This document shows, one piece after another, positions 1-64,000 of a stretch of DNA of 64,000 bases (the stretch's first letter is position 1; each line of letters starts with the position of its first letter). The stretch comes from Arthrobacter bussei. Lineage in GTDB: Bacteria; Actinomycetota; Actinomycetes; Actinomycetales; Micrococcaceae. The translations under genes and the position numbers were made by a program. The DNA lies in NCBI RefSeq assembly GCF_009377195.2, contig NZ_VJXX01000001.1:868001-932000 (forward strand). Reading direction: 5' to 3'. Under the pieces are notes generated by a model. It was not told where the DNA came from. It searched no databases and worked only from the letters and a program-made list of their open reading frames with translations.

Positions 1-850
1 CGCTGAGCTTCACCTGGCCCTCGAGACCGGCAGGATAGCGCGGTGCATCGGCTGGAAGCCCTGCGGCGACGTCCTCGGACACGATCGGGTTGGTGAAGAA
101 GGAGCCGGTGCTCCAGGTGTCGGGATCCGGTGTGTCGAGCACCATCCCCTTGCCGGCACGGAGGCGCAGGACCGCCCGGCGGACATCGTTCGCGTAGGCC
201 CGTTCCCCCACCCCGATACCCAGGGCGCGCGCGAGTTCCGCGTACCGCACGGGCTTGCTCATCCGGCCGAGACCGAGCTGGAACTCCACCGAGAGGACCA
301 CGTAGCGGGGAGACCCGCCGACAGTGCTGCGCTTCAGGAGCGAGTCCCGGTAGCCGAACCCGAGCTCGAAGTTCGTGAAGCTCTTGATGCTGTCCGTCTC
401 GCGGTCGAAGGTGCGGACCGTCGCGATGGTCTGCGCCACGTCCGAGCCGTACGCGCCCACGTTCTGCACCGGCGTCGCCCCGGTGGAGCCCGGGATCCCG
501 GACAGCGCTTCCAGACCGGAGAACGCGTGGAGCACGGTGTAGCGGACGAGGTCGTCCCAGTCGTGGCCGGCCTGCACCTTGACCATGACCCCGCCGCAGG
601 TGGCGTCGTCGTCGTCCACGGTGAACCCCGAGGACGTGATGCGCACGACGGTCCCGTCGAAGCCGTCGTCGCCGATCAGCAGGTTCGATCCCCCGCTCAC
701 GATCAGCAGCGGCTCGCCCGCTGCGTCCGCCGCCCGGACGGCCGCCACGATCTCCTGCTCGGTACCCGCCTCCACGAGGGTCCGGGCGGCACCGCCCACG
801 CGCGCGGTGGTGAGGTCGGCCAGGCGTGGGCCGGTCACGGGGGCGCTCAC
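1..850 (-). CDS. murB: UDP-N-acetylmuramate dehydrogenase (MurB), C-terminus cut by window edge
   Basis: Reduces UDP-N-acetylglucosamine enolpyruvate to UDP-N-acetylmuramate with FAD and NADPH in cytoplasmic peptidoglycan precursor synthesis. About 283 codons are visible, beginning at a GTG. The FAD-binding motif GGSNLL is near residues 53-58, the PGSTGATPVQNVGAYG pyrophosphate loop near 120-135, YRDS near 167-170, and the STGSFFTNP block that carries the family's catalytic serine lies near residue 240. The last part, with the conserved glutamate, is outside the window. The start GTG overlaps the stop of the upstream dehydratase gene (GTGA, 4 bases), so translation is probably coupled. The family call is secure. 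Confidence 0.95.
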   Translation of the reverse strand, partial: MSAPVTGPRLADLTTARVGGAARTLVEAGTEQEIVAAVRAADAAGEPLLIVSGGSNLLIGDDGFDGTVVRITSSGFTVDDDDATCGGVMVKVQAGHDWDDLVRYTVLHAFSGLEALSGIPGSTGATPVQNVGAYGSDVAQTIATVRTFDRETDSIKSFTNFELGFGYRDSLLKRSTVGGSPRYVVLSVEFQLGLGRMSKPVRYAELARALGIGVGERAYANDVRRAVLRLRAGKGMVLDTPDPDTWSTGSFFTNPIVSEDVAAGLPADAPRYPAGLEGQVKLS

Positions 851-1287
851 GGCAGCCTCACCACGGCCTGCGCCTTCACGAGGACCTTCTGACCGCCGTA
901 GGTGACGGTCAGGTCGATGCGCGCGGTCGACCGCTCGGCGTCGAGCGCGCCCACCGTGCCGGTCACCTCGACGACGGCACCCGGCTCGCCGGGCCGGGCC
1001 GTGGTGTCCTCGACGACCACGGGCTTGGTGAAGCGCGTCTGGTAGTCCACGACGGCGGCCGGATCCCCGCACCAGTCGGTGACCAGCTGGACGGAGGCAC
1101 CCATGGTGAACATGCCGTGGGCGATGACGCCGGGGAGGCCGACTCCCTCCGCGAACGACTGGTTCCAGTGGATCGGGTTGAGGTCCCCGGACGCTCCGGC
1201 ATAGCGGACGAGATCCTGCCGCGTGACGTCGATGGTGCGGGTACCGATCTGCTGACCGACCTCGAGGGTGGCGAATCGTGCGCTCAT
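847..1287 (-). CDS. MaoC-type hot-dog dehydratase (HadB-like)
   Basis: A 146-residue single hot-dog-fold (R)-specific hydratase/dehydratase. The hydratase signature G-D-x-N-P-I-H is visible around residues 34-40 (Asp35 and His40 as the catalytic pair), followed by a GxIAHGM segment. It begins two bases after the stop of the FAS1-like partner gene and overlaps murB by 4 bases. In Actinobacteria such an A-B pair forms a heterodimeric beta-hydroxyacyl-ACP dehydratase, B carrying the catalytic residues; the substrate here cannot be read from sequence. Expected in the cytoplasm, in fatty-acid or acyl-CoA metabolism. Confidence 0.9.
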   Translation of the reverse strand: MSARFATLEVGQQIGTRTIDVTRQDLVRYAGASGDLNPIHWNQSFAEGVGLPGVIAHGMFTMGASVQLVTDWCGDPAAVVDYQTRFTKPVVVEDTTARPGEPGAVVEVTGTVGALDAERSTARIDLTVTYGGQKVLVKAQAVVRLP

Positions 1288-1289
1288 GG

Positions 1290-1739
1290 CTACTGGTCCT
1301 CTCCGCGGACGAGGAGCGACGACGTCGTCGTCGCCGTGTGGATGCCGTCGACCGTCGAGATCTCGGCGCGCGTGGTGATCATCGCGCCCCCGCCCATGGC
1401 ACGGACCTGGTCCACGTGCAGTTCGGCGACCAGTTCGTCACCGGCGACGATGGGACGGTGGTGGACGAAGCGCTGGTCCGCGTGGACCACGCGCGTGAAG
1501 TCGATGCCCGCGCTCGGGTCCGCGATCAGCTGAGCATCCGCCCGCTGCGCGACGACGATCGCGAAGGTCGGCGGCGCGACGAGGTCGGCGTGTCCGAGCG
1601 CCACCGCTGCGTCGACGTCGAAGTGTGCGGCGTGCGTCGCCTTGACGGCCCGGGCGAAGTCGCGGATGGCCTCGCGTCCCACGGAGTAGGTCTCACCCGC
1701 AGGGTAGCTGCGTCCCTGCAGGTCTGGGTCGATGGTCAA
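1290..1739 (-). CDS. MaoC/FAS1-type dehydratase N-domain protein (HadA-like)
   Basis: A 149-residue protein of the UPF0336/FAS1-like hot-dog family, partner of the downstream MaoC protein. It has the typical N-terminal YSVGREAIRDFARAV segment, a central PPTF block and a VHADQRFVHHRP segment, and lacks the complete D-x4-H hydratase motif, as expected for the non-catalytic, substrate-binding subunit. The start is a TTG at 1739-1737: a GGAGGA ribosome site at 1745-1750 sits just upstream and no ATG or GTG is better placed. Transcribed with the MaoC gene and murB. Confidence 0.88.
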   Translation of the reverse strand: MTIDPDLQGRSYPAGETYSVGREAIRDFARAVKATHAAHFDVDAAVALGHADLVAPPTFAIVVAQRADAQLIADPSAGIDFTRVVHADQRFVHHRPIVAGDELVAELHVDQVRAMGGGAMITTRAEISTVDGIHTATTTSSLLVRGEDQ

Positions 1740-1744
1740 TGGAT

Positions 1745-1750
1745 CCTCCG
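1745..1750 (-). promoter_or_regulatory. Ribosome binding site GGAGGA deciding a TTG start
   Basis: Read on the minus strand this is GGAGGA, four bases before TTG 1739. It is the only good Shine-Dalgarno sequence near the N-terminus of the HadA-like gene and supports TTG initiation. Confidence 0.6.
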
Positions 1751-1809
1751 ATGGAAGGGGACAGGATGGACGGCCGCGCCGGGCGGAACCGGCGGAAGGA
1801 GCCGGGGTC

Positions 1810-2040
1810 TCAGCTGCGGTCCCGCAGGCGGCGGCGCGTGTCCCGGGACCGCACCACCATGCCGGCGAGGTGGCAGACCATACCGGCGACGATGATCGGG
1901 ATCGCCGTGAAGACGAGGACGCTCTGGTCGGTCGCCGCGCCGAGGACCGCGATGAGGATGCCGATACCCGTGGTCGCGAGTGCGGAGACCACCAGCTTCC
2001 GGTACAGGTCCGAGCCGGTCTCCCAGGGCGTGTTCAGCAT
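1810..2040 (-). CDS. Small two-helix membrane protein, unknown function
   Basis: A 76-residue protein I do not recognise as a named family. Two hydrophobic segments are visible, about residues 16-36 and 40-62, with a short N-terminus and a basic Arg-rich C-terminal tail (RSRDTRRRLRDRS). By the positive-inside rule the tail should be cytoplasmic. It lies upstream of the dehydratase genes on the same strand, about 70 bases away, and may share their transcript. Confidence 0.6.
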   Translation of the reverse strand: MLNTPWETGSDLYRKLVVSALATTGIGILIAVLGAATDQSVLVFTAIPIIVAGMVCHLAGMVVRSRDTRRRLRDRS

Positions 2041-2085
2041 GATGCGATTCTACCGCCGTCCGCGCCGCTGCCGACGGGCGGGACG

Positions 2086-3027
2086 TCAGAAGAGCGACTC
2101 CTGCACGGCCGGGACGGGCGTGCTGAAGTCCCCGAGGCGGAGGCGCCTGCCCTTCAGTTGCGCGAGATCGACGACGAACAGCACCTCGGTGCCGTCGATC
2201 GCGACCAGCGCCGAGGGGCCGAGGACCTGACGCACCGTGAACCCGTGCCGACCCTGCGTCAGAGGCTCGGGGTAGGGCTGGAGGGCGGGGTGCCCGAGGA
2301 CGGCGTGCCAGGAGGGCGGCGGCTCGAACTCCTCGTGCACCACCTCGTAACCCTCGATTCCCAGACCACCTTCGAGCAGGCCCCGCGTCGCCAGGGCGAA
2401 CCCGTCGTTGAGGTGCTCGAGCCGGGCCGCCGGCAGTGGCGCGCAGAGGGAAGCGGCCTTGGCTCCGGACCTCACCGCCTGCTGCAGGCCGACGGTCCGC
2501 GTGACCTCGTCCTCGAGGACCCGCACCACGCGGCCGTCCGCTGCGTGCGCCACGAACTGCGCCACCACGGCGCCCTGCTCCACGAGGCGCGCGCGCTTGC
2601 GCAGGTGCGATGCCGTCCCCACCTTGGTGACGCCGTCGGCGAAGGTCGCGACGTACAGCCAGTGCGGCTGCTCGAGATAGCGCTTGAGCCCGGCGGGGGC
2701 GATCCCCGAGCGGTGGATGTCATGCATGAACCGCAGATCGTCCTGCACGAAGCACCGGCCGCACTGGTGGCCCCTGTCCGCCGGCGCCTGGTCGACGCAG
2801 CGCACCCACGTGCGGTCGTCGCGGCCGTGCACGCGGTGGAACCCGAGGCAGTAGCGGTCCTTCGCGGCGACCTCGAAGGCCACCCGGGTGCCGGCGTCGA
2901 GCTGGAGATCCCCGTCCGGGACGACCGGGACGTTCTTCGCCGCGCCCTGCCCGGGCACGGCATGCAGCGACAGGGCGGGGACCGAGGCCCCCCAGGTCGG
3001 GCCGCCGCAGAGGAGGATCGGAGTCAT
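2086..3027 (-). CDS. DUF2797 family protein
   Basis: A 313-residue cytoplasmic protein of the uncharacterised DUF2797 family. A cysteine/histidine-rich stretch (YCLGFH, WVRCVD, HQCGRC; about residues 58-95) looks like a zinc site. It is followed by a conserved segment HWLYVATFADG-VTKVGTA-RKRARLVEQGA that recalls the start of GIY-YIG-type nuclease domains; that resemblance is my inference. The ATG at 3027 is preceded at six bases by TAGGCT (3034-3039), so the message is probably leaderless. Function unknown. Confidence 0.85.
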   Translation of the reverse strand: MTPILLCGGPTWGASVPALSLHAVPGQGAAKNVPVVPDGDLQLDAGTRVAFEVAAKDRYCLGFHRVHGRDDRTWVRCVDQAPADRGHQCGRCFVQDDLRFMHDIHRSGIAPAGLKRYLEQPHWLYVATFADGVTKVGTASHLRKRARLVEQGAVVAQFVAHAADGRVVRVLEDEVTRTVGLQQAVRSGAKAASLCAPLPAARLEHLNDGFALATRGLLEGGLGIEGYEVVHEEFEPPPSWHAVLGHPALQPYPEPLTQGRHGFTVRQVLGPSALVAIDGTEVLFVVDLAQLKGRRLRLGDFSTPVPAVQESLF

Positions 3028-3033
3028 CGTCCA

Positions 3034-3039
3034 AGCCTA
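3034..3039 (-). promoter_or_regulatory. -10 box of a probable leaderless promoter
   Basis: TAGGCT on the minus strand, six bases before ATG 3027 of the DUF2797 gene. This spacing puts the transcription start on or next to the start codon. Confidence 0.5.
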
Positions 3040-3076
3040 GGCGCCACCGCCGACCTCCACGGGCCGCCCGGCGCGG

Positions 3077-4126
3077 TCAGGCCAGGACCCTGCTGAGGTC
3101 GTAGGCTGCGGGGATCTCGAGCTGGTCGAACGTACAGGAATCGGCGTCGCGATCGGGCCGCCAGCGCTCGAACTGCACCGTGTGCCGGAAACGGGAGCCC
3201 TCCATCTGGTCGTACCGCACCTCGACCACGCGGCGCGGGTGCAGCCGCACATAGGAGACGTCCTTGCCCGAGGCGAATCTGCTGCGCTCGGTGGCACCCC
3301 GCTGCACCTCGCCGTCGTCGTCCAGCATGACGTCCTGCTCGAGTTCGTCGACGAGTTCGAGCCGCCGCTTGGCGGAGAACGCCGAGATGCCGCCGACGTT
3401 CTGCAGCACGCCGTCCTCGTCGTACAGCCCGAGGAGCAGGGATCCGACGCCCTGGCCGGACGTGTGCACGCGGTACCCGAGGACCACGGTGTCCGCGCTG
3501 CGGTGGTGCTTGACCTTGAGCATGCGGCGCTTGTTCGGCTCGTAGGCGGACGCGAGGGGCTTGGCCACCACGCCGTCGAGCCCCGCGCCCTCGAATTCGA
3601 CGAGCCAGCGGCGCGCAAGCCCGACGTCGCGCGTGACCTGGGAGAGGTGGATCGCTCCGCCGAAGGACCGGCCGATGCCCTCCAGCGCCTCGCGCCGGTC
3701 GCGGAAGGGCAGTCCGGTGAGGTCGGTCTCGTCGATGGCGAGGAGATCGAAGGCGACGAACGAGGACGGCGTCCGGGCCGCCAGCAGCCTGATGCGGCTC
3801 TCCGCGGGATGGATGCGCTGGGAGAGGGCTTCCCAGTCGAGGCGCTCGGCCCCCGGTTCACCGCGGCGCACCACGATCTCACCGTCGACCACGCACCGCT
3901 CCGGCAGGTGCTCGAGCAGGGCGTCGACGAGTTCGGGGAAGTAGCGCGTGAGCATCTTCGACCCGCGGCTGCCGATCTCGCAGGTCCCGTCCTGGATGCG
4001 GATGATCGCGCGGAAGCCGTCCCACTTCGGTTCGTAGACGAGCCCGCCCGGCACGCTGTCCTGGTCCGGCACGGCGTCGACGGCCTTGGCCAGCATCGGT
4101 TGGAGGGGGAACGGCAGCTCTGTCAT
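3077..4126 (-). CDS. ATP-dependent DNA ligase, LigC-like
   Basis: A 349-residue ligase made of an adenylation domain (about 1-220) and an OB-fold domain (about 220-349), without polymerase or nuclease modules, hence LigC-like rather than full LigD. Motif I EPKWDGFR is at about residues 32-39, Lys34 being the expected AMP acceptor. DGEIVV (motif III), DGVVAKPL (motif IV) and LKVKH (motif V) follow in order. An upstream in-frame ATG at 4180 exists, but the family's usual start, MTELPFPLQPMLA, is at 4126. Role: nick sealing in base-excision or end-joining repair. Confidence 0.9.
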   Translation of the reverse strand: MTELPFPLQPMLAKAVDAVPDQDSVPGGLVYEPKWDGFRAIIRIQDGTCEIGSRGSKMLTRYFPELVDALLEHLPERCVVDGEIVVRRGEPGAERLDWEALSQRIHPAESRIRLLAARTPSSFVAFDLLAIDETDLTGLPFRDRREALEGIGRSFGGAIHLSQVTRDVGLARRWLVEFEGAGLDGVVAKPLASAYEPNKRRMLKVKHHRSADTVVLGYRVHTSGQGVGSLLLGLYDEDGVLQNVGGISAFSAKRRLELVDELEQDVMLDDDGEVQRGATERSRFASGKDVSYVRLHPRRVVEVRYDQMEGSRFRHTVQFERWRPDRDADSCTFDQLEIPAAYDLSRVLA

Positions 4127-4207
4127 GCCCTGATCCTGTCGCATCGGAGGCGGATCAGGCCAGCCGCCTCCCTCGCACACCGTGGACCGGTGAAGGTCCG
4201 GTCACGC

Positions 4208-4241
4208 GAACGGCGACCCGGAGGAACCCGGGTCGCCGTTC
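4208..4241 (-). terminator. Rho-independent-type hairpin after the DJ-1 gene
   Basis: A 14-bp perfect stem (gaacggcgacccgg with its complement) and a 6-base loop, just past the DJ-1/PfpI stop on the minus strand. There is no strong U-tract, as is common in high-GC Actinobacteria. Confidence 0.65.
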
Positions 4242-4261
4242 AGGGGCATCTCGCCGTCGAC

Positions 4262-4828
4262 TCAGACGGTCTGGCCCTCGTGCGGGCCTTCCTCGATCTC
4301 CTCCAGGAGCTTGTCGTTGAAGGCCTCGAGGTCGCCGGGGTTGCGGCTGGTGACCAGTCCCTGGTCCACGACCACCTCCTCGTCGCTCCAGTTGGCGCCG
4401 GCGTTCTTCAGGTCGGTGGCCAGGGTGTGGAAGGACGTCAGGTCACGGCCATCGACCACGCCCGCCTCGATGAGCAGCCAGGGCCCGTGGCAGATGGAGG
4501 CGACGGGCTTGTGCTGCTCGAAGAAGGCGCGGGCGAAACGCTGGGCGTCCGTGTCGACGCGCAGGAAGTCGGCGTTGACGACGCCGCCGGGGAGCACCAG
4601 TGCGTCGTAGTCCTCCGCCCTGGCGTCGGAGACCGCTAGGTCGACGTCGAAGGTGTCACCCTTGTCCATGCCGTTGAAACCCTGCAGCGGCCCCGCTGCG
4701 GGCGAGACGAGCGTGGGCACGCCGCCCGCTTCCTTGACCGCCTCCCAGGGGCTGGTGAGCTCGATCTGCTCCACCCCGTCGGTCAGCAGGAAGGCGACCT
4801 TCTTGCCTGAGATGTCGTGTGTGGACAT
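4262..4828 (-). CDS. DJ-1/PfpI-family class I glutamine amidotransferase-like protein
   Basis: A 188-residue cytoplasmic protein of the PfpI/YhbO group. The nucleophile elbow SICHGPWLLIEAG holds Cys113 and His114, and the acidic partner lies in LTDGVEQIEL (Glu20). LVLPGGVVNADFLR is the other family landmark. Proposed family roles are protein deglycase, peptidase or stress protection; none is provable here. I chose MSTHDISGKK at 4828 over the in-frame ATG at 4900, because the extra 24 residues lack homology to the fold and SD-like GGGAGAA precedes 4828. It is monocistronic between a terminator and the ParA-like gene. Confidence 0.9.
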   Translation of the reverse strand: MSTHDISGKKVAFLLTDGVEQIELTSPWEAVKEAGGVPTLVSPAAGPLQGFNGMDKGDTFDVDLAVSDARAEDYDALVLPGGVVNADFLRVDTDAQRFARAFFEQHKPVASICHGPWLLIEAGVVDGRDLTSFHTLATDLKNAGANWSDEEVVVDQGLVTSRNPGDLEAFNDKLLEEIEEGPHEGQTV

Positions 4829-4915
4829 GCTGTTCTCCCTTGCGTAGAGCGTGGCTGTCGTACGTCCACCCAGCCTAGGAACCAGCGAAGTGATAAGCAA
4901 GCTGAGTATCTGTTC

Positions 4916-6625
4916 TCAGAGCCCTTCCGAGACGGCGGCCGCGGCCGCGAGCCAGGCACGCTGCGTCGCCGGTCGCAGCGCGGAGAAGCGGATGCGCCCC
5001 TTGAGGAGCGCGATGTCGAACGGGATGGTCACGGCGCGTCGAGCCAGGTCCCCGAAACCGTCGGCGATCGCCTGGGCCTGGGCCTGCGTCCCGTTCTTGT
5101 CCGACTGGCTGACGACGACGACGGCCCGCTCCGACAGCTCGCCATAGCGACCGCCCCGCGCACGCAGCGCCTCGAGCAGCAGCGCACCCGCCTCGGCGTG
5201 CTCCTCCAGGGTCGTGGTGGCGATGACGAGCTGGTCCGTGTGGTGGATCATGCGGAGCCAGCGCTCGGCCGTCTCGTCGTTCCCCGAATCGATGACGTTC
5301 AGCCTGAAGTACTTGGACGCGACCTCGTGCAGGGCGTCGAAGTCCCTGGAGGTCACCTTCTGCTGGGTGGCGAGGACGTCCGGCTTGGACCGAAGGACGT
5401 CGAACTTGTCCGCCGTCTGGTGGTGGACGTAGCGCGCCAGGAGGGCCGATTGCGCGGACGGCGCGAGGAGGGCGTCCGTCTGCGGGAGGAGGTCGAGGAC
5501 GGTCGCCTCGTGCGGGCCCTGCTCGGTCCGCCATCCGAGCGTGCCGCGGGTCTCGTTGTTGTCCCAGGCCAGGACGGGCGCCCCGCCATTGCGGGCGAAC
5601 ACCGCCGCGAGCATCACCGTGGTGGGTGTCTTGTTCGCCCCGCCCTTGCCGTTCGCCACGGCGATCGTGCGGGGGCCCGGCCAGTGCCGGCTGACCGCCG
5701 CGACGTCCTCGCGCATCGAGAGTTCGGCAGGGGACGGGGCCATGCGCATGCCGAGCCGTGAGAGGACGCCGCGGAGGCCCGTCTCGGCGGGAACCACGGC
5801 GGTGTCGGCGGAGAGGAAGGACTTGCGGCCGTCCCTCGGACGCAGCCCCGTCGCCGCGGTGGACGCCGCCATGGCGGCGAACTGCCCGGAGGCCTCGCCC
5901 GCGGCCGGGGAGACTGCGGTCTGTGACGCTGGTGCGGGGGCGGCCGGGGCGGCTGCCGCGGGTGACGCTGGTGCGGAGGCGGCCGCGGCGGCTGCCGCCT
6001 GGGCGCCGGAGGAACTGGAGGCGACCGGGGATTGGACACCGGACACCGGGGCGGGCGGGCTGGGAAAGGCTTGGGGCGTCGGGGACGGCTGGGGCACCGG
6101 GGACGCCGCCGGGGAGACCGAGGGGGTCCCGCCGACCGCGCCCGCGGCAGGACGACCAGGCACCGTCGGCTGGGGACCGGTGGAAATCGGGTCCTGGAGC
6201 ATCCCGCCACCCCTCGCAGCATCTCTGTCCGGCTCCTCGATCGGCCCGGGAGAGGACACCGAGATACGGACCGGACCGGGGGCCGGCGCCTCGAAGACCG
6301 GGACCCCCACGGGTCCGCGCATAGAGGACGACGCGCTGACGCCCGGCGTCGGACCGTCCGACGTGAGACCGCTCGGCGCCCCTGGTGCGGGCGACGTGGA
6401 GGATGCAGGGGTGGTCGAGGACGGTGCCCGACGGACCGTCAGGTCGACGTCGTCGTCAGGGTGCGGAGCACTGCCCGTCGGGGCGTCGGCGCCGACCGTG
6501 TCCCCGGGAGCGAAACGGTCGACGAAGCGGGGCGGGCCCGCGTCCGAGGCGGCCCGGCGTCGTCGTGCGCCTCCCGTCCCCTCCGAGGCGTCGTCCGGCA
6601 TCCAGGCAGACTGGTCTTGCGTCAT
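4916..6625 (-). CDS. MinD/ParA-like ATPase with long Pro/Ala-rich N-terminus and atypical P-loop
   Basis: A 569-residue protein. The first ~290 residues are low-complexity (Pro, Ala, Ser, Gly with acidic patches) and probably disordered. The last ~245 form a deviant-Walker P-loop ATPase. The P-loop reads GKGGANKTPT (near residue 330), with Asn where MinD/ParA proteins normally have Gly, although both signature lysines are kept. A switch-like WDNNETRGTLGWRTE follows, then NVIDSGNDE in the Walker B position. Such proteins occur in Actinobacteria, some beside type VII secretion genes; no secretion gene is visible here. Likely a membrane- or partner-regulated ATPase; exact role unknown. Confidence 0.8.
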   Translation of the reverse strand: MTQDQSAWMPDDASEGTGGARRRRAASDAGPPRFVDRFAPGDTVGADAPTGSAPHPDDDVDLTVRRAPSSTTPASSTSPAPGAPSGLTSDGPTPGVSASSSMRGPVGVPVFEAPAPGPVRISVSSPGPIEEPDRDAARGGGMLQDPISTGPQPTVPGRPAAGAVGGTPSVSPAASPVPQPSPTPQAFPSPPAPVSGVQSPVASSSSGAQAAAAAAASAPASPAAAAPAAPAPASQTAVSPAAGEASGQFAAMAASTAATGLRPRDGRKSFLSADTAVVPAETGLRGVLSRLGMRMAPSPAELSMREDVAAVSRHWPGPRTIAVANGKGGANKTPTTVMLAAVFARNGGAPVLAWDNNETRGTLGWRTEQGPHEATVLDLLPQTDALLAPSAQSALLARYVHHQTADKFDVLRSKPDVLATQQKVTSRDFDALHEVASKYFRLNVIDSGNDETAERWLRMIHHTDQLVIATTTLEEHAEAGALLLEALRARGGRYGELSERAVVVVSQSDKNGTQAQAQAIADGFGDLARRAVTIPFDIALLKGRIRFSALRPATQRAWLAAAAAVSEGL

Positions 6626-6688
6626 TGGTGTTCCGTTCCCCCGCCGGCCCGCGACGGGCCGCTGTCAGTCGTTCCGACTGCGCTCATC

Positions 6689-7306
6689 CTATAAGGACGC
6701 CGACGGTGTGGTCCCGGCCCTGCCGGCACGCTGTGGACGCGCCCTGACATGCATCCGCTCCCCCTGCTTCCCGAACAGGCTGATGAACTCCACCGTGCGT
6801 CCGTCGGCGCTGGCGAACCAGTGCGGCGTATGCGTGTCGAATTCCGCAGCCTCCCCGGGCCCGAGCACGAAGTCGTTCTCCCCGAGCACGAGCCGCAGGG
6901 ATCCGTTGAGGATGTAGAGCCACTCGTAGCCCTCGTGGACCTGGGGGTCCGGGTCCGCGCCGCGTGCGTCCCCGGCGAGCACCATCTTGAACGCCTGGAC
7001 TCCACCCGGTCGTCTGGTCAGCGGGATCGCCGTGATGCCCCGGTGCTCGATCGGACGGAGGTGGATGCGCGGGTCCCCCGTGGGGGGTGCGCCCACGAGG
7101 TCGTCGAGGGGCACCCCGTAGAGCTTCGCGATGGGCAGGAGCAGTTCGAGGTTGGGGCGGCGCCGCCCCGCCTCGAGCCGGGAGAGGGTACTGACGGAGA
7201 CGCCCGACGCCTCGGACACCTCGGTCAGGGTCAGGTTCCGCTGGGCCCTCAGGGCGCGGAGCCGGGGTCCGACGGCGCCGAGGACCGCGTCGAGTTCAGT
7301 CGTCAT
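6689..7306 (-). CDS. XRE-family regulator with C-terminal cupin domain
   Basis: A 205-residue transcription factor: an HTH_3 domain at about residues 14-70 (LTEVSEASGVSVSTLSRLEAGRRRP) and a ligand-sensing cupin at about 110-185 (HEGYEWLYILNGSLRLVLGEN, then FVLGPGEAAEFDTHTPHWF). It is divergent from the flavoprotein gene at 7398; the 91-base gap holds a strong inverted repeat beside its start, so it probably controls itself and that gene. The ATG at 7306 is preferred to the codon at 7330, because the longer version would run through the repeat. Ligand unknown. Confidence 0.88.
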   Translation of the reverse strand: MTTELDAVLGAVGPRLRALRAQRNLTLTEVSEASGVSVSTLSRLEAGRRRPNLELLLPIAKLYGVPLDDLVGAPPTGDPRIHLRPIEHRGITAIPLTRRPGGVQAFKMVLAGDARGADPDPQVHEGYEWLYILNGSLRLVLGENDFVLGPGEAAEFDTHTPHWFASADGRTVEFISLFGKQGERMHVRARPQRAGRAGTTPSASL

Positions 7307-7328
7307 GCTGCTAGTTTGCCATAGCAGC
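7307..7328. promoter_or_regulatory. Inverted repeat, candidate operator of the XRE-cupin regulator
   Basis: Perfect 7-bp arms GCTGCTA (7307-7313) and TAGCAGC (7322-7328) with an 8-base spacer, directly against the regulator's start codon. A direct repeat TTTGCC at 7315-7320 and 7336-7341 is spaced 21 bases, about two helical turns. Confidence 0.55.
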
Positions 7329-7397
7329 AAGATACTTTGCCCTTCTGGTCGTACCTGCGGATGCTTGATCTACCAGTACTTCCGAAGGAGAACGCGC

Positions 7398-8501
7398 ATG
7401 CCACGCACCATCGACACCCCCAGCACCCGGTACGACGTCGTCGTGATCGGCGGCGGCGCGGCGGGATTGAGCGCCGCCGTGACCCTGAGCCGGGCGCTGC
7501 GCCGCGTCCTCGTCATCGACGCCGGCGCCCCCCGCAACGCCCCCGCCGACGGCGTCCACGGGTACCTCTCGCGGGAGGGTATGAATCCTCTCGCCCTCCT
7601 CGCAGCCGGCCGCGCCGAGGCGGAGGCCTACGGGACGGCCGTCGTAACCGCCGAGGCGGTCGGTGCACGCCGCGTGGCCGAGGGCTTCGAGGTGGACCTC
7701 GACGACGGCCGGACCGTGACGGGGCGTCGGGTCCTTCTGGCCACGGGCCTGCAGGACGGCCTGCCGGACATCCCGGGTCTCCAGGAGCAGTGGGGCTCTG
7801 GCGTGGTGCACTGCCCCTACTGCCACGGCTACGAGATCCGTGGTCAGAACATCGGCATCCTCGCGACGGGCGCCCTGTCCGTCCACCAGGCCCTCCTGTT
7901 CCGGCAGTGGTCGGAGGACATCACCCTCTTCCTGAACGACACGTTGATCCCCTCCGACGAGGAGTGGGAGAAACTGGCGGCGCGGTCCGTGCGCGTCGTC
8001 GACGGCGCCGTCGCCTCCGTGGACTCGATCGACGGCGGACTGACGGGGGTGACCCTGGCGGACGGGACGGGCTTCGACCTCCAGGCCCTCGCCGTCGGGA
8101 GCAGGATGGACGCCCGGGCAGGACTCGCCGAGGCGCTGGGCCTCGAGCTCCGGGACCACCCCACGGGAATGGGTACCTTCCTCGAACCCGGCCCCATGGG
8201 CACCACGGCGACGCCGGGCGTCTACGTCGCGGGGAACGTCTCGAACCTCTCGGCACAGGTGATCGTCGCGGCCGCCGAGGGCATGATGGCCGGGGCGATG
8301 ATCAACGCCCACCTGATCGAGGAGGAGACTGCGTGGGCCGTCGAGGGCCGAACCGGGCCCTTCTCCGCGGCGGTGGAGGCCGAGGTCTCGGCCGGTGTCC
8401 TTGGCGACCGGCGCCACGGGTTGGATGATGGGGCGGTCATCAGCGCCGCTGCGGGAGCGACGACACAGTCACTGGAGGAAGGAGTACGCCGTGCTGGTTG
8501 A
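7398..8501 (+). CDS. NAD(P)/FAD-dependent oxidoreductase, thioredoxin-reductase-like with CPYC
   Basis: A 367-residue flavoprotein. The dinucleotide-binding VVVIGGGAAGLSAA motif is at about residues 14-27, a second NAD(P) region follows near 150, and the C-terminal FAD motif is GVYVAGNV. A redox-active Cys139-Pro-Tyr-Cys142 sits where thioredoxin reductases have CxxC, in the context VVHCPYCHGYE. The protein is longer than usual TrxR by a C-terminal extension of about 45 residues. Start chosen at ATG 7398, with GGAG eight bases upstream. It overlaps the following methyltransferase gene by 11 bases and is probably regulated by the divergent XRE-cupin protein. Possible jobs are TrxR-like disulfide reduction or a specialised oxidation; unresolved. 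Confidence 0.9.
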   Translation: MPRTIDTPSTRYDVVVIGGGAAGLSAAVTLSRALRRVLVIDAGAPRNAPADGVHGYLSREGMNPLALLAAGRAEAEAYGTAVVTAEAVGARRVAEGFEVDLDDGRTVTGRRVLLATGLQDGLPDIPGLQEQWGSGVVHCPYCHGYEIRGQNIGILATGALSVHQALLFRQWSEDITLFLNDTLIPSDEEWEKLAARSVRVVDGAVASVDSIDGGLTGVTLADGTGFDLQALAVGSRMDARAGLAEALGLELRDHPTGMGTFLEPGPMGTTATPGVYVAGNVSNLSAQVIVAAAEGMMAGAMINAHLIEEETAWAVEGRTGPFSAAVEAEVSAGVLGDRRHGLDDGAVISAAAGATTQSLEEGVRRAG

Positions 8502-9120
8502 GTACACGCAGGAGTTCTGGGACCAGAGGTACCGGCAGCGGGACCGCATCTGGAGCGGGAAGCCGAACCGGCATCTCGTTGCCGAGGTGGACGGCCTGCA
8601 GCCGGGCTCCGCGCTCGACGTCGGCTGCGGGGAGGGCGCGGACGCCGCCTGGCTCGCCGAGCAGGGCTGGGACGTCCTCGGGATCGACGTGTCCGAGGTC
8701 GCCCTGGACCGGGCCCGGGCGCACTCGGCGGAACTCGACCCGTCCGTCGCGGATCGCCTGCACTGGCAGCAGGTGGACCTCCTGGCCTCACCGGACCTGC
8801 CCCGCGATCTCGACCTCGTATCGATCCAGTTCATGCACCTGCCCGAGCCGCACCGCTCACGGGTCTTCGGGGAACTCGCGAGCCGCGTGGCCGTCGGGGG
8901 GACCCTGCTGATCGTGGCGCACGATCCCTCCGACCTGCACTCCGGGGTAGGACGGCCGCACCAGGCCGACCTCTACTTCACGGCCCAGGAGATCGCGGCC
9001 CTTCTCGACGATTCCTGGGATGTCCGCGTGTGCGAGTCCCGTCCGCGCGTCGAGCGCTCGTCCGACGGTCACGAGCACGCGATCAGCGATGCCGTCCTCC
9101 TGGCGGTGCGCACGGGATGA
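8491..9120 (+). CDS. Class I SAM-dependent methyltransferase
   Basis: A 209-residue methyltransferase. Motif I ALDVGCGEGADAAWLA is at about residues 41-56 and the acidic ribose-binding residue is in GIDVSEVAL (~64-72). The N-terminal FWDQRYRQRDRIWSGKPN segment is typical of a tellurite-resistance/thiopurine-type subgroup. The start is a GTG at 8491 inside the end of the flavoprotein gene, with GGAGGAAGGAG at 8473-8483. Co-translation with the reductase suggests a joint pathway, such as detoxification of a redox-active or thiol compound; the substrate is inference only. Confidence 0.88.
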   Translation: MLVEYTQEFWDQRYRQRDRIWSGKPNRHLVAEVDGLQPGSALDVGCGEGADAAWLAEQGWDVLGIDVSEVALDRARAHSAELDPSVADRLHWQQVDLLASPDLPRDLDLVSIQFMHLPEPHRSRVFGELASRVAVGGTLLIVAHDPSDLHSGVGRPHQADLYFTAQEIAALLDDSWDVRVCESRPRVERSSDGHEHAISDAVLLAVRTG

Positions 9121-9178
9121 TCGGCGCGGGCGCCCGGGCCGGATACGGCACGGGCCCCTGAAGGGCAGAGGCGGAGAC

Positions 9179-9184
9179 TACGCT
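9179..9184 (+). promoter_or_regulatory. -10 box of a probable leaderless promoter
   Basis: TACGCT, six bases before ATG 9191. Confidence 0.5.
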
Positions 9185-9190
9185 GGCGCC

Positions 9191-9823
9191 ATGTCCGCCC
9201 CAGCCCTCGCCCTGCCGCCGGATCCGATCGTCGTCGACCTGGTGTCCGACGGGCCGTCCTGGTGGGAGGTCGTCGGTGCGCTCGCGCCCTTCGCCGTCCT
9301 CCTCGCGGCGGTGCTGGCGACGCTGACGGCATTCGCGACCCTGCGCCAGCGCGCCGCGGCGGACCGCGCCACCCTCGACCAGAGACGGCGCGCGGACGAC
9401 CGTGCGGAGTGGTGGCGGCGGACGCAGTGGGCGATCGACGCCGCGACGTCGCTCGACCCGGTACGGCAGGAAGCGGGTGTCGAGGCGCTGCTGCAGCTGT
9501 CCTACAGCGAGCTGGCCACCGAGGAGGACCGCCTGATCCTGGACGCGATCTGGGGGGGCAACCCCATGGCCGATCCCGAGGGTGCGGGCGCTGGACTGCC
9601 CGACGGCGGTACCGGAGAATCGGGCAGGACGAGTGGAAGGAGAGGTCGCATGACCGACAGGGCACCAGTACGGACACCTCCGCCCGCCCCGGGCACCGAC
9701 CGACGGCCGGCCGACACATCGCGGGTCACCGCCGCCAAGGCCCGGCTGCGGGTCACCCTCGACCAGCAACTCGGTCGCCCGACCCCGCAGTCCGTCAAGG
9801 ACGCCGCCGGAGGCAGGCGCTAG
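9191..9823 (+). CDS. Single-span membrane protein, unknown function
   Basis: A 210-residue protein that I do not assign to a named family. One hydrophobic helix spans about residues 27-51. It is followed by a basic, Arg-rich, probably cytoplasmic region (RRADDRAEWWRRTQWAIDAATS) and a short helical domain ending LILDAIWG near residue 120. A Pro/Gly/Thr-rich linker leads to a C-terminal helix, VTAAKARLRVTLDQQLGR. No ribosome site precedes the ATG, but TACGCT lies six bases upstream, so it is probably leaderless. A hairpin terminator follows. Confidence 0.7.
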   Translation: MSAPALALPPDPIVVDLVSDGPSWWEVVGALAPFAVLLAAVLATLTAFATLRQRAAADRATLDQRRRADDRAEWWRRTQWAIDAATSLDPVRQEAGVEALLQLSYSELATEEDRLILDAIWGGNPMADPEGAGAGLPDGGTGESGRTSGRRGRMTDRAPVRTPPPAPGTDRRPADTSRVTAAKARLRVTLDQQLGRPTPQSVKDAAGGRR

Positions 9824-9842
9824 TCATCACCCGACGGCATGG

Positions 9843-9868
9843 AGCCCGGCAGGAGGACCTGCCGGGCT
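9843..9868. terminator. Bidirectional hairpin terminator
   Basis: An 11-bp perfect stem (agcccggcagg) with loop AGGA, between the converging genes ending at 9823 (+) and 9911 (-). Confidence 0.75.
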
Positions 9869-9910
9869 TCGCCGTTCCCCCCGCGCCGGGACGGATCGCT
9901 GCGGACGCGG

Positions 9911-10741
9911 TCAGCACCTCCGGAACAGATAGCCGACATCGCCGGGCCTCGAGAGTTCCCGGTCCCGCACCACCGTCGACGACGGCCGGTCCCCATCGGC
10001 GCAGGCGTCCGTCGTCGGTCCCGGATACTCGACGGCGAGCACCGCGTCACCGTACTGCGCCGCGTACTCCCCGCACTCACCGAACTCCACGCACTGCTCG
10101 GCGATGGCGAAGTCGAAACCGGCGCCCGCCAGCTCCGCCGTGTCCTCGGCCGCGTTCTTCTGGCCCACCAGCAGCCCCAGCCGCTGCGCCGCCGCCACGA
10201 GCGCCGTCGCCAGTGCCCTGTTGTCGTCGAGGACGAGCCGCCCCTCCGAGCGGACGTAGGAATCGAGATTGTCCAGTTCGACAGCATCGAAGCCGCGGTC
10301 CGCGCATTCCCGGAGGACGGCTCCGGTCCGGTCGGCGATGGCGGTCCGCTTCGCCTCCGTCCCCGTGTCCAGCAGGAACTCGTCCGGCCAGTCGGGGTCG
10401 GCGAGCGGCTCGCCGTCGATCGTCAGGACGAGGCCGTCGGCCAGCCACCCCGAGGACGCGTCGGGCTGAGTCTGGAAGGCGTTGACGTAGCAGATCGAGT
10501 ACACGCCGTCGGCCGGTCCGTCGGACACCTCCCGGACGACGACCCCGGTGCCTTCCGCGGGCGGATAGGATCCGCCGAGCTGGTAGTCCCAGGGCACCCC
10601 TGCAGGGAAGGGCCGCGCCTCGGCCGCCGCGGAGCAGCCGCCGATCAGCGCCGTCGCGGCGATCAGCACCGCCGTCAGCCTCCAGCCCTGCCGTCGATCA
10701 TCCACCGTGCCACCGTAGCGCTGCCGGGCGGTGGGAGCCAC
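9911..10741 (-). CDS. Lipoprotein of the GH114 endo-alpha-1,4-polygalactosaminidase family
   Basis: A 276-residue exported protein. A basic n-region and hydrophobic core end in the lipobox LIGGC, with Cys36 the expected lipidated residue. The mature part is a TIM-barrel-like GH114 domain: PWDYQLGGSYPP, then GVYSICYVNAFQ, FDAVELDNLDSY (acidic catalytic-type motif), GLLVGQKNA and FAIAEQC. Proteins of this family are proposed to cleave galactosamine-rich polymers such as biofilm exopolysaccharide; activity here is untested. The start is a GTG at 10741 with AGGGGG about ten bases upstream; a GTG at 10705 is an alternative. Confidence 0.85.
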   Translation of the reverse strand: MAPTARQRYGGTVDDRRQGWRLTAVLIAATALIGGCSAAAEARPFPAGVPWDYQLGGSYPPAEGTGVVVREVSDGPADGVYSICYVNAFQTQPDASSGWLADGLVLTIDGEPLADPDWPDEFLLDTGTEAKRTAIADRTGAVLRECADRGFDAVELDNLDSYVRSEGRLVLDDNRALATALVAAAQRLGLLVGQKNAAEDTAELAGAGFDFAIAEQCVEFGECGEYAAQYGDAVLAVEYPGPTTDACADGDRPSSTVVRDRELSRPGDVGYLFRRC

Positions 10742-10847
10742 GCGGGTGGATCCCCCTGTCCCACCGACGCGTGCAGCCGGGGTCGGAGTGCTGCGGTAGT
10801 GTCTGTCTCGCCTCTAGAAGAAGGGGCACATCGGGTTGAGCGCGTGA

Positions 10848-11123
10848 ATGAGGCAGTTCGTGAGTGATAGCAGCAGGTTGGACCCGGAGAAGGACTTCCC
10901 CGAGGACCTCTCGTCCGTCGATCGGGATGACCTCGACATCCTGAACAGCAGGAACCACCGTGACCGGGATCTCCAGTACATCCGCGACGGTGACGTGGAT
11001 GCGGAGACGGAGGGCCGGCACCATGATCTTCGCGAGGAGCTCGATCGCCGCCAGGTGGATCGCGACGCAGCCCTCAGGGGCGACGCGCCGGCATCCGAGG
11101 ACGCGGAGAGCGCCGCGGGCTGA
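10848..11123 (+). CDS. Small highly charged acidic protein, unknown function
   Basis: A 91-residue protein, rich in Asp, Glu and Arg, with no hydrophobic core (for example LSSVDRDDLDILNSRNHRDRD). It is likely soluble and largely disordered or helical. The start is uncertain: ATG 10848 follows directly on a TGA, while GTG 10860 (VSDSSRLDPEKDF) has GAGG at a suitable distance and may be real. A TAGTGT -10-like box lies at 10796-10801, and a terminator hairpin follows its stop. The opposite strand is also open here, so this call is moderate. Confidence 0.55.
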   Translation: MRQFVSDSSRLDPEKDFPEDLSSVDRDDLDILNSRNHRDRDLQYIRDGDVDAETEGRHHDLREELDRRQVDRDAALRGDAPASEDAESAAG

Positions 11124-11145
11124 CGCCGCAGTGGAGGGAACGCAG

Positions 11146-11175
11146 AAGGCCCCGGAGCCGAAGCTCCGGGGCCTT
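11146..11175. terminator. Strong hairpin terminator, usable from both strands
   Basis: A 13-bp perfect stem (aaggccccggagc and complement) with loop CGAA, flanked by A and T residues. It separates the small acidic protein gene (+) from tRNA-Met (-). Confidence 0.85.
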
Positions 11176-11190
11176 CCCTGTCCTGCGAGG

Positions 11191-11264
11191 TAGCGGTGCC
11201 GGGACTCGATCCCGGGACCTCACGATTATGAGTCGTGCGCTCTAACCAGCTGAGCTACACCGCC
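11191..11264 (-). tRNA. tRNA-Met (CAT), elongator type
   Basis: A 74-base cloverleaf. The acceptor stem starts GGCGGTG and pairs with CACCGCT (G1-U72 wobble). The D-arm is GCTCAGCTGGTTAGAGC, the anticodon arm CACGA-CTCATAA-TCGTG with anticodon CAT, and the T-arm CCGGGATCGAGTCCCGG. CCA is not encoded. G1-U72 and the D-arm fit elongator tRNA-Met rather than initiator; a CAT tRNA-Ile (lysidine type) is less likely. Confidence 0.92.
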
Positions 11265-11318
11265 CTAAACGAGGCTGCCCGCACCGATCGGCTGATCGTC
11301 ACGGGCCCCTCATTTGCG

Positions 11319-11390
11319 AGCCCCCCACCGGAATCGATCCGGTGACCTCGTTCTTACCAAGAACGCGCTCTACCACTGAGCTAGGGGGGC
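11319..11390 (-). tRNA. tRNA-Thr (GGT)
   Basis: A 72-base cloverleaf with acceptor GCCCCCC/GGGGGGC, D-arm GCTCAGTGGTAGAGC, and anticodon arm CGTTC-TTGGTAA-GAACG, giving anticodon GGT. The T-arm is ACCGG-ATCGATT-CCGGT and the discriminator T; CCA is not encoded. It lies 54 bases upstream of tRNA-Met on the same strand, likely co-transcribed. Confidence 0.93.
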
Positions 11391-11518
11391 AACAGCAAGA
11401 AACTTTACCAGTTCCCGACCGTTGGTGCGAAATCGTGGACCGCCCTCAGGAGCGGTACCGCGGTTCCGCGTCGGACCCGTGCCAGGCACGGGTCCGACGG
11501 AGTTCTACGAGCTGATTC

Positions 11519-13435
11519 CTACCACTGGTCGGACTGGGCGCTGGAGCGTCCGGCCCCGGCTCCCGCGCCCTTCGAGCGTGGCTTGCGGTTGGCATCGCCC
11601 GAGAAGCGGGTGTCGCCGTCGCGCTTCGGGAAGTCCTTCTTGAAGGGCTTCTTGAACTCGCCCGCGCCGCGGTTGCCCGCGGGCTTGCGGCCCTTGTCCA
11701 GCTCGAGGTGGATCAGCTCGCCACCGATCCGCGTACGGGAGAGAGCCCGCAGCTGATCGGTCGAGAGGTCCGCCGGGAGTTCCACGAGGCTGTGGTCGGC
11801 CCGGATGTCGATGCCGCCGATCTGCGAGGAGGAGATCCCGCCCTCGTTGGCGATGGCTCCGACGATCGAGCCCGGCATCACGCGCTGGCGACGTCCCACT
11901 GCGATGCGGTAGGTGGCGTTGCCCTCCGTGAGCGTTCGCGTCGGGCCACGGGACCCGAAGGCGTCCTTGCGACCCTCGGCACGCTCACGCTGTCCGGCGG
12001 GGGCGACGGGGATGTCCTGGACGAGGATCGGCTGGCCGTTCTGCGCCATGACGGCGAGGGCGGCAGCGAGCTCGGTCGCGGGTACGTCGTGCTCGCGCTC
12101 GTAGGTGGCGATGAGGTCGCGGAACAGGGCCACGTCCTTGCCGGCGAGCGTCTGCGTGATCTTGTCCGCGAACTTGCTGAGGCGCAGCTCGTTGATCTTG
12201 GCGGTGGAGGGCAGCTGCATCTGCTCGACCGGCTGGCGCGTGGCCTTCTCGATCGACCGCAGCAGGTACTTCTCACGCGGGGTGATGAAGAGGATCGCGT
12301 CACCCGAGCGCCCTGCACGGCCGGTGCGGCCGATGCGGTGGACGTAGGACTCGGTGTCGTTCGGGATGTCGTAGTTCACGACGAGCGAGATGCGCTCCAC
12401 ATCGAGGCCACGGGCGGCGACGTCCGTGGCGACGAGGATGTCGATCTTTCCGTCACGCAGGGCCTCGACCGTGCGCTCACGCTGCTGCTGCGGGATGTCC
12501 CCGTTGATGGCTGCTGCCGAGAAGCCCCGTGAACGCAACTTGTCCGCCAGGTCTTCGGTAGCCGCCTTGGTGCGGACGAAGGCGATGATGCCGTCGTAGT
12601 CCTCCACCTCGAGGATGCGGGTCATCGCATCTAGCTTGTGCGGGCCCATGACCTGCAGGTAGCGCTGACGCGTGTTGGTGCCCGTGGTCGTCTTGCCCTT
12701 GACCGAGATCTCGGCCGGATCGTTCAGGTACTTCTTGGCGATGCGGCGGATGGCCGGGGGCATGGTCGCGGAGAACAGGGCGACCTGCTTCTCCTCGGGC
12801 GTGGAGGAGAGGATCTTCTCCACGTCCTCGGCGAAGCCCATGCGGAGCATCTCGTCGGCCTCGTCGAGCACCACGTACTCGAGGTTGGACAGGTCGAGAG
12901 ACCCCTTCTCGATGTGGTCGATGACACGCCCGGGCGTTCCGACGACGACCTGCGCGCCACGACGGAGGCCGTTGAGCTGCGGGCCGTACGGGGATCCGCC
13001 GTACACGGGAAGGACGGTGAAACCGTCCATGTGCTTGGCGTAGGACGTGAAGGCGTCGGCCACCTGGAGCGCGAGCTCGCGGGTCGGTGCGAGCACCAGG
13101 ACCTGCGTGTTCTTGCTGGGACCGCCGTTGACGTCGGCGAGCTCCGCCATCTTCGAGAGCGCCGGGACGGCGAACGCGGCGGTCTTGCCGGTCCCGGTCT
13201 GCGCCAGGCCCACGACGTCGCGGCCTTCGAGGAGTGCGGGGATGGTGGCCGCCTGGATGGGCGACGGCTTCTCGTAGCCGAGGTCGGTCAGGGCTGCGAG
13301 GATGCGGCCGTCGAGGTTGAGCTCGGTGAAGCGGATGCTCACGTCGTCGTCCTCCGGTGCGCTGGCGGGAGCCGCTGCGGTCGCCTCGGTGACGGGAGTG
13401 GTGTCGATGATCTGCTCGGACAGGTTTTCAGGCAC
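11519..13435 (-). CDS. deaD: DEAD-box ATP-dependent RNA helicase, DeaD/CsdA type
   Basis: A 638-residue helicase that unwinds structured RNA in ribosome assembly, mRNA decay and cold adaptation. The Q motif (F36 with GYEKPSPIQ) is followed by AQTGTGKT at 78-85, PTRELA, TPGR, DEAD and SAT in the first RecA domain, and by ARGLD and HRIGRTGRAGR in the second. A DbpA-type RNA-binding domain (VGRRQRVMPGSIVGAIANEGG, then IDIRADHSLVELP) and an Arg/Lys/Gly-rich tail complete it. The start is a GTG with GGAGGA upstream, separated by a T-rich spacer. A long leader of over 300 bases precedes it. Confidence 0.95.
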   Translation of the reverse strand: MPENLSEQIIDTTPVTEATAAAPASAPEDDDVSIRFTELNLDGRILAALTDLGYEKPSPIQAATIPALLEGRDVVGLAQTGTGKTAAFAVPALSKMAELADVNGGPSKNTQVLVLAPTRELALQVADAFTSYAKHMDGFTVLPVYGGSPYGPQLNGLRRGAQVVVGTPGRVIDHIEKGSLDLSNLEYVVLDEADEMLRMGFAEDVEKILSSTPEEKQVALFSATMPPAIRRIAKKYLNDPAEISVKGKTTTGTNTRQRYLQVMGPHKLDAMTRILEVEDYDGIIAFVRTKAATEDLADKLRSRGFSAAAINGDIPQQQRERTVEALRDGKIDILVATDVAARGLDVERISLVVNYDIPNDTESYVHRIGRTGRAGRSGDAILFITPREKYLLRSIEKATRQPVEQMQLPSTAKINELRLSKFADKITQTLAGKDVALFRDLIATYEREHDVPATELAAALAVMAQNGQPILVQDIPVAPAGQRERAEGRKDAFGSRGPTRTLTEGNATYRIAVGRRQRVMPGSIVGAIANEGGISSSQIGGIDIRADHSLVELPADLSTDQLRALSRTRIGGELIHLELDKGRKPAGNRGAGEFKKPFKKDFPKRDGDTRFSGDANRKPRSKGAGAGAGRSSAQSDQW

Positions 13436-13772
13436 GGGAAAAATCCTCCAGGTAGGTGCCGGTCGGCCCTACGGGATGGAGCCCGGAGTGCCGAATGAAC
13501 ATAGAAATCCGGCACTGTTTCAATCCCGCGGCAGGACTTCTCGTCACACGTGGTTCGCTGCTCTCTCAGCAGTGATGTGTGACTTTTCTTCTAGCCGGCG
13601 CTCCCTGATGAATCTGCTCGCGAGTCTGTGCTCCGAGCCCCAACACAACCTATCCGGCCCGATGAGGGGCGGAAATAAAGGGAATACCGGTGTGGGGGAT
13701 GTTTCAAGTCTACGGCATGCGGGCCCCCGCGCGCGCCGGGAGGGCGACATCGGGCGCGTGACGTTCGGCACG
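13436..13772 (-). other. Gene-free 337-base region: probable deaD leader and promoter
   Basis: No convincing gene on either strand; the 75-codon minus frame here has no family look or ribosome site. The first ~70 bases next to deaD contain the ribosome site. The block 13500-13700 is less GC-rich than its surroundings (for example around 13560-13590 and 13670-13690), as expected for a promoter plus long 5' leader. Cold-shock helicase genes often have such leaders; a specific thermosensor structure is not demonstrable by eye. Confidence 0.4.
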
Positions 13773-14438
13773 TCAGGCGAACGACGCCACTCTCAGGGCC
13801 TGCAGCGCTGCCTTCCGCACCTGGGGGGTGAGCTTCAGTCCTGTCGAGTCGGCGGCTCCGAGGAGGGACCGCGCCTGCCCCTCCGACAGGCCGGCGTAGA
13901 CCTGTGCCGCGGTGATGCCGTGGTCGGGGACGTCCGTGACCCGGATGGTGTCCCCGGCCGAGATGCTCCCCTTCGTCACGACGCTGAGGTAGGTGCCCAC
14001 GCGGTTGGCCTCGGCGAAACGCCTGACCCACGACCGCTCGCCCAGGTAGCGCGCGAAGTTCACGCACGGCGTCCGGGGCATGGTCACTTCCAACACCACC
14101 TGATCCCCGACACTCCAGCGTTCACCGATCACCGCGTGCGAGGCGTCGACGCCGGAGACCCGGAGGTTCTCGCCGAACAGCCCGGGCGTGACCTCGCGTC
14201 CGAGTTCTGCCGACCAGAAGTCCGCGTCGTCCTGCGCATAGGCATAGACGGCCTTCGTAGGACCGCCGTGGTGCTTCCTGCTGGCCTGGATGTCCCCCGT
14301 GAGACCGAGCGGATGCACCGTGACGGGACCCTCGACCGGCCGCTTGTCGATGGCGGTCACACCGGTGGAGTCCTTCGTGGGCAGGAGCCCGTGCACACGA
14401 CAGACGGCGAGGAGCGTTCCGGTGGTCATGGGGACCAT
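13773..14438 (-). CDS. MOSC domain protein, YiiM-like
   Basis: A 221-residue protein of the molybdenum-cofactor sulfurase C-terminal family. It has GLTGDIQASRKHHGGPTKAVYAYAQ (residues ~45-70), the FGENLRVSGVD block and a PRTPCVNFARYL segment with the conserved family cysteine, followed by a C-terminal helical extension of about 55 residues. YiiM-type proteins reduce N-hydroxylated purines using molybdenum cofactor; that function is by family only. ATG at 14438 and ATG at 14429 (MTTGTLLA) are both possible starts. It stands alone between deaD and the kdpE-like gene. Confidence 0.85.
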   Translation of the reverse strand: MVPMTTGTLLAVCRVHGLLPTKDSTGVTAIDKRPVEGPVTVHPLGLTGDIQASRKHHGGPTKAVYAYAQDDADFWSAELGREVTPGLFGENLRVSGVDASHAVIGERWSVGDQVVLEVTMPRTPCVNFARYLGERSWVRRFAEANRVGTYLSVVTKGSISAGDTIRVTDVPDHGITAAQVYAGLSEGQARSLLGAADSTGLKLTPQVRKAALQALRVASFA

Positions 14439-14466
14439 CCTAGGGGTCGGCCCGGGCGGGCACGGG

Positions 14467-15141
14467 TCAGGGTTCGAAGCGGTACCCCATGCCGCTCTCC
14501 GTCACGAAGTGGCGCGGCGCCGCCGGGTCCCGTTCGAGCTTCTTGCGCAGCTGCGCCATGTACACCCGGAGGTACTGCACGTCCTTCGCGTAGGCGGGCC
14601 CCCAGACGTCGAGGAGGAGCTGCTGCTGGGTGACGAGCTTCCCGGGATGCGCGATCAGCCGGTCCACGATCTTCCACTCCGTGGGGGTGAGCCGGACGTC
14701 CCTGCCGCCCCTGATCACCCTCCGGGCCCCTGCGTCGAGGGTGAAGTCCGGCGTGGTGATCACCGGCGCTTCGGCCTCGACCGCTGCACGCCGCGCGGCC
14801 GCCCGCAGCCGGGCCAGGAGCTCGTCCAGTCCGAAGGGCTTCGTCACGTAGTCGTCGGCTCCGGCGTCGAGCGCGTCCACCTTGTCCTCGGAGCCGTGCC
14901 GGGCGGAGAGCACGATGATGTGGACCTGCGACCAGCCGCGGATGCGGCGGATGACCTCGACGCCGTCGATGTCCGGCAGGCCGAGGTCCAGCACGATGAT
15001 GTCCGGGTGGTGCTCCGCCGCGGCCCCGAGCGCCGTCTCGCCGTCCACTGCCGTCACGCACTGGTAGCCGTACGCGCGGAGGTTGATTTCCAGGGCGCGA
15101 AGGAGCTGCGGTTCGTCGTCGACCACCAGCACGCGCGTCAC
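14467..15141 (-). CDS. kdpE: OmpR/KdpE-family response regulator
   Basis: A 224-residue two-component regulator: receiver domain at 1-120 (Asp9/10, phospho-acceptor Asp52 in VLDLGLPDIDG, conserved Lys in TKPFG near 102) and winged-helix DNA-binding domain at ~130-224 (LTPTEWKIVDRLIAHPG, then YLRVYMAQLRKKLE). Closest in look to KdpE. The GTG start overlaps the stop of the kinase gene by 4 bases. No kdpFABC operon lies in the window, and the kinase partner lacks the KdpD N-terminal half, so control of potassium uptake is not assured. Confidence 0.88.
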   Translation of the reverse strand: MTRVLVVDDEPQLLRALEINLRAYGYQCVTAVDGETALGAAAEHHPDIIVLDLGLPDIDGVEVIRRIRGWSQVHIIVLSARHGSEDKVDALDAGADDYVTKPFGLDELLARLRAAARRAAVEAEAPVITTPDFTLDAGARRVIRGGRDVRLTPTEWKIVDRLIAHPGKLVTQQQLLLDVWGPAYAKDVQYLRVYMAQLRKKLERDPAAPRHFVTESGMGYRFEP

Positions 15142-16814
15142 AGCTCCACCGCTCCGGTGGAGATGGGCAGCCTGATGACGAGGGTGAGGCCGCCGCCCGG
15201 TGTCTGTTCGGCGTCGAGCATCCCGCCCATGACCTCCGTGAATCCCTTGGCGACCGCGAGGCCCAGCCCCACGCCGGCGCCGGACGGGGCGTCGTCGAGC
15301 CGCTGGAACGGCCGGAACATGGCCTCCAGGTCGCCGCGCGACACCCCGCGCCCGTGGTCGATCACGCGCAGTTCACCGGCCGGGAAGCCGTTGACGAGGG
15401 CGCGGCCGGTACCACCCGCGGAAGCGGTGATCTCGACGGCGGAGCCCGGTGCGTACTTCACGGCGTTCTCGACGATGTTCGCGACGACACGCTCGAGCAG
15501 TCCCGGGTCCGCGTCGACGGCCGGCAGGTTCGGCGGGATGGCCACGTACACGCGGTCCCCCGGCACGTTGGCAAGCGCGGGGCCGACGACGTCGGTCCAC
15601 CTGAGCGGGCGCAGGTGCGGGTTGACGGCGTCGCCGCTGATGCGCGACATGTCCAGCAGGTTGTTCACGAGGGCGTCCAGGCGGTCCGAGTAGTCCTCGA
15701 TGGTGGCGAGCAGCTCGTCCTCGTCCTCCTGCGAGAAGGTGACGTCCGCGCGCCGGAGGCTGCTGACGGCCAGTTTGATCCCGGCCAGCGGCGTGCGGAG
15801 ATCGTGCGAGACGGATCTGAGGATGGCGGTGCGCATGACGTTGCCCTCGACCAGCCTCCGGTTGGTCCGCGTGCTGGCGAGGAGTTCCTGGCGCTGCAGC
15901 AGGGCGCGGAGCTGCCCCGCGAAGGCGCGCAGGAGCCCCCGCTCCCGGGCGGAGAGGGTGGTGCCGAAGAGAGCCAGCGAGACGTCGTCGCCCACCTGCT
16001 CTACGGCGGTCGCCGCACCGATCGGCCAGGGATCGGCGGGTCCGGCGGGAGTCCGCCGGACCGCCCGGTCCTGACGGTCCTCACGGTCCTCACGGTCCTC
16101 ACGGTCCTCACGGTCCTCACGGTCCTCACGGTCCTCACGGTCCTGACGGCGGACCGGCTCACCCGCGGCGCTGCCGTCCGGCCCGGGCCGGACGGCCAGA
16201 GCCCTGCGCTCCATCCCGGTCCTCTGGTCGTACCCCTGCCCCGCCGACCCACCGTTTACCGACCCACCGTGTACGGTTCCCCCGTCCGCCGACCCACCCT
16301 CCGATGCACCGGCGAACAGGGCGACGGCGTCGGCGTCGAACTGCGCCTGCACGTGGCGGAGGAAACCCTGCAGCGTGTCCTCCTCCGCGAGCGCTCCCCG
16401 CGCGAGGTCACCGAGCAACGCGGCTTCCTGCTGCGCCATGGCCGCTTCTCGGGAACGCCGTGCGGACAGTCCGACGACGAGGGACACCGTCACTGCCACC
16501 GCGATGAAGATCAGCACCGTGGCGACGTTCTCGGCCTCGGAGATCTCGAGGGAGCCGAACGGCTCGGTCGAGGTGTAGTTCAGGATGATGCTGCTCCAGA
16601 GGGCGACGAGCAGAGCCGGCCACAATCCGCCGATCAGCGCGACCGCGATGACGCCTGCGATCTGGAACAGGACGTCGACGGCGAGCAGGGAGCCGCCCAC
16701 CGAGAAGACGGCCAGTTCCAGCAGCGGCGGGAGGACGAGCGCGATCGCGCATCCGGCGGCGACGCGCGCGCGGCCCACGGGGGCCACGAGGGTCCGCCGC
16801 GCTGCGGGCACCAT
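15138..16814 (-). CDS. KdpD-like sensor histidine kinase lacking the N-terminal KdpD/USP half
   Basis: A 558-residue membrane kinase. DUF4118 with about four helices occupies residues ~15-105, followed by a GAF-like region (~130-290). HisKA follows with SVSHDLRTPL as phospho-accepting His motif, then the HATPase domain (NIVENAVKYAP, then DHGRGV, then GVGLGLAVAKG). Full KdpD has ~850 residues with KdpD and UspA domains in front; here they are absent and the preceding gene ends at the start codon (TGATG). The GAF-like region contains a Gly/Ser-rich stretch and a charged repeat of tandem EDR units. The regulator gene follows with a 4-base overlap. Confidence 0.88.
   Translation of the reverse strand: MVPAARRTLVAPVGRARVAAGCAIALVLPPLLELAVFSVGGSLLAVDVLFQIAGVIAVALIGGLWPALLVALWSSIILNYTSTEPFGSLEISEAENVATVLIFIAVAVTVSLVVGLSARRSREAAMAQQEAALLGDLARGALAEEDTLQGFLRHVQAQFDADAVALFAGASEGGSADGGTVHGGSVNGGSAGQGYDQRTGMERRALAVRPGPDGSAAGEPVRRQDREDREDREDREDREDREDREDRQDRAVRRTPAGPADPWPIGAATAVEQVGDDVSLALFGTTLSARERGLLRAFAGQLRALLQRQELLASTRTNRRLVEGNVMRTAILRSVSHDLRTPLAGIKLAVSSLRRADVTFSQEDEDELLATIEDYSDRLDALVNNLLDMSRISGDAVNPHLRPLRWTDVVGPALANVPGDRVYVAIPPNLPAVDADPGLLERVVANIVENAVKYAPGSAVEITASAGGTGRALVNGFPAGELRVIDHGRGVSRGDLEAMFRPFQRLDDAPSGAGVGLGLAVAKGFTEVMGGMLDAEQTPGGGLTLVIRLPISTGAVEL
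16066..16146. repeat. 9-bp tandem repeat inside the sensor kinase gene
   Basis: Seven perfect copies of CGGTCCTCA (16075-16137) are flanked on each side by one CGGTCCTGA variant. On the coding strand they encode QDR, seven EDR and QDR. The unit is a multiple of three, so copy-number change would lengthen or shorten the protein without breaking the frame. Confidence 0.95.
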
Positions 16815-18250
16815 CAGCGGCGGCGGGTGCCGGGCTCGACGCCGTCGTACGCGCCGTCCTGGCGTGCGTCGTCCGGCGCGACGTCCCCGTGCGCGTGGTG
16901 ACGCGCGGTGTCCTCGGGGAGGGGGTCGTCCGGGCGTGCGTACTCCGACACGACGTCCTCCCCGCCGGTGCCTCCCCCGTCCGCGCCGGCTCCCGGCGCG
17001 GCCCGTCCCGCGGTGGACAGGGGTGCTGGGATGCGCGAGAGCAGCACCCAGAACACGGTCGTGGCCAGGGCGCAGACCACGCCGGCGCTGGAGGCCACCA
17101 GCCAGCCGGTCGTCAGCTGCGAGTTGAGGTCCACGGCGCCGAACAGCAGGCCGATGGTCTTGGGCGAGTAGATGAACACCACGAGGGTGGAGACGAAGAG
17201 GACGGCCGCCGTCGTCCGGTAGGCCTTCAGCTCCGCGGGGAGGCCGGCAGCCTGGCCCGCGAGGACGGCGAGGACCACGACGATCCAGACCCAGTGGTGG
17301 GACCAGGAGATCGGTGAGATCAGCAGCATGAGCAGCGCCGTCATGGCCATCGGCAGGAAACGGTCCCCGCGCTGCTTCGCTGTGCGGATGACGTACGTGG
17401 TCCCCGCGACGAGGAGCAGGGAGATGATGAGCCACGGGACGGTCGACGGGAAATCTGGCCCCATCACGTGCAGGATGGCGCCACGGATCGACAGGTTGTC
17501 CACATATCCTTCGCCGCCGATGCGCCCCGTATCGCGCAGCATCTGCAGCCAGTAGGTCGCCGACTCGGCGGGCAGCAGGAGGAAACCGAGGGCGATGGTC
17601 CCGAAGAAGCCCGCGGCCATGGTGAACAGCTGCTTCCACTCGCCGCGTGCCAGGAAGTAGAGGCCGAAGACGAGCGGGGTGAGCTTGATGCCCGCCGCGA
17701 TCCCCGTGAGCAGGCCCGTGGGCAGGCGGCGGTGCGGTCCGGACAGGAGATCGGCCGCGATCATCGCGAACAGCAGGATGTTCACCTGGGAGAAGGCCAT
17801 CGTCTCGCGCCACGGCCCCAGCAGGCACACGAGCCCGGTCCCGGCGATCGCGAGGGGCAGGGCGGACGGATGGCCGACCACGGCGCGCACCGACCGGAAG
17901 CCGCCGAGGTACCGGGTGATGAGGAACGAGGTAGCGGCGGCGATCAAGACCGACAATCCCACGAAGAGCACGGCCCCGGTCTCGGCGCTCACGAGCGTCA
18001 GCGCCGTGAAGGCGAGCGCCGCGAACGGCGGATAGGTGAAGAGGAGCGAGCCCTCTCCCTCCCCGAAGGACCGCGTGTAGAGGGAGCCGTCGCCGTCGAC
18101 CACGGACTGGCCACCCATCCGGTAGACGCGGTAGTCGAGGCCGATGAAGTCGGCCCAGGCGTACGCCCACGTCGCCAGCGCGGCAGCCACGACGAGGGCG
18201 GCGACGACGCCGAGCACCCGCCGGGTCGCCGGGACAGTGCGCTGGCTCAT
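16814..18250 (-). CDS. GT87/DUF2029 polyprenol-phosphate-mannose mannosyltransferase-like membrane protein
   Basis: A 478-residue integral membrane protein with about ten to twelve hydrophobic helices and a long hydrophilic C-terminal tail (last ~70 residues, Gly/Pro/Asp/His-rich). The first extracellular loop contains GLDYRVYRMGGQSVVDGDGSLY, in the position of the acidic active-site motif of GT-C enzymes. Landmarks such as SLLFTYPPFAAL and GIKLTPLVFGLYFLARGEWK are typical of the mycobacterial alpha-mannosyltransferase (PimE-like) family. It probably adds mannose to a cell-envelope glycolipid outside the membrane. ATG 18250 has GGAAGG upstream. Its stop overlaps the kinase start, so enzyme and two-component genes form one transcript. 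Confidence 0.85.
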   Translation of the reverse strand: MSQRTVPATRRVLGVVAALVVAAALATWAYAWADFIGLDYRVYRMGGQSVVDGDGSLYTRSFGEGEGSLLFTYPPFAALAFTALTLVSAETGAVLFVGLSVLIAAATSFLITRYLGGFRSVRAVVGHPSALPLAIAGTGLVCLLGPWRETMAFSQVNILLFAMIAADLLSGPHRRLPTGLLTGIAAGIKLTPLVFGLYFLARGEWKQLFTMAAGFFGTIALGFLLLPAESATYWLQMLRDTGRIGGEGYVDNLSIRGAILHVMGPDFPSTVPWLIISLLLVAGTTYVIRTAKQRGDRFLPMAMTALLMLLISPISWSHHWVWIVVVLAVLAGQAAGLPAELKAYRTTAAVLFVSTLVVFIYSPKTIGLLFGAVDLNSQLTTGWLVASSAGVVCALATTVFWVLLSRIPAPLSTAGRAAPGAGADGGGTGGEDVVSEYARPDDPLPEDTARHHAHGDVAPDDARQDGAYDGVEPGTRRR

Positions 18251-18398
18251 GCGTGCCTTCCGAAGGACGGGGATGGAGCCGGGCACCGCGGATTCGGCGG
18301 GCAACGGCTCATCCAGTGTAGGCACGCCCCCTCGGGAAGCTGCTCCCGTGCGGATATGGTGGAAATCACCCCTCCCGCTGCGAAAGGTCCATCCACCG

Positions 18399-19583
18399 AT
18401 GTCCTCCCCCCAGATCGTCGCCATCACGAACGCCCACGTCGTCCCGATCGACGGCGAGCCGTTCGACGGCACCGTCGTCGTCGAGGACGGGCGGATCTCC
18501 GCGCTCGGCGCTTCCGCGACCGTGCCCGACGGCGCCGTCGTCGTCGATGCCGCCGGCAAGTGGCTGCTGCCCGGTTTCGTCGACGCCCACGTGCACCTCG
18601 GGACGCACGAGGAGGGTGAGGGCGTCGCCGGTGACGACACGAACGAGATGACGGACCCGAACACCGCCGGTGTCCGCGCGATCGACGCCATCAACCCCTT
18701 CGATCCCGGATTCGACGACGCGCTCGCGGGCGGCGTGACCACGGTCAATGTGAACCCCGGCTCGGGCAACCCGATCGGCGGCCTCGCCGTCGCCCTCCAC
18801 ACGCACGGGCGCTACCTCGAGGAGATGGTGCTGCGCTCCCCCAGCGGCCTGAAGTCCGCCCTCGGGGAGAACCCGAAGCGGGTCTACGGCGCCAAGGGGA
18901 AGACGCCGTCCACGCGCCTCGGCACCGCCCTGGTGATCCGCGAGGCCTTCATGAAGGCCCAGAACTACATGGGCAAGGCCGACGAGAACGCCCGCGATCC
19001 GCACATGGAGGCCCTGGCCATGGTGCTCCGCCGCGAGATCCCGTGGCGTCAGCACGCTCACCGTGCCGACGACATCGCGACAGCGATCCGCATCGCCGAC
19101 GAGTTCGGCTACGATCTCGTGCTGGACCACGGCACCGAGGCCCACCTGCTCGGGGACGTCCTCGCGGAGCGGGGCACCCCTGTCCTGATCGGCCCCCTCT
19201 TCACCACCAAGTCCAAGGTGGAGCTCCGCGGCCGCTCGATCGCGAACCCGGGCAAACTGGCGAGGGCCGGCGTCGAGATCTCCATCATCACCGACCACCC
19301 GGTCATCCCGATCAACTTCCTGGTGCACCAGGCCACCCTGGCCATCAAGGAGGGGCTGGACCGGGAGACCGCGCTGCGGTCGATCACCATCAACCCCGCG
19401 AAGGTCCTCGGACTCGCCGACCGCCTCGGCTCGCTCGCCGTCGGGAAGGACGCGGACCTCGTCCTGTGGAGCGGCGATCCCCTCGACGTCATGCAGCGCG
19501 CACTGCAGGTCTGGATCGGCGGCACGGAGGTCTACTCCTACGACACCGAGACGCACAGCGCCACCGTTGCCCCGCGCGTCTAA
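18399..19583 (+). CDS. Amidohydrolase family metal-dependent hydrolase
   Basis: A 394-residue TIM-barrel hydrolase of the imidazolonepropionase-like amidohydrolase group. The metal ligands are in DAHVHLG (His64 and His66), a further HAHRADD motif near residue 227, DHGTEAHLL near 250 and ITDHPV near 300 (catalytic-type Asp). The N- and C-terminal strands (VAITNAHVV, KDADLVLWSGDPLD) form the composite beta-sandwich. Family members cleave amide or cyclic amide bonds; substrate unknown. ATG 18399 with AAAGG upstream. It is followed directly by a small membrane-protein gene, which may overlap it. Confidence 0.9.
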   Translation: MSSPQIVAITNAHVVPIDGEPFDGTVVVEDGRISALGASATVPDGAVVVDAAGKWLLPGFVDAHVHLGTHEEGEGVAGDDTNEMTDPNTAGVRAIDAINPFDPGFDDALAGGVTTVNVNPGSGNPIGGLAVALHTHGRYLEEMVLRSPSGLKSALGENPKRVYGAKGKTPSTRLGTALVIREAFMKAQNYMGKADENARDPHMEALAMVLRREIPWRQHAHRADDIATAIRIADEFGYDLVLDHGTEAHLLGDVLAERGTPVLIGPLFTTKSKVELRGRSIANPGKLARAGVEISIITDHPVIPINFLVHQATLAIKEGLDRETALRSITINPAKVLGLADRLGSLAVGKDADLVLWSGDPLDVMQRALQVWIGGTEVYSYDTETHSATVAPRV

Positions 19584-20010
19584 GCCGTCGTCGGTGGCCG
19601 CTCCCCTGCCGCCGAGGCCCTTCACGCTGCGGGCGGCGATCATCCTGTGGCTCGTGATCTCGGTGCTCCTCGCCGTCGCGTCCGGCTCGTTCATCGCGTC
19701 CGCGGTGATGGAGGACTCGGACCGCGCTGGCTTCATCGGGCTCGGCACGCTGTTCGGGGCGCTCGCCGTCCTGCAGCTGATCCTCCTGCTCCCGCTGCGG
19801 CGGGGCAGGAGGGGCGGGCGTGAGCTGCTCTCCACGATCGGCATCATCGTCGGGGTCCCCATCATCGTGCGGGGCACGCCGGGGCTGTCCCTGGTCGCGG
19901 TGGCCATGCTCGTCGCGGTGCTGCTCATGTGGCTGCCGCAGAGCAGCGACTACTTCCAGCTGACGCAGCCGAAGGCGAAGAAACGGTTCAGGCTGCCGGG
20001 TTCGCGCTAG
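19567..20010 (+). CDS. Four-helix membrane protein, unknown function
   Basis: A 147-residue protein with hydrophobic segments at about residues 20-45, 52-75, 88-104 and 107-121, a basic loop RRGRRGGR and a basic C-terminus (PKAKKRFRLPGSR). I do not recognise the family. The longest frame starts at a TTG inside the amidohydrolase gene; a GTG at 19594 (VAAPLPPRPF) gives no overlap and may be the real start, but neither has a convincing ribosome site. Probably co-transcribed with the amidohydrolase. Confidence 0.7.
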   Translation: MPRASKPSSVAAPLPPRPFTLRAAIILWLVISVLLAVASGSFIASAVMEDSDRAGFIGLGTLFGALAVLQLILLLPLRRGRRGGRELLSTIGIIVGVPIIVRGTPGLSLVAVAMLVAVLLMWLPQSSDYFQLTQPKAKKRFRLPGSR

Positions 20011-20180
20011 GTTCTGCCGGGCACGCGACGCTCTCCGCGGCTTCGTGCGCGCGCTTCAACCGACCCGGCGCGCATCGGGTCGCGACACGCCGCCGATCAG
20101 CATCGCCGCGGGCCAATGACGTGCACGACGCCGCAGCCCGTCGCCGAGTCCGCCTCCGAGCCGGCGGATCCCGAGCACAC

Positions 20181-20210
20181 GAAGGGCCCCTCCGATCGGA
20201 GGGGCCCTTC
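20181..20210. terminator. Perfect 30-base palindrome, bidirectional terminator
   Basis: GAAGGGCCCCTCCGA followed by its exact reverse complement, between the convergent membrane-protein gene and metB. The A- and T-containing ends favour a terminator usable from both sides. Confidence 0.8.
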
Positions 20211-20224
20211 ACGTGCAGCAGCTG

Positions 20225-21388
20225 TCAGCGGAGCGCCGCGATGGCCTGCTCGAGGTCGCCGATGAGGTCCTCGATGTCCTCGATGCCGACGGACAGGCGG
20301 ATCAGGTTCTCGGGCACGGCGAGCTCGGTGCCCTTGACGGAGGCGTGCGTCATGTCCGACGGGTAGTTCATGAGCGACTCGATGCCACCCAGGGACTCCG
20401 CGAGGATGAAGACGCTCGTGTTCTCCGCAACCTTCTTCGCAGCCTCCGCACCACCTCTGAACGTCACGGAGATCATGCCGCCGAAGTCCTTCATCTGCGC
20501 CGCGGCGAGGTCGTGGCCGGGGTGCTCGGGCAGGCCCGGGTAGTACACGCGCTCCACCTCGTCCTGCTCCTGCAGCCAGCGGGCGATCGCCAGGGCATTC
20601 GAGGAATGCCGGTCCATGCGCACGCCCAGGGTCTTGAGTCCCCGCGTCGTCAGCCAGGCCTCCATCGGCGCCGACACGGCTCCGACGGCGAACTGGACGA
20701 AGCCGATCTTCTCCGCCAGCCCGTCGTCGTCGACGACGACGGCACCGCCACTGGCATCGGAGTGACCGCCGATGTACTTGGTGGTCGAGTGCACGACGAC
20801 GTCCGCACCGAAGGTCAGCGGCTGCTGCAGGTAGGGCGACGCGAAGGTGTTGTCGACGACGAGCAGGGCCCCGGCGTCGTGGGCGAGCTGCGCGGTCGCC
20901 GCGATGTCGGTGATCTTCATCATCGGGTTCGACGGCGTCTCGACCCACACCATCCTGGTGTTGTTCGCGCTGATGGCCGCCTGCACGGCGTCGGTGTCCG
21001 CCATGTCGACGGCGGAGTTGGTGATGCCCCACTGGGACAGGACGCGGTCGATCAGGCGGTAGGTCCCGCCGTAGGCGTCGTTCCCGAGGACGATGTGGTC
21101 GCCCGGACGGAGCGCAGCACGGATCAGCGCATCCTCGGCGGCAAGGCCGGACGAGAAACTGAAGGCGTGCTTCCCGCCCTCGAGCGCGGCGATCTGCACC
21201 TGCAGCGCGTCACGCGTGGGGTTGCCGCCGCGGCCGTACTCGTAGCCGTTGCGCAGCCGGCCGATGCCGTCCTGCGCGAAGGTGGTGGTCTGGTACAGCG
21301 GCGGGATCACCGCTCCCGTGATGGGGTCGGGGGTCTGGCCCGCGTGGACGGCTCGGGTGTTGAAACCCTGGGCGTCAGAGTGCGTCAC
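20225..21388 (-). CDS. metB: Cystathionine gamma-synthase / gamma-lyase (PLP)
   Basis: A 387-residue PLP enzyme of the Cys/Met metabolism family. The lysine for the Schiff base is Lys204 in HSTTKYIGGHSD. Other landmarks are YEYGRGGNPTRDALQ, FSSGLAAEDA and DNTFASPYLQ. Sequence alone does not separate the synthase (MetB) from the lyase. Its position 27 bases behind a cystathionine beta-synthase gene favours the reverse transsulfuration direction, homocysteine to cysteine, so lyase activity is likely. Same transcript as cbs; a strong palindrome terminates it. Confidence 0.9.
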   Translation of the reverse strand: MTHSDAQGFNTRAVHAGQTPDPITGAVIPPLYQTTTFAQDGIGRLRNGYEYGRGGNPTRDALQVQIAALEGGKHAFSFSSGLAAEDALIRAALRPGDHIVLGNDAYGGTYRLIDRVLSQWGITNSAVDMADTDAVQAAISANNTRMVWVETPSNPMMKITDIAATAQLAHDAGALLVVDNTFASPYLQQPLTFGADVVVHSTTKYIGGHSDASGGAVVVDDDGLAEKIGFVQFAVGAVSAPMEAWLTTRGLKTLGVRMDRHSSNALAIARWLQEQDEVERVYYPGLPEHPGHDLAAAQMKDFGGMISVTFRGGAEAAKKVAENTSVFILAESLGGIESLMNYPSDMTHASVKGTELAVPENLIRLSVGIEDIEDLIGDLEQAIAALR

Positions 21389-21415
21389 GATGCTCCTGCG
21401 AATGGTGGGGGGTGA

Positions 21416-22792
21416 TTACTTGCTCATATAGGTCAGCAAGTCGTGGCGCGTAAGAATTCCCACCGGGGACCCGACGAACGTCACCATCAGCGTGTCGCTG
21501 TCCTGGAGCCGCTCACGCGCTGTCCCGATGGATTCGAGCGACCCGATGAGGGGCAGCTTCGCGTCCATGTGCTCGGAGATCTTGTCGGTGAGCTTGGCCT
21601 CGCCGTGGAAGATCTTGGCCGTCAGGGAGCGTTCGTCCACGGACCCGAGCACCTCGCCCATCTTGACCGGCGGTTCCTGGGAGAGCACGGGGATGCTGGA
21701 CACGCCGTACTCGTCCATGATCGAGATGACATCGCGCACCGTCTCGGTGGGGTGCGTGTGCACGAGGTCCGGCAGGGAGCCCGACTTCGAGCGGAGCACC
21801 TCGCCCACGCTGGCGTCGTCGCCACTGTCCATGAAGCCGTAGGACTTCATCCAGTCGTCGTTGAAGATCTTGCCGAGGTAGCCGCGGCCGCCGTCGGGCA
21901 GGAGGACGACGACGACGTCGTCGGCCGTGAGGGTGCGCGCGACGCGTAGCGCCGCGACGACGGCCATGCCGCACGAGCCGCCGACGAGCAGGCCCTCCTC
22001 GCGGGCGAGGCGGCGGGTCATCTCGAAGCTCTCGGCGTCCGTCACGGCGAGGATCTCGTCGGGGACGGTCGGGTCGTAGGAGCCCGGCCACATGTCCTCG
22101 CCGACGCCCTCGACGAAGTAGGGGCGGCCCGTACCACCGGAGTAGATGGAGCCGTCGGGATCCGCACCGATGATGCGGACGGGGCCGGACGCGCGGTCGG
22201 CGGAGACCTCCTTGAGGTACCGTCCGGTGCCGGTGATGGTGCCGCCCGTGCCGACGCCGGTCACGAAGTGCGTGAGCCTGCCCTCGGTGTCGTCCCAGAT
22301 CTCGGGGCCGGTGGTCTCGTAGTGGCTCAGGGGCCCGTTCTGGTTGGAGAACTGGTCGGGCTTGTAGGCGCCCGGGATCTCGCGGACCAGGCGGTCGGAG
22401 ACGCCGTAGTACGACTGGGGGCTGTCCGGTGCGACGGCGGTCGGCGTGACGACGACCTCGGCGCCGTAGGCCTTCAGGACGTTGCGCTTGTCCTCCCCCA
22501 CCTTGTCCGGCACCACGAACACGCACTTGTAGCCGCGCTGCTGCGCGACGAGGGCGAGACCGACGCCGGTGTTGCCGGAGGTCGGTTCGACGATGGTGCC
22601 ACCGGGCTTGATCTTGCCCTCGGCCTCGGCCGCGTCGATGATCTTCGCCGCGATGCGGTCCTTCACCGATCCGCCCGGGTTGAGGTACTCGACCTTTGCG
22701 AGGACGGTGGCTGCGATGCCGTCGGTGACGGAGTTGAGCCTGACCAGCGGGGTGTTGCCGATCAGCTCGACGATGGAATTGGCGTACTTCAT
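21416..22792 (-). CDS. cbs: Cystathionine beta-synthase with C-terminal CBS-domain pair
   Basis: A 458-residue fold-type II PLP enzyme that joins serine and homocysteine. The N-terminal catalytic domain shows NPGGSVKDR (Lys44 as PLP lysine), EPTSGNTGVG (phosphate/substrate loop) and VGTGGTITGTGRYLKE. Two CBS motifs follow (about residues 340-458: VRDVISIMDEYGVSSIPVLS and LMVTFVGSPVGILTRHDLL), the usual regulatory module. TAGCGT lies seven bases before the ATG, with no ribosome site, suggesting a leaderless cbs-metB message. Confidence 0.93.
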   Translation of the reverse strand: MKYANSIVELIGNTPLVRLNSVTDGIAATVLAKVEYLNPGGSVKDRIAAKIIDAAEAEGKIKPGGTIVEPTSGNTGVGLALVAQQRGYKCVFVVPDKVGEDKRNVLKAYGAEVVVTPTAVAPDSPQSYYGVSDRLVREIPGAYKPDQFSNQNGPLSHYETTGPEIWDDTEGRLTHFVTGVGTGGTITGTGRYLKEVSADRASGPVRIIGADPDGSIYSGGTGRPYFVEGVGEDMWPGSYDPTVPDEILAVTDAESFEMTRRLAREEGLLVGGSCGMAVVAALRVARTLTADDVVVVLLPDGGRGYLGKIFNDDWMKSYGFMDSGDDASVGEVLRSKSGSLPDLVHTHPTETVRDVISIMDEYGVSSIPVLSQEPPVKMGEVLGSVDERSLTAKIFHGEAKLTDKISEHMDAKLPLIGSLESIGTARERLQDSDTLMVTFVGSPVGILTRHDLLTYMSK

Positions 22793-22799
22793 GACGACA

Positions 22800-22805
22800 A
22801 CGCTA
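22800..22805 (-). promoter_or_regulatory. -10 box of a probable leaderless promoter for cbs-metB
   Basis: TAGCGT on the minus strand, seven bases before ATG 22792. Confidence 0.5.
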
Positions 22806-22987
22806 CCGGCTGCGGGGGCGAACCTCCGCGCCCCGGTTACGCCACGGGACGTTCCCGTGACGCGCGCCCGGCCCGCGTCGGCGCCCCGGCCGCGACGGCA
22901 GGGGCGCAGGTCGGCGGACGGCGCCGGTCACGCAGGGCTCGCGGCCGACGCCGCGTGGCATACTTTCCGGCGGAACGGAGCCAATCC

Positions 22988-24145
22988 TTGAACCTACGCA
23001 GTGCCTCCCGCGCGATCCTGCCCGGCCTCGCCGTCCTGTGTATCGTCACCGGCCTGCTGCCGGGGGCCGAGCTCTCCGAGCTGTGGGCCCGGATCTGGCC
23101 GATCCTGCTGTTCGTGGCCGCCATGACGGTGGTGACGGACCTGCTGTTCTCCGCCGGCGTCTTCGAGCGGGTCATCGCCGCCGCGGCGGGTCTCGCGCGT
23201 GGCCGGACGCTCGCGCTGTGGCTTGTGACCGTCCTGCTCGCCGTCGTGTGCACCGTGTTCTTCTCCCTGGACACGACGGCGGTGCTGCTCACGCCGCTCG
23301 TCGTCCTCCTCGCCCGGCGTGCCGGACTGCCTCCGCTCCCCTTCGCCGTGACGATCGTGTGGCTCGCCAACACGGCGTCCCTGCTCCTGCCCGTGTCCAA
23401 CCTGACGAACCTGCTGGTGCAGGAGCGCCTCGGGCTGAGTCCGGCGGCCTTCGCCGGCCTGGTGTGGGGCCCGGCCATCGTCGGTGTCGTGGTTCCCTGC
23501 GCGGTCCTCCTCCTGATCTTCCGGCGCGATCTCGTCGGGCGCTTCACCCCGGCGCCGGCCCGGGCCGCGGAGGATCCGGTGCTGCTGCGTACGGGGTACG
23601 CCGTCCTCGCCGTCCTCCTGCCGGCCCTCGTCAGCGGCGTGCCGGTGGCCCTGAGCGCGACCGTCGCCGCCGCCGTCCTGACCGTCCTGTTCGCGGTGCG
23701 ACGGCGGGACACCCTCACGTTCCGGTTGATTCCGGTGAATCCACTCCTCCTCGCGCTCAGCCTCTTCGTCCTGGTCACCACCGCGCACGCGCAGGGGCTC
23801 GACGCCTTTCTCGCGCCGGCCGCCGGTGACGGCGAGGGCTTCGTGGACCTGCTGCAACTCGCCGCGGTGGGTGCCGGTGGCGCCAACGCGGTCAACAACC
23901 TGCCCGCCTACCTGGCGCTCGAGCCGTCCGGGACGACGCCGCTCCGCCTGGCCGCGCTCCTGATCGGAGTCAACCTCGGACCACTCGTCACGCCCTGGGG
24001 TTCCCTCGCGACGCTGCTGTGGGCCGAGCGGCTCCGGTCGCTGGGCGTCACCGTCCGCTGGGTACCCTTCGCCGTCGCCGGCCTGCTGGTGACCGCACTG
24101 CTGCTGCCCGCCGCCGTCGCCGTCCTGTCCTGGCTGGGCACCTGA
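22988..24145 (+). CDS. ArsB/SLC13-type ion transporter superfamily membrane protein
   Basis: A 385-residue carrier with about ten hydrophobic helices, in two similar halves. Diagnostic stretches are FFSLDTTAVLLTPLVVLLARRAG, VWLANTASLLLPVSNLTNLLV and, in the second half, GGANAVNNLPAYLAL with GVNLGPLVTPWGSLATLLW; these are the re-entrant-loop motifs of the ArsB/NhaD-like group. Substrate may be arsenite, a sodium/proton couple or a dicarboxylate; no ars regulator is adjacent. The start is a TTG with ACGGAG seven bases upstream. Confidence 0.85.
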   Translation: MNLRSASRAILPGLAVLCIVTGLLPGAELSELWARIWPILLFVAAMTVVTDLLFSAGVFERVIAAAAGLARGRTLALWLVTVLLAVVCTVFFSLDTTAVLLTPLVVLLARRAGLPPLPFAVTIVWLANTASLLLPVSNLTNLLVQERLGLSPAAFAGLVWGPAIVGVVVPCAVLLLIFRRDLVGRFTPAPARAAEDPVLLRTGYAVLAVLLPALVSGVPVALSATVAAAVLTVLFAVRRRDTLTFRLIPVNPLLLALSLFVLVTTAHAQGLDAFLAPAAGDGEGFVDLLQLAAVGAGGANAVNNLPAYLALEPSGTTPLRLAALLIGVNLGPLVTPWGSLATLLWAERLRSLGVTVRWVPFAVAGLLVTALLLPAAVAVLSWLGT

Positions 24146-24282
24146 CGCCCGCCCTGGGCTTGTTCCCCCGCGGACCCCGAAGTGTCCGGACCCGCGTCAA
24201 GGCCTCGCGGACCTGCCGGACCTGCGTCCTCCCGTGCGCCTAGGCTGGACGGTAAGCACCCTGCCGACGAGGAGCACGAACC

Positions 24283-25359
24283 ATGACGAAGACCTATCGC
24301 ATCGCCGTCATCGCCGGGGACGGCATCGGCAAGGAGGTCATGCCGGAGGGCCTGCGGTCGCTCCGGGCGGCAGCGGACCGCTACGGCTTCGGGGTGGACG
24401 CCGTGGAGTTCGACTACGCGAGCGCCGAGTACTACCAGGAGCACGGGCAGATGCTCCCCGACGGCTGGTTCGAGGAACTGCGCACCTTCGATGCCATCTT
24501 CTTCGGCGCGGTGGGCTGGCCCGACGTCGTCCCGGACCATGTCTTGCTGTGGGGCAGCCTGCTGCAGTTCCGCCGCCACTTCGACCAGTACGTGAACCTC
24601 CGCCCGGTGCGCCTGCTCCCCGGCATCACGAGCCCGCTCGCCGGCCGGAAGCCGGGCGACGTCGATTTCTGGGTGGTCCGGGAGAACACCGAGGGTGAGT
24701 ACTCGAGTGTCGGCGGCCGGATGTTCGAGGGGACGGAGCGCGAGACCGTCATCCAGGACACCGTCATGACGCGCACCGGGGTGGACCGGATCCTCCGCTA
24801 CGCCTTCGAGCTCGCACAGAAGCGGGAGAAGAAGCACCTCACGTCGGCCACCAAGAGCAATGGCATCTCGATCACCATGCCGTACTGGGACGAGCGCGTG
24901 GAGGCGATGGCCGCGAACTACGACGGCGTCCGCGTGGACAAGTTCCACATCGACATCCTGTGTGCGAACTTCGTCCTGCACCCCGACTGGTTCGACGTCG
25001 TGGTGGCCAGCAACCTCTTCGGCGACATCCTCTCCGACCTCGGCCCCGCCTGCACCGGCACCATCGGCGTGGCCCCGAGCGGCAACATCAATCCGGACCG
25101 CACGTTCCCGAGCCTCTTCGAGCCGGTCCACGGATCGGCGCCGGACATCGCGGGCAGGGGCATCGCCAACCCGGTGGGGCAGATTTGGAGCGCCTCCATG
25201 ATGCTGGACCACCTGGGCGAGACCGAGGCGGCGGCCGGCATCCTGGCCGCGATCGAATCGACCCTCGCGACCGGTGGGGACGCGCTCACGCGGGACCTCG
25301 GCGGCCAGGGCACGACGGCGTCGCTCGGCGGGAGCATCGCCCGTACCCTCGCGGGGTAG
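24283..25359 (+). CDS. Tartrate / D-malate dehydrogenase, isopropylmalate dehydrogenase family
   Basis: A 358-residue NAD- and divalent-cation-dependent oxidative decarboxylase. Family landmarks are IAGDGIGKEV, LLWGSLLQFRRHFDQYVNLRPVRLLPG, VVRENTEGEYSSVGG, the metal-binding NLFGDILSDLGPACTGTIG and EPVHGSAPDIAGRGIANP. YVNLRPVRLLPG and HVLLWGSLLQFRRHFDQY match the TtuC/DmlA group rather than LeuB or Icd. GAGGAG is eight bases from the ATG, with TAGGCT at 24241-24246 as a likely -10. It stands alone with its own promoter. Confidence 0.9.
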   Translation: MTKTYRIAVIAGDGIGKEVMPEGLRSLRAAADRYGFGVDAVEFDYASAEYYQEHGQMLPDGWFEELRTFDAIFFGAVGWPDVVPDHVLLWGSLLQFRRHFDQYVNLRPVRLLPGITSPLAGRKPGDVDFWVVRENTEGEYSSVGGRMFEGTERETVIQDTVMTRTGVDRILRYAFELAQKREKKHLTSATKSNGISITMPYWDERVEAMAANYDGVRVDKFHIDILCANFVLHPDWFDVVVASNLFGDILSDLGPACTGTIGVAPSGNINPDRTFPSLFEPVHGSAPDIAGRGIANPVGQIWSASMMLDHLGETEAAAGILAAIESTLATGGDALTRDLGGQGTTASLGGSIARTLAG

Positions 25360-25419
25360 AGGCACTCGGCGTGCCGTGGCGGCCCCGACCGGAGGCCGCA
25401 CCCGTGGCACCATGGACGC

Positions 25420-26394
25420 ATGAGTATCGCCCCCGCCGTCGTCCCCTCCGGCGCGGAGGCGGCCGAGTGGGTACCCGAGGGGCCCTACGACCTCACGCGG
25501 ACGATCGGCACGCTGCAGTGCGGCGCCCACGATCCGAGCTTCATCAGCCAGGGCCCCGACCACTGGCTGGCCTTCCGCACGGTGGAGGGCCCCGTGACGC
25601 TCGCCCTCCGGCAGCGCGGGTCGCTCAACCAGAGCCGTGTGCAGGCGAGGGCCTGGGGTCCCGGCGCTTCCGCGGCCCTCGCCACGCTGCCGCGGCTCCT
25701 CGGCGCCGACGACGACTGGAGCGGTTTCGACACCGCCGAGTTCCGCGCCACGCTGCCAGAACTGGCCCGCAAGGGCCGCTACCTCAATCCGGGCCTGCGC
25801 CTTCCGGCGTCCGGCCGGATGCTCGATACCGTGGCCCGCGTGATCCTGGAGCAGAAAGTGACCGGGATCGAGGCCAAGAGGGCATGGCGCTACCTGCTGG
25901 CACGGTACGGGGACGCGGCGCCCGGCGCCGGTGAGGTGGCACCTGCAGGGCTGCGCCTCCCGCCGACCCCCGAGCAGTGGCGCCGCGTCCCCTCCTGGGA
26001 CTGGCACCGCGCCGGCGTCGACTCCAAGCGGTCGGCGACCATCCTCAAGGCCGCGCTCGTGGCGAGCGGACTCGAACGACTCGCGTCACGGCCGGGCGGT
26101 GATGCTGTCCGCGCCGGGCTGCGCTCCGTTCCCGGGATCGGCGTCTGGACGATCGCGGAGGTGGTGCAGCGCACTCACGGCTGCCCCGACTCGATCTCCG
26201 TGGGCGACTACCACCTCGCCGCCTACGTGGGCGCGGCGCTCACGGGCCGCAGGACGGACGACGCCGGGATGATCGAGCTGCTCAAGCCCTGGAAGGGGCA
26301 GCGGCAGCGTGTGGTGCGCTCGCTCTACTCGAGCGGGTTCCGGAAGCCCACCTTCGGCCCGCGCCTCTCTCCCGAGGACCACCGCAGCCGATAG
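25420..26394 (+). CDS. DNA-3-methyladenine glycosylase, AlkA-like HhH-GPD protein
   Basis: A 324-residue base-excision glycosylase. The N-terminal ~115 residues form an AlkA-type beta domain. The helix-hairpin-helix is at LRSVPGIGVWTIAEVVQRTHG (about residues 237-257), followed by the catalytic aspartate in SISVGDYHLAAYVG. The C-terminal FGPRLSPEDHRSR tail is as in actinobacterial members. It removes alkylated purines. Unlike some relatives it is not fused to an Ada domain, and no methyltransferase gene is adjacent. The start has no strong ribosome site. Confidence 0.88.
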   Translation: MSIAPAVVPSGAEAAEWVPEGPYDLTRTIGTLQCGAHDPSFISQGPDHWLAFRTVEGPVTLALRQRGSLNQSRVQARAWGPGASAALATLPRLLGADDDWSGFDTAEFRATLPELARKGRYLNPGLRLPASGRMLDTVARVILEQKVTGIEAKRAWRYLLARYGDAAPGAGEVAPAGLRLPPTPEQWRRVPSWDWHRAGVDSKRSATILKAALVASGLERLASRPGGDAVRAGLRSVPGIGVWTIAEVVQRTHGCPDSISVGDYHLAAYVGAALTGRRTDDAGMIELLKPWKGQRQRVVRSLYSSGFRKPTFGPRLSPEDHRSR

Positions 26395-26453
26395 GTCGCA
26401 ATCGGACGGCGGCGTCCCCATGCCGCGGACACGCCGACGGGACGCCGCCGCCA

Positions 26454-26489
26454 CCCCTGATCCCGCCCCTGATCCCGCCCCTGATCCCG
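26454..26489. repeat. 12-bp tandem repeat, three copies, intergenic
   Basis: Three perfect copies of CCCCTGATCCCG between the glycosylase gene and the ABM-domain gene. No coding function is visible. Confidence 0.9.
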
Positions 26490-26530
26490 CCCCGGTGCCG
26501 CCCCGATGGGTGGGGTGCCCGGGCCACCAC

Positions 26531-26536
26531 TAGGCT
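26531..26536 (+). promoter_or_regulatory. -10 box of a probable leaderless promoter
   Basis: TAGGCT, seven bases before ATG 26544. The GGGAGG in between is too close to the ATG to serve as a ribosome site. Confidence 0.5.
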
Positions 26537-26543
26537 GGGAGGC

Positions 26544-26834
26544 ATGACCCAACCTGTAGACGTCACCGCCGTGTTCACCCCGCTGGACGGAGAGTTCTTC
26601 CGCGTCAAGCTCGCCCTCGACATCGCGATCGAGCAGGTGGTGCAGGAGCCGGGCTGCATCCGCTACGAGATCACCGATGCGCAGGAGGAGCGGATCGTCC
26701 TCACCGAGCAGTGGGAATCCACCGAGATGCTCGACACGCACCTGAAGGGTGCCGCGGTCCAGGACCTCGGTGAGTCGCTGAGCGCCCTGCTCGCGAAGCC
26801 CGCGGAGGCCGTCCGCTCGGACCAGTCCGCCTGA
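26544..26834 (+). CDS. Antibiotic biosynthesis monooxygenase (ABM) domain protein
   Basis: A 96-residue single-domain ferredoxin-like-fold protein. The pattern VTAVFTPLDGEFFRVKLALD, EPGCIRYEI, IVLTEQWES and LDTHLKG is the ABM/YgiN-type quinol monooxygenase signature. Such small dimeric proteins oxidise quinols or bind haem; no partner gene is adjacent that would fix the role. Leaderless by promoter spacing. A hairpin terminator follows, shared with trxA on the other strand. Confidence 0.85.
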   Translation: MTQPVDVTAVFTPLDGEFFRVKLALDIAIEQVVQEPGCIRYEITDAQEERIVLTEQWESTEMLDTHLKGAAVQDLGESLSALLAKPAEAVRSDQSA

Positions 26835-26876
26835 GGCGCGACGGCCTGACGGCCGCCCGGCGTCCCTGGACAGCGA

Positions 26877-26905
26877 AAGCCCCGCACTCCTCGAGTGCGG
26901 GGCTT
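26877..26905. terminator. Bidirectional hairpin terminator between ABM gene and trxA
   Basis: A 13-bp perfect stem (aagccccgcactc) with a 3-base loop, flanked by AAA on the left and TT on the right. Confidence 0.85.
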
Positions 26906-26945
26906 CTGTGTGGAGACGGAGCGGGCGGAGCCTGCGCGGGTTCCG

Positions 26946-27329
26946 CTACTCGCCGGCTGCGGCGCCGGGCTGCTGCTGCTGGGCGATCTGCTCGTGGACG
27001 GCCTTCATGTCCAGGCCCTTCACGGCGTCGACCAGTTCGCCGAACTGCGTGGCGTTCAGTGCGCCGGGCTGCGAGAAGACGAGCACCTTGTCGCGGAAGG
27101 CCATCAGCGTGGGAATCGATGTGATGCCCGCGGCTGCGGCGAGGGACTGCTCGGCCTCGGTGTCCACCTTCGCGAAGGTGACGTCCTCGTGCTGCTGCGA
27201 CACGGCGTCGTACACGGGGGCGAACTGCTTGCACGGCCCGCACCATTCGGCCCAGAAGTCGACGAACACGATGTCGTTGCCCTCGATGGTTTCCGGGAAG
27301 CTTGCCTCGGTGATATTGATTGTCGACAT
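26946..27329 (-). CDS. trxA: Thioredoxin
   Basis: A 127-residue thioredoxin with active site WCGPC (Cys30 and Cys33), FVDFWAEWCGPCK context and cis-proline in SIPTLMAF. It carries a Gln/Ala-rich tail (EQIAQQQQPGAAAGE) slightly longer than in classical thioredoxins. It reduces protein disulfides in the cytoplasm, recharged by thioredoxin reductase encoded elsewhere. TAGCCT lies six bases before the ATG and the AAGG abuts the ATG, so the transcript is probably leaderless. Confidence 0.95.
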   Translation of the reverse strand: MSTINITEASFPETIEGNDIVFVDFWAEWCGPCKQFAPVYDAVSQQHEDVTFAKVDTEAEQSLAAAAGITSIPTLMAFRDKVLVFSQPGALNATQFGELVDAVKGLDMKAVHEQIAQQQQPGAAAGE

Positions 27330-27335
27330 CCTTAA

Positions 27336-27341
27336 AGGCTA
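27336..27341 (-). promoter_or_regulatory. -10 box of a probable leaderless trxA promoter
   Basis: TAGCCT on the minus strand, six bases before ATG 27329. Confidence 0.5.
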
Positions 27342-27425
27342 GCGAGGACCCGGCGCCGTGTCAGGCCTGTTCGCTACCGATGAAGATTCCGCTCCCACCA
27401 CCACCGCTCTGCCACGGAGGCCCGC

Positions 27426-27860
27426 ATGACCGCCGATCCCTACCGCCTGAGCCGATTCGTCGAAGCCCAGGACGCGCACGGCACCTACGACCAGGCGCTC
27501 GCGGAACTGCGGCAGGGCCACAAGACGGGACACTGGATGTGGTTCGTCTTCCCGCAGGTCGCCGGCCTGGGGAGCAGTCCGACGTCGGTCCGCTACGCCG
27601 TCTCCTCGCTCGACGAGGCGGTCGCCTACCTGGCGCACCCGGTTCTCGGGCCGCGGCTCATGGAGTGTGTCCACGCGCTACTCGAGCTGGACGGGAACGA
27701 TCCGCAGGCGATCCTCGGCGGGATCGACGCCCGCAAGCTGCAGTCCTCCATGACCCTCTTCGACGAGGCTGCACCGCAGGAGCCGTGGTTCAGGGCGGTC
27801 CTCGACCGGTTCTACTCGGGTGAGGCGGACGGCACGACGACGTCGATCCTCGCAGGATGA
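27426..27860 (+). CDS. DUF1810 family protein
   Basis: A 144-residue protein of the DUF1810 (calpastatin-like COG) family. The signature is LSRFVEAQDAHGTYDQALAELRQGHKTGHWMWFVFPQVAGLG, followed by HPVLGPRLMECVHALL and KLQSSMTLFDEA. Soluble, likely alpha-helical; function unknown throughout the family. GGAGG is six bases before ATG 27426. It lies between trxA (divergent) and the MFS gene (convergent). Confidence 0.88.
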   Translation: MTADPYRLSRFVEAQDAHGTYDQALAELRQGHKTGHWMWFVFPQVAGLGSSPTSVRYAVSSLDEAVAYLAHPVLGPRLMECVHALLELDGNDPQAILGGIDARKLQSSMTLFDEAAPQEPWFRAVLDRFYSGEADGTTTSILAG

Positions 27861-27885
27861 CGCCGTCGCGCCGGAAGCGGAGTGA

Positions 27886-29103
27886 CTATTCCGCCGCCTG
27901 GGTGAGCGAGGCCCGACCGGCCAGCACCACGCCCGCCGCGACGAGCACCATGGCCGCGGCCACGCCGTAGGTGGCCTGCGGGCTGTAGAGCTCCGCCAGC
28001 TTCGTCGCAGCGAACGGCGCCAGCGCCCCACCCAGCCAGCGGACGAAGTTGTAGCCGGCCGAGGCCACCGGACGGGGCGCGTCCGAGACGCCCATCGCCA
28101 GCTCCGTGTACAGGGTGTTGTTGATGCCGAGCAGGGCTCCCGAGACGATCACCAGGACGACGACGGCCGCCACCGAGCGCTCCGCGGCGAGCGTGAGTCC
28201 CGCGAGGACCAGCGCGAGGGAGCCGAGGGTCAGCAGCAGGACGCGCGTGGTGCCGAGCCGCCGCTGGAGGACGGGGGCCACCAGGACGGAGAAGACCGCG
28301 ACCATCAGTCCCCAGCCGAAGAAGACCGCGCCGATGCCGTAGGCGTCCATCCCGAGGACGAACGGCGTGAAGGCGAGGATCGTGAAGAAGCCGTAGTTGT
28401 AGAACAGGGCGCTCGAGGCCGTGGTGCGCAGCCCGCGGTGCCGCAGGGCCCGCAGCGGATCACGCAGGGAGGTCCGTGTCGCGGGCTTCGGCGTCGCCGG
28501 CAGCAGGACGGCCAGGGCGATGAAGGCCGCGGCCATCAGCCCCGCGGTCCCGAAGAACGGTGCTCGCCACTGCCAGCCGCCGAGCAGCGCCCCGAGCAGC
28601 GGACCGAGCGAGATGCCGAGGCCCAGGGCGGCCTCGTAGAGGATGATCGCCGTCGCCGTGCCCCCGCTGGCGACCCCGACGATCACGGCGAGCGCCGTCG
28701 CCACGAACAGCGCGTTGCCGAGACCCCAGCCGGCGCGGAATCCGACGAGTGTGGCCACGTCTCCGGAGAGGCCCGCGAGGGAGGCGAAGACCACGATCAG
28801 CCCGAGACCGAGGAGCAGGGTCCGCTTGCCTCCGATGCGGGAGGAGATGACGCCGGTGACGAGCATCGCGACGGCGGTGACGAGGAAGTAGCTCGTGAAC
28901 AGGAGCGACACCTGGCTGGGCGAGGCATCGAGGTTCTCGGCGATGGCGGGCAGGATGGGGTCCACGAGACCGATGCCCATGAAGGCGAAGACGGCCGCGA
29001 GAGCCGTGGCCCAGACGGCCCTTGGCTGGCGGAAGAAGGACTGCTTCTCCTCGGCGAGGACGGATGCGTTGTCTGGCGCCTCTGCGGAGGCATGGGTGGT
29101 CAC
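27886..29103 (-). CDS. MFS drug-efflux-type transporter
   Basis: A 405-residue major facilitator with about twelve helices beginning near residue 25 (AVWATALAAVFAFMGIGLVDPILPAIAENL). The loop 2-3 motif is SRIGGKRTLLLG. The D-P-I-L-P-A-I pattern in helix 1 is typical of DHA1 multidrug antiporters. The start is a GTG at 29103 with GAGGAG seven bases upstream; a longer frame to 29172 lacks a ribosome site. It lies downstream of marR on the same strand, so this is probably a MarR-controlled efflux unit. Confidence 0.9.
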   Translation of the reverse strand: MTTHASAEAPDNASVLAEEKQSFFRQPRAVWATALAAVFAFMGIGLVDPILPAIAENLDASPSQVSLLFTSYFLVTAVAMLVTGVISSRIGGKRTLLLGLGLIVVFASLAGLSGDVATLVGFRAGWGLGNALFVATALAVIVGVASGGTATAIILYEAALGLGISLGPLLGALLGGWQWRAPFFGTAGLMAAAFIALAVLLPATPKPATRTSLRDPLRALRHRGLRTTASSALFYNYGFFTILAFTPFVLGMDAYGIGAVFFGWGLMVAVFSVLVAPVLQRRLGTTRVLLLTLGSLALVLAGLTLAAERSVAAVVVLVIVSGALLGINNTLYTELAMGVSDAPRPVASAGYNFVRWLGGALAPFAATKLAELYSPQATYGVAAAMVLVAAGVVLAGRASLTQAAE

Positions 29104-29278
29104 TGGGGTACTCCTCGATGCATTGTCAGGTGGTTCGGGCGCCTGAGCGGTGCCCGCAGGGGCGCCGCTCACGCGCTGCAGCCGCCGGCTCGGGCGGTAC
29201 GGCGGGGTGGCTGTGCCGGCCGTGCCGGCCGCACCGGCCAGGCCGCCGTCCCGGGCGGTCCGGCTCAGGCGGTGTGGC
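29104..29278. other. GC-rich gap of degenerate short repeats between marR and the MFS gene
   Basis: Between 29190 and 29285 the sequence consists of degenerate direct repeats of GGCTCAGGCGGT- and GTGCCGGCC-like units. No gene, tRNA or clean hairpin terminator is visible. Confidence 0.4.
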
Positions 29279-29719
29279 TCAGGCGGTACGGCTCAGCTTG
29301 CCGATGACGGGCAGTGCCGCGGCGAGCGTGGCGCGGTCGTCGTCGTCCAGATGTGCCAGGAGCGCCGCGACGCGTTCGTTGCGAAGCCGGCCGGCATCCT
29401 CCCAGGCGGAGCGGCCCATCTCCGTGAGCTGCACGAGCACGGCGCGGGAGTCCGTGGGATCGGGCGTGCGGCTCACGAGACCTGCCTGCTCGAGCTTGAT
29501 GATCTGCTCGGTGGCAGAGGGGACACGGATGCCGAGGTTCGCCGCGATGCGGCTCACGCGGAGCGGCTCCTCGGCGGCCATGCTCAGCGTGCTCATCTGC
29601 ATGGTCGTGAGCTCACCGTCCCCGTCCATCGACCGGCTCAGGTACACCGCGTGGCGGAGCGTGGTGCGGAAGGACTGCGCAAGGACCAGCAGATCGGAGT
29701 CAATCGGGGAGGCGCTCAT
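29279..29719 (-). CDS. MarR-family transcriptional regulator
   Basis: A 146-residue winged-helix repressor. The recognition helix region is LRVSRIAANLGIRVPSATEQIIKLEQAGLV (about 54-83), followed by the wing RTPDPTDSRAVLVQLTEMG. MarR proteins bind phenolics, antibiotics or oxidants and release DNA. A perfect 15-base inverted repeat touches its start codon region, so self-repression is likely, along with the downstream MFS gene. It lacks a cysteine at the N-terminus, so OhrR-type peroxide sensing is not suggested. Confidence 0.92.
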   Translation of the reverse strand: MSASPIDSDLLVLAQSFRTTLRHAVYLSRSMDGDGELTTMQMSTLSMAAEEPLRVSRIAANLGIRVPSATEQIIKLEQAGLVSRTPDPTDSRAVLVQLTEMGRSAWEDAGRLRNERVAALLAHLDDDDRATLAAALPVIGKLSRTA

Positions 29720-29720
29720 A

Positions 29721-29735
29721 GTTAGGTAGCCTAAC
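29721..29735. promoter_or_regulatory. MarR operator overlapping the -10 box
   Basis: GTTAGG-TAG-CCTAAC: perfect 6-bp arms with a 3-base spacer, one base from the marR start codon. On the minus strand it contains TAGGCT, a -10 box eight bases from the ATG, so a bound repressor would block the promoter. Confidence 0.7.
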
Positions 29736-29814
29736 AGTTCGGCCGGTTCCGCACAAGGTGCACGGTGGTCCGCGACGGGCTAGCGTGGGAACCGACGACG
29801 CCGAGGGGGACGCC

Positions 29815-30345
29815 ATGCAGGACGCCGCACCGCCGGCCCTCCCCGTGATCCCTCTGCCCTTCGCTGTCCCGGACCCGATCGGCTTCCTCCTGGGCTCGTG
29901 GACCACGCGGCGGCATCTCCTGGATCGCAGCACGAACACCGTCGGGACCTTCACGGGGACCACGACGTTCACCCCGGACGCCGACGGCCTGCACTGGGCG
30001 GAGCAGGGCACGGTCCGGTGGCCGTCCTTCGAGGGGCCGGCATCGCGCTCCTACCGGGTCGCGCCGGGTATCGGGTCGGCGGTGGAGGTGCTCTTCGAGG
30101 ACGGGCGGCTGCTCTGCCGTCTCGACCTCGCCGCAGGATCTGCCCGCGACCACCACGACTGCCCGCCGGACACCTATCGTGTCGACTTCGCCGTGGGGAG
30201 CAGCGACAGGATCGACTATCGCTGGGACGTGACCGGACCGGCCAAGGACCTCCTGCTCAGCACGACCCTGACGCGGGTCGGCGCCTCGCGCGGCCCGGCA
30301 GGACGGACGCGGCCCGTGCCCGGACCGACCTGCCCGTCCCGGTGA
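29815..30345 (+). CDS. DUF6314 family protein
   Basis: A 176-residue protein; FLLGSWTTRRHLLDR near the N-terminus followed by beta-rich repeats (TGTTTFTPDADGLHWAEQG, VEVLFEDGRLLCRLDL) matches the DUF6314 lipocalin/calycin-like family. The conserved HDCPPDTYRVDF stretch is present. Function unknown. ATG 29815 has GAGGGGGA four bases upstream. The C-terminal ~25 residues are Arg/Pro-rich and look non-conserved, possibly a drifted end. Its stop abuts the acyltransferase gene on the other strand. Confidence 0.78.
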   Translation: MQDAAPPALPVIPLPFAVPDPIGFLLGSWTTRRHLLDRSTNTVGTFTGTTTFTPDADGLHWAEQGTVRWPSFEGPASRSYRVAPGIGSAVEVLFEDGRLLCRLDLAAGSARDHHDCPPDTYRVDFAVGSSDRIDYRWDVTGPAKDLLLSTTLTRVGASRGPAGRTRPVPGPTCPSR

Positions 30346-31314
30346 TCAGGTCCTCGCCCGCCGCGTCCGCCGCGCGGGCTCACGCGGTCGCCGCTTCAGC
30401 GCAGGCAGTTCGAACAGCAGGTTGACGGAGGCATGCTCCCGTATCGAGTACACCCAGGCGAGCCCGAGCGGGACCCCCACACCGGCCAGGAGCAGGGCCG
30501 GCAGCATGAACCAGGCACCGGCGATCCCGAGGGCATCGGCCAGGGCCAGCGTGATCATGATGGGACCCAGGTGGGCGACATAGAACACGATCGAGTAGCG
30601 CCCCACGAACTCGAGGGCCGACGTCGCCCTGTTCGTGCCGAGCCGCGGGAACACCCAGCACACCACGGCCAGCCCCCCGACGACGCCCCACACGTACTCC
30701 GCGCGATAGAGGACCTCGTGGTCGAAGACGTTGAGCAGACCGACCGCGACCGCGGATCCTGTCGCCACGACGAGCACCCACGGGTGAAGGATCGCGCGCT
30801 CGACGCGACCCGGATGCTGCGCACACCATGCGCCGAAGAAGAAGAACGCCGACAGGAAGGCCATGGTCTCGGGGCGGCTGCCGTCCGGGAGCAGGAGGGA
30901 CACACCGAGCCCGACGGCGGCGACGGCGAGCGGCGGTACGCGGCGCAGCGGGTAGGCGAGCGCGTAGAACACGAGGATGAACCACAGGTACCAGAGGTAG
31001 GTCGGTGAGAGGTAGAAGATCTGCAGCACGGACACCGGGCGGATGTCCCCGCTCGCGGCGAGGATGATCACCGACCACAGCAGGTAGGGCCACGCCACCA
31101 TGGAGACCTTGCCGGCGAAGTACTGCCCGCCCGGCTTCGCGACGGATTGCGGGAGCAGGATGCCCGAGAGGAACATCAGCACGGGCATACGGAACGGCTC
31201 GAGGAAGAGATTGACCTCGTCGACCCCGGCGGTCGGCCCCACGGCGACGCGGAGCGCCTCGCCGGCGTGCAGCAGGACGACGAGCAGGATGGCGACGCCC
31301 CGCAGGCTGTCCAA
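30346..31314 (-). CDS. Acyltransferase-3 family membrane protein
   Basis: A membrane acyltransferase of about 322 residues with around ten helices. LDSLRGVAILLVVLLHAGEAL at the N-terminus carries the family's catalytic-type His and Arg. It probably transfers acyl groups to envelope polysaccharide or lipid. The start is uncertain. The first conventional codon in frame is TTG 31314, which has no ribosome site and cuts the usual lead-in to helix 1. A strong AGGGGAGG lies five bases before an in-frame ATC at 31347, giving eleven more residues (GDTAHTRIGW before LDSLRG). An in-frame TAG lies upstream, and no ATG or GTG lies between. Confidence 0.85.
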   Translation of the reverse strand: MDSLRGVAILLVVLLHAGEALRVAVGPTAGVDEVNLFLEPFRMPVLMFLSGILLPQSVAKPGGQYFAGKVSMVAWPYLLWSVIILAASGDIRPVSVLQIFYLSPTYLWYLWFILVFYALAYPLRRVPPLAVAAVGLGVSLLLPDGSRPETMAFLSAFFFFGAWCAQHPGRVERAILHPWVLVVATGSAVAVGLLNVFDHEVLYRAEYVWGVVGGLAVVCWVFPRLGTNRATSALEFVGRYSIVFYVAHLGPIMITLALADALGIAGAWFMLPALLLAGVGVPLGLAWVYSIREHASVNLLFELPALKRRPREPARRTRRART

Positions 31315-31352
31315 CCAGCCGATGCGTGTGTGTGCGGTGTCCCCGATAGTGG

Positions 31353-31360
31353 CCTCCCCT
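31353..31360 (-). promoter_or_regulatory. Strong ribosome site aligned with an in-frame ATC codon
   Basis: AGGGGAGG on the minus strand, with a 5-base spacer to ATC 31347-31345, in frame with the acyltransferase. A possible non-standard start. Confidence 0.55.
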
Positions 31361-31594
31361 GCCGATACGTCTCCACCCTAAGTGGGCTTACCGACTCTTC
31401 GTGGAGAACGCCCGCAGGGATGGCCGGGTCGACGGGAGATCGGAGAAGTGCATGGACCGGGAGGAGCCCAGCGCCCGCACGAGGTGACGGCGGGCGGACT
31501 ATAGCGCGCCGTCGGGCACTGGTGCCGGCCGACTTCGGAGACCGGGCCGAGCCTAGAATCGATCCCGGGGGCACCTGAGACCTCGGAGGCTGAC

Positions 31595-32593
31595 GTGGCA
31601 ACCCTGTATGCGCCGGCCGGTGCGGCGTCCCGGTCCGGAGCCATCGACGCCCTCCGGGTCCTCGCTGTCGCCGGGATCGTCGCCGGACATGTGTGGTCGG
31701 GGCCGCTCGTCGATGCAGGCCTGTACACGTGGCACGTGCCCGCCTTCTTCCTGCTCTCGGGGTACCTCTGGAAGCCTCGCGGGCCGGGCAGCCGGCGGGC
31801 TGTCCCCGCGGAGGCCAGGAGGCGGTTCGCGACCATCATGGTTCCCTACGTCGCGTGGCTCGGGCTGACCCTCGTCCTGCATCTCGTCATGCTCGACCAT
31901 CGAGGTCAGCTGACGGCCGATGGGGTGGCGCTGCCCCTCGTCGGCGGCTCGGAGAACGCGGGACCTTTCGGTGCGTACTGGTTCATGCCCGCCCTGTTCC
32001 TCTCGGCGGTCGCCTACCGGGCGCTCGAAGCCGTCCCCCTCGCGGTCCGGGTCGCGATCATCATCGGGATCACCGCGGTCATCCACCGCTTCGGCGACGT
32101 CCTCGCTCCGCTACCCCTGTCGGTCGGGGTCGCCGGTGCGGCTCTCGTCTTCATGCTCGCGGGCCAGGGGCTGCAGCACGTCCGCGACCGCGTCCGGCAC
32201 CCGGTCCGCACGGGTGCGGTGTGCCTGCTGGCCGGCACGGCCCCGATCCTCGCGGGAGCGTCGGAGCACCTGGACATCAAGTACGGCGAACTCGGCACCC
32301 CGGCCCTCAGCATCGTGGTCGCCGTGCTGATCAGTGGCGGGCTCCTCCTGATCCTCGAAGGGCTCTTCACGCGGCTGCCTGAAGGCGTTCATGTGGGATC
32401 GACCCGTCTTGCCGTCGGGTGCCTGATGGTCGTCCTGACCCACACGTACGTCCTCTGGCTGCTGGACATCCCCGATGCCGAACGCTCCGCCTGGGTCCTC
32501 GTCACGGCACTCGTGGTGCCGTGGACCGTCGCCCTGGTGATCAACCGGTCGGCCCTGTCCCGCCCGCTGCTCGGGATGCCCCGCCTCCGGTAG
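31595..32593 (+). CDS. Acyltransferase-3 family membrane protein (second copy, divergent)
   Basis: A 332-residue membrane acyltransferase with about ten helices: IDALRVLAVAGIVAGHVW in helix 1 (catalytic-type His), HVPAFFLLSGYLWKP, then YWFMPALFLSAVAYRAL. It resembles OafA/WecH-type O-acetyltransferases without a periplasmic SGNH domain. GTG 31595 has GGAGG six bases upstream. It is divergent from the other acyltransferase, from which it differs clearly in sequence, so the two are not a recent duplication. A hairpin terminator and tRNA-Tyr follow. Confidence 0.88.
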   Translation: MATLYAPAGAASRSGAIDALRVLAVAGIVAGHVWSGPLVDAGLYTWHVPAFFLLSGYLWKPRGPGSRRAVPAEARRRFATIMVPYVAWLGLTLVLHLVMLDHRGQLTADGVALPLVGGSENAGPFGAYWFMPALFLSAVAYRALEAVPLAVRVAIIIGITAVIHRFGDVLAPLPLSVGVAGAALVFMLAGQGLQHVRDRVRHPVRTGAVCLLAGTAPILAGASEHLDIKYGELGTPALSIVVAVLISGGLLLILEGLFTRLPEGVHVGSTRLAVGCLMVVLTHTYVLWLLDIPDAERSAWVLVTALVVPWTVALVINRSALSRPLLGMPRLR

Positions 32594-32651
32594 CCATCGG
32601 GCGAGCGTGCGCCGGGAGGGCAACGAGGGAGTACGGGAGCTTCAACACGAA

Positions 32652-32692
32652 AGGCCGGTACCTCCGCTGTTCCCAGCGGATGTACCGGCCTC
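32652..32692. terminator. Long hairpin terminator between acyltransferase gene and tRNA-Tyr
   Basis: Arms AGGCCGGTAC-TCCGCTG and their complement, each with one mismatched base, and loop TTCC. It is flanked by AAA on the left and TCT on the right. Confidence 0.8.
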
Positions 32693-32701
32693 TCCTTGCT
32701 G

Positions 32702-32783
32702 TGGCAGATGAGGGATTCGAACCCCCGTAGGCGTTGCCAGCTGATTTACAGTCAGCCCCCTTTGGCCGCTCGGGTAATCTGCC
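32702..32783 (-). tRNA. tRNA-Tyr (GTA)
   Basis: An 82-base class II tRNA. The acceptor is GGCAGAT/ATCTGCC with discriminator A; the anticodon loop is CTGTAAA, giving anticodon GTA. A long variable arm (CTGGCAACGCCTACG region) and the T-arm GGGGG-TTCGAAT-CCC(T)C complete it. CCA is not encoded. Confidence 0.93.
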
Positions 32784-32905
32784 GAACGTCTTCACAGGAA
32801 GACCGCCCGCAGCAAGCGCGGGCAAGACAACTTTACAGACAAACCAGCCCGGTGACGAATCGGCCCGAGGTACCGCGTCCGGAGTCCGCCAGGGGACGGT
32901 GGAGC

Positions 32906-33331
32906 TCAGAGACCGGCGGCGATCCGGCGCTGGATCTGCGCGTAGAACCCGTCGGCCTGCTCGGACGTCACGAGGCGGAGGAGGACGGCCTGGTCGAGGT
33001 CGGAACGCACCCCGGCCAGGCGCTCGGCGGCGGTCGGCCCGGCACCGGCGATACCGGCGACGGCAGGACCGGCGATCACGGGTAGAGCGGGCAGGGCGGG
33101 CGCAGTGAGACCGACGGTCGAACCCGTGTCGACCCCGTGGACCACGCCGCCGGTGTCGTAGTCCGTGGGCTCCGCGACGTCGGCGGTCTCGACGACGGAC
33201 GACGGCGCGACGGCGAGGGCCGGCGCCGTAGCCATTCCCGAGAGGGCCGCCGCACTCGCGGCGGCCAGGAACGAGCCGGCCACGGCCCGGCGAAGGCGGA
33301 CCCGGTAGCGTCGGCGGGCAGTTTCGAGCAT
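32906..33331 (-). CDS. Secreted protein of unknown function
   Basis: A 141-residue exported protein. The signal peptide is basic (RRRYRVRLRR), then AVAGSFLAAASAAALSGM and a probable ALA cleavage site near residue 40. The mature part has a Pro/Ala/Gly-rich linker and a C-terminal helix (ERLAGVRSDLDQAVLLRLVTSEQADGFYAQIQRRI) that resembles the short helical repeats found in actinobacterial secreted proteins. No family recognised. ATG 33331 has GAGGAG eight bases upstream. Confidence 0.72.
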   Translation of the reverse strand: MLETARRRYRVRLRRAVAGSFLAAASAAALSGMATAPALAVAPSSVVETADVAEPTDYDTGGVVHGVDTGSTVGLTAPALPALPVIAGPAVAGIAGAGPTAAERLAGVRSDLDQAVLLRLVTSEQADGFYAQIQRRIAAGL

Positions 33332-33494
33332 CGTTCTGGCTCCTCGGATCTCAGGTGGTAGGACCAACCGTTCCACTCGTCCGTGGGGACGTACCCGGAG
33401 ACGGCTGTCCGCTTCCTGTGAGACCGCGCGCGCTCCGCGACGGGCGTTGCGGATAGTCTTGGGGGCAAGAATCCCCATCACCCCAGGAGGCATC

Positions 33495-33983
33495 GTGGCT
33501 AGCGAATCCACGTTCGACGTCGTCAGCAAAGTGGACAAGCAGGAGGTCGCCAACGCGCTGAACCAGGCGCAGAAGGAGATCGCCCAGCGGTACGACTTCA
33601 AGGGGGTCGGCGCGGAGGTCGACTTCAGCGGCGAGAAGATCCTGATGAAGGCGAACTCCGAGGAGCGCGTGCTGGCCGTCCTCGACGTCCTGCAGTCCAA
33701 GATGATCAAGCGCGGCATCTCCCTGAAGTCCCTCGACACCGGCGAGCCCTTCCCGTCGGGCAAGGAGTTCCGCCTGGAGACCTCCATCAAGGAGGGCATC
33801 GCCCAGGACATCGCGAAGAAGATCAACAAGCTCATCCGCGACGAGGGCCCCAAGGGCGTGAAGTCCCAGATCCAGGGGGACGAGCTGCGGGTCAGTTCGA
33901 AGTCCCGAGACGACCTGCAGGAGACCATGACCCTCCTGCGCGGCTTCGAGGAAGCCGACCTCCAGTTCGTCAATATGCGCTGA
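33495..33983 (+). CDS. YajQ-family nucleotide-binding protein
   Basis: A 162-residue protein of the YajQ family, with two ferredoxin-like subdomains. Landmarks: STFDVVSKVDKQEVANALNQAQKEIAQRYDFKG, MKANSEERVLAVLDVLQSKMIKRG and GPKGVKSQIQGDELRVSSKSRDDLQ. Some homologues bind cyclic di-GMP and act as regulators, others bind GTP or tRNA; no cyclic-di-GMP enzyme lies in the window, so the ligand is open. GTG 33495 with AGGAGG four bases upstream. A strong terminator follows. Confidence 0.93.
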   Translation: MASESTFDVVSKVDKQEVANALNQAQKEIAQRYDFKGVGAEVDFSGEKILMKANSEERVLAVLDVLQSKMIKRGISLKSLDTGEPFPSGKEFRLETSIKEGIAQDIAKKINKLIRDEGPKGVKSQIQGDELRVSSKSRDDLQETMTLLRGFEEADLQFVNMR

Positions 33984-34000
33984 TACGCGCCACCCCCCAC

Positions 34001-34044
34001 GACGACGGCGGCCCACCTCCCCAAGGAGGTGGGCCGCCGTCGTC
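34001..34044. terminator. 20-bp-stem hairpin terminator between yajQ-type gene and htpX
   Basis: A perfect 20-bp stem with loop CCAA, lying between converging genes. Confidence 0.85.
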
Positions 34045-34062
34045 ATGCCGGGTTGTCGGGGA

Positions 34063-34944
34063 TCAGCCCCGCGGCCGCCCGGCCATGCCCTCGAGGCGTG
34101 CGATGCGCTGGTCCATCGGCGGGTGCGTCGCGAACAGCTTGCCCACCCCGCCGCCCTTGAAGGGGTTGGCGATCATCAGGTGTGAGGTGTTGACCAGGCG
34201 CTGGTCCTGCGGCAGGGGCGCCCGCTGGGTGCCGGACGCGAGCTTGCGGAGGGCCGAGGCGAGGGCCAGCGGATCGTCGGTGAGGATCGCGCCGTCCTCG
34301 TCGGCGTCGAACTCACGCGTCCGGCCGATGGCCGTCTGGATGAGGCCGGCCGCGAGCGGGGCCAGGACGGCCAGCAGCAGCGCGCCGATCGCGTTCCCGC
34401 CGCCCTGGTTCCGGTTCCCGCCCATCATGCCGGTGAAAGCGAACATCTGCGCCACCGAGGTGATGACGCCGGCTACCGCCGCCGCGATGGACCCGGTGAG
34501 GATGTCGCGGTTGTACACGTGCATCAGCTCGTGGCCGAGGACACCGCGCAGCTCGCGCTCGTCGAGCAGCTGGAGGATCCCCTCGGTGCAGCAGACCGCC
34601 GAGTTCTCGGGGTTCCGGCCCGTGGCGAAGGCATTGGGTGCCTGGGTGGGCGAGACATAGAGCCTCGGCATGGGCTTCTGCGCCCGCATGCTCAGCTCGC
34701 GGACGATGCGGTACATGGCGGGCTGCTGCTGCTCCGTGACCTCGACGGCGCGCATGCTGCGGATGGCGATCTTGTCGCTGTTCCAGTAGCTGTAGGCGAT
34801 CGAGCCGACACCGAGCAGGGCGAACAGCCAGATGAACATCGAGCTGCCGGTCGCTCCCGCGATGACCGCGCCGAAGACGAGGAAGATGCCCATGAGGGCG
34901 CCGAACAACAACGCCGTCTTGGCACCGTTGAAATGGTTGTGCAC
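34063..34944 (-). CDS. htpX: HtpX-type M48 membrane metalloprotease
   Basis: A 293-residue zinc protease that degrades misfolded membrane proteins. Two N-terminal helices at about 8-30 and 34-55, zinc motif HELMH (His138, Glu139, His142), and two further helices near 152-175 and 187-210. A third ligand glutamate is in REFDADEDGA (~222). The C-terminus has the HPPMDQRIARLEGM signature. The GTG at 34944 has AAGGAG six bases upstream; the longer frame to 35349 is not supported. Confidence 0.93.
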   Translation of the reverse strand: MHNHFNGAKTALLFGALMGIFLVFGAVIAGATGSSMFIWLFALLGVGSIAYSYWNSDKIAIRSMRAVEVTEQQQPAMYRIVRELSMRAQKPMPRLYVSPTQAPNAFATGRNPENSAVCCTEGILQLLDERELRGVLGHELMHVYNRDILTGSIAAAVAGVITSVAQMFAFTGMMGGNRNQGGGNAIGALLLAVLAPLAAGLIQTAIGRTREFDADEDGAILTDDPLALASALRKLASGTQRAPLPQDQRLVNTSHLMIANPFKGGGVGKLFATHPPMDQRIARLEGMAGRPRG

Positions 34945-35060
34945 GTCGTACTCCTTGCGCTGTGGACGCCGACCGCTCCGTCCGGGTGGACGGCGCACGG
35001 TCGTTGCCTGTCCCTTCATGGTAGGACGTGGCTCTGCGCGCGCGCTGGGAGGGCGAGGGG

Positions 35061-36347
35061 TCAGGGCTCGGGGCGCCGCGAGTCGTACTGCGCGAACCGC
35101 GGTTGCCACCGAGCGACGGCGAGCACCAGGAGGATGCACGCGAGGCCCCCGACGACGGCGGTCCAGCCCTCGCCGAGCCATGAGGCCTGGCCGCCTGCCA
35201 CCATGTCCCCGAGGCGGGGTCCTCCGGCGACGACCACGATGAAGACGCCCTGAAGGCGCCCGCGCATGGCGTCCGGCGTGGCGGACTGGAGGATGGTGTT
35301 GCGGAAGACGCTGCTGATGGAGTCCGCGATGCCGGACAGCACGAGGCACGCCGCCGCCGGGAGCACCCAGACGGACAGCTCACCCTCGCCGGGGGTCGGC
35401 AGGGAAGAGGACCCAGCCATCACGACGACGAGGCCGAAACCCGACACCGACGCCCCCCACCCGACGATCGACCAGATGACGGCCTGGCCCTGCCGGTGGA
35501 TGCGACCGAGGGGTCCGGAGAAGAGACCAGCCAGGACCGACCCGAAGGCGGCGGAGGCGAGGAGGATCCCGACCGTCAGCTCGCCGCCGCCGATCAGTAC
35601 CGCCCCGACCGCGGGGAGCAGCGCCCGGGGCTGCGAGGTGATCATGGCGATGAGGTCCAGCACGAACGTCATGCGGATGTTGGGCCGGGTTCCGAGGAAA
35701 CGGAAGCCCTCGAGGACCGTGGCGAGCCCGGCGCGCCGCTGCGGACCCTCCGGGGGCAGGGGCGGCAACCGGTAGAGCGCCCAGAGCGCGAAGGTGAACG
35801 TGACGACGTCGACCGTGTAGGTCCAGGCGTAGCCGACCTGCGCGACGAGCAGGCCCGCGAGCAGTGGGCCGACGGTGAATGCGAGGCCGAAGGTGATCAT
35901 GCTGAGCGCATTGGCCGCGGGCAGCAGTTCCGGCCGCACGAGGCGCGGGATGATCGAGCTGCGCGTGGGCTGGTTGATACCGGCCGCACCGGACTGGACG
36001 GCGATCAGCGCATAGAGCAGCCAGACGCTGTCCACGCCGATCCAGGCCTGCGCCGCGATGGCCATGGTGGTGGCCCAGAGTGCGAAGCCGGAGTACAGCG
36101 CGACCTTGCGGCGGTCCTGCGCGTCGGCGATCGCGCCGCCGTACAGTCCGGCCACCACCAGGGGCACCAGGGCGAAGAGGCTGAGGAGGCCGACGCTCAG
36201 GGTGGACTGCGTCAGCGAGTAGATCTGCAGGCTGACGGCCACGATGGTGAGCTGGGTGCCGATCGCCGAGAGCGCAGTGCCGACATAGAGCCGACGGAAC
36301 GCCGGCGACTCCCGCAGCGGGGTGATGTCGGCGAGGAGTCTGGGCAC
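35061..36347 (-). CDS. MFS transporter, EntS-like (MFS_3)
   Basis: A 428-residue carrier with twelve helices. FRRLYVGTALSAIGTQLTIVAVSLQIYSLTQS and GGAIADAQDRRKVALYSG are typical of the MFS_3/EntS family, whose known members export enterobactin or drugs. The second-half loop motif is DAMRGRLQGVF. No siderophore synthesis genes are adjacent, so the substrate is unknown. TAGACT is six bases before GTG 36347, without a ribosome site, so a leaderless message is likely. Confidence 0.9.
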   Translation of the reverse strand: MPRLLADITPLRESPAFRRLYVGTALSAIGTQLTIVAVSLQIYSLTQSTLSVGLLSLFALVPLVVAGLYGGAIADAQDRRKVALYSGFALWATTMAIAAQAWIGVDSVWLLYALIAVQSGAAGINQPTRSSIIPRLVRPELLPAANALSMITFGLAFTVGPLLAGLLVAQVGYAWTYTVDVVTFTFALWALYRLPPLPPEGPQRRAGLATVLEGFRFLGTRPNIRMTFVLDLIAMITSQPRALLPAVGAVLIGGGELTVGILLASAAFGSVLAGLFSGPLGRIHRQGQAVIWSIVGWGASVSGFGLVVVMAGSSSLPTPGEGELSVWVLPAAACLVLSGIADSISSVFRNTILQSATPDAMRGRLQGVFIVVVAGGPRLGDMVAGGQASWLGEGWTAVVGGLACILLVLAVARWQPRFAQYDSRRPEP

Positions 36348-36353
36348 GGAAGA

Positions 36354-36359
36354 AGTCTA
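36354..36359 (-). promoter_or_regulatory. -10 box of a probable leaderless promoter
   Basis: TAGACT on the minus strand, six bases before GTG 36347. Confidence 0.5.
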
Positions 36360-36400
36360 GCGGCGGGATGATTCACTCCAGCAACCATCCCACGTACCCG

Positions 36401-36994
36401 CTATGGCGCCGCCGGGAGGACCGCCCCGTCCGGCAGCCGGACGCCCATGAGTTCGAGCTGCCCCGGCGGCACCGTGCGGTAGGCGTAGGTCTCGCCATCG
36501 TCGAGAGCCCCGAGTTCCTCGCCGGCAGGGAGGTCCTGGGTGTGCGGTGTACCGCCGTCCCTGGAGGGCCGGTCCAGCGGCCTGCAGGCTCCCGTCGACG
36601 GCTCGCAGATGATCACCGAGCCCGTGATCCCGGTCAGCTCGTCGGGGAGGAACCGCGCTGTCCCGTCCAGGCCGATGCCGGGCGGCGAGGGGCAGGCCCC
36701 CGGGTACACGGAGCAGACGTCGAGCGGCACCCCGGCACCACCGGGAACCGCGGGTACGGCGTCCGCGTAGCGCGCCGGCATGCCCGGCACCGGCGGACCC
36801 GCCGATGGCGGCACGGCCGCCGTCGCGCTGTACGCGGCTCCGGTCAGGGCCAGGACCCCGACGCCGGCGAGGAGCGGACGGCGTCGTGGCCGTGCCGGGA
36901 GTTCCCTCGCCGGCACCGGTCCGCGGAGGGGCGGGCCGAGGTCGCTGATCAGCACGTCCTCCGCCCCGGGCGTGCCGTCCTCGACTCCTCGCAT
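36401..36994 (-). CDS. Membrane-anchored or exported protein, unknown function
   Basis: A 197-residue protein with a long N-terminal region (about 38 residues, ending PARPRRRP) before one hydrophobic segment LLAGVGVLALTGAAYSATAAV. The outside part contains four cysteines in pairs (DVCSVYPGAC and VIICEPSTGAC), which would suit disulfides. No recognised family. Type II anchoring is plausible because of the basic residues before the helix. ATG 36994; no clear ribosome site. Confidence 0.65.
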   Translation of the reverse strand: MRGVEDGTPGAEDVLISDLGPPLRGPVPARELPARPRRRPLLAGVGVLALTGAAYSATAAVPPSAGPPVPGMPARYADAVPAVPGGAGVPLDVCSVYPGACPSPPGIGLDGTARFLPDELTGITGSVIICEPSTGACRPLDRPSRDGGTPHTQDLPAGEELGALDDGETYAYRTVPPGQLELMGVRLPDGAVLPAAP

Positions 36995-37048
36995 GCCCCT
37001 ACCCTGCCCGCCCGGTGGCGCGGCCGCAAGGAACGGCCGCCGGGCCGG

Positions 37049-37744
37049 TCAGGCGCTGTCGCGTTCCCCCGCCTCGATGGCCCGGTCGATCTCCTGGAGG
37101 ACCCGCGCATCGGCGATCGGACGGAAGTGGCCCATGGTGTCGAGCTGGATGTTGCGCGCACCGTCGACGAAGCTGCCACCGGGGATGTGCGGATCGAAGC
37201 GGCTGTAGATCGACGTGATGCGGCCGTTGAGGTCCAGGTTGTTCCGCAGGCTCAGCAGCGTCGGGTTGTGCGGGGAGAACGCGCGGATGCTCGGCAGGAT
37301 GAAGAAGTTCGCCCAGACGGACCCGGAGAAGGGTGAATTGATCGCCACCAGTCGGCTCACGCGCCCGGTGGAACCGGACATGGTCATGAGGAACTTGCCG
37401 ATCAGGCCGCCCTTGCTGTGGGCCACGACCACCACGTCCGTCAGGTCGTGCTCCTCGAGGTAGGCGGCGGCGAGCTGTGCCATCGCCTCGACCGTTCCAC
37501 GGTTGTAGCCCAGCTTCTGCACCACGTGGACGGGATGGCCGGCTGCGTGGAGGTGCTTCGCGACGGGCCGCATGAACTGCCAGGTCTCGTAGATGCCAGG
37601 GATCAGCAGGACGGGCGCTTTGCCCTCGGGAGCACCGGGGTCGGGGGTCAGGTACTGCGCGGGGTCGGCCCGGACGAGGAAGGCGTGCGCCTGCCAGAAC
37701 CCGACGTACGCGTAATCCAGCGCCCAGGCCCAGCCGCGTCTCAT
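37049..37744 (-). CDS. Alpha/beta hydrolase (lipase-like)
   Basis: A 231-residue alpha/beta hydrolase. The oxyanion-side VLLIPGIYETWQFM and nucleophile elbow VVVAHSKGGLIGKF (Ser as nucleophile, near residue 110) are clear. The acid is probably the Asp in YSRFDPHIPGGSF and the histidine lies in TMGHFRPI. The pattern resembles triacylglycerol-lipase/PGAP1-like proteins; no signal peptide. I prefer ATG 37744 with GGGGTGA upstream to the longer frame at 37792. Substrate unknown. Confidence 0.85.
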   Translation of the reverse strand: MRRGWAWALDYAYVGFWQAHAFLVRADPAQYLTPDPGAPEGKAPVLLIPGIYETWQFMRPVAKHLHAAGHPVHVVQKLGYNRGTVEAMAQLAAAYLEEHDLTDVVVVAHSKGGLIGKFLMTMSGSTGRVSRLVAINSPFSGSVWANFFILPSIRAFSPHNPTLLSLRNNLDLNGRITSIYSRFDPHIPGGSFVDGARNIQLDTMGHFRPIADARVLQEIDRAIEAGERDSA

Positions 37745-37794
37745 GAGGTTCACCCCGTCCACGGTACCGACCCGGGCGGGCGCATGGGGCACAA

Positions 37795-37833
37795 CTTAGC
37801 CGAGCCTTATTGTGAGTTATTCAGATCTACTGG
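37795..37833. promoter_or_regulatory. AT-rich control region before furA-katA
   Basis: The least GC-rich stretch near this locus, with TATTGT (37808-37813) as a possible -10 box. In Actinobacteria FurA binds an AT-rich box here to repress furA-kat; I cannot define a clear operator symmetry. Confidence 0.35.
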
Positions 37834-38334
37834 TTGACTGGTCCCATGACGCACGCAGCGATGACCCAGCAGCACAGGGAGGCCCTCTGGTCTGCCGCAC
37901 TGCATTCCGCCGGGCGCCGCGTGACGCGCCAGCGGCTCGCCGTCCTCACCGCCGTCGATCGCCTCCCCCACGCGACGGCGGACGACGCAGCGGCCGCCGT
38001 CCGGGCCGGCCTGCCCCACATCACCGTGCAGTCCGTCTATGTGATCCTCGCCGACCTCACCGACATCGGCCTGCTGCGCCGCGTCGAGACGCCGCACTCC
38101 CCCGCCCGGTACGAGACCCGCGTGGGGGACAACCACCACCACGCGGTCTGCACCGGTTGCGGACGTATCGAGGACGTCGACTGCGCCGTCGGCCACGCCC
38201 CCTGCCTCACCCCCGAGTGGTCCCCCGGAGCATCCCGGATGACCATCCAGATCGCGGAGGTCCTGTACCAGGGCCTCTGCGACGACTGCCGCTCGGCGGC
38301 CCACAGCCGTCCACCATCCGCACCACAGGAATAG
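37834..38334 (+). CDS. furA: Fur-family regulator, FurA/PerR type, next to katA
   Basis: A metal-dependent repressor of about 160 residues. An N-terminal winged helix ([50 protein letters not shown]) is followed by the metal/dimer domain with [10 protein letters not shown] and CDDC (two CxxC pairs, structural zinc). HHH and the downstream acidic residues fit a regulatory iron/manganese site. It ends eight bases before katA, so it is the likely peroxide-responsive repressor of the catalase. Start ambiguous: TTG 37834, ATG 37846 or ATG 37861, none with a ribosome site. Confidence 0.9.
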
Positions 38335-38341
38335 GAGCACC

Positions 38342-39829
38342 ATGTCCGCCAACTTCAGCACGACCCAGTCCGGCGCACCCGTCATCGACGACAGCAACTC
38401 GTCGGTTCTCGGCCGCGACGGAGCCATCCCGCTCACCGACCACTACCTCATCGAGAAGCTCGCGCAGTTCAACCGCGAGCGCGTCCCCGAGCGCGTGGTG
38501 CACGCCAAGGGCGGCGGCGCCTTCGGTGTCTTCGAGACCACCGAGGACGTCAGCATGTACACGCGCGCCGCGCTCTTCCAGAAGGGCACGACGACGGAGA
38601 CCCTCCTGCGGTTCTCCTCCGTGGCCGGCGAGCAGGGCTCCCCCGACACCTGGCGCGATCCTCGCGGTTTCGCCCTGAAGTTCTACACCTCCGAGGGCAA
38701 CTACGACCTCGTGGGCAACAACACGCCGGTGTTCTTCATCCGCGACGGCATCAAGTTCCCGGACTTCATCCACTCCCAGAAGCGCCTGCCCGGAACCAAC
38801 CTGCGGGACGCCGACATGCAGTGGGACTTCTGGACGCTCAGCCCCGAATCGGCCCACCAGGTGACGTGGCTGATGGGTGACCGCGGCCTGCCGAACTCGT
38901 GGCGCACCATGAACGGCTACGGCTCGCACACCTACATGTGGATCAACGAGTCGGACGAGAAGTTCTGGGTCAAGTACCACTTCAAGTCGAACCAGGGCCA
39001 CGAGGTCCTCACCGTCGACGAGGCCGAGGCGCTCGCCGGCTCGGACGCCGACCACCACCTGCGCGACCTCTCGGAGAACATCGCGAAGGGCAACCACCCG
39101 AGCTGGGACCTCAAGGTCCAGATCATGCCCTACGACGATGCGAAGACATACCGCTTCAACCCGTTCGACCTCACCAAGGTGTGGCCGCAGGGCGACTACC
39201 CGCTCATCCCGGTCGGCAAGCTCACGCTGAACCGCAACCCGGAGAACTACTTCGCGCAGATCGAGCAGGCCACCTTCGCGCCGTCGAACTTCGTCCCCGG
39301 CATCGCCGCGAGCCCCGACCGTATGCTGCAGGCCCGCATCTTCTCCTACGCCGACGCGCACCGCTACCGCGTGGGCACCAACCACGCGCAGCTGCCCGTC
39401 AACATGCCGAAGAACGAGGTGCGGAACTACTCGAAGGACGGTGCCGCGCGCTACCACTTCAACTCCGCCGCCACGCCGGTCTACGCACCGAACTCGGTGG
39501 GTGGACCCGCGGCCGACCCGGCGCAGTACGGCGCGCACGGCGGCTGGGAGAACGACGGCGACCTCGTGTACGCCGCGCACTCGCTGCACGCCGAGGACGA
39601 CGACTTCGGCCAGGCCGGGACCCTCTACCGCGACGTGTTCGACGACGCGCAGCGGGCCCGCTTCCTGGAGACGATCACCGGTGCCGTGGGTGGCGTGCAG
39701 AGTGACGACATCCGCGCCCGGGCCGTCCAGTACTGGGCGAACGTGGACGCAGAACTCGGTGCGAAGCTGGCCGCAAACCTCGGCCACGGCGTCACGCCGG
39801 CCACCGAGTCCGAGGCAGCGCTCTACTAG
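38342..39829 (+). CDS. katA: Monofunctional haem catalase
   Basis: A 495-residue clade-3-size catalase converting hydrogen peroxide to water and oxygen. Catalytic His54 is in [13 protein letters not shown]; the Asn is in [13 protein letters not shown]. The haem-ligand tyrosine is in [14 protein letters not shown]. The small size and absence of a flavodoxin-like C-terminal domain fit the NADPH-binding small-subunit type. AGGAG precedes ATG 38342 by five bases. It is transcribed with furA and ended by a 34-base palindrome. Confidence 0.96.
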
Positions 39830-39855
39830 AGCCTCCCGCGGCACGGCAGGACCAC

Positions 39856-39889
39856 CAGGAGGGCGGGCCCGTACGGGCCCGCCCTCCTG
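39856..39889. terminator. 34-base perfect palindrome, bidirectional terminator
   Basis: CAGGAGGGCGGGCCCGT followed by its exact complement, between katA and the convergent SDR gene. Confidence 0.85.
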
Positions 39890-39896
39890 TCTGCGC

Positions 39897-40856
39897 TCAG
39901 GACACGGAGCGGCGCGCCCCGCCCAGCAGGTCGAGCGTCACGTCCCACAGCCGGTCGGCGTTCTCCGGGTCCACGGCGTAGGGCCGCACGCCGGAGACGC
40001 CGTCGATGATGGCGGGGACGACCTCCGCCTCATGGCAGTCCTCGAGGTAGAGTCCGCCGACGCCGTCCAGGAGTGGCGATGCCGCGGCGAAGACCGAGGT
40101 CGCCGCGCCCTGTTCCGGGGTCTTGGCGCTCATCCCCGCGGCGGCCACCTGTGCCTTCGTCGCGGCGAGGACGCTTGGATCCCAGTGGCGCTGCAGGTTG
40201 GTCCAGATACCGCCCGGCATGACGGCGTTCGCGGTGATTCCGTCCGCCGCCCAGCGGCGTGTCGCTCCGACGGCGAAGAGTGCGTTCGCCGTCTTGGACT
40301 GCCCGTAGGCGTGCCCCGCGTCGTAGGGCCGCTGCCGGAAGAAGAGGTCCTCGTACACGATGTCCGACATCCCGTGCCCGCTGGAACTCAGGGAGACGAT
40401 CCGCGCTCCGCCGGCCGCCGCGAGGGCGCCGTGCAGACCGATCGCGAGCGCGGCGTGACCCAGGTGGTTGGTCGCGAACTGGAGCTCCCACCCGAGCGGC
40501 GTCCGCAGTTCGGGTGTCATCATGATGCCGGCGTTGTTGACCAGGAGGTGCAGGGGGCCGGACCACTCGCCCGTGAAGCGATCGACCGCGGAGAGGTCCG
40601 CGAGGTCGAGCGGACGCACCTGCACGACGGCGCCGCCGCTGGATCGGGTGATGTCCCCGGCGACGCGATGGCCGGCGTCGACGTCCCGGACCGCGATCGT
40701 CACGTCGGCGCCGGCATGGGCCAGCGCCCGCGCGGTCTCGATCCCGATCCCCGACGCCGCACCCGTGACCACGGCGGTGCGGCCGGTCAGGTCGACACCC
40801 CGCACCACCTCGAGGGCGGTGCTCGCAGCGGTGAAGGGCGAGTCGAACGTGTTCAT
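39897..40856 (-). CDS. Short-chain dehydrogenase/reductase, retinol-dehydrogenase-like
   Basis: A 319-residue SDR. The cofactor motif TGAASGIG is at 31-38, NNAGIMM near 110, and catalytic YGQSK near 185 after VSLSSSGH. The extra C-terminal ~70 residues and motif HAYGQSKTANALF fit the RDH/WWOX-like group. NADP(H) is suggested by the basic residue following the Rossmann turn, not proved. ATG 40856 has AGGA upstream; the longer frame to 41225 overlaps the next SDR. It lies 41 bases behind the other SDR gene, forming one transcript. Confidence 0.9.
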   Translation of the reverse strand: MNTFDSPFTAASTALEVVRGVDLTGRTAVVTGAASGIGIETARALAHAGADVTIAVRDVDAGHRVAGDITRSSGGAVVQVRPLDLADLSAVDRFTGEWSGPLHLLVNNAGIMMTPELRTPLGWELQFATNHLGHAALAIGLHGALAAAGGARIVSLSSSGHGMSDIVYEDLFFRQRPYDAGHAYGQSKTANALFAVGATRRWAADGITANAVMPGGIWTNLQRHWDPSVLAATKAQVAAAGMSAKTPEQGAATSVFAAASPLLDGVGGLYLEDCHEAEVVPAIIDGVSGVRPYAVDPENADRLWDVTLDLLGGARRSVS

Positions 40857-40897
40857 CGTGATGTTCCTGACCGTCGTCGTGGTGTGCCGGCCGATCC

Positions 40898-41713
40898 TCA
40901 TGCTGCGCGCGTCGAGGATATACCGCCGTCGACGGCGAGGATACTCCCGTGCACCATGCGCGCCGCGTCCGAGGCCAGGAAGAGCACGCCGTCGGCGATG
41001 TCCTGCGGTTGCACGACGACGCCCGCCGGGGTCCCGGCAGTCATCGCGTCCAGCACCGCGCGAGCGGCCTCGTTTCCCGGCGTGAGCGTCGCGCCGGGGG
41101 ACACGGTGTTCACCCGCACTCCCCGGGGGCCGAACTCCGCGGACCAGGACCGTGTCAGTTGCTCGACGGCGGCCTTGGTCGCCGTGTACAGGGCGGCGAA
41201 CGGATTCCCGACCGAGGCCATCCACGACCCCACGTTGACCACCACCCCGCTGCCGCGCTCCGCCATCGCCGGCAGGATCTCAGCCGCCAAGACATGGGGG
41301 GCGCGGATGTTGACGGCGAGCATCGCGTCGAGGTCGGCATCGGAGAGGCCGGGCGTGCTGGGTGCCGGGTAGATGCCGGCGTTGTTGACGAGGATGTCGA
41401 TCCGGCCGTCGAGCAGGGCGGTCGCCTCAGCGGTGAAGGCGCGGAGGTCGGCATAGGACGCACCGAGGTCGACGGCGAGGAATCGCGCACTGCCGCCGGC
41501 GTCGTCGATCTCCCGCACGACCTCCTGGCCGCGCGCCTCGCTGCGGCCGGCCACCAGGACGGTGGCGCCCGCCGCGGCGAGGGTCCGGGCGATCGCCGCA
41601 CCGATACCGCTCGTGGCCCCGGTGACGAGGGCCGTCCGGCCGTCGAGGGGGGTGGGCATCGCAGGGGAAGGTGAAGGGGATGGTGAAGGGGATGGTGAAG
41701 CGATGGATGTCAT
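40898..41713 (-). CDS. Short-chain dehydrogenase/reductase, FabG-like, with Ser-Pro repeat N-terminus
   Basis: A 271-residue classical SDR: TGATSGIG at 31-38, VNNAGIY near 108, and YTATK as catalytic Tyr-Lys near 170. The end VHGSILAVDGGIS is typical of FabG-like enzymes. An unusual run of Ser-Pro dipeptides (residues 6-17) precedes the fold, encoded by a short GGTGAAGGGGAT-type DNA repeat; the real start might be MPTPLDG downstream. The XRE regulator gene is divergent and likely controls this SDR pair. Substrate unknown. Confidence 0.88.
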   Translation of the reverse strand: MTSIASPSPSPSPSPSPAMPTPLDGRTALVTGATSGIGAAIARTLAAAGATVLVAGRSEARGQEVVREIDDAGGSARFLAVDLGASYADLRAFTAEATALLDGRIDILVNNAGIYPAPSTPGLSDADLDAMLAVNIRAPHVLAAEILPAMAERGSGVVVNVGSWMASVGNPFAALYTATKAAVEQLTRSWSAEFGPRGVRVNTVSPGATLTPGNEAARAVLDAMTAGTPAGVVVQPQDIADGVLFLASDAARMVHGSILAVDGGISSTRAA

Positions 41714-41802
41714 GGTCCTGTTCTAGTCCGGGAGGCGCAGCAGGAACCAGAGCAGGACCAACCGGGGCATGGCAGGACCATGCTGGGCGAGCGGTCACGA
41801 CC

Positions 41803-41808
41803 TAGAGT
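41803..41808 (+). promoter_or_regulatory. -10 box of a probable leaderless promoter
   Basis: TAGAGT, six bases before ATG 41815 of the XRE regulator gene. Confidence 0.5.
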
Positions 41809-41814
41809 TGGGCC

Positions 41815-42657
41815 ATGCCTGCAGACCGGTCCCAGCTCGGCGCCTTCCTCCGCGCGCGTCGCGACGGCCTGACACCGACCGACGCCGGCATGCAGGCCTT
41901 CCCCGGCCCCCGGCGGGTCCCCGGCCTCCGCAAGGAGGAACTGGCCGTCCTCGCGGGCGTGAGCGCCGACTACTACAGCAGGCTCGAGCAGGGCCGGCAG
42001 GCAAACGTCTCCCGCAGCGTGCTGGACGCGCTCGCGCGGGCACTCCGGCTCGACGAGGTGGAGCGCGCGCACCTGTTCGTGCTGGCCGACCCGACATCCG
42101 CGCGGCGCACGCACGCCCCCGCCGCGCAGCGGCCGGATGCCGGACTGCTCCGCCTCATGACCACGCTCGACCACGTGCCCGCACTGATCCTCGGGCGCCG
42201 CGGCGAGGTCCTGGCGACGAACACCCTCCTCACCGCGGTCCTCCGGGACCTGCCGCCGTCGTCGTCGCTGGTGCGCTTCATGTTCTTCGACCCCCTGGCG
42301 CGTGAGCGGATCGTGAACTGGGAGCATTTCGCCGCCACGACCATGGCGGCTCTGCGCGGTGAGCTCGGCCGTCATCCGGAGGACTCTCAGCTGGTGGCCC
42401 TGATCGACGAGCTCCGCGCCGGCGATCCCGACGCCGCCCGCTGGTGGGCGGACCACAGCGTCCAGGACTACGCCTCGGCTCCCAAGCGCATCCTGCACCC
42501 GGTGGCCGGTGAACTGTCCTTCGACATCGAGACCGTCCTGCCGCCCCGGACCTCCGAGCAGGTGCTGATCGTCTACACCGTCCAGCCGGACTCCCCGACC
42601 GCCCGCACCCTCCCGTTCCTCGCGAGCTGGAACGCGGACCAGCCGGCCGGGCGCTGA
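41815..42657 (+). CDS. XRE-family regulator with MmyB-like ligand domain
   Basis: A 280-residue regulator. HTH at about residues 10-75 (RVPGLRKEELAVLAGVSADYYSRLEQGR) with a C-terminal MmyB-like PAS-type domain at ~105-260 (VLATNTLLTAVL, FMFFDPLARERIVNWEHFAATTMAALRGELG, HPVAGELSFDIETVLPP). Such regulators are usually beside an SDR gene that they control, as here. Ligand, possibly a fatty acid, is by family analogy only. Leaderless by promoter spacing. Confidence 0.9.
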   Translation: MPADRSQLGAFLRARRDGLTPTDAGMQAFPGPRRVPGLRKEELAVLAGVSADYYSRLEQGRQANVSRSVLDALARALRLDEVERAHLFVLADPTSARRTHAPAAQRPDAGLLRLMTTLDHVPALILGRRGEVLATNTLLTAVLRDLPPSSSLVRFMFFDPLARERIVNWEHFAATTMAALRGELGRHPEDSQLVALIDELRAGDPDAARWWADHSVQDYASAPKRILHPVAGELSFDIETVLPPRTSEQVLIVYTVQPDSPTARTLPFLASWNADQPAGR

Positions 42658-42725
42658 CCCCGCTGCCCGTGCAGGGCCGTCGCCTGACCACGACGGGCAC
42701 GGCCCCCCTGCCCGGCAGGCTCTCG

Positions 42726-42731
42726 TAGGCT
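42726..42731 (+). promoter_or_regulatory. -10 box of a probable leaderless promoter
   Basis: TAGGCT, six bases before ATG 42738 of the deaminase gene. Confidence 0.5.
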
Positions 42732-42737
42732 GGGGTG

Positions 42738-43748
42738 ATGCCCTCCCTGCCGCCCTGCGCCGAACTGCACCTCCATATCGAGGGGACCCTCGAGCCCGAC
42801 CTCGTCTTCACACTCGCCGCCCGCAACGGCATCACCCTCCCCTACGCGGACGCCGCCGACCTGGCCGCACGGTATGCCTTCACCGACCTGCAGTCCTTCC
42901 TGGACCTGTACTACGCCACCATGGACGTGCTGCGGACCGAGGAGGACTTCGCCGACATGACGCGCGCCTACCTGCGCAGGGCTGCGGCAGCGGGCGTGCG
43001 CCATGCGGAGATCATGATGGACCCGCAGGCCCACCTCGCCCGCGGGATACCGTTGAAGACGTGTGTCGACGGCGTAGCTTCGGCTCTTGCCACGAGCGAG
43101 GCCGAGTTCGGCATCAGCACCCTCCTCATCGCGGCCTTCCTGCGTGACCGGCCCGCTGCGGAGGCCCTCGCGGTCCTGCGTGACCTCATCGCGATGAAGG
43201 CGCCGATCGTAGGGATCGGCCTGGACTCGGCGGAGGTCGGCTACCCGCCCTCGCTCTTCGCGGAGGTGTACGACGTCGCCCGTGCAGCCGGCCTCCGGTG
43301 CGTCGCCCACGCGGGTGAGGAGGGGCCGCCGTCGTACGTGTGGGAGGCCCTCGATGTCCTCCGCGTGGACCGGATCGACCACGGCATCCGGTGCCTCGAG
43401 GACGAGGCCCTGGTGGAGCGGCTCGTCGGGGAGCGGGTGCCGCTCACCGTGTGCCCGCTCTCGAACGTCCGGCTCCGGGCTGTCACCGGCCTCGCCGACC
43501 ATCCCCTTCCACGCATGCTGGAGCGGGGCCTCAACGTCTCGGTCAACTCCGATGACCCCGCCTACTTCGGCGGATACCTGGACGACAACTTCGCCGCGGT
43601 CGAGGAGGTGTTCGGGTTCGGCCCCGCCGACCTGGCCCTGCTCGCCTCGAACTCCGTCCGGTCCGCCTTCCTCGGCCAGGCACGACGCGACCTGCTGCTC
43701 GGCGAGATCGAGGCCTGGCGCACCACGCGGACGCCGTCCCCGATGTAG
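42738..43748 (+). CDS. Adenosine/adenine deaminase family protein, adenine-deaminase-like
   Basis: A 336-residue TIM-barrel zinc hydrolase. AELHLHIEGTL holds the first two metal His, HAGEEGPPSYVWEAL the third His and catalytic Glu, RIDHGIRC the next His, and NSDDPAYFGGYL the Asp ligands. HAGEEGP and DPAYFGGY with LDSAEVGYPP are marks of the fungal-type adenine deaminase subgroup rather than of adenosine deaminases. It would convert adenine (or a modified adenine) to hypoxanthine in purine salvage. ATG 42738 preferred; GTG 42735 is adjacent. Confidence 0.85.
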   Translation: MPSLPPCAELHLHIEGTLEPDLVFTLAARNGITLPYADAADLAARYAFTDLQSFLDLYYATMDVLRTEEDFADMTRAYLRRAAAAGVRHAEIMMDPQAHLARGIPLKTCVDGVASALATSEAEFGISTLLIAAFLRDRPAAEALAVLRDLIAMKAPIVGIGLDSAEVGYPPSLFAEVYDVARAAGLRCVAHAGEEGPPSYVWEALDVLRVDRIDHGIRCLEDEALVERLVGERVPLTVCPLSNVRLRAVTGLADHPLPRMLERGLNVSVNSDDPAYFGGYLDDNFAAVEEVFGFGPADLALLASNSVRSAFLGQARRDLLLGEIEAWRTTRTPSPM

Positions 43749-43796
43749 CGCGCCGGGCGGGACGATGGAAGACTTCAGCAGGTCACGCCTGCCGGC

Positions 43797-44255
43797 ATGC
43801 GCCCTGATGAAGGAGACACCATCGAGAAGGACTTCACGATCACCCAGGATGCCGGGATCGCCGAGGTGCTCTGGCGTCCGGGAATCGTGATCGGACCTGC
43901 GGAACTCGACGTGCTCGCCAACACGATCACGCACGCGCCGCGCTGGCGGTCCCGTCCCTTGCTCATCCACCTGGACCTGGTCCGCCACATCACGCCGGAC
44001 GCGCGCCAGATGCTCGTCGCCTACCACCACGCCGGACCGATCGCCCTGACAGGGAGCGACCCGGTGGACAGGGTGCTGGCCGCCTTCATCGCGCAGTCCA
44101 GGAGCCACACCCGGTACTTCGCCCGGACCTGTGACGCTCGGGACTGGTTGTCCGGCGGGCACCCGGCAGGACGGCGCATCGGGCTGGTGGACGGGGTGTC
44201 CCAGCAGTTCCCAGCGATGCAGGGGGTCCTCGTGCCGGCGTCGGCCGAGCGGTGA
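43797..44255 (+). CDS. STAS/SpoIIAA-like small protein (DUF7793-like)
   Basis: A protein of about 145-152 residues. The alternation FTITQDAGIAEVLWRPGIVIG, RPLLIHLDLVRHITPDARQML and IALTGSDPVDRVLAAFIAQS suggests a STAS/SpoIIAA-like alpha/beta fold as in DUF7793 proteins. The conserved serine position of anti-anti-sigma factors is not evident. Start: the first ATG (43797) has no ribosome site, whereas AAGGAG lies five bases before an in-frame ATC at 43821. The last ~30 residues are less conserved-looking. Role unknown. Confidence 0.65.
   Translation: MRPDEGDTIEKDFTITQDAGIAEVLWRPGIVIGPAELDVLANTITHAPRWRSRPLLIHLDLVRHITPDARQMLVAYHHAGPIALTGSDPVDRVLAAFIAQSRSHTRYFARTCDARDWLSGGHPAGRRIGLVDGVSQQFPAMQGVLVPASAER
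43810..43815 (+). promoter_or_regulatory. Ribosome site aligned with an in-frame ATC codon
   Basis: AAGGAG with a 5-base spacer (ACACC) to ATC 43821-43823, in frame with the STAS-like gene. A possible non-standard start. Confidence 0.45.
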
Positions 44256-44345
44256 CGGACCACCGCCTCAGGCCGGGTGCGGCTCAGGCCAGGGCCAGCG
44301 GTCAGCGCACCCACGGCGGTCTGGTGGGAGCCCCCTCGATCGGTG

Positions 44346-45563
44346 TCAGGCGGACGGGACAGCGAGGCGTCGCGCATCGATGGACGAGGACACCGCCGCA
44401 CCCAGGAGGAGCAGCCGCATAGTGCGCTCCGTCGCCTCGATGAGGAGCTGCTCGCCGTTGGCCACGGCGTCCTCGAGGTTCATGGGAATGGTCATGATGG
44501 AGGCGATGGCGTCGATGCCGATGTCATGCACGTCCGGCGCTCCCTTGCCCAGTGAACCGGCGAGGGCCAGGACGGGGACGCCTGCGAGCTGTGCCCGGTG
44601 GGCGATCACGGCCGGGACCTTGCCGTTGGGGGTCTGGAAGTCGATCGCGCCCTCTGCGGTGATCACGAGGTCGGTGCCGCGCATCAACGTCTCGAGATCC
44701 AGCCCTGCGAGTCCGCTGTCGATGAGGGCTTCGAAGCGCGGCACCAGCTTCGCTCCGAGGGCGGCGAGTCCGGCGCCGAGACCCCCCGAGGCTCCCGTGC
44801 CCGGACCCGACCGGTAGTCGACACCGGTGGCCAGGCCGTCCCGCCCGAGCACCCGGGCCCACTGCCGCATGGCCTTGGCGAGGTCCTCCACCTGCTGCGG
44901 GGAGGCTCCCTTCTGCGGCCCGAAGACCCGTGCCACGCCCTTCTTGCCGCAGAGGACGTTGTGCTGGTTGCAGGCCACGATCAGGGTGGCCTCCTGCACG
45001 GCGGGGTGCAGGTCGGAGAGGTCCAGCCGGTCCGCGTCGATGAGCGCGGAACCGCCGGAGGGGAGGACCCGGCCCCTGCTGTCGAGGACGCGGGCACCGA
45101 GGGCCTGCAGGGCACCGGCGCCGCCGTCGCTCGTCCCGGAATCGCCGCACCCGATGATGATCGTGCGCAGACCCTCGTCCAGCGCTGCGCGGATCAGCTC
45201 TCCCACCCCGTAGGTGGTGGTGGCGCCCGGGTCGCGCAGCGTGCGGGGGACGAGTCGGAGTCCGGCAGCGGCCGCCATCTCGACCACGGCCGTCCCCGCG
45301 GCACTGCCACCGAGCCTCGCGAAGTGGGACTCCACCGGTTCGCCCACCGGACCGGTGACGTTCACCGGTACCAGCACGCCGCCCGTTGCCGCTGCGAGGG
45401 TCGCCGCGGTGCCCTCACCGCCGTCGGCGATCGGCACCGCCGTGATCTGCACGCCGGGGAGGACGCGCCGGACGCCGGCGGCGATGGAGCGGGCCACCGT
45501 CTCGGCGCTCAGGGATTCCTTGAAGCCGCTCGGGGCGATGAGTACGCGCTGGGGAACTGACAT
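44346..45563 (-). CDS. Glycerate kinase (GlxK/GarK family)
   Basis: A 405-residue glycerate 2-kinase-type enzyme. PSGFKESLSAETVARSIAAG at the N-terminus, PIADGGEGTAATL, GCGDSGTSDGGAGALQALGA and DLVITAEGAIDFQTPNGKVPAVIA are the family blocks. It phosphorylates D-glycerate with ATP, leading to 2-phosphoglycerate in glyoxylate, glucarate or allantoin breakdown. The ATG at 45563 has GAGGAG eight bases upstream. It follows the SLC13 transporter gene by about 80 bases holding a 9-bp repeat, so import and phosphorylation are probably coupled. Confidence 0.92.
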   Translation of the reverse strand: MSVPQRVLIAPSGFKESLSAETVARSIAAGVRRVLPGVQITAVPIADGGEGTAATLAAATGGVLVPVNVTGPVGEPVESHFARLGGSAAGTAVVEMAAAAGLRLVPRTLRDPGATTTYGVGELIRAALDEGLRTIIIGCGDSGTSDGGAGALQALGARVLDSRGRVLPSGGSALIDADRLDLSDLHPAVQEATLIVACNQHNVLCGKKGVARVFGPQKGASPQQVEDLAKAMRQWARVLGRDGLATGVDYRSGPGTGASGGLGAGLAALGAKLVPRFEALIDSGLAGLDLETLMRGTDLVITAEGAIDFQTPNGKVPAVIAHRAQLAGVPVLALAGSLGKGAPDVHDIGIDAIASIMTIPMNLEDAVANGEQLLIEATERTMRLLLLGAAVSSSIDARRLAVPSA

Positions 45564-45602
45564 GGTGGCTCTCCTCGGGGTGTGGCGGGTCGGGGTCGAC
45601 GA

Positions 45603-45644
45603 TGCAGGTGCAGGTGGTGCAGGTGGTGCAGGTGGTGCAGGTGG
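45603..45644. repeat. 9-bp tandem repeat between transporter and glycerate kinase genes
   Basis: Four perfect copies of TGCAGGTGG (45609-45644) preceded by a partial copy TGCAGG. The array runs up to the transporter stop codon and lies upstream of the kinase ribosome site. Confidence 0.92.
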
Positions 45645-47177
45645 TCAGGGGAAGAGCGGGAGGCCCAGGAGCGGCCAGACGAGGAAGCTGAAGAGCAGCA
45701 CGAGGACCACGTTGACGGGTGCCAGGAGCGAGGACAGGCGGAGGAGATCCCTGGCCGCATAGGTCTCGACGTCGTCCACGGCGGCGAACATCGCCACCGG
45801 CTTGGCCGAGCTCGTGAGGGTGTGGCAGAACCCGGCTGCGGCGGTGGAGGCGAAGGCCGCGGCCATCGGGTCCACGCCGACGGCGGGAGACAGGGCGATC
45901 ACGATCGGGATCAGGACGGCCGAGCGCGCGGACCTGCTCTGGATGACCAGGTGCGCGAAGGTGGACAGCAGCACCACGAGGACCACGAAGAGGGGTGCCG
46001 CAGCGGCTCCCAGGGACCGGATCGGCTCCAGCACTCCGCCGGCCAGCCACTCGGCGGCACCCGTGGACACCAGGGCGTTGCCGAGGGCGAGGGTCGCGGC
46101 CATGAAGAGCAGGAGTGACCATGGCACGGACTTGAGCCCCTTGGCCAGTTCCACGGAGCCGTAGCTCGGCGAGGCCGCGATCAGGGCCCCGATCAGTGCC
46201 ACGAGGGCCGGGTCCAGCCCATGCAGGGGCTCGGTGCACCACAGCACGACGACGGCACCGAGCAGGAGGGCGGCCCGGGACTCGGCGACGGTCAGGGGCC
46301 CTGTGACGGGAGTGGCGGAATGCCGCTCGAGGTCCCTGGCACTGATGCCGAGGCGCTCGGTGCGATCAGCAGCCGAGGTGAACATGCGCAGTACGATCTC
46401 CGCGCAGACATGCGAGGCGACCAGCGCCAGCGGCAGGCCGAGCAGGAGCCAGGTGGCGAAGTCGAAGCTCTCCCCGGTGGCCGTCTCGAGGATCTGGCTC
46501 GTGATCAGGTGCGCTCCGGCACCGAGGAACGAGCCGACGGCCGAGAGCAGGATCACCGAGGGGAAGAGGATCGCCAGGGCCTTGATCAGGGCCTTCCGCT
46601 CCCCCAGGGCGTGCCGCAGGGCGAGGAAGACCGGCAGCGCCAGGGCGGCGCGGCCGGAGGTCGACGGGACCGCGAAGGTGGTGACCACGAGGGCGAGGGT
46701 GGCCAGGTGGGCGAGCTGCCGCGGCGTGGTCGCCCCCGCGATGATGAAGGCCGCGCCCCGATTGGCGAGCCCGGAGGCTCGTACCCCTGCCGCGATCACG
46801 AAGGCGGCCAGGAGCAGCCAGATCGTCTCCTCACCCAGGGTCGAGAAGAGCGAGGCGGTGTCCATCGTGCCCGTGAGGACCAGGACGGTCGCCGCCCCCA
46901 GTGCGATGTAGGTGTCATCGATGGCGGTGAAGATCCAGAACCACACGGCGAGGATGAAGACCATCAGCGTGACAGCCCCCTGCGGGGAGAGCCCCGTGCC
47001 GGGCTGCTGGGCGGCCATGATGACGCCCGCTGCGATCAGGAGGCCGACCAGTGCCGCAACTGCCCGGACGACGGTCTGGCGGACGGAGCCACCGGTAACC
47101 CCGGTGGACGACGGTGCGGCGCCGGGAGTACCCGTTCCCCGTGGCGGGGGCGTGGTGATGTGTTCGATCACGCTCAT
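45645..47177 (-). CDS. SLC13/DASS-type anion transporter
   Basis: A 510-residue membrane protein with about twelve helices. The two inverted halves carry SxS-type loop motifs (VPSTSGRAALALPVFLALRHALG in the first half and VIQSRSARSAVLIPIVIALSPAVGV in the second), as in sodium/dicarboxylate symporters. The hydrophilic N-terminus is about 38 residues long. ATG 47177 overlaps the response-regulator stop (ATGA). Genomic context with glycerate kinase points to glycerate or a related C3-C6 carboxylate as substrate; inference. Confidence 0.88.
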   Translation of the reverse strand: MSVIEHITTPPPRGTGTPGAAPSSTGVTGGSVRQTVVRAVAALVGLLIAAGVIMAAQQPGTGLSPQGAVTLMVFILAVWFWIFTAIDDTYIALGAATVLVLTGTMDTASLFSTLGEETIWLLLAAFVIAAGVRASGLANRGAAFIIAGATTPRQLAHLATLALVVTTFAVPSTSGRAALALPVFLALRHALGERKALIKALAILFPSVILLSAVGSFLGAGAHLITSQILETATGESFDFATWLLLGLPLALVASHVCAEIVLRMFTSAADRTERLGISARDLERHSATPVTGPLTVAESRAALLLGAVVVLWCTEPLHGLDPALVALIGALIAASPSYGSVELAKGLKSVPWSLLLFMAATLALGNALVSTGAAEWLAGGVLEPIRSLGAAAAPLFVVLVVLLSTFAHLVIQSRSARSAVLIPIVIALSPAVGVDPMAAAFASTAAAGFCHTLTSSAKPVAMFAAVDDVETYAARDLLRLSSLLAPVNVVLVLLFSFLVWPLLGLPLFP

Positions 47178-47833
47178 GGCAGCCGGTACCCCGCTCCCCT
47201 GATCGTCTCGATCCGCGAGGAGCCGATCTTGCCGCGGAGGGCCCGGACGTAGACGTCGACCACGTTCGACCCGGGATCGAAGTTGTAGCCCCATACATGG
47301 TTGAGCAGCTGCTCGCGGGAGATGACGCGGTCCGGATTGCGCAGGAAGACCTCCAGGATGGCGAATTCGCGCGCTGTCAGTTCGACGATCTCGTCGCCGA
47401 TCCGCACGCGCCGGGAGTGGAGGTCGAGGGACAGCCCGCCGTGCTCGATCACCGCGCCGCTCGTTGCGGGGATGTGGTCGGCGAGGCGCAGGCGGATCCG
47501 GGCGATGAGCTCGGCGACGTGGAACGGTTTCGTGACGTAGTCGTTCGCGCCGCCCTCCAGCCCTGCGACCGTGTCGAGCGCACTGTCCCTGGCGGTCAGG
47601 ACGATCACCGGTGTCGACACCCCCTCACCCCTGATCTGGGCGAGGACCTCGAAACCGTCCAGCAGTGGTAGCCCGATGTCGAGGATGATGAGATCGAAAC
47701 CGGACGCCCGTGCCAGGATGAGCGCGGTCTCGCCGTCGGCGGCGTGCTCGGTCGAGTAACCGGCAGCCTGCAGTCCCTTCTGCACGAAGGATGCGACGTG
47801 AGGATCGTCCTCGGCGACCAGGATGCGGCTCAT
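47174..47833 (-). CDS. OmpR-family response regulator
   Basis: A 219-residue regulator: receiver 1-118 (Glu/Asp8-10, phospho-acceptor Asp52 in ILDIGLPLLDG, Lys in TKPFH) and winged helix 125-219 (ELTAREFAILEVFLRNPDRVISREQLLNHVWG, then VVDVYVRALRGKIG). It is the natural partner of the upstream kinase, whose full reading frame would overlap this ATG by 4 bases. It overlaps the transporter gene by 4 bases, so it is probably the regulator of the transporter-kinase genes in its own operon. Confidence 0.93.
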   Translation of the reverse strand: MSRILVAEDDPHVASFVQKGLQAAGYSTEHAADGETALILARASGFDLIILDIGLPLLDGFEVLAQIRGEGVSTPVIVLTARDSALDTVAGLEGGANDYVTKPFHVAELIARIRLRLADHIPATSGAVIEHGGLSLDLHSRRVRIGDEIVELTAREFAILEVFLRNPDRVISREQLLNHVWGYNFDPGSNVVDVYVRALRGKIGSSRIETIRGAGYRLP

Positions 47834-48036
47834 GGTGCTCCTTGCGGTGTCGTGCTCCCGATGACGGGGAGCGAAGCGGTGATGGGCGTCGGCTCGTGGT
47901 GCCCCGGCGCGCCGTTGCCGGCCGCCCGGACCATGGGTGGTCCGAGTGGACGGGACGGCGGCTCCACCGCCGGCCGCACCGTGGCGTTCTCCGGCGCGGG
48001 AAGCAGCAGCCCGAACGTCGCGCCGTTGCCTGGTTA
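47830..48036 (-). pseudogene. Detached C-terminal end of the sensor kinase, behind an in-frame TAA
   Basis: After the kinase stop TAA (48036-48034) the same frame stays open for 67 codons. It reads PGNGATFGLLLPAPEN at once, the expected last strand (PGxGATF) of a HATPase domain. It then continues with a Pro-rich tail and ends at a TGA that forms ATGA with the response-regulator start. The intact kinase would be about 558 residues. One base change (for example from CAA, GAA or AAA) explains the stop. Confidence 0.8.
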
Positions 48037-49506
48037 GCTGCGCACCCAGGCAGAGCCGGCGTGGCCGTCGGCGATCGCCCGGACGATCGCCAGACCGAGA
48101 CCGGCGCCCCCACGCTGACCGGCACTGCGCCTGTCGGCCGGCAGGGAGTTGGCCGAGCCGTGCTCGAAGCGTTCGAAGATCACGGCAGCTTCCTCCTCGG
48201 TGACACCCGGCCCGGCGTCCTCGACCCAGATCCGCAGCTGCCGGTCAGGGCCGGCGCCCTCGTACGCGGAACCGATCCTGACGTCGGAATCTTCGGGGGT
48301 GTACTGCACGGCGTTCGCCCCGAGTTGGAGCACTGCCTGGGTGATCCGTTGACTGTCGAGCGCGACAGCGCCCTCCGCGACCTCCATGAGCAGCCAACGC
48401 CGGTCACCGAGGGCCTGCATCTTCGCTTCGAGGTCCAGCATCAGGACGGCGACGTCCACCGGTGCCGCCTGGACGAAGTCAGGCCGTTCGGCCTTCACCA
48501 GCAGCAGGAGGTCGGACACGATCCGCGCCATACGGGAGAGCTCGCCGTCGACGAGTGCCAGCGTGGCGGCGCGGCTCCGGGGATCATCGTCGATGAGCTC
48601 GAGGTGGCCGCGGATCACGGTGATCGGTGTCCGCAGCTCATGGCTGGCGTCGTCGATGAAGTTCCGCTGCGTCACGTAGGCGTGCTCGAGCCGGTCCAGC
48701 ATGTCGTTGAAGGTGGAGGCGAGGGCTGCGACGTCGTCCCGGCCCTGCACCGGCACGCGCGCCGTGAGATCGGACTCGGTGATCTCGGTGGCCACGCGCC
48801 GCACGTCCCTGATCGGCCGCAGGATCTGGCCGGCGACCAGCCACGCGATCCCCGCGGTGAACAGCAGTCCCCCGAGCGCGACGAAGAAGATCACGGTGAC
48901 GGTCTCCTGGACCTGTGCGTACCCGCCTCGGGTGAAGGCGGCGGTGATGAGTGTCCCGTCCTCGGTACCGGCCTCGACCTCCACCTTCCCCCAGCGCATG
49001 GTGCCGGCGGCCGTCTCCCGGACACCGGAGGCGGACGGATCCTCGCGGAGGTCCTGCAGCAGGTCCGTGTCGGCGGACAGCCGGTAGGTCTCGTCGTTGC
49101 CGCGTCCGGATGATCCGAGATAGAGCACCTCGTCACCGGTGACGCCGAGGATCACCTCCCCGGCCGACGCGTTCTGGCGCGACAGGTACCGCTCGAGCAG
49201 CTCACCGACGGACGTGTACGGCTGCGCGGTCAAGGGGTCCACAGCCTCACCGGCGAACGTGGTGAACTCCTGGATCTCCTGCACCACGTCGTCGTTCGCA
49301 TCCCTGTCCACACCCGCGATCAGCAGTGACCGGACGGTGACGAGCAGGGCGATCAGCGCGAGGGCCGTGGTGAGGACGATCCATCCCACGATGCGCCACC
49401 GCGCCGATACCGGCGATCCACCGAGGGGTTTGGTGACCCGCCCGGCCGGGTTCGGATCCGGTACCGGGGCGGACGCCGGCCCGCTACCGCCCACATCGGT
49501 GGACAT
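48034..49506 (-). CDS. Sensor histidine kinase, apparently truncated by a premature stop
   Basis: A 490-residue kinase as it stands. TM1 is at about 38-62, an extracellular sensor region of ~115 residues, TM2 at ~180-203, HAMP at ~204-256, HisKA with phospho-His in DDASHELRTPITVIRGHLEL, and HATPase with LQLGANAVQYTP (N-box variant: Gly-Ala instead of Asn-Leu), VEDAGPGVTEEE and GGAGLGLAIVRAIA. It stops at SAWVRS, just before the PGNGATF strand that completes the ATPase domain. Its start overlaps the stop of the Pro-rich protein gene (TGATG). Whether it is active, read through or dead is open. Confidence 0.88.
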   Translation of the reverse strand: MSTDVGGSGPASAPVPDPNPAGRVTKPLGGSPVSARWRIVGWIVLTTALALIALLVTVRSLLIAGVDRDANDDVVQEIQEFTTFAGEAVDPLTAQPYTSVGELLERYLSRQNASAGEVILGVTGDEVLYLGSSGRGNDETYRLSADTDLLQDLREDPSASGVRETAAGTMRWGKVEVEAGTEDGTLITAAFTRGGYAQVQETVTVIFFVALGGLLFTAGIAWLVAGQILRPIRDVRRVATEITESDLTARVPVQGRDDVAALASTFNDMLDRLEHAYVTQRNFIDDASHELRTPITVIRGHLELIDDDPRSRAATLALVDGELSRMARIVSDLLLLVKAERPDFVQAAPVDVAVLMLDLEAKMQALGDRRWLLMEVAEGAVALDSQRITQAVLQLGANAVQYTPEDSDVRIGSAYEGAGPDRQLRIWVEDAGPGVTEEEAAVIFERFEHGSANSLPADRRSAGQRGGAGLGLAIVRAIADGHAGSAWVRS

Positions 49507-50021
49507 CAGTCCTCCCCGGTCGTGGCTGCGTCGTCGTCGATCTCCTCAGGGGCGTTCCCGTCCTCCGCGCCGTCATCGCCGTCCCCGGCTCCGTCGTCGT
49601 CGTCGTCGCCGAGCACCTGGCGTTCTACCAGGCCGGGAGTCTCCTGTAGCGGAGGAGCCACGGGGGCGGGAGCCGGTGCGGGAGCCGGTGCGGGAGCCGG
49701 TGCGGGGTCCGGTGCGGGGTCCGGTGAGATCGGTGCCGGGCTCGGCTGAGGTGCGGCGGACGAGTCCGGAGCCGGGGCAGGAGGAGGGGTGGACGGTATC
49801 GCCGGCGCGGCCGCAGGTGGTTCGGATGCGGGCGGCGTCGCGGCGGCGCCGTCGTCCACCCCGGAACCCGCTCCGGTGGTCCGGGCGAGATCGACCACCA
49901 CCGTGCGCGGCTCCACCGGCGGCACCTCCGCGGGTCGGCTCAGGGCCTGGCTTCCCACGGCGAGGAGGGCCGGTACGGCGAGCAGCCCTCCTGCAGCGAG
50001 CACGCGGGGGATGAGGGACAT
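49506..50021 (-). CDS. Anchored Pro/Ala-rich protein with acidic C-terminus, operon partner of the sensor kinase
   Basis: A 171-residue protein with an N-terminal hydrophobic segment (PRVLAAGGLLAVPALLAVGSQAL, signal peptide or anchor). A Pro/Ala/Ser-rich region with a run of alternating Pro-Ala dipeptides follows (from ~90 to 125), then a short conserved-looking PPLQETPGLVERQVLG and an acidic tail (DDDDDGAGDGDDGAEDG). No family recognised. ATG 50021 has AGGAGT upstream. Its stop overlaps the kinase start by 1 base, so it is translated together with the kinase. The tail could bind cations. Confidence 0.7.
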   Translation of the reverse strand: MSLIPRVLAAGGLLAVPALLAVGSQALSRPAEVPPVEPRTVVVDLARTTGAGSGVDDGAAATPPASEPPAAAPAIPSTPPPAPAPDSSAAPQPSPAPISPDPAPDPAPAPAPAPAPAPAPVAPPLQETPGLVERQVLGDDDDDGAGDGDDGAEDGNAPEEIDDDAATTGED

Positions 50022-50139
50022 CGGGACTCCTGGGTCATGGTGCGTCGGGACGTGCCGGCGACGGTCCCGATGCGGACGATCATCCGCAGGAGGCACTTCG
50101 TCGCCATCCCCTACTGTCGCGTACTCCCGTGATACCTCC

Positions 50140-50167
50140 ATGAAGCGCCGATGAGGATTTCTTCATC
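50140..50167. promoter_or_regulatory. Candidate response-regulator box upstream of the kinase operon
   Basis: ATGA occurs at 50140 and 50151, 11 bases apart, as expected for tandem OmpR-type sites, and GATGA occurs inverted at 50163-50167. Position is about 120 bases before the first gene of the operon. Confidence 0.3.
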
Positions 50168-50304
50168 CGACCCGGCACAGCGGATCCCCGTCCTCCGCGC
50201 ACCCCGGCTCCCGGTCACTCTCGCCACGGGTGGTTCCGTGAGGCGGCCATTCCCCAGCGGAGCCGGGGTAGCGTGGCAGGACGACGAGACGGGAGGATCC
50301 ACCT

Positions 50305-50766
50305 GTGGCTGATCCACTGAAGCCCACGCGGGTCCGGGCCGCCGCCTACGTGTTGCGCGGCGAGGGCGCCGGACGCGAGGTCCTGGTCTTCGACCACGTG
50401 GACCACCCGGAGGCGGGCACGCAGGTACCCGGTGGCGGCGTGGATCCCGGAGAGACGCTCGACGAGGCCGCCCGGCGGGAGGTCCTGGAGGAGACGGGGC
50501 TCACGGTGCGCGGCCCCCTGGTGGCCGTCGGCGTCCGCGCGACACCACCCGCCCCGCCGGTCCCTGACCAGATCACCGTCTTCTTCGCGGTGGAGACGGC
50601 CGAGCGGCGATCATCCTGGGAGCACCGCGTCACCGGGGACGCCACGGACCCCGGCTCGGACACCGGCCTGCTGTTCCGTTGCTTCTTCGTGCCGCTGGCG
50701 CGGGCACAGGAGGCCGGAAAGGTCACCGGCAACTACCACCTCGGGTTCGCGCACCTGCTGCGCTGA
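50305..50766 (+). CDS. NUDIX hydrolase
   Basis: A 153-residue pyrophosphohydrolase. The Nudix box GGGVDPGETLDEAARREVLEETGL (G-x5-E-x7-REVLEETG) is intact near residues 44-67. It is preceded by RAAAYVLRG and VFDHVDHPEAGTQVPGG. Substrate (nucleotide, sugar or oxidised metabolite) cannot be told. GTG 50305 has GGAGGA seven bases upstream. Divergent from the kinase operon. Confidence 0.9.
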   Translation: MADPLKPTRVRAAAYVLRGEGAGREVLVFDHVDHPEAGTQVPGGGVDPGETLDEAARREVLEETGLTVRGPLVAVGVRATPPAPPVPDQITVFFAVETAERRSSWEHRVTGDATDPGSDTGLLFRCFFVPLARAQEAGKVTGNYHLGFAHLLR

Positions 50767-50789
50767 CGTGGGCAGCAGGTGCGCGGAGC

Positions 50790-53345
50790 TCACGCCGGTA
50801 CCGACTCCTTCGCCCGCTCCGGTTCCTCGCCGAGCAGCTTGGCGCCCTCCACGTCCACGTCGGGCAGGATGCGCTGCAGCCAGGTGGGAAGCCACCAGGC
50901 GTGCTTGCCGAGCAGGTACATGGCGGCGGGCACCAGCGTCATCCGGACCACGAAGGCGTCCAGCAGCACGCCGAAGGCCAGCCCGAAGCCGATCGGCCGG
51001 ACCATGGCCAGGTGGGAGAAGACGAACCCGGCGAACACCGACACCATGATGATCGCCGCCGCGGTGACCACGCGGGCGCCATGGCTGAATCCGATGCGGA
51101 CCGCGGCCTTCGGGTCGTCGCCGTGGACGAAGGCCTCGCGCATTCCGGACACGAGGAACATCTGGTAGTCCATCGCGAGACCGAAGAGCACGCCGATCAG
51201 GATGATGGGCAGGAAACTGAGGATGGGCCCGGGGTTCGTGACGCCGAAGAAGTCGCCGAGCCAGCCCCACTGGTAGATCGCCACGGTGGCCCCGAAGCTC
51301 GCGAGCAGCGAGAGCAGGAAACCCGCGGTGGCGATGATCGGGACGAGGATGGAGCGGAAGACGAGCAGCAGCAGGATCAGCGAGAGACCCACGACGATCC
51401 CGAGGTACACCGGCAGCGCCTCCATGAGCTTCGCGGAGACGTCGATGTTCGCCGCCGTCTGCCCCGTGACGGCGATGGCCACCCCCGTCTCCTCCTCGAA
51501 GCGGTCGGTCTCGGCGCGGAGGTCGCGCACGAGGTTCTCCGTGGTCTCGCTGGCGGGGCCTTCCTCCGGGATCACCTGGAAGATCGCCGTGCGGCCGTCC
51601 TCGCTGACCGTCGCGGGGACGGAGGCGGCGACGTCGGGCACGTCGAGCAGGAGGTCGTTGACGTCCAGGCGCAGTGCCGTCTGCTCCGCGTCCGTGGCGG
51701 TCTCCGGCAGCGAGCCGACGACGATCAGCGGGCCGTTGGTGCCGGCGCCGAACTTCTCGCCGATGGTGCTGTAGGCCTGGAACGCCGTGGAATCGGCGGG
51801 CTCCGTTCCGCCGTCGGGCAGACCGACCCGCAGCTGGGCGGCGGGGACGGCGATGACGCCGAGCAGCAGGACGCCGGCGAGAACCGTGAGGACCGGCTTC
51901 CGCGTGACCAGCCCGCCCCAGCCGGCACCCCTGGCAGCGCGCTCGTCGGCGAGGGAGGTGCCGCCGTCGGCCGCCACCGGCATGGCCGCCGAGTGCTTGT
52001 GTCCGCGGGCCTTGGCCCAGCGGCGCTTCGACACGACGCGACGCCCCATGAGGGCGAGCAGGGCCGGGGTCAGGGTGAGGGCCACCAGGACCGACACGGC
52101 GACCGTCCCGGCGGCGGACAGGCCCATCACGGTCAGGAAGGGCAGGCCGGGGACGGCGAGCGCGGCGAGCGCGACGATCACGGTGATCCCGGCGAAGAGG
52201 ACGGCATTGCCCGCCGTGCCCGTGGCCCGGGCGATGGATTCCTGCAGCTCCATGCCGTGCAGCAGCTGGGTCCTGTGCCGGTTGACGATGAACAGCGAGT
52301 AGTCGATGCCGACCGCGAGCCCGAGCATGAGCGCGAGGACGGGCGAGATGCTGTTCATCTCGATGATGCCGGACAGGGCGAAGGTCAGGCCGACGCCGAC
52401 ACCCACGCCGATGACCGCCATCAGCAGCGGCAGCCCGGCGGCGATGAGCGTGCCGAGCATGAGGACGAGGACCACGGCGGCGACGGCCAGGCCCACGGCC
52501 TCGGTGGCGCCGACGATCCCGGAGACGTCCTCGACGATCTCCTTGCTGTAGTCGACGGTGACACCGGAGGCCTCCGCCTCGGCCGCTGCCGCCTGCACGG
52601 CCTCCCGCAGCTCCGGCGAGACCCCGTTGATCTGCTGCTCGAACTGCACGCTCGCGACACCCGTCGATCCGTCCTCCGAGAGGAGGCCGACGCCCGACGA
52701 CGCGTCGAGCTGCCGCTGCGCCAGATCCAGTTCCGTCCGGCCGGATTCGAGCTGCTCGCGGCCCGCCTCGAGTTCCGTGCGGCTCGCGTCCAGCTGGTCC
52801 TGGCCCTGGGCGAGCTGCTGCTCGGTGGCAGTCACCTGCTGCCGTGGCAGCTGCGCGCGGGCCTGCTCGAACTGGGCACGCTGCGCGTCGAGGTCCGCTT
52901 GGCCCTGCGCGAGCTGCTGCTCGCCTGCGGTCAGCTGCTCCTCGCTCGCCTCGAGCTCGGTGCGTCCCGCCTCGATCTCCTCGGCGCCGGCCGCCACCTG
53001 GTCGGCGACATCGAACGGATCGACCACGCCGCGGACGCCGTCGAGGTCGGCGGTGTCCGCGAGGGCCGACTGCACGCCCTCACGCTGTTCGGCGGAGAAG
53101 GGTGCGCCGTCGTCGGTGGTGAAGACCACGGTGCCGGTGCCGCCCACCGCCTCGGGCAGTTCCTCCCTGAGCCTGTCGGAGATCCGCTGCGACTCCGTGC
53201 CGGGGATGGTGAAGTTGTTCGTCAGCGTGCCCGAGAACGCCACGGCGGCACCTCCCACGGCGAGCATGATGGCGAGCCACGCGGAGATGACCCACCACCG
53301 CCGACGGAACGCGAAGGAGCCGAGCCGATAGAGCAGGAATGCCAT
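50790..53345 (-). CDS. MMPL/RND-family exporter with coiled-coil insert
   Basis: An 851-residue transporter: two MMPL halves of about six helices each (first half ~165-375, second ~570-830) with the paired landmarks VGIDYSLFIVNRHR and FGLAMDYQMFLVSGMREAF holding the acidic proton-relay residues. The first outside loop carries a long heptad-like stretch (about residues 115-225) rich in Gln, Glu and Leu, predicted coiled coil. Similar proteins export lipids or drugs. The TetR gene lies directly upstream on the same strand, 44 bases away. Confidence 0.9.
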   Translation of the reverse strand: MAFLLYRLGSFAFRRRWWVISAWLAIMLAVGGAAVAFSGTLTNNFTIPGTESQRISDRLREELPEAVGGTGTVVFTTDDGAPFSAEQREGVQSALADTADLDGVRGVVDPFDVADQVAAGAEEIEAGRTELEASEEQLTAGEQQLAQGQADLDAQRAQFEQARAQLPRQQVTATEQQLAQGQDQLDASRTELEAGREQLESGRTELDLAQRQLDASSGVGLLSEDGSTGVASVQFEQQINGVSPELREAVQAAAAEAEASGVTVDYSKEIVEDVSGIVGATEAVGLAVAAVVLVLMLGTLIAAGLPLLMAVIGVGVGVGLTFALSGIIEMNSISPVLALMLGLAVGIDYSLFIVNRHRTQLLHGMELQESIARATGTAGNAVLFAGITVIVALAALAVPGLPFLTVMGLSAAGTVAVSVLVALTLTPALLALMGRRVVSKRRWAKARGHKHSAAMPVAADGGTSLADERAARGAGWGGLVTRKPVLTVLAGVLLLGVIAVPAAQLRVGLPDGGTEPADSTAFQAYSTIGEKFGAGTNGPLIVVGSLPETATDAEQTALRLDVNDLLLDVPDVAASVPATVSEDGRTAIFQVIPEEGPASETTENLVRDLRAETDRFEEETGVAIAVTGQTAANIDVSAKLMEALPVYLGIVVGLSLILLLLVFRSILVPIIATAGFLLSLLASFGATVAIYQWGWLGDFFGVTNPGPILSFLPIILIGVLFGLAMDYQMFLVSGMREAFVHGDDPKAAVRIGFSHGARVVTAAAIIMVSVFAGFVFSHLAMVRPIGFGLAFGVLLDAFVVRMTLVPAAMYLLGKHAWWLPTWLQRILPDVDVEGAKLLGEEPERAKESVPA

Positions 53346-53389
53346 GGGGGTCCTCAGGGGAAGAAGCGGTGATGCGGACGGGTGGAGGG

Positions 53390-54076
53390 TCAGACGGACT
53401 GACCGGGCGAAGCGTGCGTGGCCCGGGCAGTGGACGGGGCACCGGATGCGACGGGTTCGGAGAACCCGTCGCGAAGCATGGTGAGGGCGGCGAGGATGCG
53501 GGCCTCGAGCTGCTCGCCGGAGTCCTCCGCATCCTCCGCAGTGGTGGCGGCCCAGTCACGCATGGCCGCCTTGGTGCAGGAGAGCACGGATCCGACGAGC
53601 GCGGTCAGGTACAGGTCGCCGGTGACGGACCCGAGCCTGCGCCTGAGCGCTTCCGCGATCAGCACCTCCGCACGTTCCCAGGAGTGGAGCTGCGCCCGCA
53701 GGAGTTCCGGATTGGTGTCGGCCATGCGGAAGAGCTCGCCGTGCTGGGACAGCCCCTCCATCCGGGTGGTCTCGCTGAAGGCCCGGATGATGGATTCGAA
53801 GAGGGGCTCGCCGGCCGGCATGCTCCCGAAGACACCGAGGGCCAGTTCGAGGAACCCGTCCATCCGCACGGTGAGGGCGTCCTCGGCACTGTGGAAGTAG
53901 TTGAAGAAGGTACGGCGGGAGACACCGGCGCGCTCGGCGATCTGGTCCGCGGTGAAGGCACCCGGTCCCACGGAGCGCGCCAGGTCGAAGGCGGCGTCCG
54001 CGATGGCACGCCGGGTGTCGATCTTGTTCTGCTCGCGGCGGCCCATGGGCTCCGCATCGTCCGTCGTTCTCAGCAC
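53390..54076 (-). CDS. TetR-family regulator of the MMPL exporter
   Basis: A 228-residue repressor. TetR_N HTH at about residues 20-65 ([48 protein letters not shown]) and a ligand domain to ~200. A GTG at 54076 is six bases behind TACGCT, and a perfect inverted repeat lies just upstream, so a leaderless, self-repressed message is likely; ATG 54046 (MGRREQNK) is an alternative start. Same strand and direction as the exporter gene that follows. Confidence 0.9.
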
Positions 54077-54082
54077 GGTCCC

Positions 54083-54088
54083 AGCGTA
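54083..54088 (-). promoter_or_regulatory. -10 box of the tetR-MMPL promoter
   Basis: TACGCT on the minus strand, six bases before GTG 54076. The operator occupies roughly -21 to -37. Confidence 0.5.
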
Positions 54089-54096
54089 GGCGAATA

Positions 54097-54113
54097 TTTG
54101 CACACCGTGCAAA
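54097..54113. promoter_or_regulatory. TetR operator, perfect inverted repeat
   Basis: TTTGCAC-ACC-GTGCAAA, 7-bp perfect arms and a 3-base spacer, in an AT-rich block. It covers the -35 region of the promoter for the TetR and exporter genes. Confidence 0.7.
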
Positions 54114-54225
54114 CACAGCTCAGGGAGAACTCCCAGCCCACGGTCGGGCCGCCAGGCGTACTCTGGCCCCGAGTGCTGACCCCTCCCCCTCCTCCGCTCC
54201 CTCCCCATCAGTGAAGGCGAATTCC

Positions 54226-55200
54226 ATGAAGACCATCACCCTCGGCGCCGGCCTCGGCGTCTCCCGGCTCGGCCTCGGCTGCATGGGCATGTCCGCCTTC
54301 TACACCGGCAGCGGCATGGACGACGCCGGTGCGACGACGACGCTGCACCGCGCACTGGACCTCGGCGTCACCTTCTTCGACACCGCGGAGATGTACGGCC
54401 CCTACGCGAACGAGGAACTGCTGGGCCGGGCCTTCCGGGGCAGGCGTGACGGGATCGTCATCGCGACGAAGTTCGGGACCATCCGGCACACCGCCGACGA
54501 CGCGCGGGGCCTCGATGGCAGCCCGGAGAACGTGCGCCTCTCGGTCGAGGGGTCGCTGCGGCGGCTGGAGACGGACTACATCGACCTCTACTACCAGCAC
54601 CGGATGGACCCCTCGGTCCCCGTCGAGGACACCATGGGGGCCCTCGCCGACCTCGTGCAGGAGGGCAAGATCCGGCACATCGGACTTTCGGAGGCCGCCC
54701 CGGACACGATCAGGCGGGCGAACGCCGTGCACAGGGTGACCGCGCTGCAGACCGAGTACTCGCTGTGGAGCCGCGATCCGGAACGCGAGATCCTGCCCCT
54801 CGTGCGGGAGCTCGGCATCGGGTTCGTCCCCTACTCGCCGCTGGGTCGGGGATTCCTGACCGGGACCATCCGGTCGGTGGACCAGCTCGACGCCGAGGAC
54901 TTCCGGCGCAACAACCCCCGCTTCGCAGGGGAGAACCTGCAGGCCAACATCCGCATCGTGGAGCAGGTGGACGAGGTCGCACGCCAGGTCGACGCGACGC
55001 CCGGTCAGGTTGCTCTCGCCTGGCTGCTCGCGCAGGGGGACGACATCGCCCCCATCCCCGGGACCAAGCAGGTGCGCTATCTCGAGGAGAACGTCGCGGC
55101 CGACGCCCTCAGCCTGACGGCGGAGCACCTTGCCGCGCTCGACGGCGTCGCAGTGCCTGTCGGCGACCGCTACGAGGACATGTCCGGCGTCGACCGCTGA
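54226..55200 (+). CDS. Aldo/keto reductase
   Basis: A 324-residue NADPH-dependent reductase. Catalytic tetrad: Asp and Tyr in [18 protein letters not shown], Lys in VIATKFG, His in LYYQHRMD. The C-terminal [15 protein letters not shown] cofactor-binding block is typical of AKR13-like bacterial enzymes. ATG 54226 with AAGG upstream; a GTG at 54211 adds five residues. Divergent from the tetR gene; the operator between them could act on both. Confidence 0.92.
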
Positions 55201-55227
55201 TCCGATGACGGGCGGCGGCCGTCCGCC

Positions 55228-55974
55228 TCAGCCCTGCCCGCCCCGCTTGAGGGGCAGGCGCCCCGAGTGTGCGAGTTCGTCGGCCACCGCGAGCAGTTTG
55301 ACGTTGGTGTCCGCCGAGACCTGGACCAGCATGATGAACGCCTGCCCGGCGGTGATGGCGTACCGCTCCATCAGGATGCCCTTCGCCTGGCCGATCAGGT
55401 CACGCGTGGCGATGGCGTCCTTGAACTGGTGCAGTTTCTGGGCATCGGCGAAGGCGACGGCAGCGTGCGACGCGACGAGCAGCCCCACGTACTCGGACTC
55501 CTCGGTGAAGGCATGCGGCGCCCGCCCGACGAGGTTGAGGGCACCGAGGTTGTCCCCTTCCACGAAGAGCTGGAAGGAGAGCATGCTCCCGGCGCCGGCG
55601 CGGGCGGCTTTCGCCGAGAACTCGGGCCAACGGTCCTCGTCCCGGAGATCCGGCACCCTGACCGTCTGCTCGTCGTAGACGGCGCTGAGACAGGGGCCCT
55701 CCCCGGTGCGCTCCTGCAGTTCGTCGAGGACCTGCGCCAGGCGGCCCGACGGTGCCCGGGACTCGACGCGCCGCCTCCCCGTGACGAGCGTGATCGAGGC
55801 GTCGTCGGCCCCGGGGACCAGCTCGATGGAACCGCGGACCAGTCGTTCGAGCACGGCGTCCTCGGAGTCCTCCCGCTGGAGGGAACGTGCGAGTTCGCTC
55901 AGCCTGCCGGCGACGTCGTCCTGCGGCAGGCTCCAGCCGTCGTGACGTCCGTCCGGGCCGTCGTCGGGAACCAT
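55228..55974 (-). CDS. GAF and ANTAR domain antitermination regulator
   Basis: A 248-residue protein: GAF domain at about 40-175 (LERLVRGSIELVPGADDASITLV, TGEGPCLSAVYDEQTVRVPDLRDEDRWPEF) and ANTAR RNA-binding domain at ~185-240 (FKDAIATRDLIGQAKGILMERYAITAGQAFIMLVQVS). It should bind tandem-loop RNA in leader transcripts and prevent termination, in response to a GAF ligand. No target leader is seen nearby. ATG 55974 with GGAGAA upstream. Confidence 0.93.
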   Translation of the reverse strand: MVPDDGPDGRHDGWSLPQDDVAGRLSELARSLQREDSEDAVLERLVRGSIELVPGADDASITLVTGRRRVESRAPSGRLAQVLDELQERTGEGPCLSAVYDEQTVRVPDLRDEDRWPEFSAKAARAGAGSMLSFQLFVEGDNLGALNLVGRAPHAFTEESEYVGLLVASHAAVAFADAQKLHQFKDAIATRDLIGQAKGILMERYAITAGQAFIMLVQVSADTNVKLLAVADELAHSGRLPLKRGGQG

Positions 55975-56092
55975 GGAGTTCTCCTGCCGCTATCGGCACC
56001 TCGCTGTGGGTGGACGAGCCACCCGGCCGGCGGCCGTGGACCCTCACCGTACCAGCGCGCGTACCCGGTCGACCGTGATTCAGCTGTCGCTG

Positions 56093-56098
56093 TACTAT
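56093..56098 (+). promoter_or_regulatory. -10 box of the CDF-CmtR-like promoter, leaderless
   Basis: TACTAT, six bases before ATG 56105. TCGACC at 56069-56074 fits a -35 box with an 18-base spacer. Confidence 0.55.
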
Positions 56099-56104
56099 CG
56101 GTGG

Positions 56105-57019
56105 ATGGGCTCCCATCACCACCATGCTCCGGCCACGGCCCCCCGCGGCCCGCTGGCCGGCGCCCTCGGCATCACCCTCGCCGTCTTCGTCCTGCAGGTC
56201 GCCGGCGCTCTCTGGACGGGGAGCCTCGCGCTGCTCTTCGACTCCGTCCATGTCCTGACGGACGCAGCGGGCCTCGCGATGGCCCTCGGCGCGGCGTCGC
56301 TGGCCATGCGTCCGGCGACCCCGCAGCGATCCTGGGGCTTCCGGCGCGCCGAGGTGATCGCGGCCCTGCTGCAGGCGGCCTTCCTGCTCGCGGTCGGTGC
56401 CTATGTCCTCGTCGAAGGGATCCGGCGCCTCATCACGCCGGAGGACGTCGCCGCACCGCAGATGATCGTCTTCGGCGTCATCGGGCTCGCGGGGAATCTC
56501 GCCGCCCTCGGGATCCTCTCCCGGCATCGTGCGGTGAATTTCAACCTGCGCGCAGCCTTCCTCGAGGTCCTCAACGACGCCCTCGGATCCGTGGCGGTGA
56601 TCGTCGCGGCCGTGGTCATCACCCTGACCGGCTGGATGAGGGCCGACGCCGTGGTCGCGATGCTCATCGGGGCGCTGATCATCCCGAGGACGGTGAAGCT
56701 CCTGCGCGAGACCATCGACGTCCTGCTCGAATCGACGCCGGCGGGCATCGACCTGGCGGAGGTGCGGGACCACATCGCCCGCCTGCCGCAGGTCCGCGAC
56801 GTGCACGATCTGCACATCACGCAGATCGCGACCGGCCTGCCCGTCCTGACCGCGCACATCGTGGTCGACGACGCCTGCTACCGGGACGGATCAGCCCACG
56901 CCGTGCTGGACCAGCTGCAGGAATGCGTGGGCCGGCACTTCGAGGTCGGCATCGACCACTGCACCTTCCAGATCGAACCCGCCGGGCATGTCCCCCATGA
57001 GACGGAGCTGTCCCACTGA
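56105..57019 (+). CDS. Cation diffusion facilitator (CzcD/ZnT-like metal exporter)
   Basis: A 304-residue metal/proton antiporter with six helices. An N-terminal histidine cluster (MGSHHHHAP) is followed by LLFDSVHVLTDAAGLAMAL, holding His and Asp in helix 2, and LEVLNDALGSVAV with Asn-Asp in helix 5, the transport site. The cytoplasmic C-terminal domain (VRDHIARLPQVRDVHDLHITQI) follows. ZnT-type His-Asp/Asn-Asp pattern suggests zinc or cobalt. The stop overlaps the ArsR gene by 1 base. Confidence 0.93.
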   Translation: MGSHHHHAPATAPRGPLAGALGITLAVFVLQVAGALWTGSLALLFDSVHVLTDAAGLAMALGAASLAMRPATPQRSWGFRRAEVIAALLQAAFLLAVGAYVLVEGIRRLITPEDVAAPQMIVFGVIGLAGNLAALGILSRHRAVNFNLRAAFLEVLNDALGSVAVIVAAVVITLTGWMRADAVVAMLIGALIIPRTVKLLRETIDVLLESTPAGIDLAEVRDHIARLPQVRDVHDLHITQIATGLPVLTAHIVVDDACYRDGSAHAVLDQLQECVGRHFEVGIDHCTFQIEPAGHVPHETELSH

Positions 57020-57345
57020 TGCTGCTGACACTGACCTCCACCTCCGTCCTCGAGCGCGTGGGCACGGCCCTCTCGGACCCGACCCGCGTTCGCATCCTGG
57101 TGGCGCTGCGTGACTCCCCCGCATACCCGAGCGACCTCGCGGACGCCCTCGGCGTCAGCAGGCAGAGCCTCTCCAACCACCTCTCGTGCCTGCGGGGGTG
57201 CGGGTTGGTCGTCTCGGTGCCCGAGGGCCGTCGGTCCCGCTACGAGCTCGTGGACCCGAAGCTCGGCCGCGCGCTCACGGACCTCCTCGGCATCGTGCTC
57301 GCCGTCGATCCGGGCCACGAGGGGCACCCCCACCACACGGACTGA
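57019..57345 (+). CDS. ArsR-family metal sensor, CmtR-like
   Basis: A 108-residue winged-helix repressor close to mycobacterial CmtR. Cys57 and Cys61 stand in LSCLRGCGLV, exactly the two alpha4R ligand positions of CmtR. The third ligand (C-terminal Cys102 in CmtR) is missing; the tail is His-rich instead (GHEGHPHHTD). It should repress the CDF gene with which it overlaps, released by metal; the altered site suggests different metal preference. Start ATG by TGATG overlap. Confidence 0.92.
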   Translation: MLLTLTSTSVLERVGTALSDPTRVRILVALRDSPAYPSDLADALGVSRQSLSNHLSCLRGCGLVVSVPEGRRSRYELVDPKLGRALTDLLGIVLAVDPGHEGHPHHTD

Positions 57346-57359
57346 GGTACGACGGCAGA

Positions 57360-57390
57360 AGGACCCGGAGGGTACGTCCCCCCGGGTCCT
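57360..57390. terminator. Hairpin terminator between ArsR and DUF779 genes
   Basis: A 9-bp stem AGGACCCGG/CCGGGTCCT with a 13-base loop containing partly paired GGG/CCC, between converging genes. Confidence 0.65.
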
Positions 57391-57405
57391 CCTGTCTCCA
57401 CCCGC

Positions 57406-57831
57406 CTACTGCATCAGCCGGGACCGGATGAGGAACCGCTTGCCCTCCGGCGCCTCGACCGAGAACCCGCTGCCCCGGCCAGGCACCACGTCGACGGTCA
57501 GGTGGGTGTGGCGCCAGTACTCGAACTGCTCCCGCGACATCCAGAACTCGATGAGGCGGGACCCGGCGTCGCCCTCGGCCGATCCGGCATCCCTGCCGGG
57601 CGGGCCCGCGGAGATGTCCAGCACCCCCAGGAGCACGTCCGCCTCCGCGGTGATGAACTCCCCTGCCGGGTAGCACATCGGTGACGAGCCGTCGCAGCAC
57701 CCGCCGGACTGGTGGAACATGAGCGGCCCGTGGATGAGCCAGAGCTTGTCCAGGAGCTCCACGGCGCTGTCCGTCAGCGCCACCCGGGAAACGGTGTCCC
57801 CGGGGATGGTCACCGATGCCTCGACGGTCAT
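57406..57831 (-). CDS. DUF779 domain protein, aldehyde dehydrogenase partner
   Basis: A 141-residue protein of the DUF779 family: LMFHQSGGCCDGSSPMCYPAGEF carries three conserved cysteines that look like a metal or redox site. The C-terminal half is FWMSREQFEYWRHTHLTVDVVPGRGSGFSVEAPEGKRFLIRSRL. DUF779 genes are habitually behind aldehyde dehydrogenase genes, as here (11 bases apart); function unproven. ATG 57831 has GGAGGAG upstream; the longer frame to 58002 lies within the dehydrogenase gene. Confidence 0.9.
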   Translation of the reverse strand: MTVEASVTIPGDTVSRVALTDSAVELLDKLWLIHGPLMFHQSGGCCDGSSPMCYPAGEFITAEADVLLGVLDISAGPPGRDAGSAEGDAGSRLIEFWMSREQFEYWRHTHLTVDVVPGRGSGFSVEAPEGKRFLIRSRLMQ

Positions 57832-57842
57832 GGCGTCTCCTC

Positions 57843-59366
<1,524 letters not shown>

Positions 59367-59431
59367 TGTCCAACTCCTTGAACTCCGTGTGTGCAGGACG
59401 TCGTCGTCCCTGCTGCACAGCGTAGGAGCCC

Positions 59432-59457
59432 GATGGTTGCATCAACGTTGCATGCAT
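59432..59457. promoter_or_regulatory. Direct repeat upstream of the aldehyde dehydrogenase gene
   Basis: GTTGCAT at 59436-59442 and 59447-59453, an 11-base period, followed by ATGCAT. It is AT-richer than its surroundings and 65-90 bases before the start codon. A candidate activator site. Confidence 0.35.
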
Positions 59458-59458
59458 A

Positions 59459-61243
59459 TCAGCCCTCGGTAGTGGATCCCTCGTCCGGTTCCTCCGCAGG
59501 TGCGCCCGGCTTCCTCGCCGCCGGGTCATCGGCCGGAGCGCCCTCGACGGGAGCCTCCGGATCCGCGCAGGGATCCTCGGCGGCCGGCTCTACCGCAGGA
59601 TCGGCTGCGGCGGGGTTCGTGGCAGGCGAGGCACCTGCGTCAGGTGCGGCAGCGACCGGCGCTGCGGCGACGGGTTCCCCGGGAGCATCTGCCGTCGGCT
59701 GCTCGGCGTCGATGGGATCCGTGGCGCAGGGTGGCTCGGTCGGGTCGACGGCGGGCGGCTCCGTCGGGGTCGGCGTCGGGGTCGGCGTCGGGGTCGGCGT
59801 CGCAGACGGGCTCGGTGTCGCAGACGGGCTCGGTGTCGCAGACGGGCTCGGTGTCGCAGACGGGGTCGGTGCTGGTGTCGCGGACGGGCTCGGTGTTGGA
59901 GTCGCGGACGGGCTCGGTGTCGCGGACGGGCTCGGTGTCGCGGACGACGTGGGTGTAGCGGACGGTGCCGGCGTCGCAGACGCGGTCGGCTTCGGCGTCG
60001 CAGACGCGGTCGGCTTCGGCGTCGGTGTAGCGGACGGGCTCGGCTTCGGCGTCGCAGACGCGGTCGGCTTCGGCGTCGCAGACGCGGTCGGCTTCGGCGT
60101 CGCAGACGCGGTCGGCTTCGGCGTCGAGGACGCGGTCGGCGTCGCGGACGTCCCCGGACCAGCGGACTGGCCCGGCTTCGGCGTAGCCGGCGTCCCCGGA
60201 CCAGCGGACTGGCCCGGCTTCGACGTCCCGGGAGACCCCGGCTTCACGACGGGCGGGACGGACGTCGATGGGTCCGCCGCAGCTCCCGGCACGAGCCCGT
60301 CATCCAGGCCGGAGCCGACATCCTGCCCTGATACGACCGAGAGGGCGTCGCTCTCCACGACCGGCGGCTGCTGGTCGGACCGCGTCGAGGACTGGGCCCA
60401 CACGGGGATGTCGGACGCGCCGCCGTCGCCGGGGGTGTAATCCTTCATCCCACCCTTTCGCTCACCGTGCGAGGTGGGGACGAGGGTCCAGCGCAGGGGG
60501 TCGACGTGCTCGCCGTCGAGGATGGTCTCGAAGTGCAGGTGGCAGCCGGTGGAGGATCCGGTGGTGCCGAGCTCGGCGATGGGATCACTGCCGTTGACGA
60601 TGTCCCCTTCCACCACGGAGATGCCCTGGAGGTGGTTGTACGTGGTGATGAGGCCGTTGCCGTGATCGACCTCGACCCGGTTGCCGCCACCCCAGGGGTG
60701 CCAGCCGACGGCCCGGACCGTACCCGCGTCAGCTGCGAAGACGGGAGTCCCGCACGGCGCCGAGTAGTCCTGGCCGGTGTGGAACTCGCCGGGCTGGCCG
60801 GTGATCGGGCTGGTCCGGAAGCCGAAGGGCGACGTGGGTGTGAGCTCGTCGAGCGGAGCGAAGAGATTCCCGGCGGCGGGATGCTTGACGGCCTGGGCCG
60901 AGAGGGCCTGGGACGCCTCGGCTCCTGCCGTGGCGGGCACGGCCTCCGGTTCGGGGACGAAGGTGACGGGATCCAGCGCGTCACCGGTTCCGAACGGCAT
61001 GAGCAGCGACTCGCCCACGGTGCCGGTCGGTGACAGGGCGTCGGCGCCGATGAGCGCGGAGAGCGTCGTGCGGGAGTCGTCCGGGCCGACGGCGGACGCG
61101 GCGTCCCAGGACTGCGGCACGATCCCCTGGAAGCCGACGAAGCAGACCACCATCGCGAGGCTGGCGTTCATCTTCGTGCGCGATGAACCGCTAGCGCGCC
61201 CCTGCACCTTCGACCTGCTCAGGTGCTTGCCAGCCTGCGTCAC
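59459..61243 (-). CDS. Exported M23-type peptidoglycan endopeptidase with long Ser/Ala/Thr/Pro repeat tail
   Basis: A 594-residue cell-wall enzyme. The N-terminus has basic residues then a hydrophobic segment (NASLAMVVCFVGFQGIVP; signal or anchor). The LytM/M23 domain lies at about 130-245, with zinc motifs HTGQDYSAPCGTPVFAADAG and HLHFETILDG and a complete NRVEVDHGNGLITTYNHLQG core. From ~300 to 510 a repeat tail of S-A-T-P-x-P units follows, then an Ala/Pro/Glu/Asp-rich acidic end. Start GTG 61243 has AGGGGG seven bases upstream; the longer frame at 61306 is less likely. Likely cleaves peptide cross-links. Confidence 0.9.
   Translation of the reverse strand: MTQAGKHLSRSKVQGRASGSSRTKMNASLAMVVCFVGFQGIVPQSWDAASAVGPDDSRTTLSALIGADALSPTGTVGESLLMPFGTGDALDPVTFVPEPEAVPATAGAEASQALSAQAVKHPAAGNLFAPLDELTPTSPFGFRTSPITGQPGEFHTGQDYSAPCGTPVFAADAGTVRAVGWHPWGGGNRVEVDHGNGLITTYNHLQGISVVEGDIVNGSDPIAELGTTGSSTGCHLHFETILDGEHVDPLRWTLVPTSHGERKGGMKDYTPGDGGASDIPVWAQSSTRSDQQPPVVESDALSVVSGQDVGSGLDDGLVPGAAADPSTSVPPVVKPGSPGTSKPGQSAGPGTPATPKPGQSAGPGTSATPTASSTPKPTASATPKPTASATPKPTASATPKPSPSATPTPKPTASATPKPTASATPAPSATPTSSATPSPSATPSPSATPTPSPSATPAPTPSATPSPSATPSPSATPSPSATPTPTPTPTPTPTEPPAVDPTEPPCATDPIDAEQPTADAPGEPVAAAPVAAAPDAGASPATNPAAADPAVEPAAEDPCADPEAPVEGAPADDPAARKPGAPAEEPDEGSTTEG
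59770..60300. repeat. Degenerate tandem repeats encoding the Ser/Ala/Thr/Pro tail of the M23 protein
   Basis: Units such as GTCGCAGACGCGGTCGGCTTCG and GACGGGCTCGGTGTCGC-like blocks recur, several perfect, between ~59770 and ~60130, plus a duplicated CCCGGACCAGCGGACTGGCC stretch at ~60160 and ~60195. Confidence 0.85.
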
Positions 61244-61378
61244 GAATGTCCCCCTGTAGAAGTCCTGCGTCCGGCGGCCGGACCGGGCGACCGCCTCGGA
61301 CTTCATCAGCCACCATGCATAACGTTAGCCCGCGCGCAGCACTCACCGCGACGGTTTGTTGCGATTGGCTAACAAAAT

Positions 61379-62722
61379 TTAGGAGAACTTGAGCCTGCCG
61401 GTGGATGTACCGGTCAACTCGGCCTCGAGCCGCTCCACATGCGTCACGACGACGGCTCGCCGGGGCGATCGCCGGGGCAGGACACGCAACGCGAGGCGCC
61501 AGGCGTCGACGTCGTCCTGCGCCTCTGTCAGGAGGAGATACTGCAGCAGCGTCTCGGGCGATCCGTCCGTCAGCACGGCGTCCCGCAGGAGCGCGGACAC
61601 CTCGTTCCGGAGGCGGACGACGGCCGGCGCCTGGGACCGCGGCAGAACGGGGCCCCGGTAGATCCCGAGCGCCATGCGGTGGGCGCCCCGCTGCAGGTAG
61701 CTGAGCACCTGCACGGCGTCGACGACCAGTTCGGCGGGCAGCCTGTAGGGCCTTGACTGCGGCACCATGTCACCGCCGTGCTGCGCCAGGACCTTGCGCA
61801 ATCGCAGCATCTCGGCCCGCACCGTGGTCCCTGAAGCGTCCTCCGGATAGGCCATCACGGCCAGCTGGTCCGCGGTGAGCCCCTCGGGGTGGAGCGCGAG
61901 GAGGGTCAGCAGTTCCGCGTGGCGGAGACTCAGTTCCAGGGAGGCGCCGCCCGCGTGCACCAGGCCGTGGTCCGTACCGAGGATCTGCAGGCTGTTGCGG
62001 TAGAGGGTGCCTGGCGTGGGAGCCGGCCGGCGCCGCCGGGCGCCCGGTAGCCGGCTCTGCAGCCGGTGGATGCTCAGGTGCGCCTCCGCTGCGGCGACGG
62101 CAGCCTCCACGAGGGCCAGCGTGTGGGTGGCCACGGCATCGGAGGTGCCGGTGATGTCGATGACACCGAGCACGGTCCCGGAATCGGGATCATGCAGCGG
62201 GACGGCAGTGCAGCTCCACGGATGCACCTGGGGGCTGAAGTGTTCGGCGCCGGCGATCTGCACGCTGCGGCGGAGCGCGAGCGCGGTTCCCGGTGCGCTG
62301 GTCCCCACGGTCTCCTCCGACCAGTCCGCGCCGGCCATGAACAGCATGCCCTCGGCCCGACGGCGCAGCTCGCGGTCACCGTCCACCCACAGGAGGCGGC
62401 CGTTCTCGTCGCCGACCGCCACGAGCATCCCGGCGTCCAGGCTGGGCTGCACGAGCAGGCGGTCGATCACCGGCATCACTGCCGCGAGGGGGTGTCCCTG
62501 CCGGTACGCCTCGAGGTCCTCCTCGGAGCAGAACAGGCGTGCGTGCGCGGTCGAGGGGTTGGGGAGATGGGTGAGGGACCTCAGCCACGACTCCTCGACC
62601 AGGCCGCGCAGGTTGCCGTCGACACCGCCGCCCTGCCCCAGGGCCTCATGGGCGGCGAAGGCCCTCCGCTGCAGGATCTCGGAGGAGAGATCCGTGGGGA
62701 GCGTGGAACGGGACGGCGACAT
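61379..62722 (-). CDS. GAF-domain transcription regulator, AcoR-like without sigma-54 module
   Basis: A 447-residue regulator. The N-terminal ~75-225 region is GAF-like (VGDENGRLLWVDGDRELRRRAEGMLFMAGADWSEETVGTSAPGTALALRRSVQIAGAEHF, then LGVIDITG), as in AcoR. The central sigma-54 AAA+ module and the Fis-type C-terminal helix are absent; a C-terminal winged-helix-like region (ELSLRHAELLTLLALHPEGLTADQLAVMAYPED) appears instead. In Actinobacteria such proteins neighbour aldehyde dehydrogenase genes. ATG 62722 with GGAG five bases upstream; GTG 62728 is adjacent. Confidence 0.88.
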   Translation of the reverse strand: MSPSRSTLPTDLSSEILQRRAFAAHEALGQGGGVDGNLRGLVEESWLRSLTHLPNPSTAHARLFCSEEDLEAYRQGHPLAAVMPVIDRLLVQPSLDAGMLVAVGDENGRLLWVDGDRELRRRAEGMLFMAGADWSEETVGTSAPGTALALRRSVQIAGAEHFSPQVHPWSCTAVPLHDPDSGTVLGVIDITGTSDAVATHTLALVEAAVAAAEAHLSIHRLQSRLPGARRRRPAPTPGTLYRNSLQILGTDHGLVHAGGASLELSLRHAELLTLLALHPEGLTADQLAVMAYPEDASGTTVRAEMLRLRKVLAQHGGDMVPQSRPYRLPAELVVDAVQVLSYLQRGAHRMALGIYRGPVLPRSQAPAVVRLRNEVSALLRDAVLTDGSPETLLQYLLLTEAQDDVDAWRLALRVLPRRSPRRAVVVTHVERLEAELTGTSTGRLKFS

Positions 62723-62736
62723 CGACACTCCGCTTC

Positions 62737-62771
62737 GTGACCTGTCCCCCGTGGGGCGTGGGACAGGTCAC
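62737..62771. promoter_or_regulatory. Perfect 12-bp inverted repeat between fprA-like gene and the GAF regulator
   Basis: GTGACCTGTCCC (62737-62748) and GGGACAGGTCAC (62760-62771) with an 11-base spacer. It follows the reductase stop and lies 15 bases before the regulator start. It can serve as a terminator hairpin or as an operator; no U-tract follows. Confidence 0.55.
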
Positions 62772-62783
62772 AGTGTAGCGGGA

Positions 62784-64000
62784 CTACTCACCGCGGGAAA
62801 TGGCCACCATGTCCTCGCGGGGCACCAGTTTCACGCGCTCCCTGACGACTTCCGCGTTGCCCGACGTGTTGACGAAGTTGGAGCCGAGCTTCATCTCGTG
62901 GGCGTCGAGCTTCAGCCACCCGTCCCACGTGGTGTAGCGGACGCCGCGCTCCTCGAGGAGCGTGATGATGGCGTCCTCCGACGGATCCTCGGCGGGCGGC
63001 AGGTTCAGCCGGTCCTCGAGCAGGAAGCCGATCGTCTCGAGGGCATCGCCCTTGGTGTGCCCGATGAGGCCCACGGGCCCGCGCTTGATCCACCCCGTGG
63101 CATAGATGCCGGGTACCGGCGCTCCGCTCTCGTCGATCACGCGGCCGCCCTCGTTGGGGATGACGCCGCGCTTGTCGTCGAAGCCGACCTCGGGCAGCTC
63201 GGAACCGAAGTACCCGATGGCGCGGTAGACGGCCTGCACCGGGTAGTCGATGATCTCGCCGGTGCCGCGGACGTTGCCGTCCCCGGTCAGCTCGGTGCGC
63301 TCGAACCTCATGCCGGCCACCTTCCCGGGCGTCTCCATGGAGTCGTGGATCTCGACCGGAGAGTGCAGGAAGTGGAGGTGCAGCCGCCGGGACGCGCCGG
63401 TCGGCTCGTCCTCGACCAGCCAGTTGGTGAGTGTCTTCACCATCGTCTTGGTCTGGTTGTTGGTGGCGATCTGCTGCTCCGAGCCCGCGTCGAAGTCGAA
63501 GTCCTCGGGGTAGAGGATGATGTCGACGTCGCGCGAGTGCGAGAGTTCGCGCAGTTCCAGGGGCGTGAACTTGACCTGCGCCGGTCCGCGGCGGCCGAAC
63601 ACGTGCACGTCCGTGACAGGCGATGCCTTCAGACCCTGATAGACGTTCTCGGGGATCTCGGTGGAGAGGAGGTCGTCGGCGTGCTTCGACAGGATGCGCG
63701 CGACGTCGAGGGCCACGTTGCCGTTGCCGATGACGGCGATCTCCTTCGCCTCGAGCGGCCAGTCGCGGCTCACGTCAGGGTGTCCGTCGTACCAGGAGAC
63801 GAAGTCCGCACCGCCGAACGAGCCGTCGAGGTCGACCCCGGGGATGGTCAGGTCCGCATCGCGGATGGCGCCGGTGGCGAAGATGACGGCGTCGTAGAAA
63901 CGGCGGAAGTCGGACAGGGTGAGGTCCCTGCCGTAGTTGATGTTGCCGAGGAAGCGGATGTCGCCTCGGTCCAGCACCTTGTGCAGGGCGTTGACGATCC
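62784..64000 (-). CDS. FAD-dependent ferredoxin/adrenodoxin-type NADP reductase, FprA-like, N-terminus cut by window edge
   Basis: 405 codons visible. Rossmann motif VIGNGNVALDVARIL (NADP domain) and FGRRGPAQVKFTPLELREL (NADP phosphate-binding arginines) with YRAIGYFGSELPEVGFDDKRGVIPNEGGRV and GIYATGWIKRGPVGLIGHTKGDALET match mycobacterial FprA and mammalian adrenodoxin reductase. It passes electrons between NADPH and ferredoxins. The FAD GxGxxG at the N-terminus lies beyond the edge. Alternative name: glutamate-synthase-like oxidoreductase, less fitting. Confidence 0.92.
   Translation of the reverse strand, partial: IVNALHKVLDRGDIRFLGNINYGRDLTLSDFRRFYDAVIFATGAIRDADLTIPGVDLDGSFGGADFVSWYDGHPDVSRDWPLEAKEIAVIGNGNVALDVARILSKHADDLLSTEIPENVYQGLKASPVTDVHVFGRRGPAQVKFTPLELRELSHSRDVDIILYPEDFDFDAGSEQQIATNNQTKTMVKTLTNWLVEDEPTGASRRLHLHFLHSPVEIHDSMETPGKVAGMRFERTELTGDGNVRGTGEIIDYPVQAVYRAIGYFGSELPEVGFDDKRGVIPNEGGRVIDESGAPVPGIYATGWIKRGPVGLIGHTKGDALETIGFLLEDRLNLPPAEDPSEDAIITLLEERGVRYTTWDGWLKLDAHEMKLGSNFVNTSGNAEVVRERVKLVPREDMVAISRGE

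Follow-up and report, generated by a model that had tools for sequence, protein, structure and literature searches.

A conserved sensor histidine kinase gene of Arthrobacter bussei with an in-frame TAA, probably a very recent nonsense mutation

The sensor kinase gene of a two-component system in Arthrobacter bussei is interrupted by an in-frame TAA, which we think is probably a very recent single-base nonsense mutation in the lineage of this strain, leaving a truncated and probably kinase-dead sensor. The gene lies in the 64,000-nucleotide stretch of DNA analysed here (the window), where a small gene, the kinase, an OmpR-type regulator, a Na_sulph_symp/CitMHS-type permease and a glycerate kinase follow one another, all on the minus strand. 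The TAA, at 48036-48034 of the minus strand, comes directly after SAWVRS and is codon 491 counted from the ATG at 49506. Behind it, 67 sense codons (48033-47833) open with PGNGATFGLLLPAP and run to a TGA at 47832-47830 that overlaps the ATG of the regulator at 47833-47831 (ATGA). These coordinates agree with those of an initial annotation of the region, and the ATGA coupling that it reported elsewhere in the operon is indeed present at the regulator/permease junction (47177), the junction upstream of the kinase being TGATG.

Table 1. Features of the kinase gene and its neighbours, in window coordinates
Feature	Coordinates	Strand	Basis
Sensor histidine kinase ORF, 490 aa to the premature TAA; HAMP, HisKA and incomplete HATPase_c	48034..49506	-	ORF and Pfam
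In-frame TAA; glutamate codon in 7/7 orthologues	48034..48036	-	Orthologue alignment
14 codons PGNGATFGLLLPAP, end of HATPase_c with the last beta-strand, now behind the stop	47992..48033	-	Alignment, Pfam, model
Variable 53-codon tail of the kinase frame; constraint weaker than in the core in the genus	47833..47991	-	Substitution counts
TGA at the original end of the kinase frame; shares bases with the regulator ATG (ATGA)	47830..47832	-	Sequence
AAGGAG, likely ribosome-binding site of the regulator; purine-rich in 8/8 aligned sequences	47838..47843	-	Sequence, inference
OmpR-type response regulator (Response_reg and Trans_reg_C), intact	47174..47833	-	Pfam, alignment
Na_sulph_symp/CitMHS-type permease, intact, ATGA-coupled to the regulator; start set by the Leaf234 match	45645..47177	-	Pfam, alignment
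Glycerate kinase family protein, intact	44346..45563	-	Pfam, alignment
Small proline- and acid-rich protein, no Pfam match at E <= 0.01; TGATG junction to the kinase	49506..50141	-	Pfam

A search of 38 genomes of the genus Arthrobacter returned a match to the kinase at E <= 1e-150 in eight, its own included. The seven orthologues are 85-95% identical to the window kinase, the nearest being that of Arthrobacter sp. Leaf234 (G020; 95%), followed by those of Arthrobacter sp. RIT-PI-e (G032; 90%) and A. agilis UMCV2 (G009; 86%). The alignment with the closest kinases that the initial annotation suggested, as a way to see which residue TAA replaces, gives a glutamate codon in all seven, one substitution away from TAA. 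Each orthologue then continues through PGxGAxFGLLLPAP (S for A in G030 and G019) to the same ATGA junction, and the opposite outcome, an orthologue ending at SAWVRS, was looked for and found in none of the seven. Counted from the site, itself included, to the junction, five orthologues have 68 codons and the other two 73, even though the tail of the frame (47833-47991) changes fast between species.

We extended the comparison to a wider family of 30 homologous loci (L002-L030 and L052, the seven orthologues included; six further match places and the distant L034-L051 lie outside this count). Every one of them continues at least 18 codons beyond the aligned end, so none stops at the SAWVRS point. 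A strict G-x-G-x(1,2)-F pattern occurs in 26 of the 30, and the four loci without it (L013, L018, L025 and L030) run on through a comparable stretch. Parallel truncation was therefore found neither among the seven orthologues nor among the 30 loci that include them. Two candidates for a parallel stop were set aside: in L015 the TAA sits in the sensor part, at another site, and in L017 the aligned stretch already opens with the TGA. L015 itself (L015:1501-2820, minus strand; G029:C17) is a distant kinase homologue, 39% identical, from another genome of the genus, and apart from this TAA its frame is open through the kinase domains. Within its own genome the interrupted kinase has no second close copy, the gene itself being the single match at E <= 1e-60.

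The length of the open frame behind the stop is uninformative. Counted over all six frames of the window, 513 of 1718 stops (30%) have at least 67 open codons behind them, as do 14 of the 39 gene ends common to the window and Leaf234 (49 matched Leaf234 gene models minus six disrupted ones, g1, g50, and the end-differing g16 and g35), and in a GC-rich window with so many equally open stops we dropped this argument. The frame had initially been described as 204 bases preserved so exactly as to argue for a very recent nonsense mutation, an assembly error or functional readthrough; strong conservation is confined to its first 14 codons, and the other 53 form the faster-changing tail. What does mark the sequence behind the stop as non-random is its match to seven orthologues.

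Pfam HATPase_c, the catalytic, ATP-binding part of such kinases according to an extract of PMC3582566, covers profile positions 2-110 of 111 in the Leaf234 protein (71.9 bits) and only 2-95 of 111 in the window protein (58.2 bits, still far above the cut-off of 26.4), so that the domain is incomplete and lacks its last strand; HAMP (54.1 bits) and HisKA (54.6 bits) are complete and over cut-off. An AlphaFold model of the catalytic part of the Leaf234 kinase (7-sequence alignment, mean pLDDT 78, numbering shifted by 274) puts the last two strands at residues 485-490 (SAWVRS) and 496-503, with block pLDDT of 83 and 90. The turn that joins these two strands is where the stop lies; the protein therefore ends with the strand SAWVRS and is without the one that should follow. 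Two earlier proposals, that PGNGATFGLLLPAP is the conserved end of the HATPase domain and that the truncated kinase lacks the last ATPase strand, are borne out by the Pfam extents and the model, and the first by the orthologues as well. In domain order, HAMP-HisKA-HATPase_c, and in its partner regulator with Response_reg and Trans_reg_C, the kinase is of the EnvZ/OmpR and VicK/VicR kind, and the best solved relative by sequence of the Leaf234 orthologue is 4i5s (VicK/CovS-like). Unlike kinases of that kind, the window kinase has its last HATPase_c strand cut off by a stop, and does so alone among the eight compared genomes.

Substitution counts, polarised with G032 and G059, indicate how long the stop could have been present. 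In the core before the stop, the A. bussei branch carries 14 synonymous and 4 nonsynonymous changes and the Leaf234 branch 19 and 6; in the variable N-terminal stretch the corresponding figures are 3 and 2, and 2 and 2. Behind the stop, neither branch has any change in the conserved 14 codons, and the tail shows 2 synonymous and 0 nonsynonymous changes on the A. bussei branch and 1 and 5 on that of Leaf234, small counts in both cases. Relaxed selection is thus not seen on the A. bussei branch, either before the stop or, with those small counts, behind it. Had the whole branch been free of constraint, about 38 nonsynonymous core changes would be predicted (14 x 1002/366), and because the observed four fall so far below this, the stop is either very recent or not real; taken together, these counts leave little time for decay. 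Pairwise dN/dS in the core is 0.05-0.10 in the pairs counted, and in the tail it is 0.85 between the window and Leaf234, 1.25 between G009 and G012, and 0.24-0.49 in five other pairs. The gene resembles a recent nonsense pseudogene or truncated allele in having a single in-frame stop in a conserved, otherwise intact frame with intact orthologues; it differs from one in showing no decay so far, with kinase and regulator still constrained on their own branch.

The alternative that survives best, though we consider it unlikely, is that the TAA is a one-base error of the sequencing or assembly consensus and that the living strain has an intact kinase. The sequence comes from a single assembly, the one genome of this species in the comparison, the stop differs by one substitution from what all seven orthologues have there, and a lack of decay before and behind it is what an error would show. 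Against this, broken domains are few across the genome: a stop lies inside 1 of 26 HATPase_c matches, namely this kinase, 0 of 95 ABC_tran matches (150 of 158 candidates scored) and 2 of 54 MFS_1 matches. For comparison, five relatives yield 132 HATPase_c matches, with no stop among the matches listed. The two MFS_1 matches (G000:C18:34853-36025 and G000:C29:54875-55405) have one in-frame stop each, TAG and TGA. Private changes in the kinase gene are not in excess either, since the window sequence has six, the stop included, at core columns invariant in the seven others, which have 3 to 44, numbers that partly reflect distance. The site is also interior to a 1.73-Mb contig.

The immediate surroundings likewise speak against an error-prone consensus. 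We scanned the window with 54 automatic gene models from Leaf234, of which 49 matched (g1 and g50 only in part, at the window edges, and g10 and g11 in part, at their N-terminal ends) and six, the kinase among them, showed a stop or a split. The other five are shadow ORFs, 5' model extensions or an intergenic place. In g6 and g46 the model reaches too far in the 5' direction, and the stops fall in this extension, ahead of where the gene probably starts; g15 is antisense to the glycerate kinase; g27 has its stop and split in a first half antisense to an acyltransferase, its second half being the next, open ORF; and the split of g49 comes from 2 bases of length difference near position 1808, which lies just beyond the edge of ORF 1810-2040 and does not touch ORF 1290-1739. 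The good-looking base quality and the few broken genes therefore favour a real mutation over an error. What we see is best read as nothing out of the ordinary: a nonsense mutation that hit a two-component sensor recently or, with lower probability, a single wrong base. Of the three explanations in the initial annotation, recent nonsense mutation is the best supported, assembly error comes behind it as the less likely choice, and functional readthrough has found little in its favour.

The preferred explanation, a very recent one-base nonsense mutation in an otherwise conserved HisKA-type sensor kinase, would have the following consequences. Translation would end after residue 490, giving a protein without the last beta-strand of the ATP-binding domain and without the variable tail. 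To judge from the family, an ATP-binding domain of this form would probably fold or bind ATP poorly, and the 490-residue protein has probably lost kinase activity. Without autophosphorylation the system may be stuck in its off state or depend on other phosphate donors, and the intact DHp domain might retain some phosphatase activity. Ribosomes halted at the TAA would stop short of the ATGA junction, so that the regulator would have to rely on its own AAGGAG at 47843-47838; with that site present it need not depend wholly on coupling. Some loss of expression or polarity in the coupled genes downstream is conceivable, and would be softened by the regulator's own ribosome-binding site.

Downstream of the kinase, the regulator, permease and glycerate kinase genes are intact and constrained, with dN/dS of 0.06-0.10 against Leaf234. 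Upstream, the small protein at 49506-50141 is rich in proline and has a run of acidic residues (DDDDDGAGDGDDGAEDG). Three relatives also have it close to the kinase, though less well conserved, with 78% identity to that of Leaf234 and 58-61% to the two others; it is possibly an accessory exported protein of the two-component system.

Much less probable than a consensus error is an adaptive allele, in which the clipped protein, its DHp domain retained, would keep the system switched off as a regulator that is biased towards phosphatase activity or independent of kinase activity. Complete HAMP and HisKA domains in a constrained gene are compatible with this, and there are partial precedents: an extract of PMC7005713 describes phosphatase activity in vitro, at pH 8.0, for HK853 without its CA domain, and one of PMC7028121 presents RocA as kinase-like but able to function with no kinase activity. 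The first of these also states, to the opposite effect, that the phosphatase becomes more active with nucleotide in the CA domain; moreover, the 30 loci, the seven orthologues included, hold no parallel truncation, and we see no positive sign of selection. That the 490-residue protein is a working, selected sensor without a kinase arm, its DHp serving as a phosphatase or a signal-gated sink for the regulator, strikes us as quite improbable.

We find it very hard to credit that the TAA is read through at a useful level, so that full-length kinase is still made. The frame behind the stop is intact and undecayed, which a recent origin explains equally well. A U after a stop codon strengthens termination, and the base next after this TAA is C. 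In yeast, C at this +4 position raises readthrough of all three stops, as an extract of PMC5289835 reports, but data cited in the same extract place readthrough lowest at UAA. The stop is moreover present in one of eight species and in none of the seven orthologues, and so no conserved recoding is involved. A change of the genetic code that makes TAA a sense codon does not fit, since TAA is an ordinary terminator here and closes 2 of the 39 genes at the point where the Leaf234 counterpart ends too.

A literature search over titles and abstract openings returned nothing on this kinase gene. As a recent nonsense mutation the finding matters little in general. For this strain, it means that the two-component system beside the Na_sulph_symp/CitMHS-type permease is probably off or altered, and it serves as a warning to annotators that the regulator may have no working kinase here. 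Were the truncated protein to prove active, it would be informative about the extent of CA domain that a sensor kinase requires.
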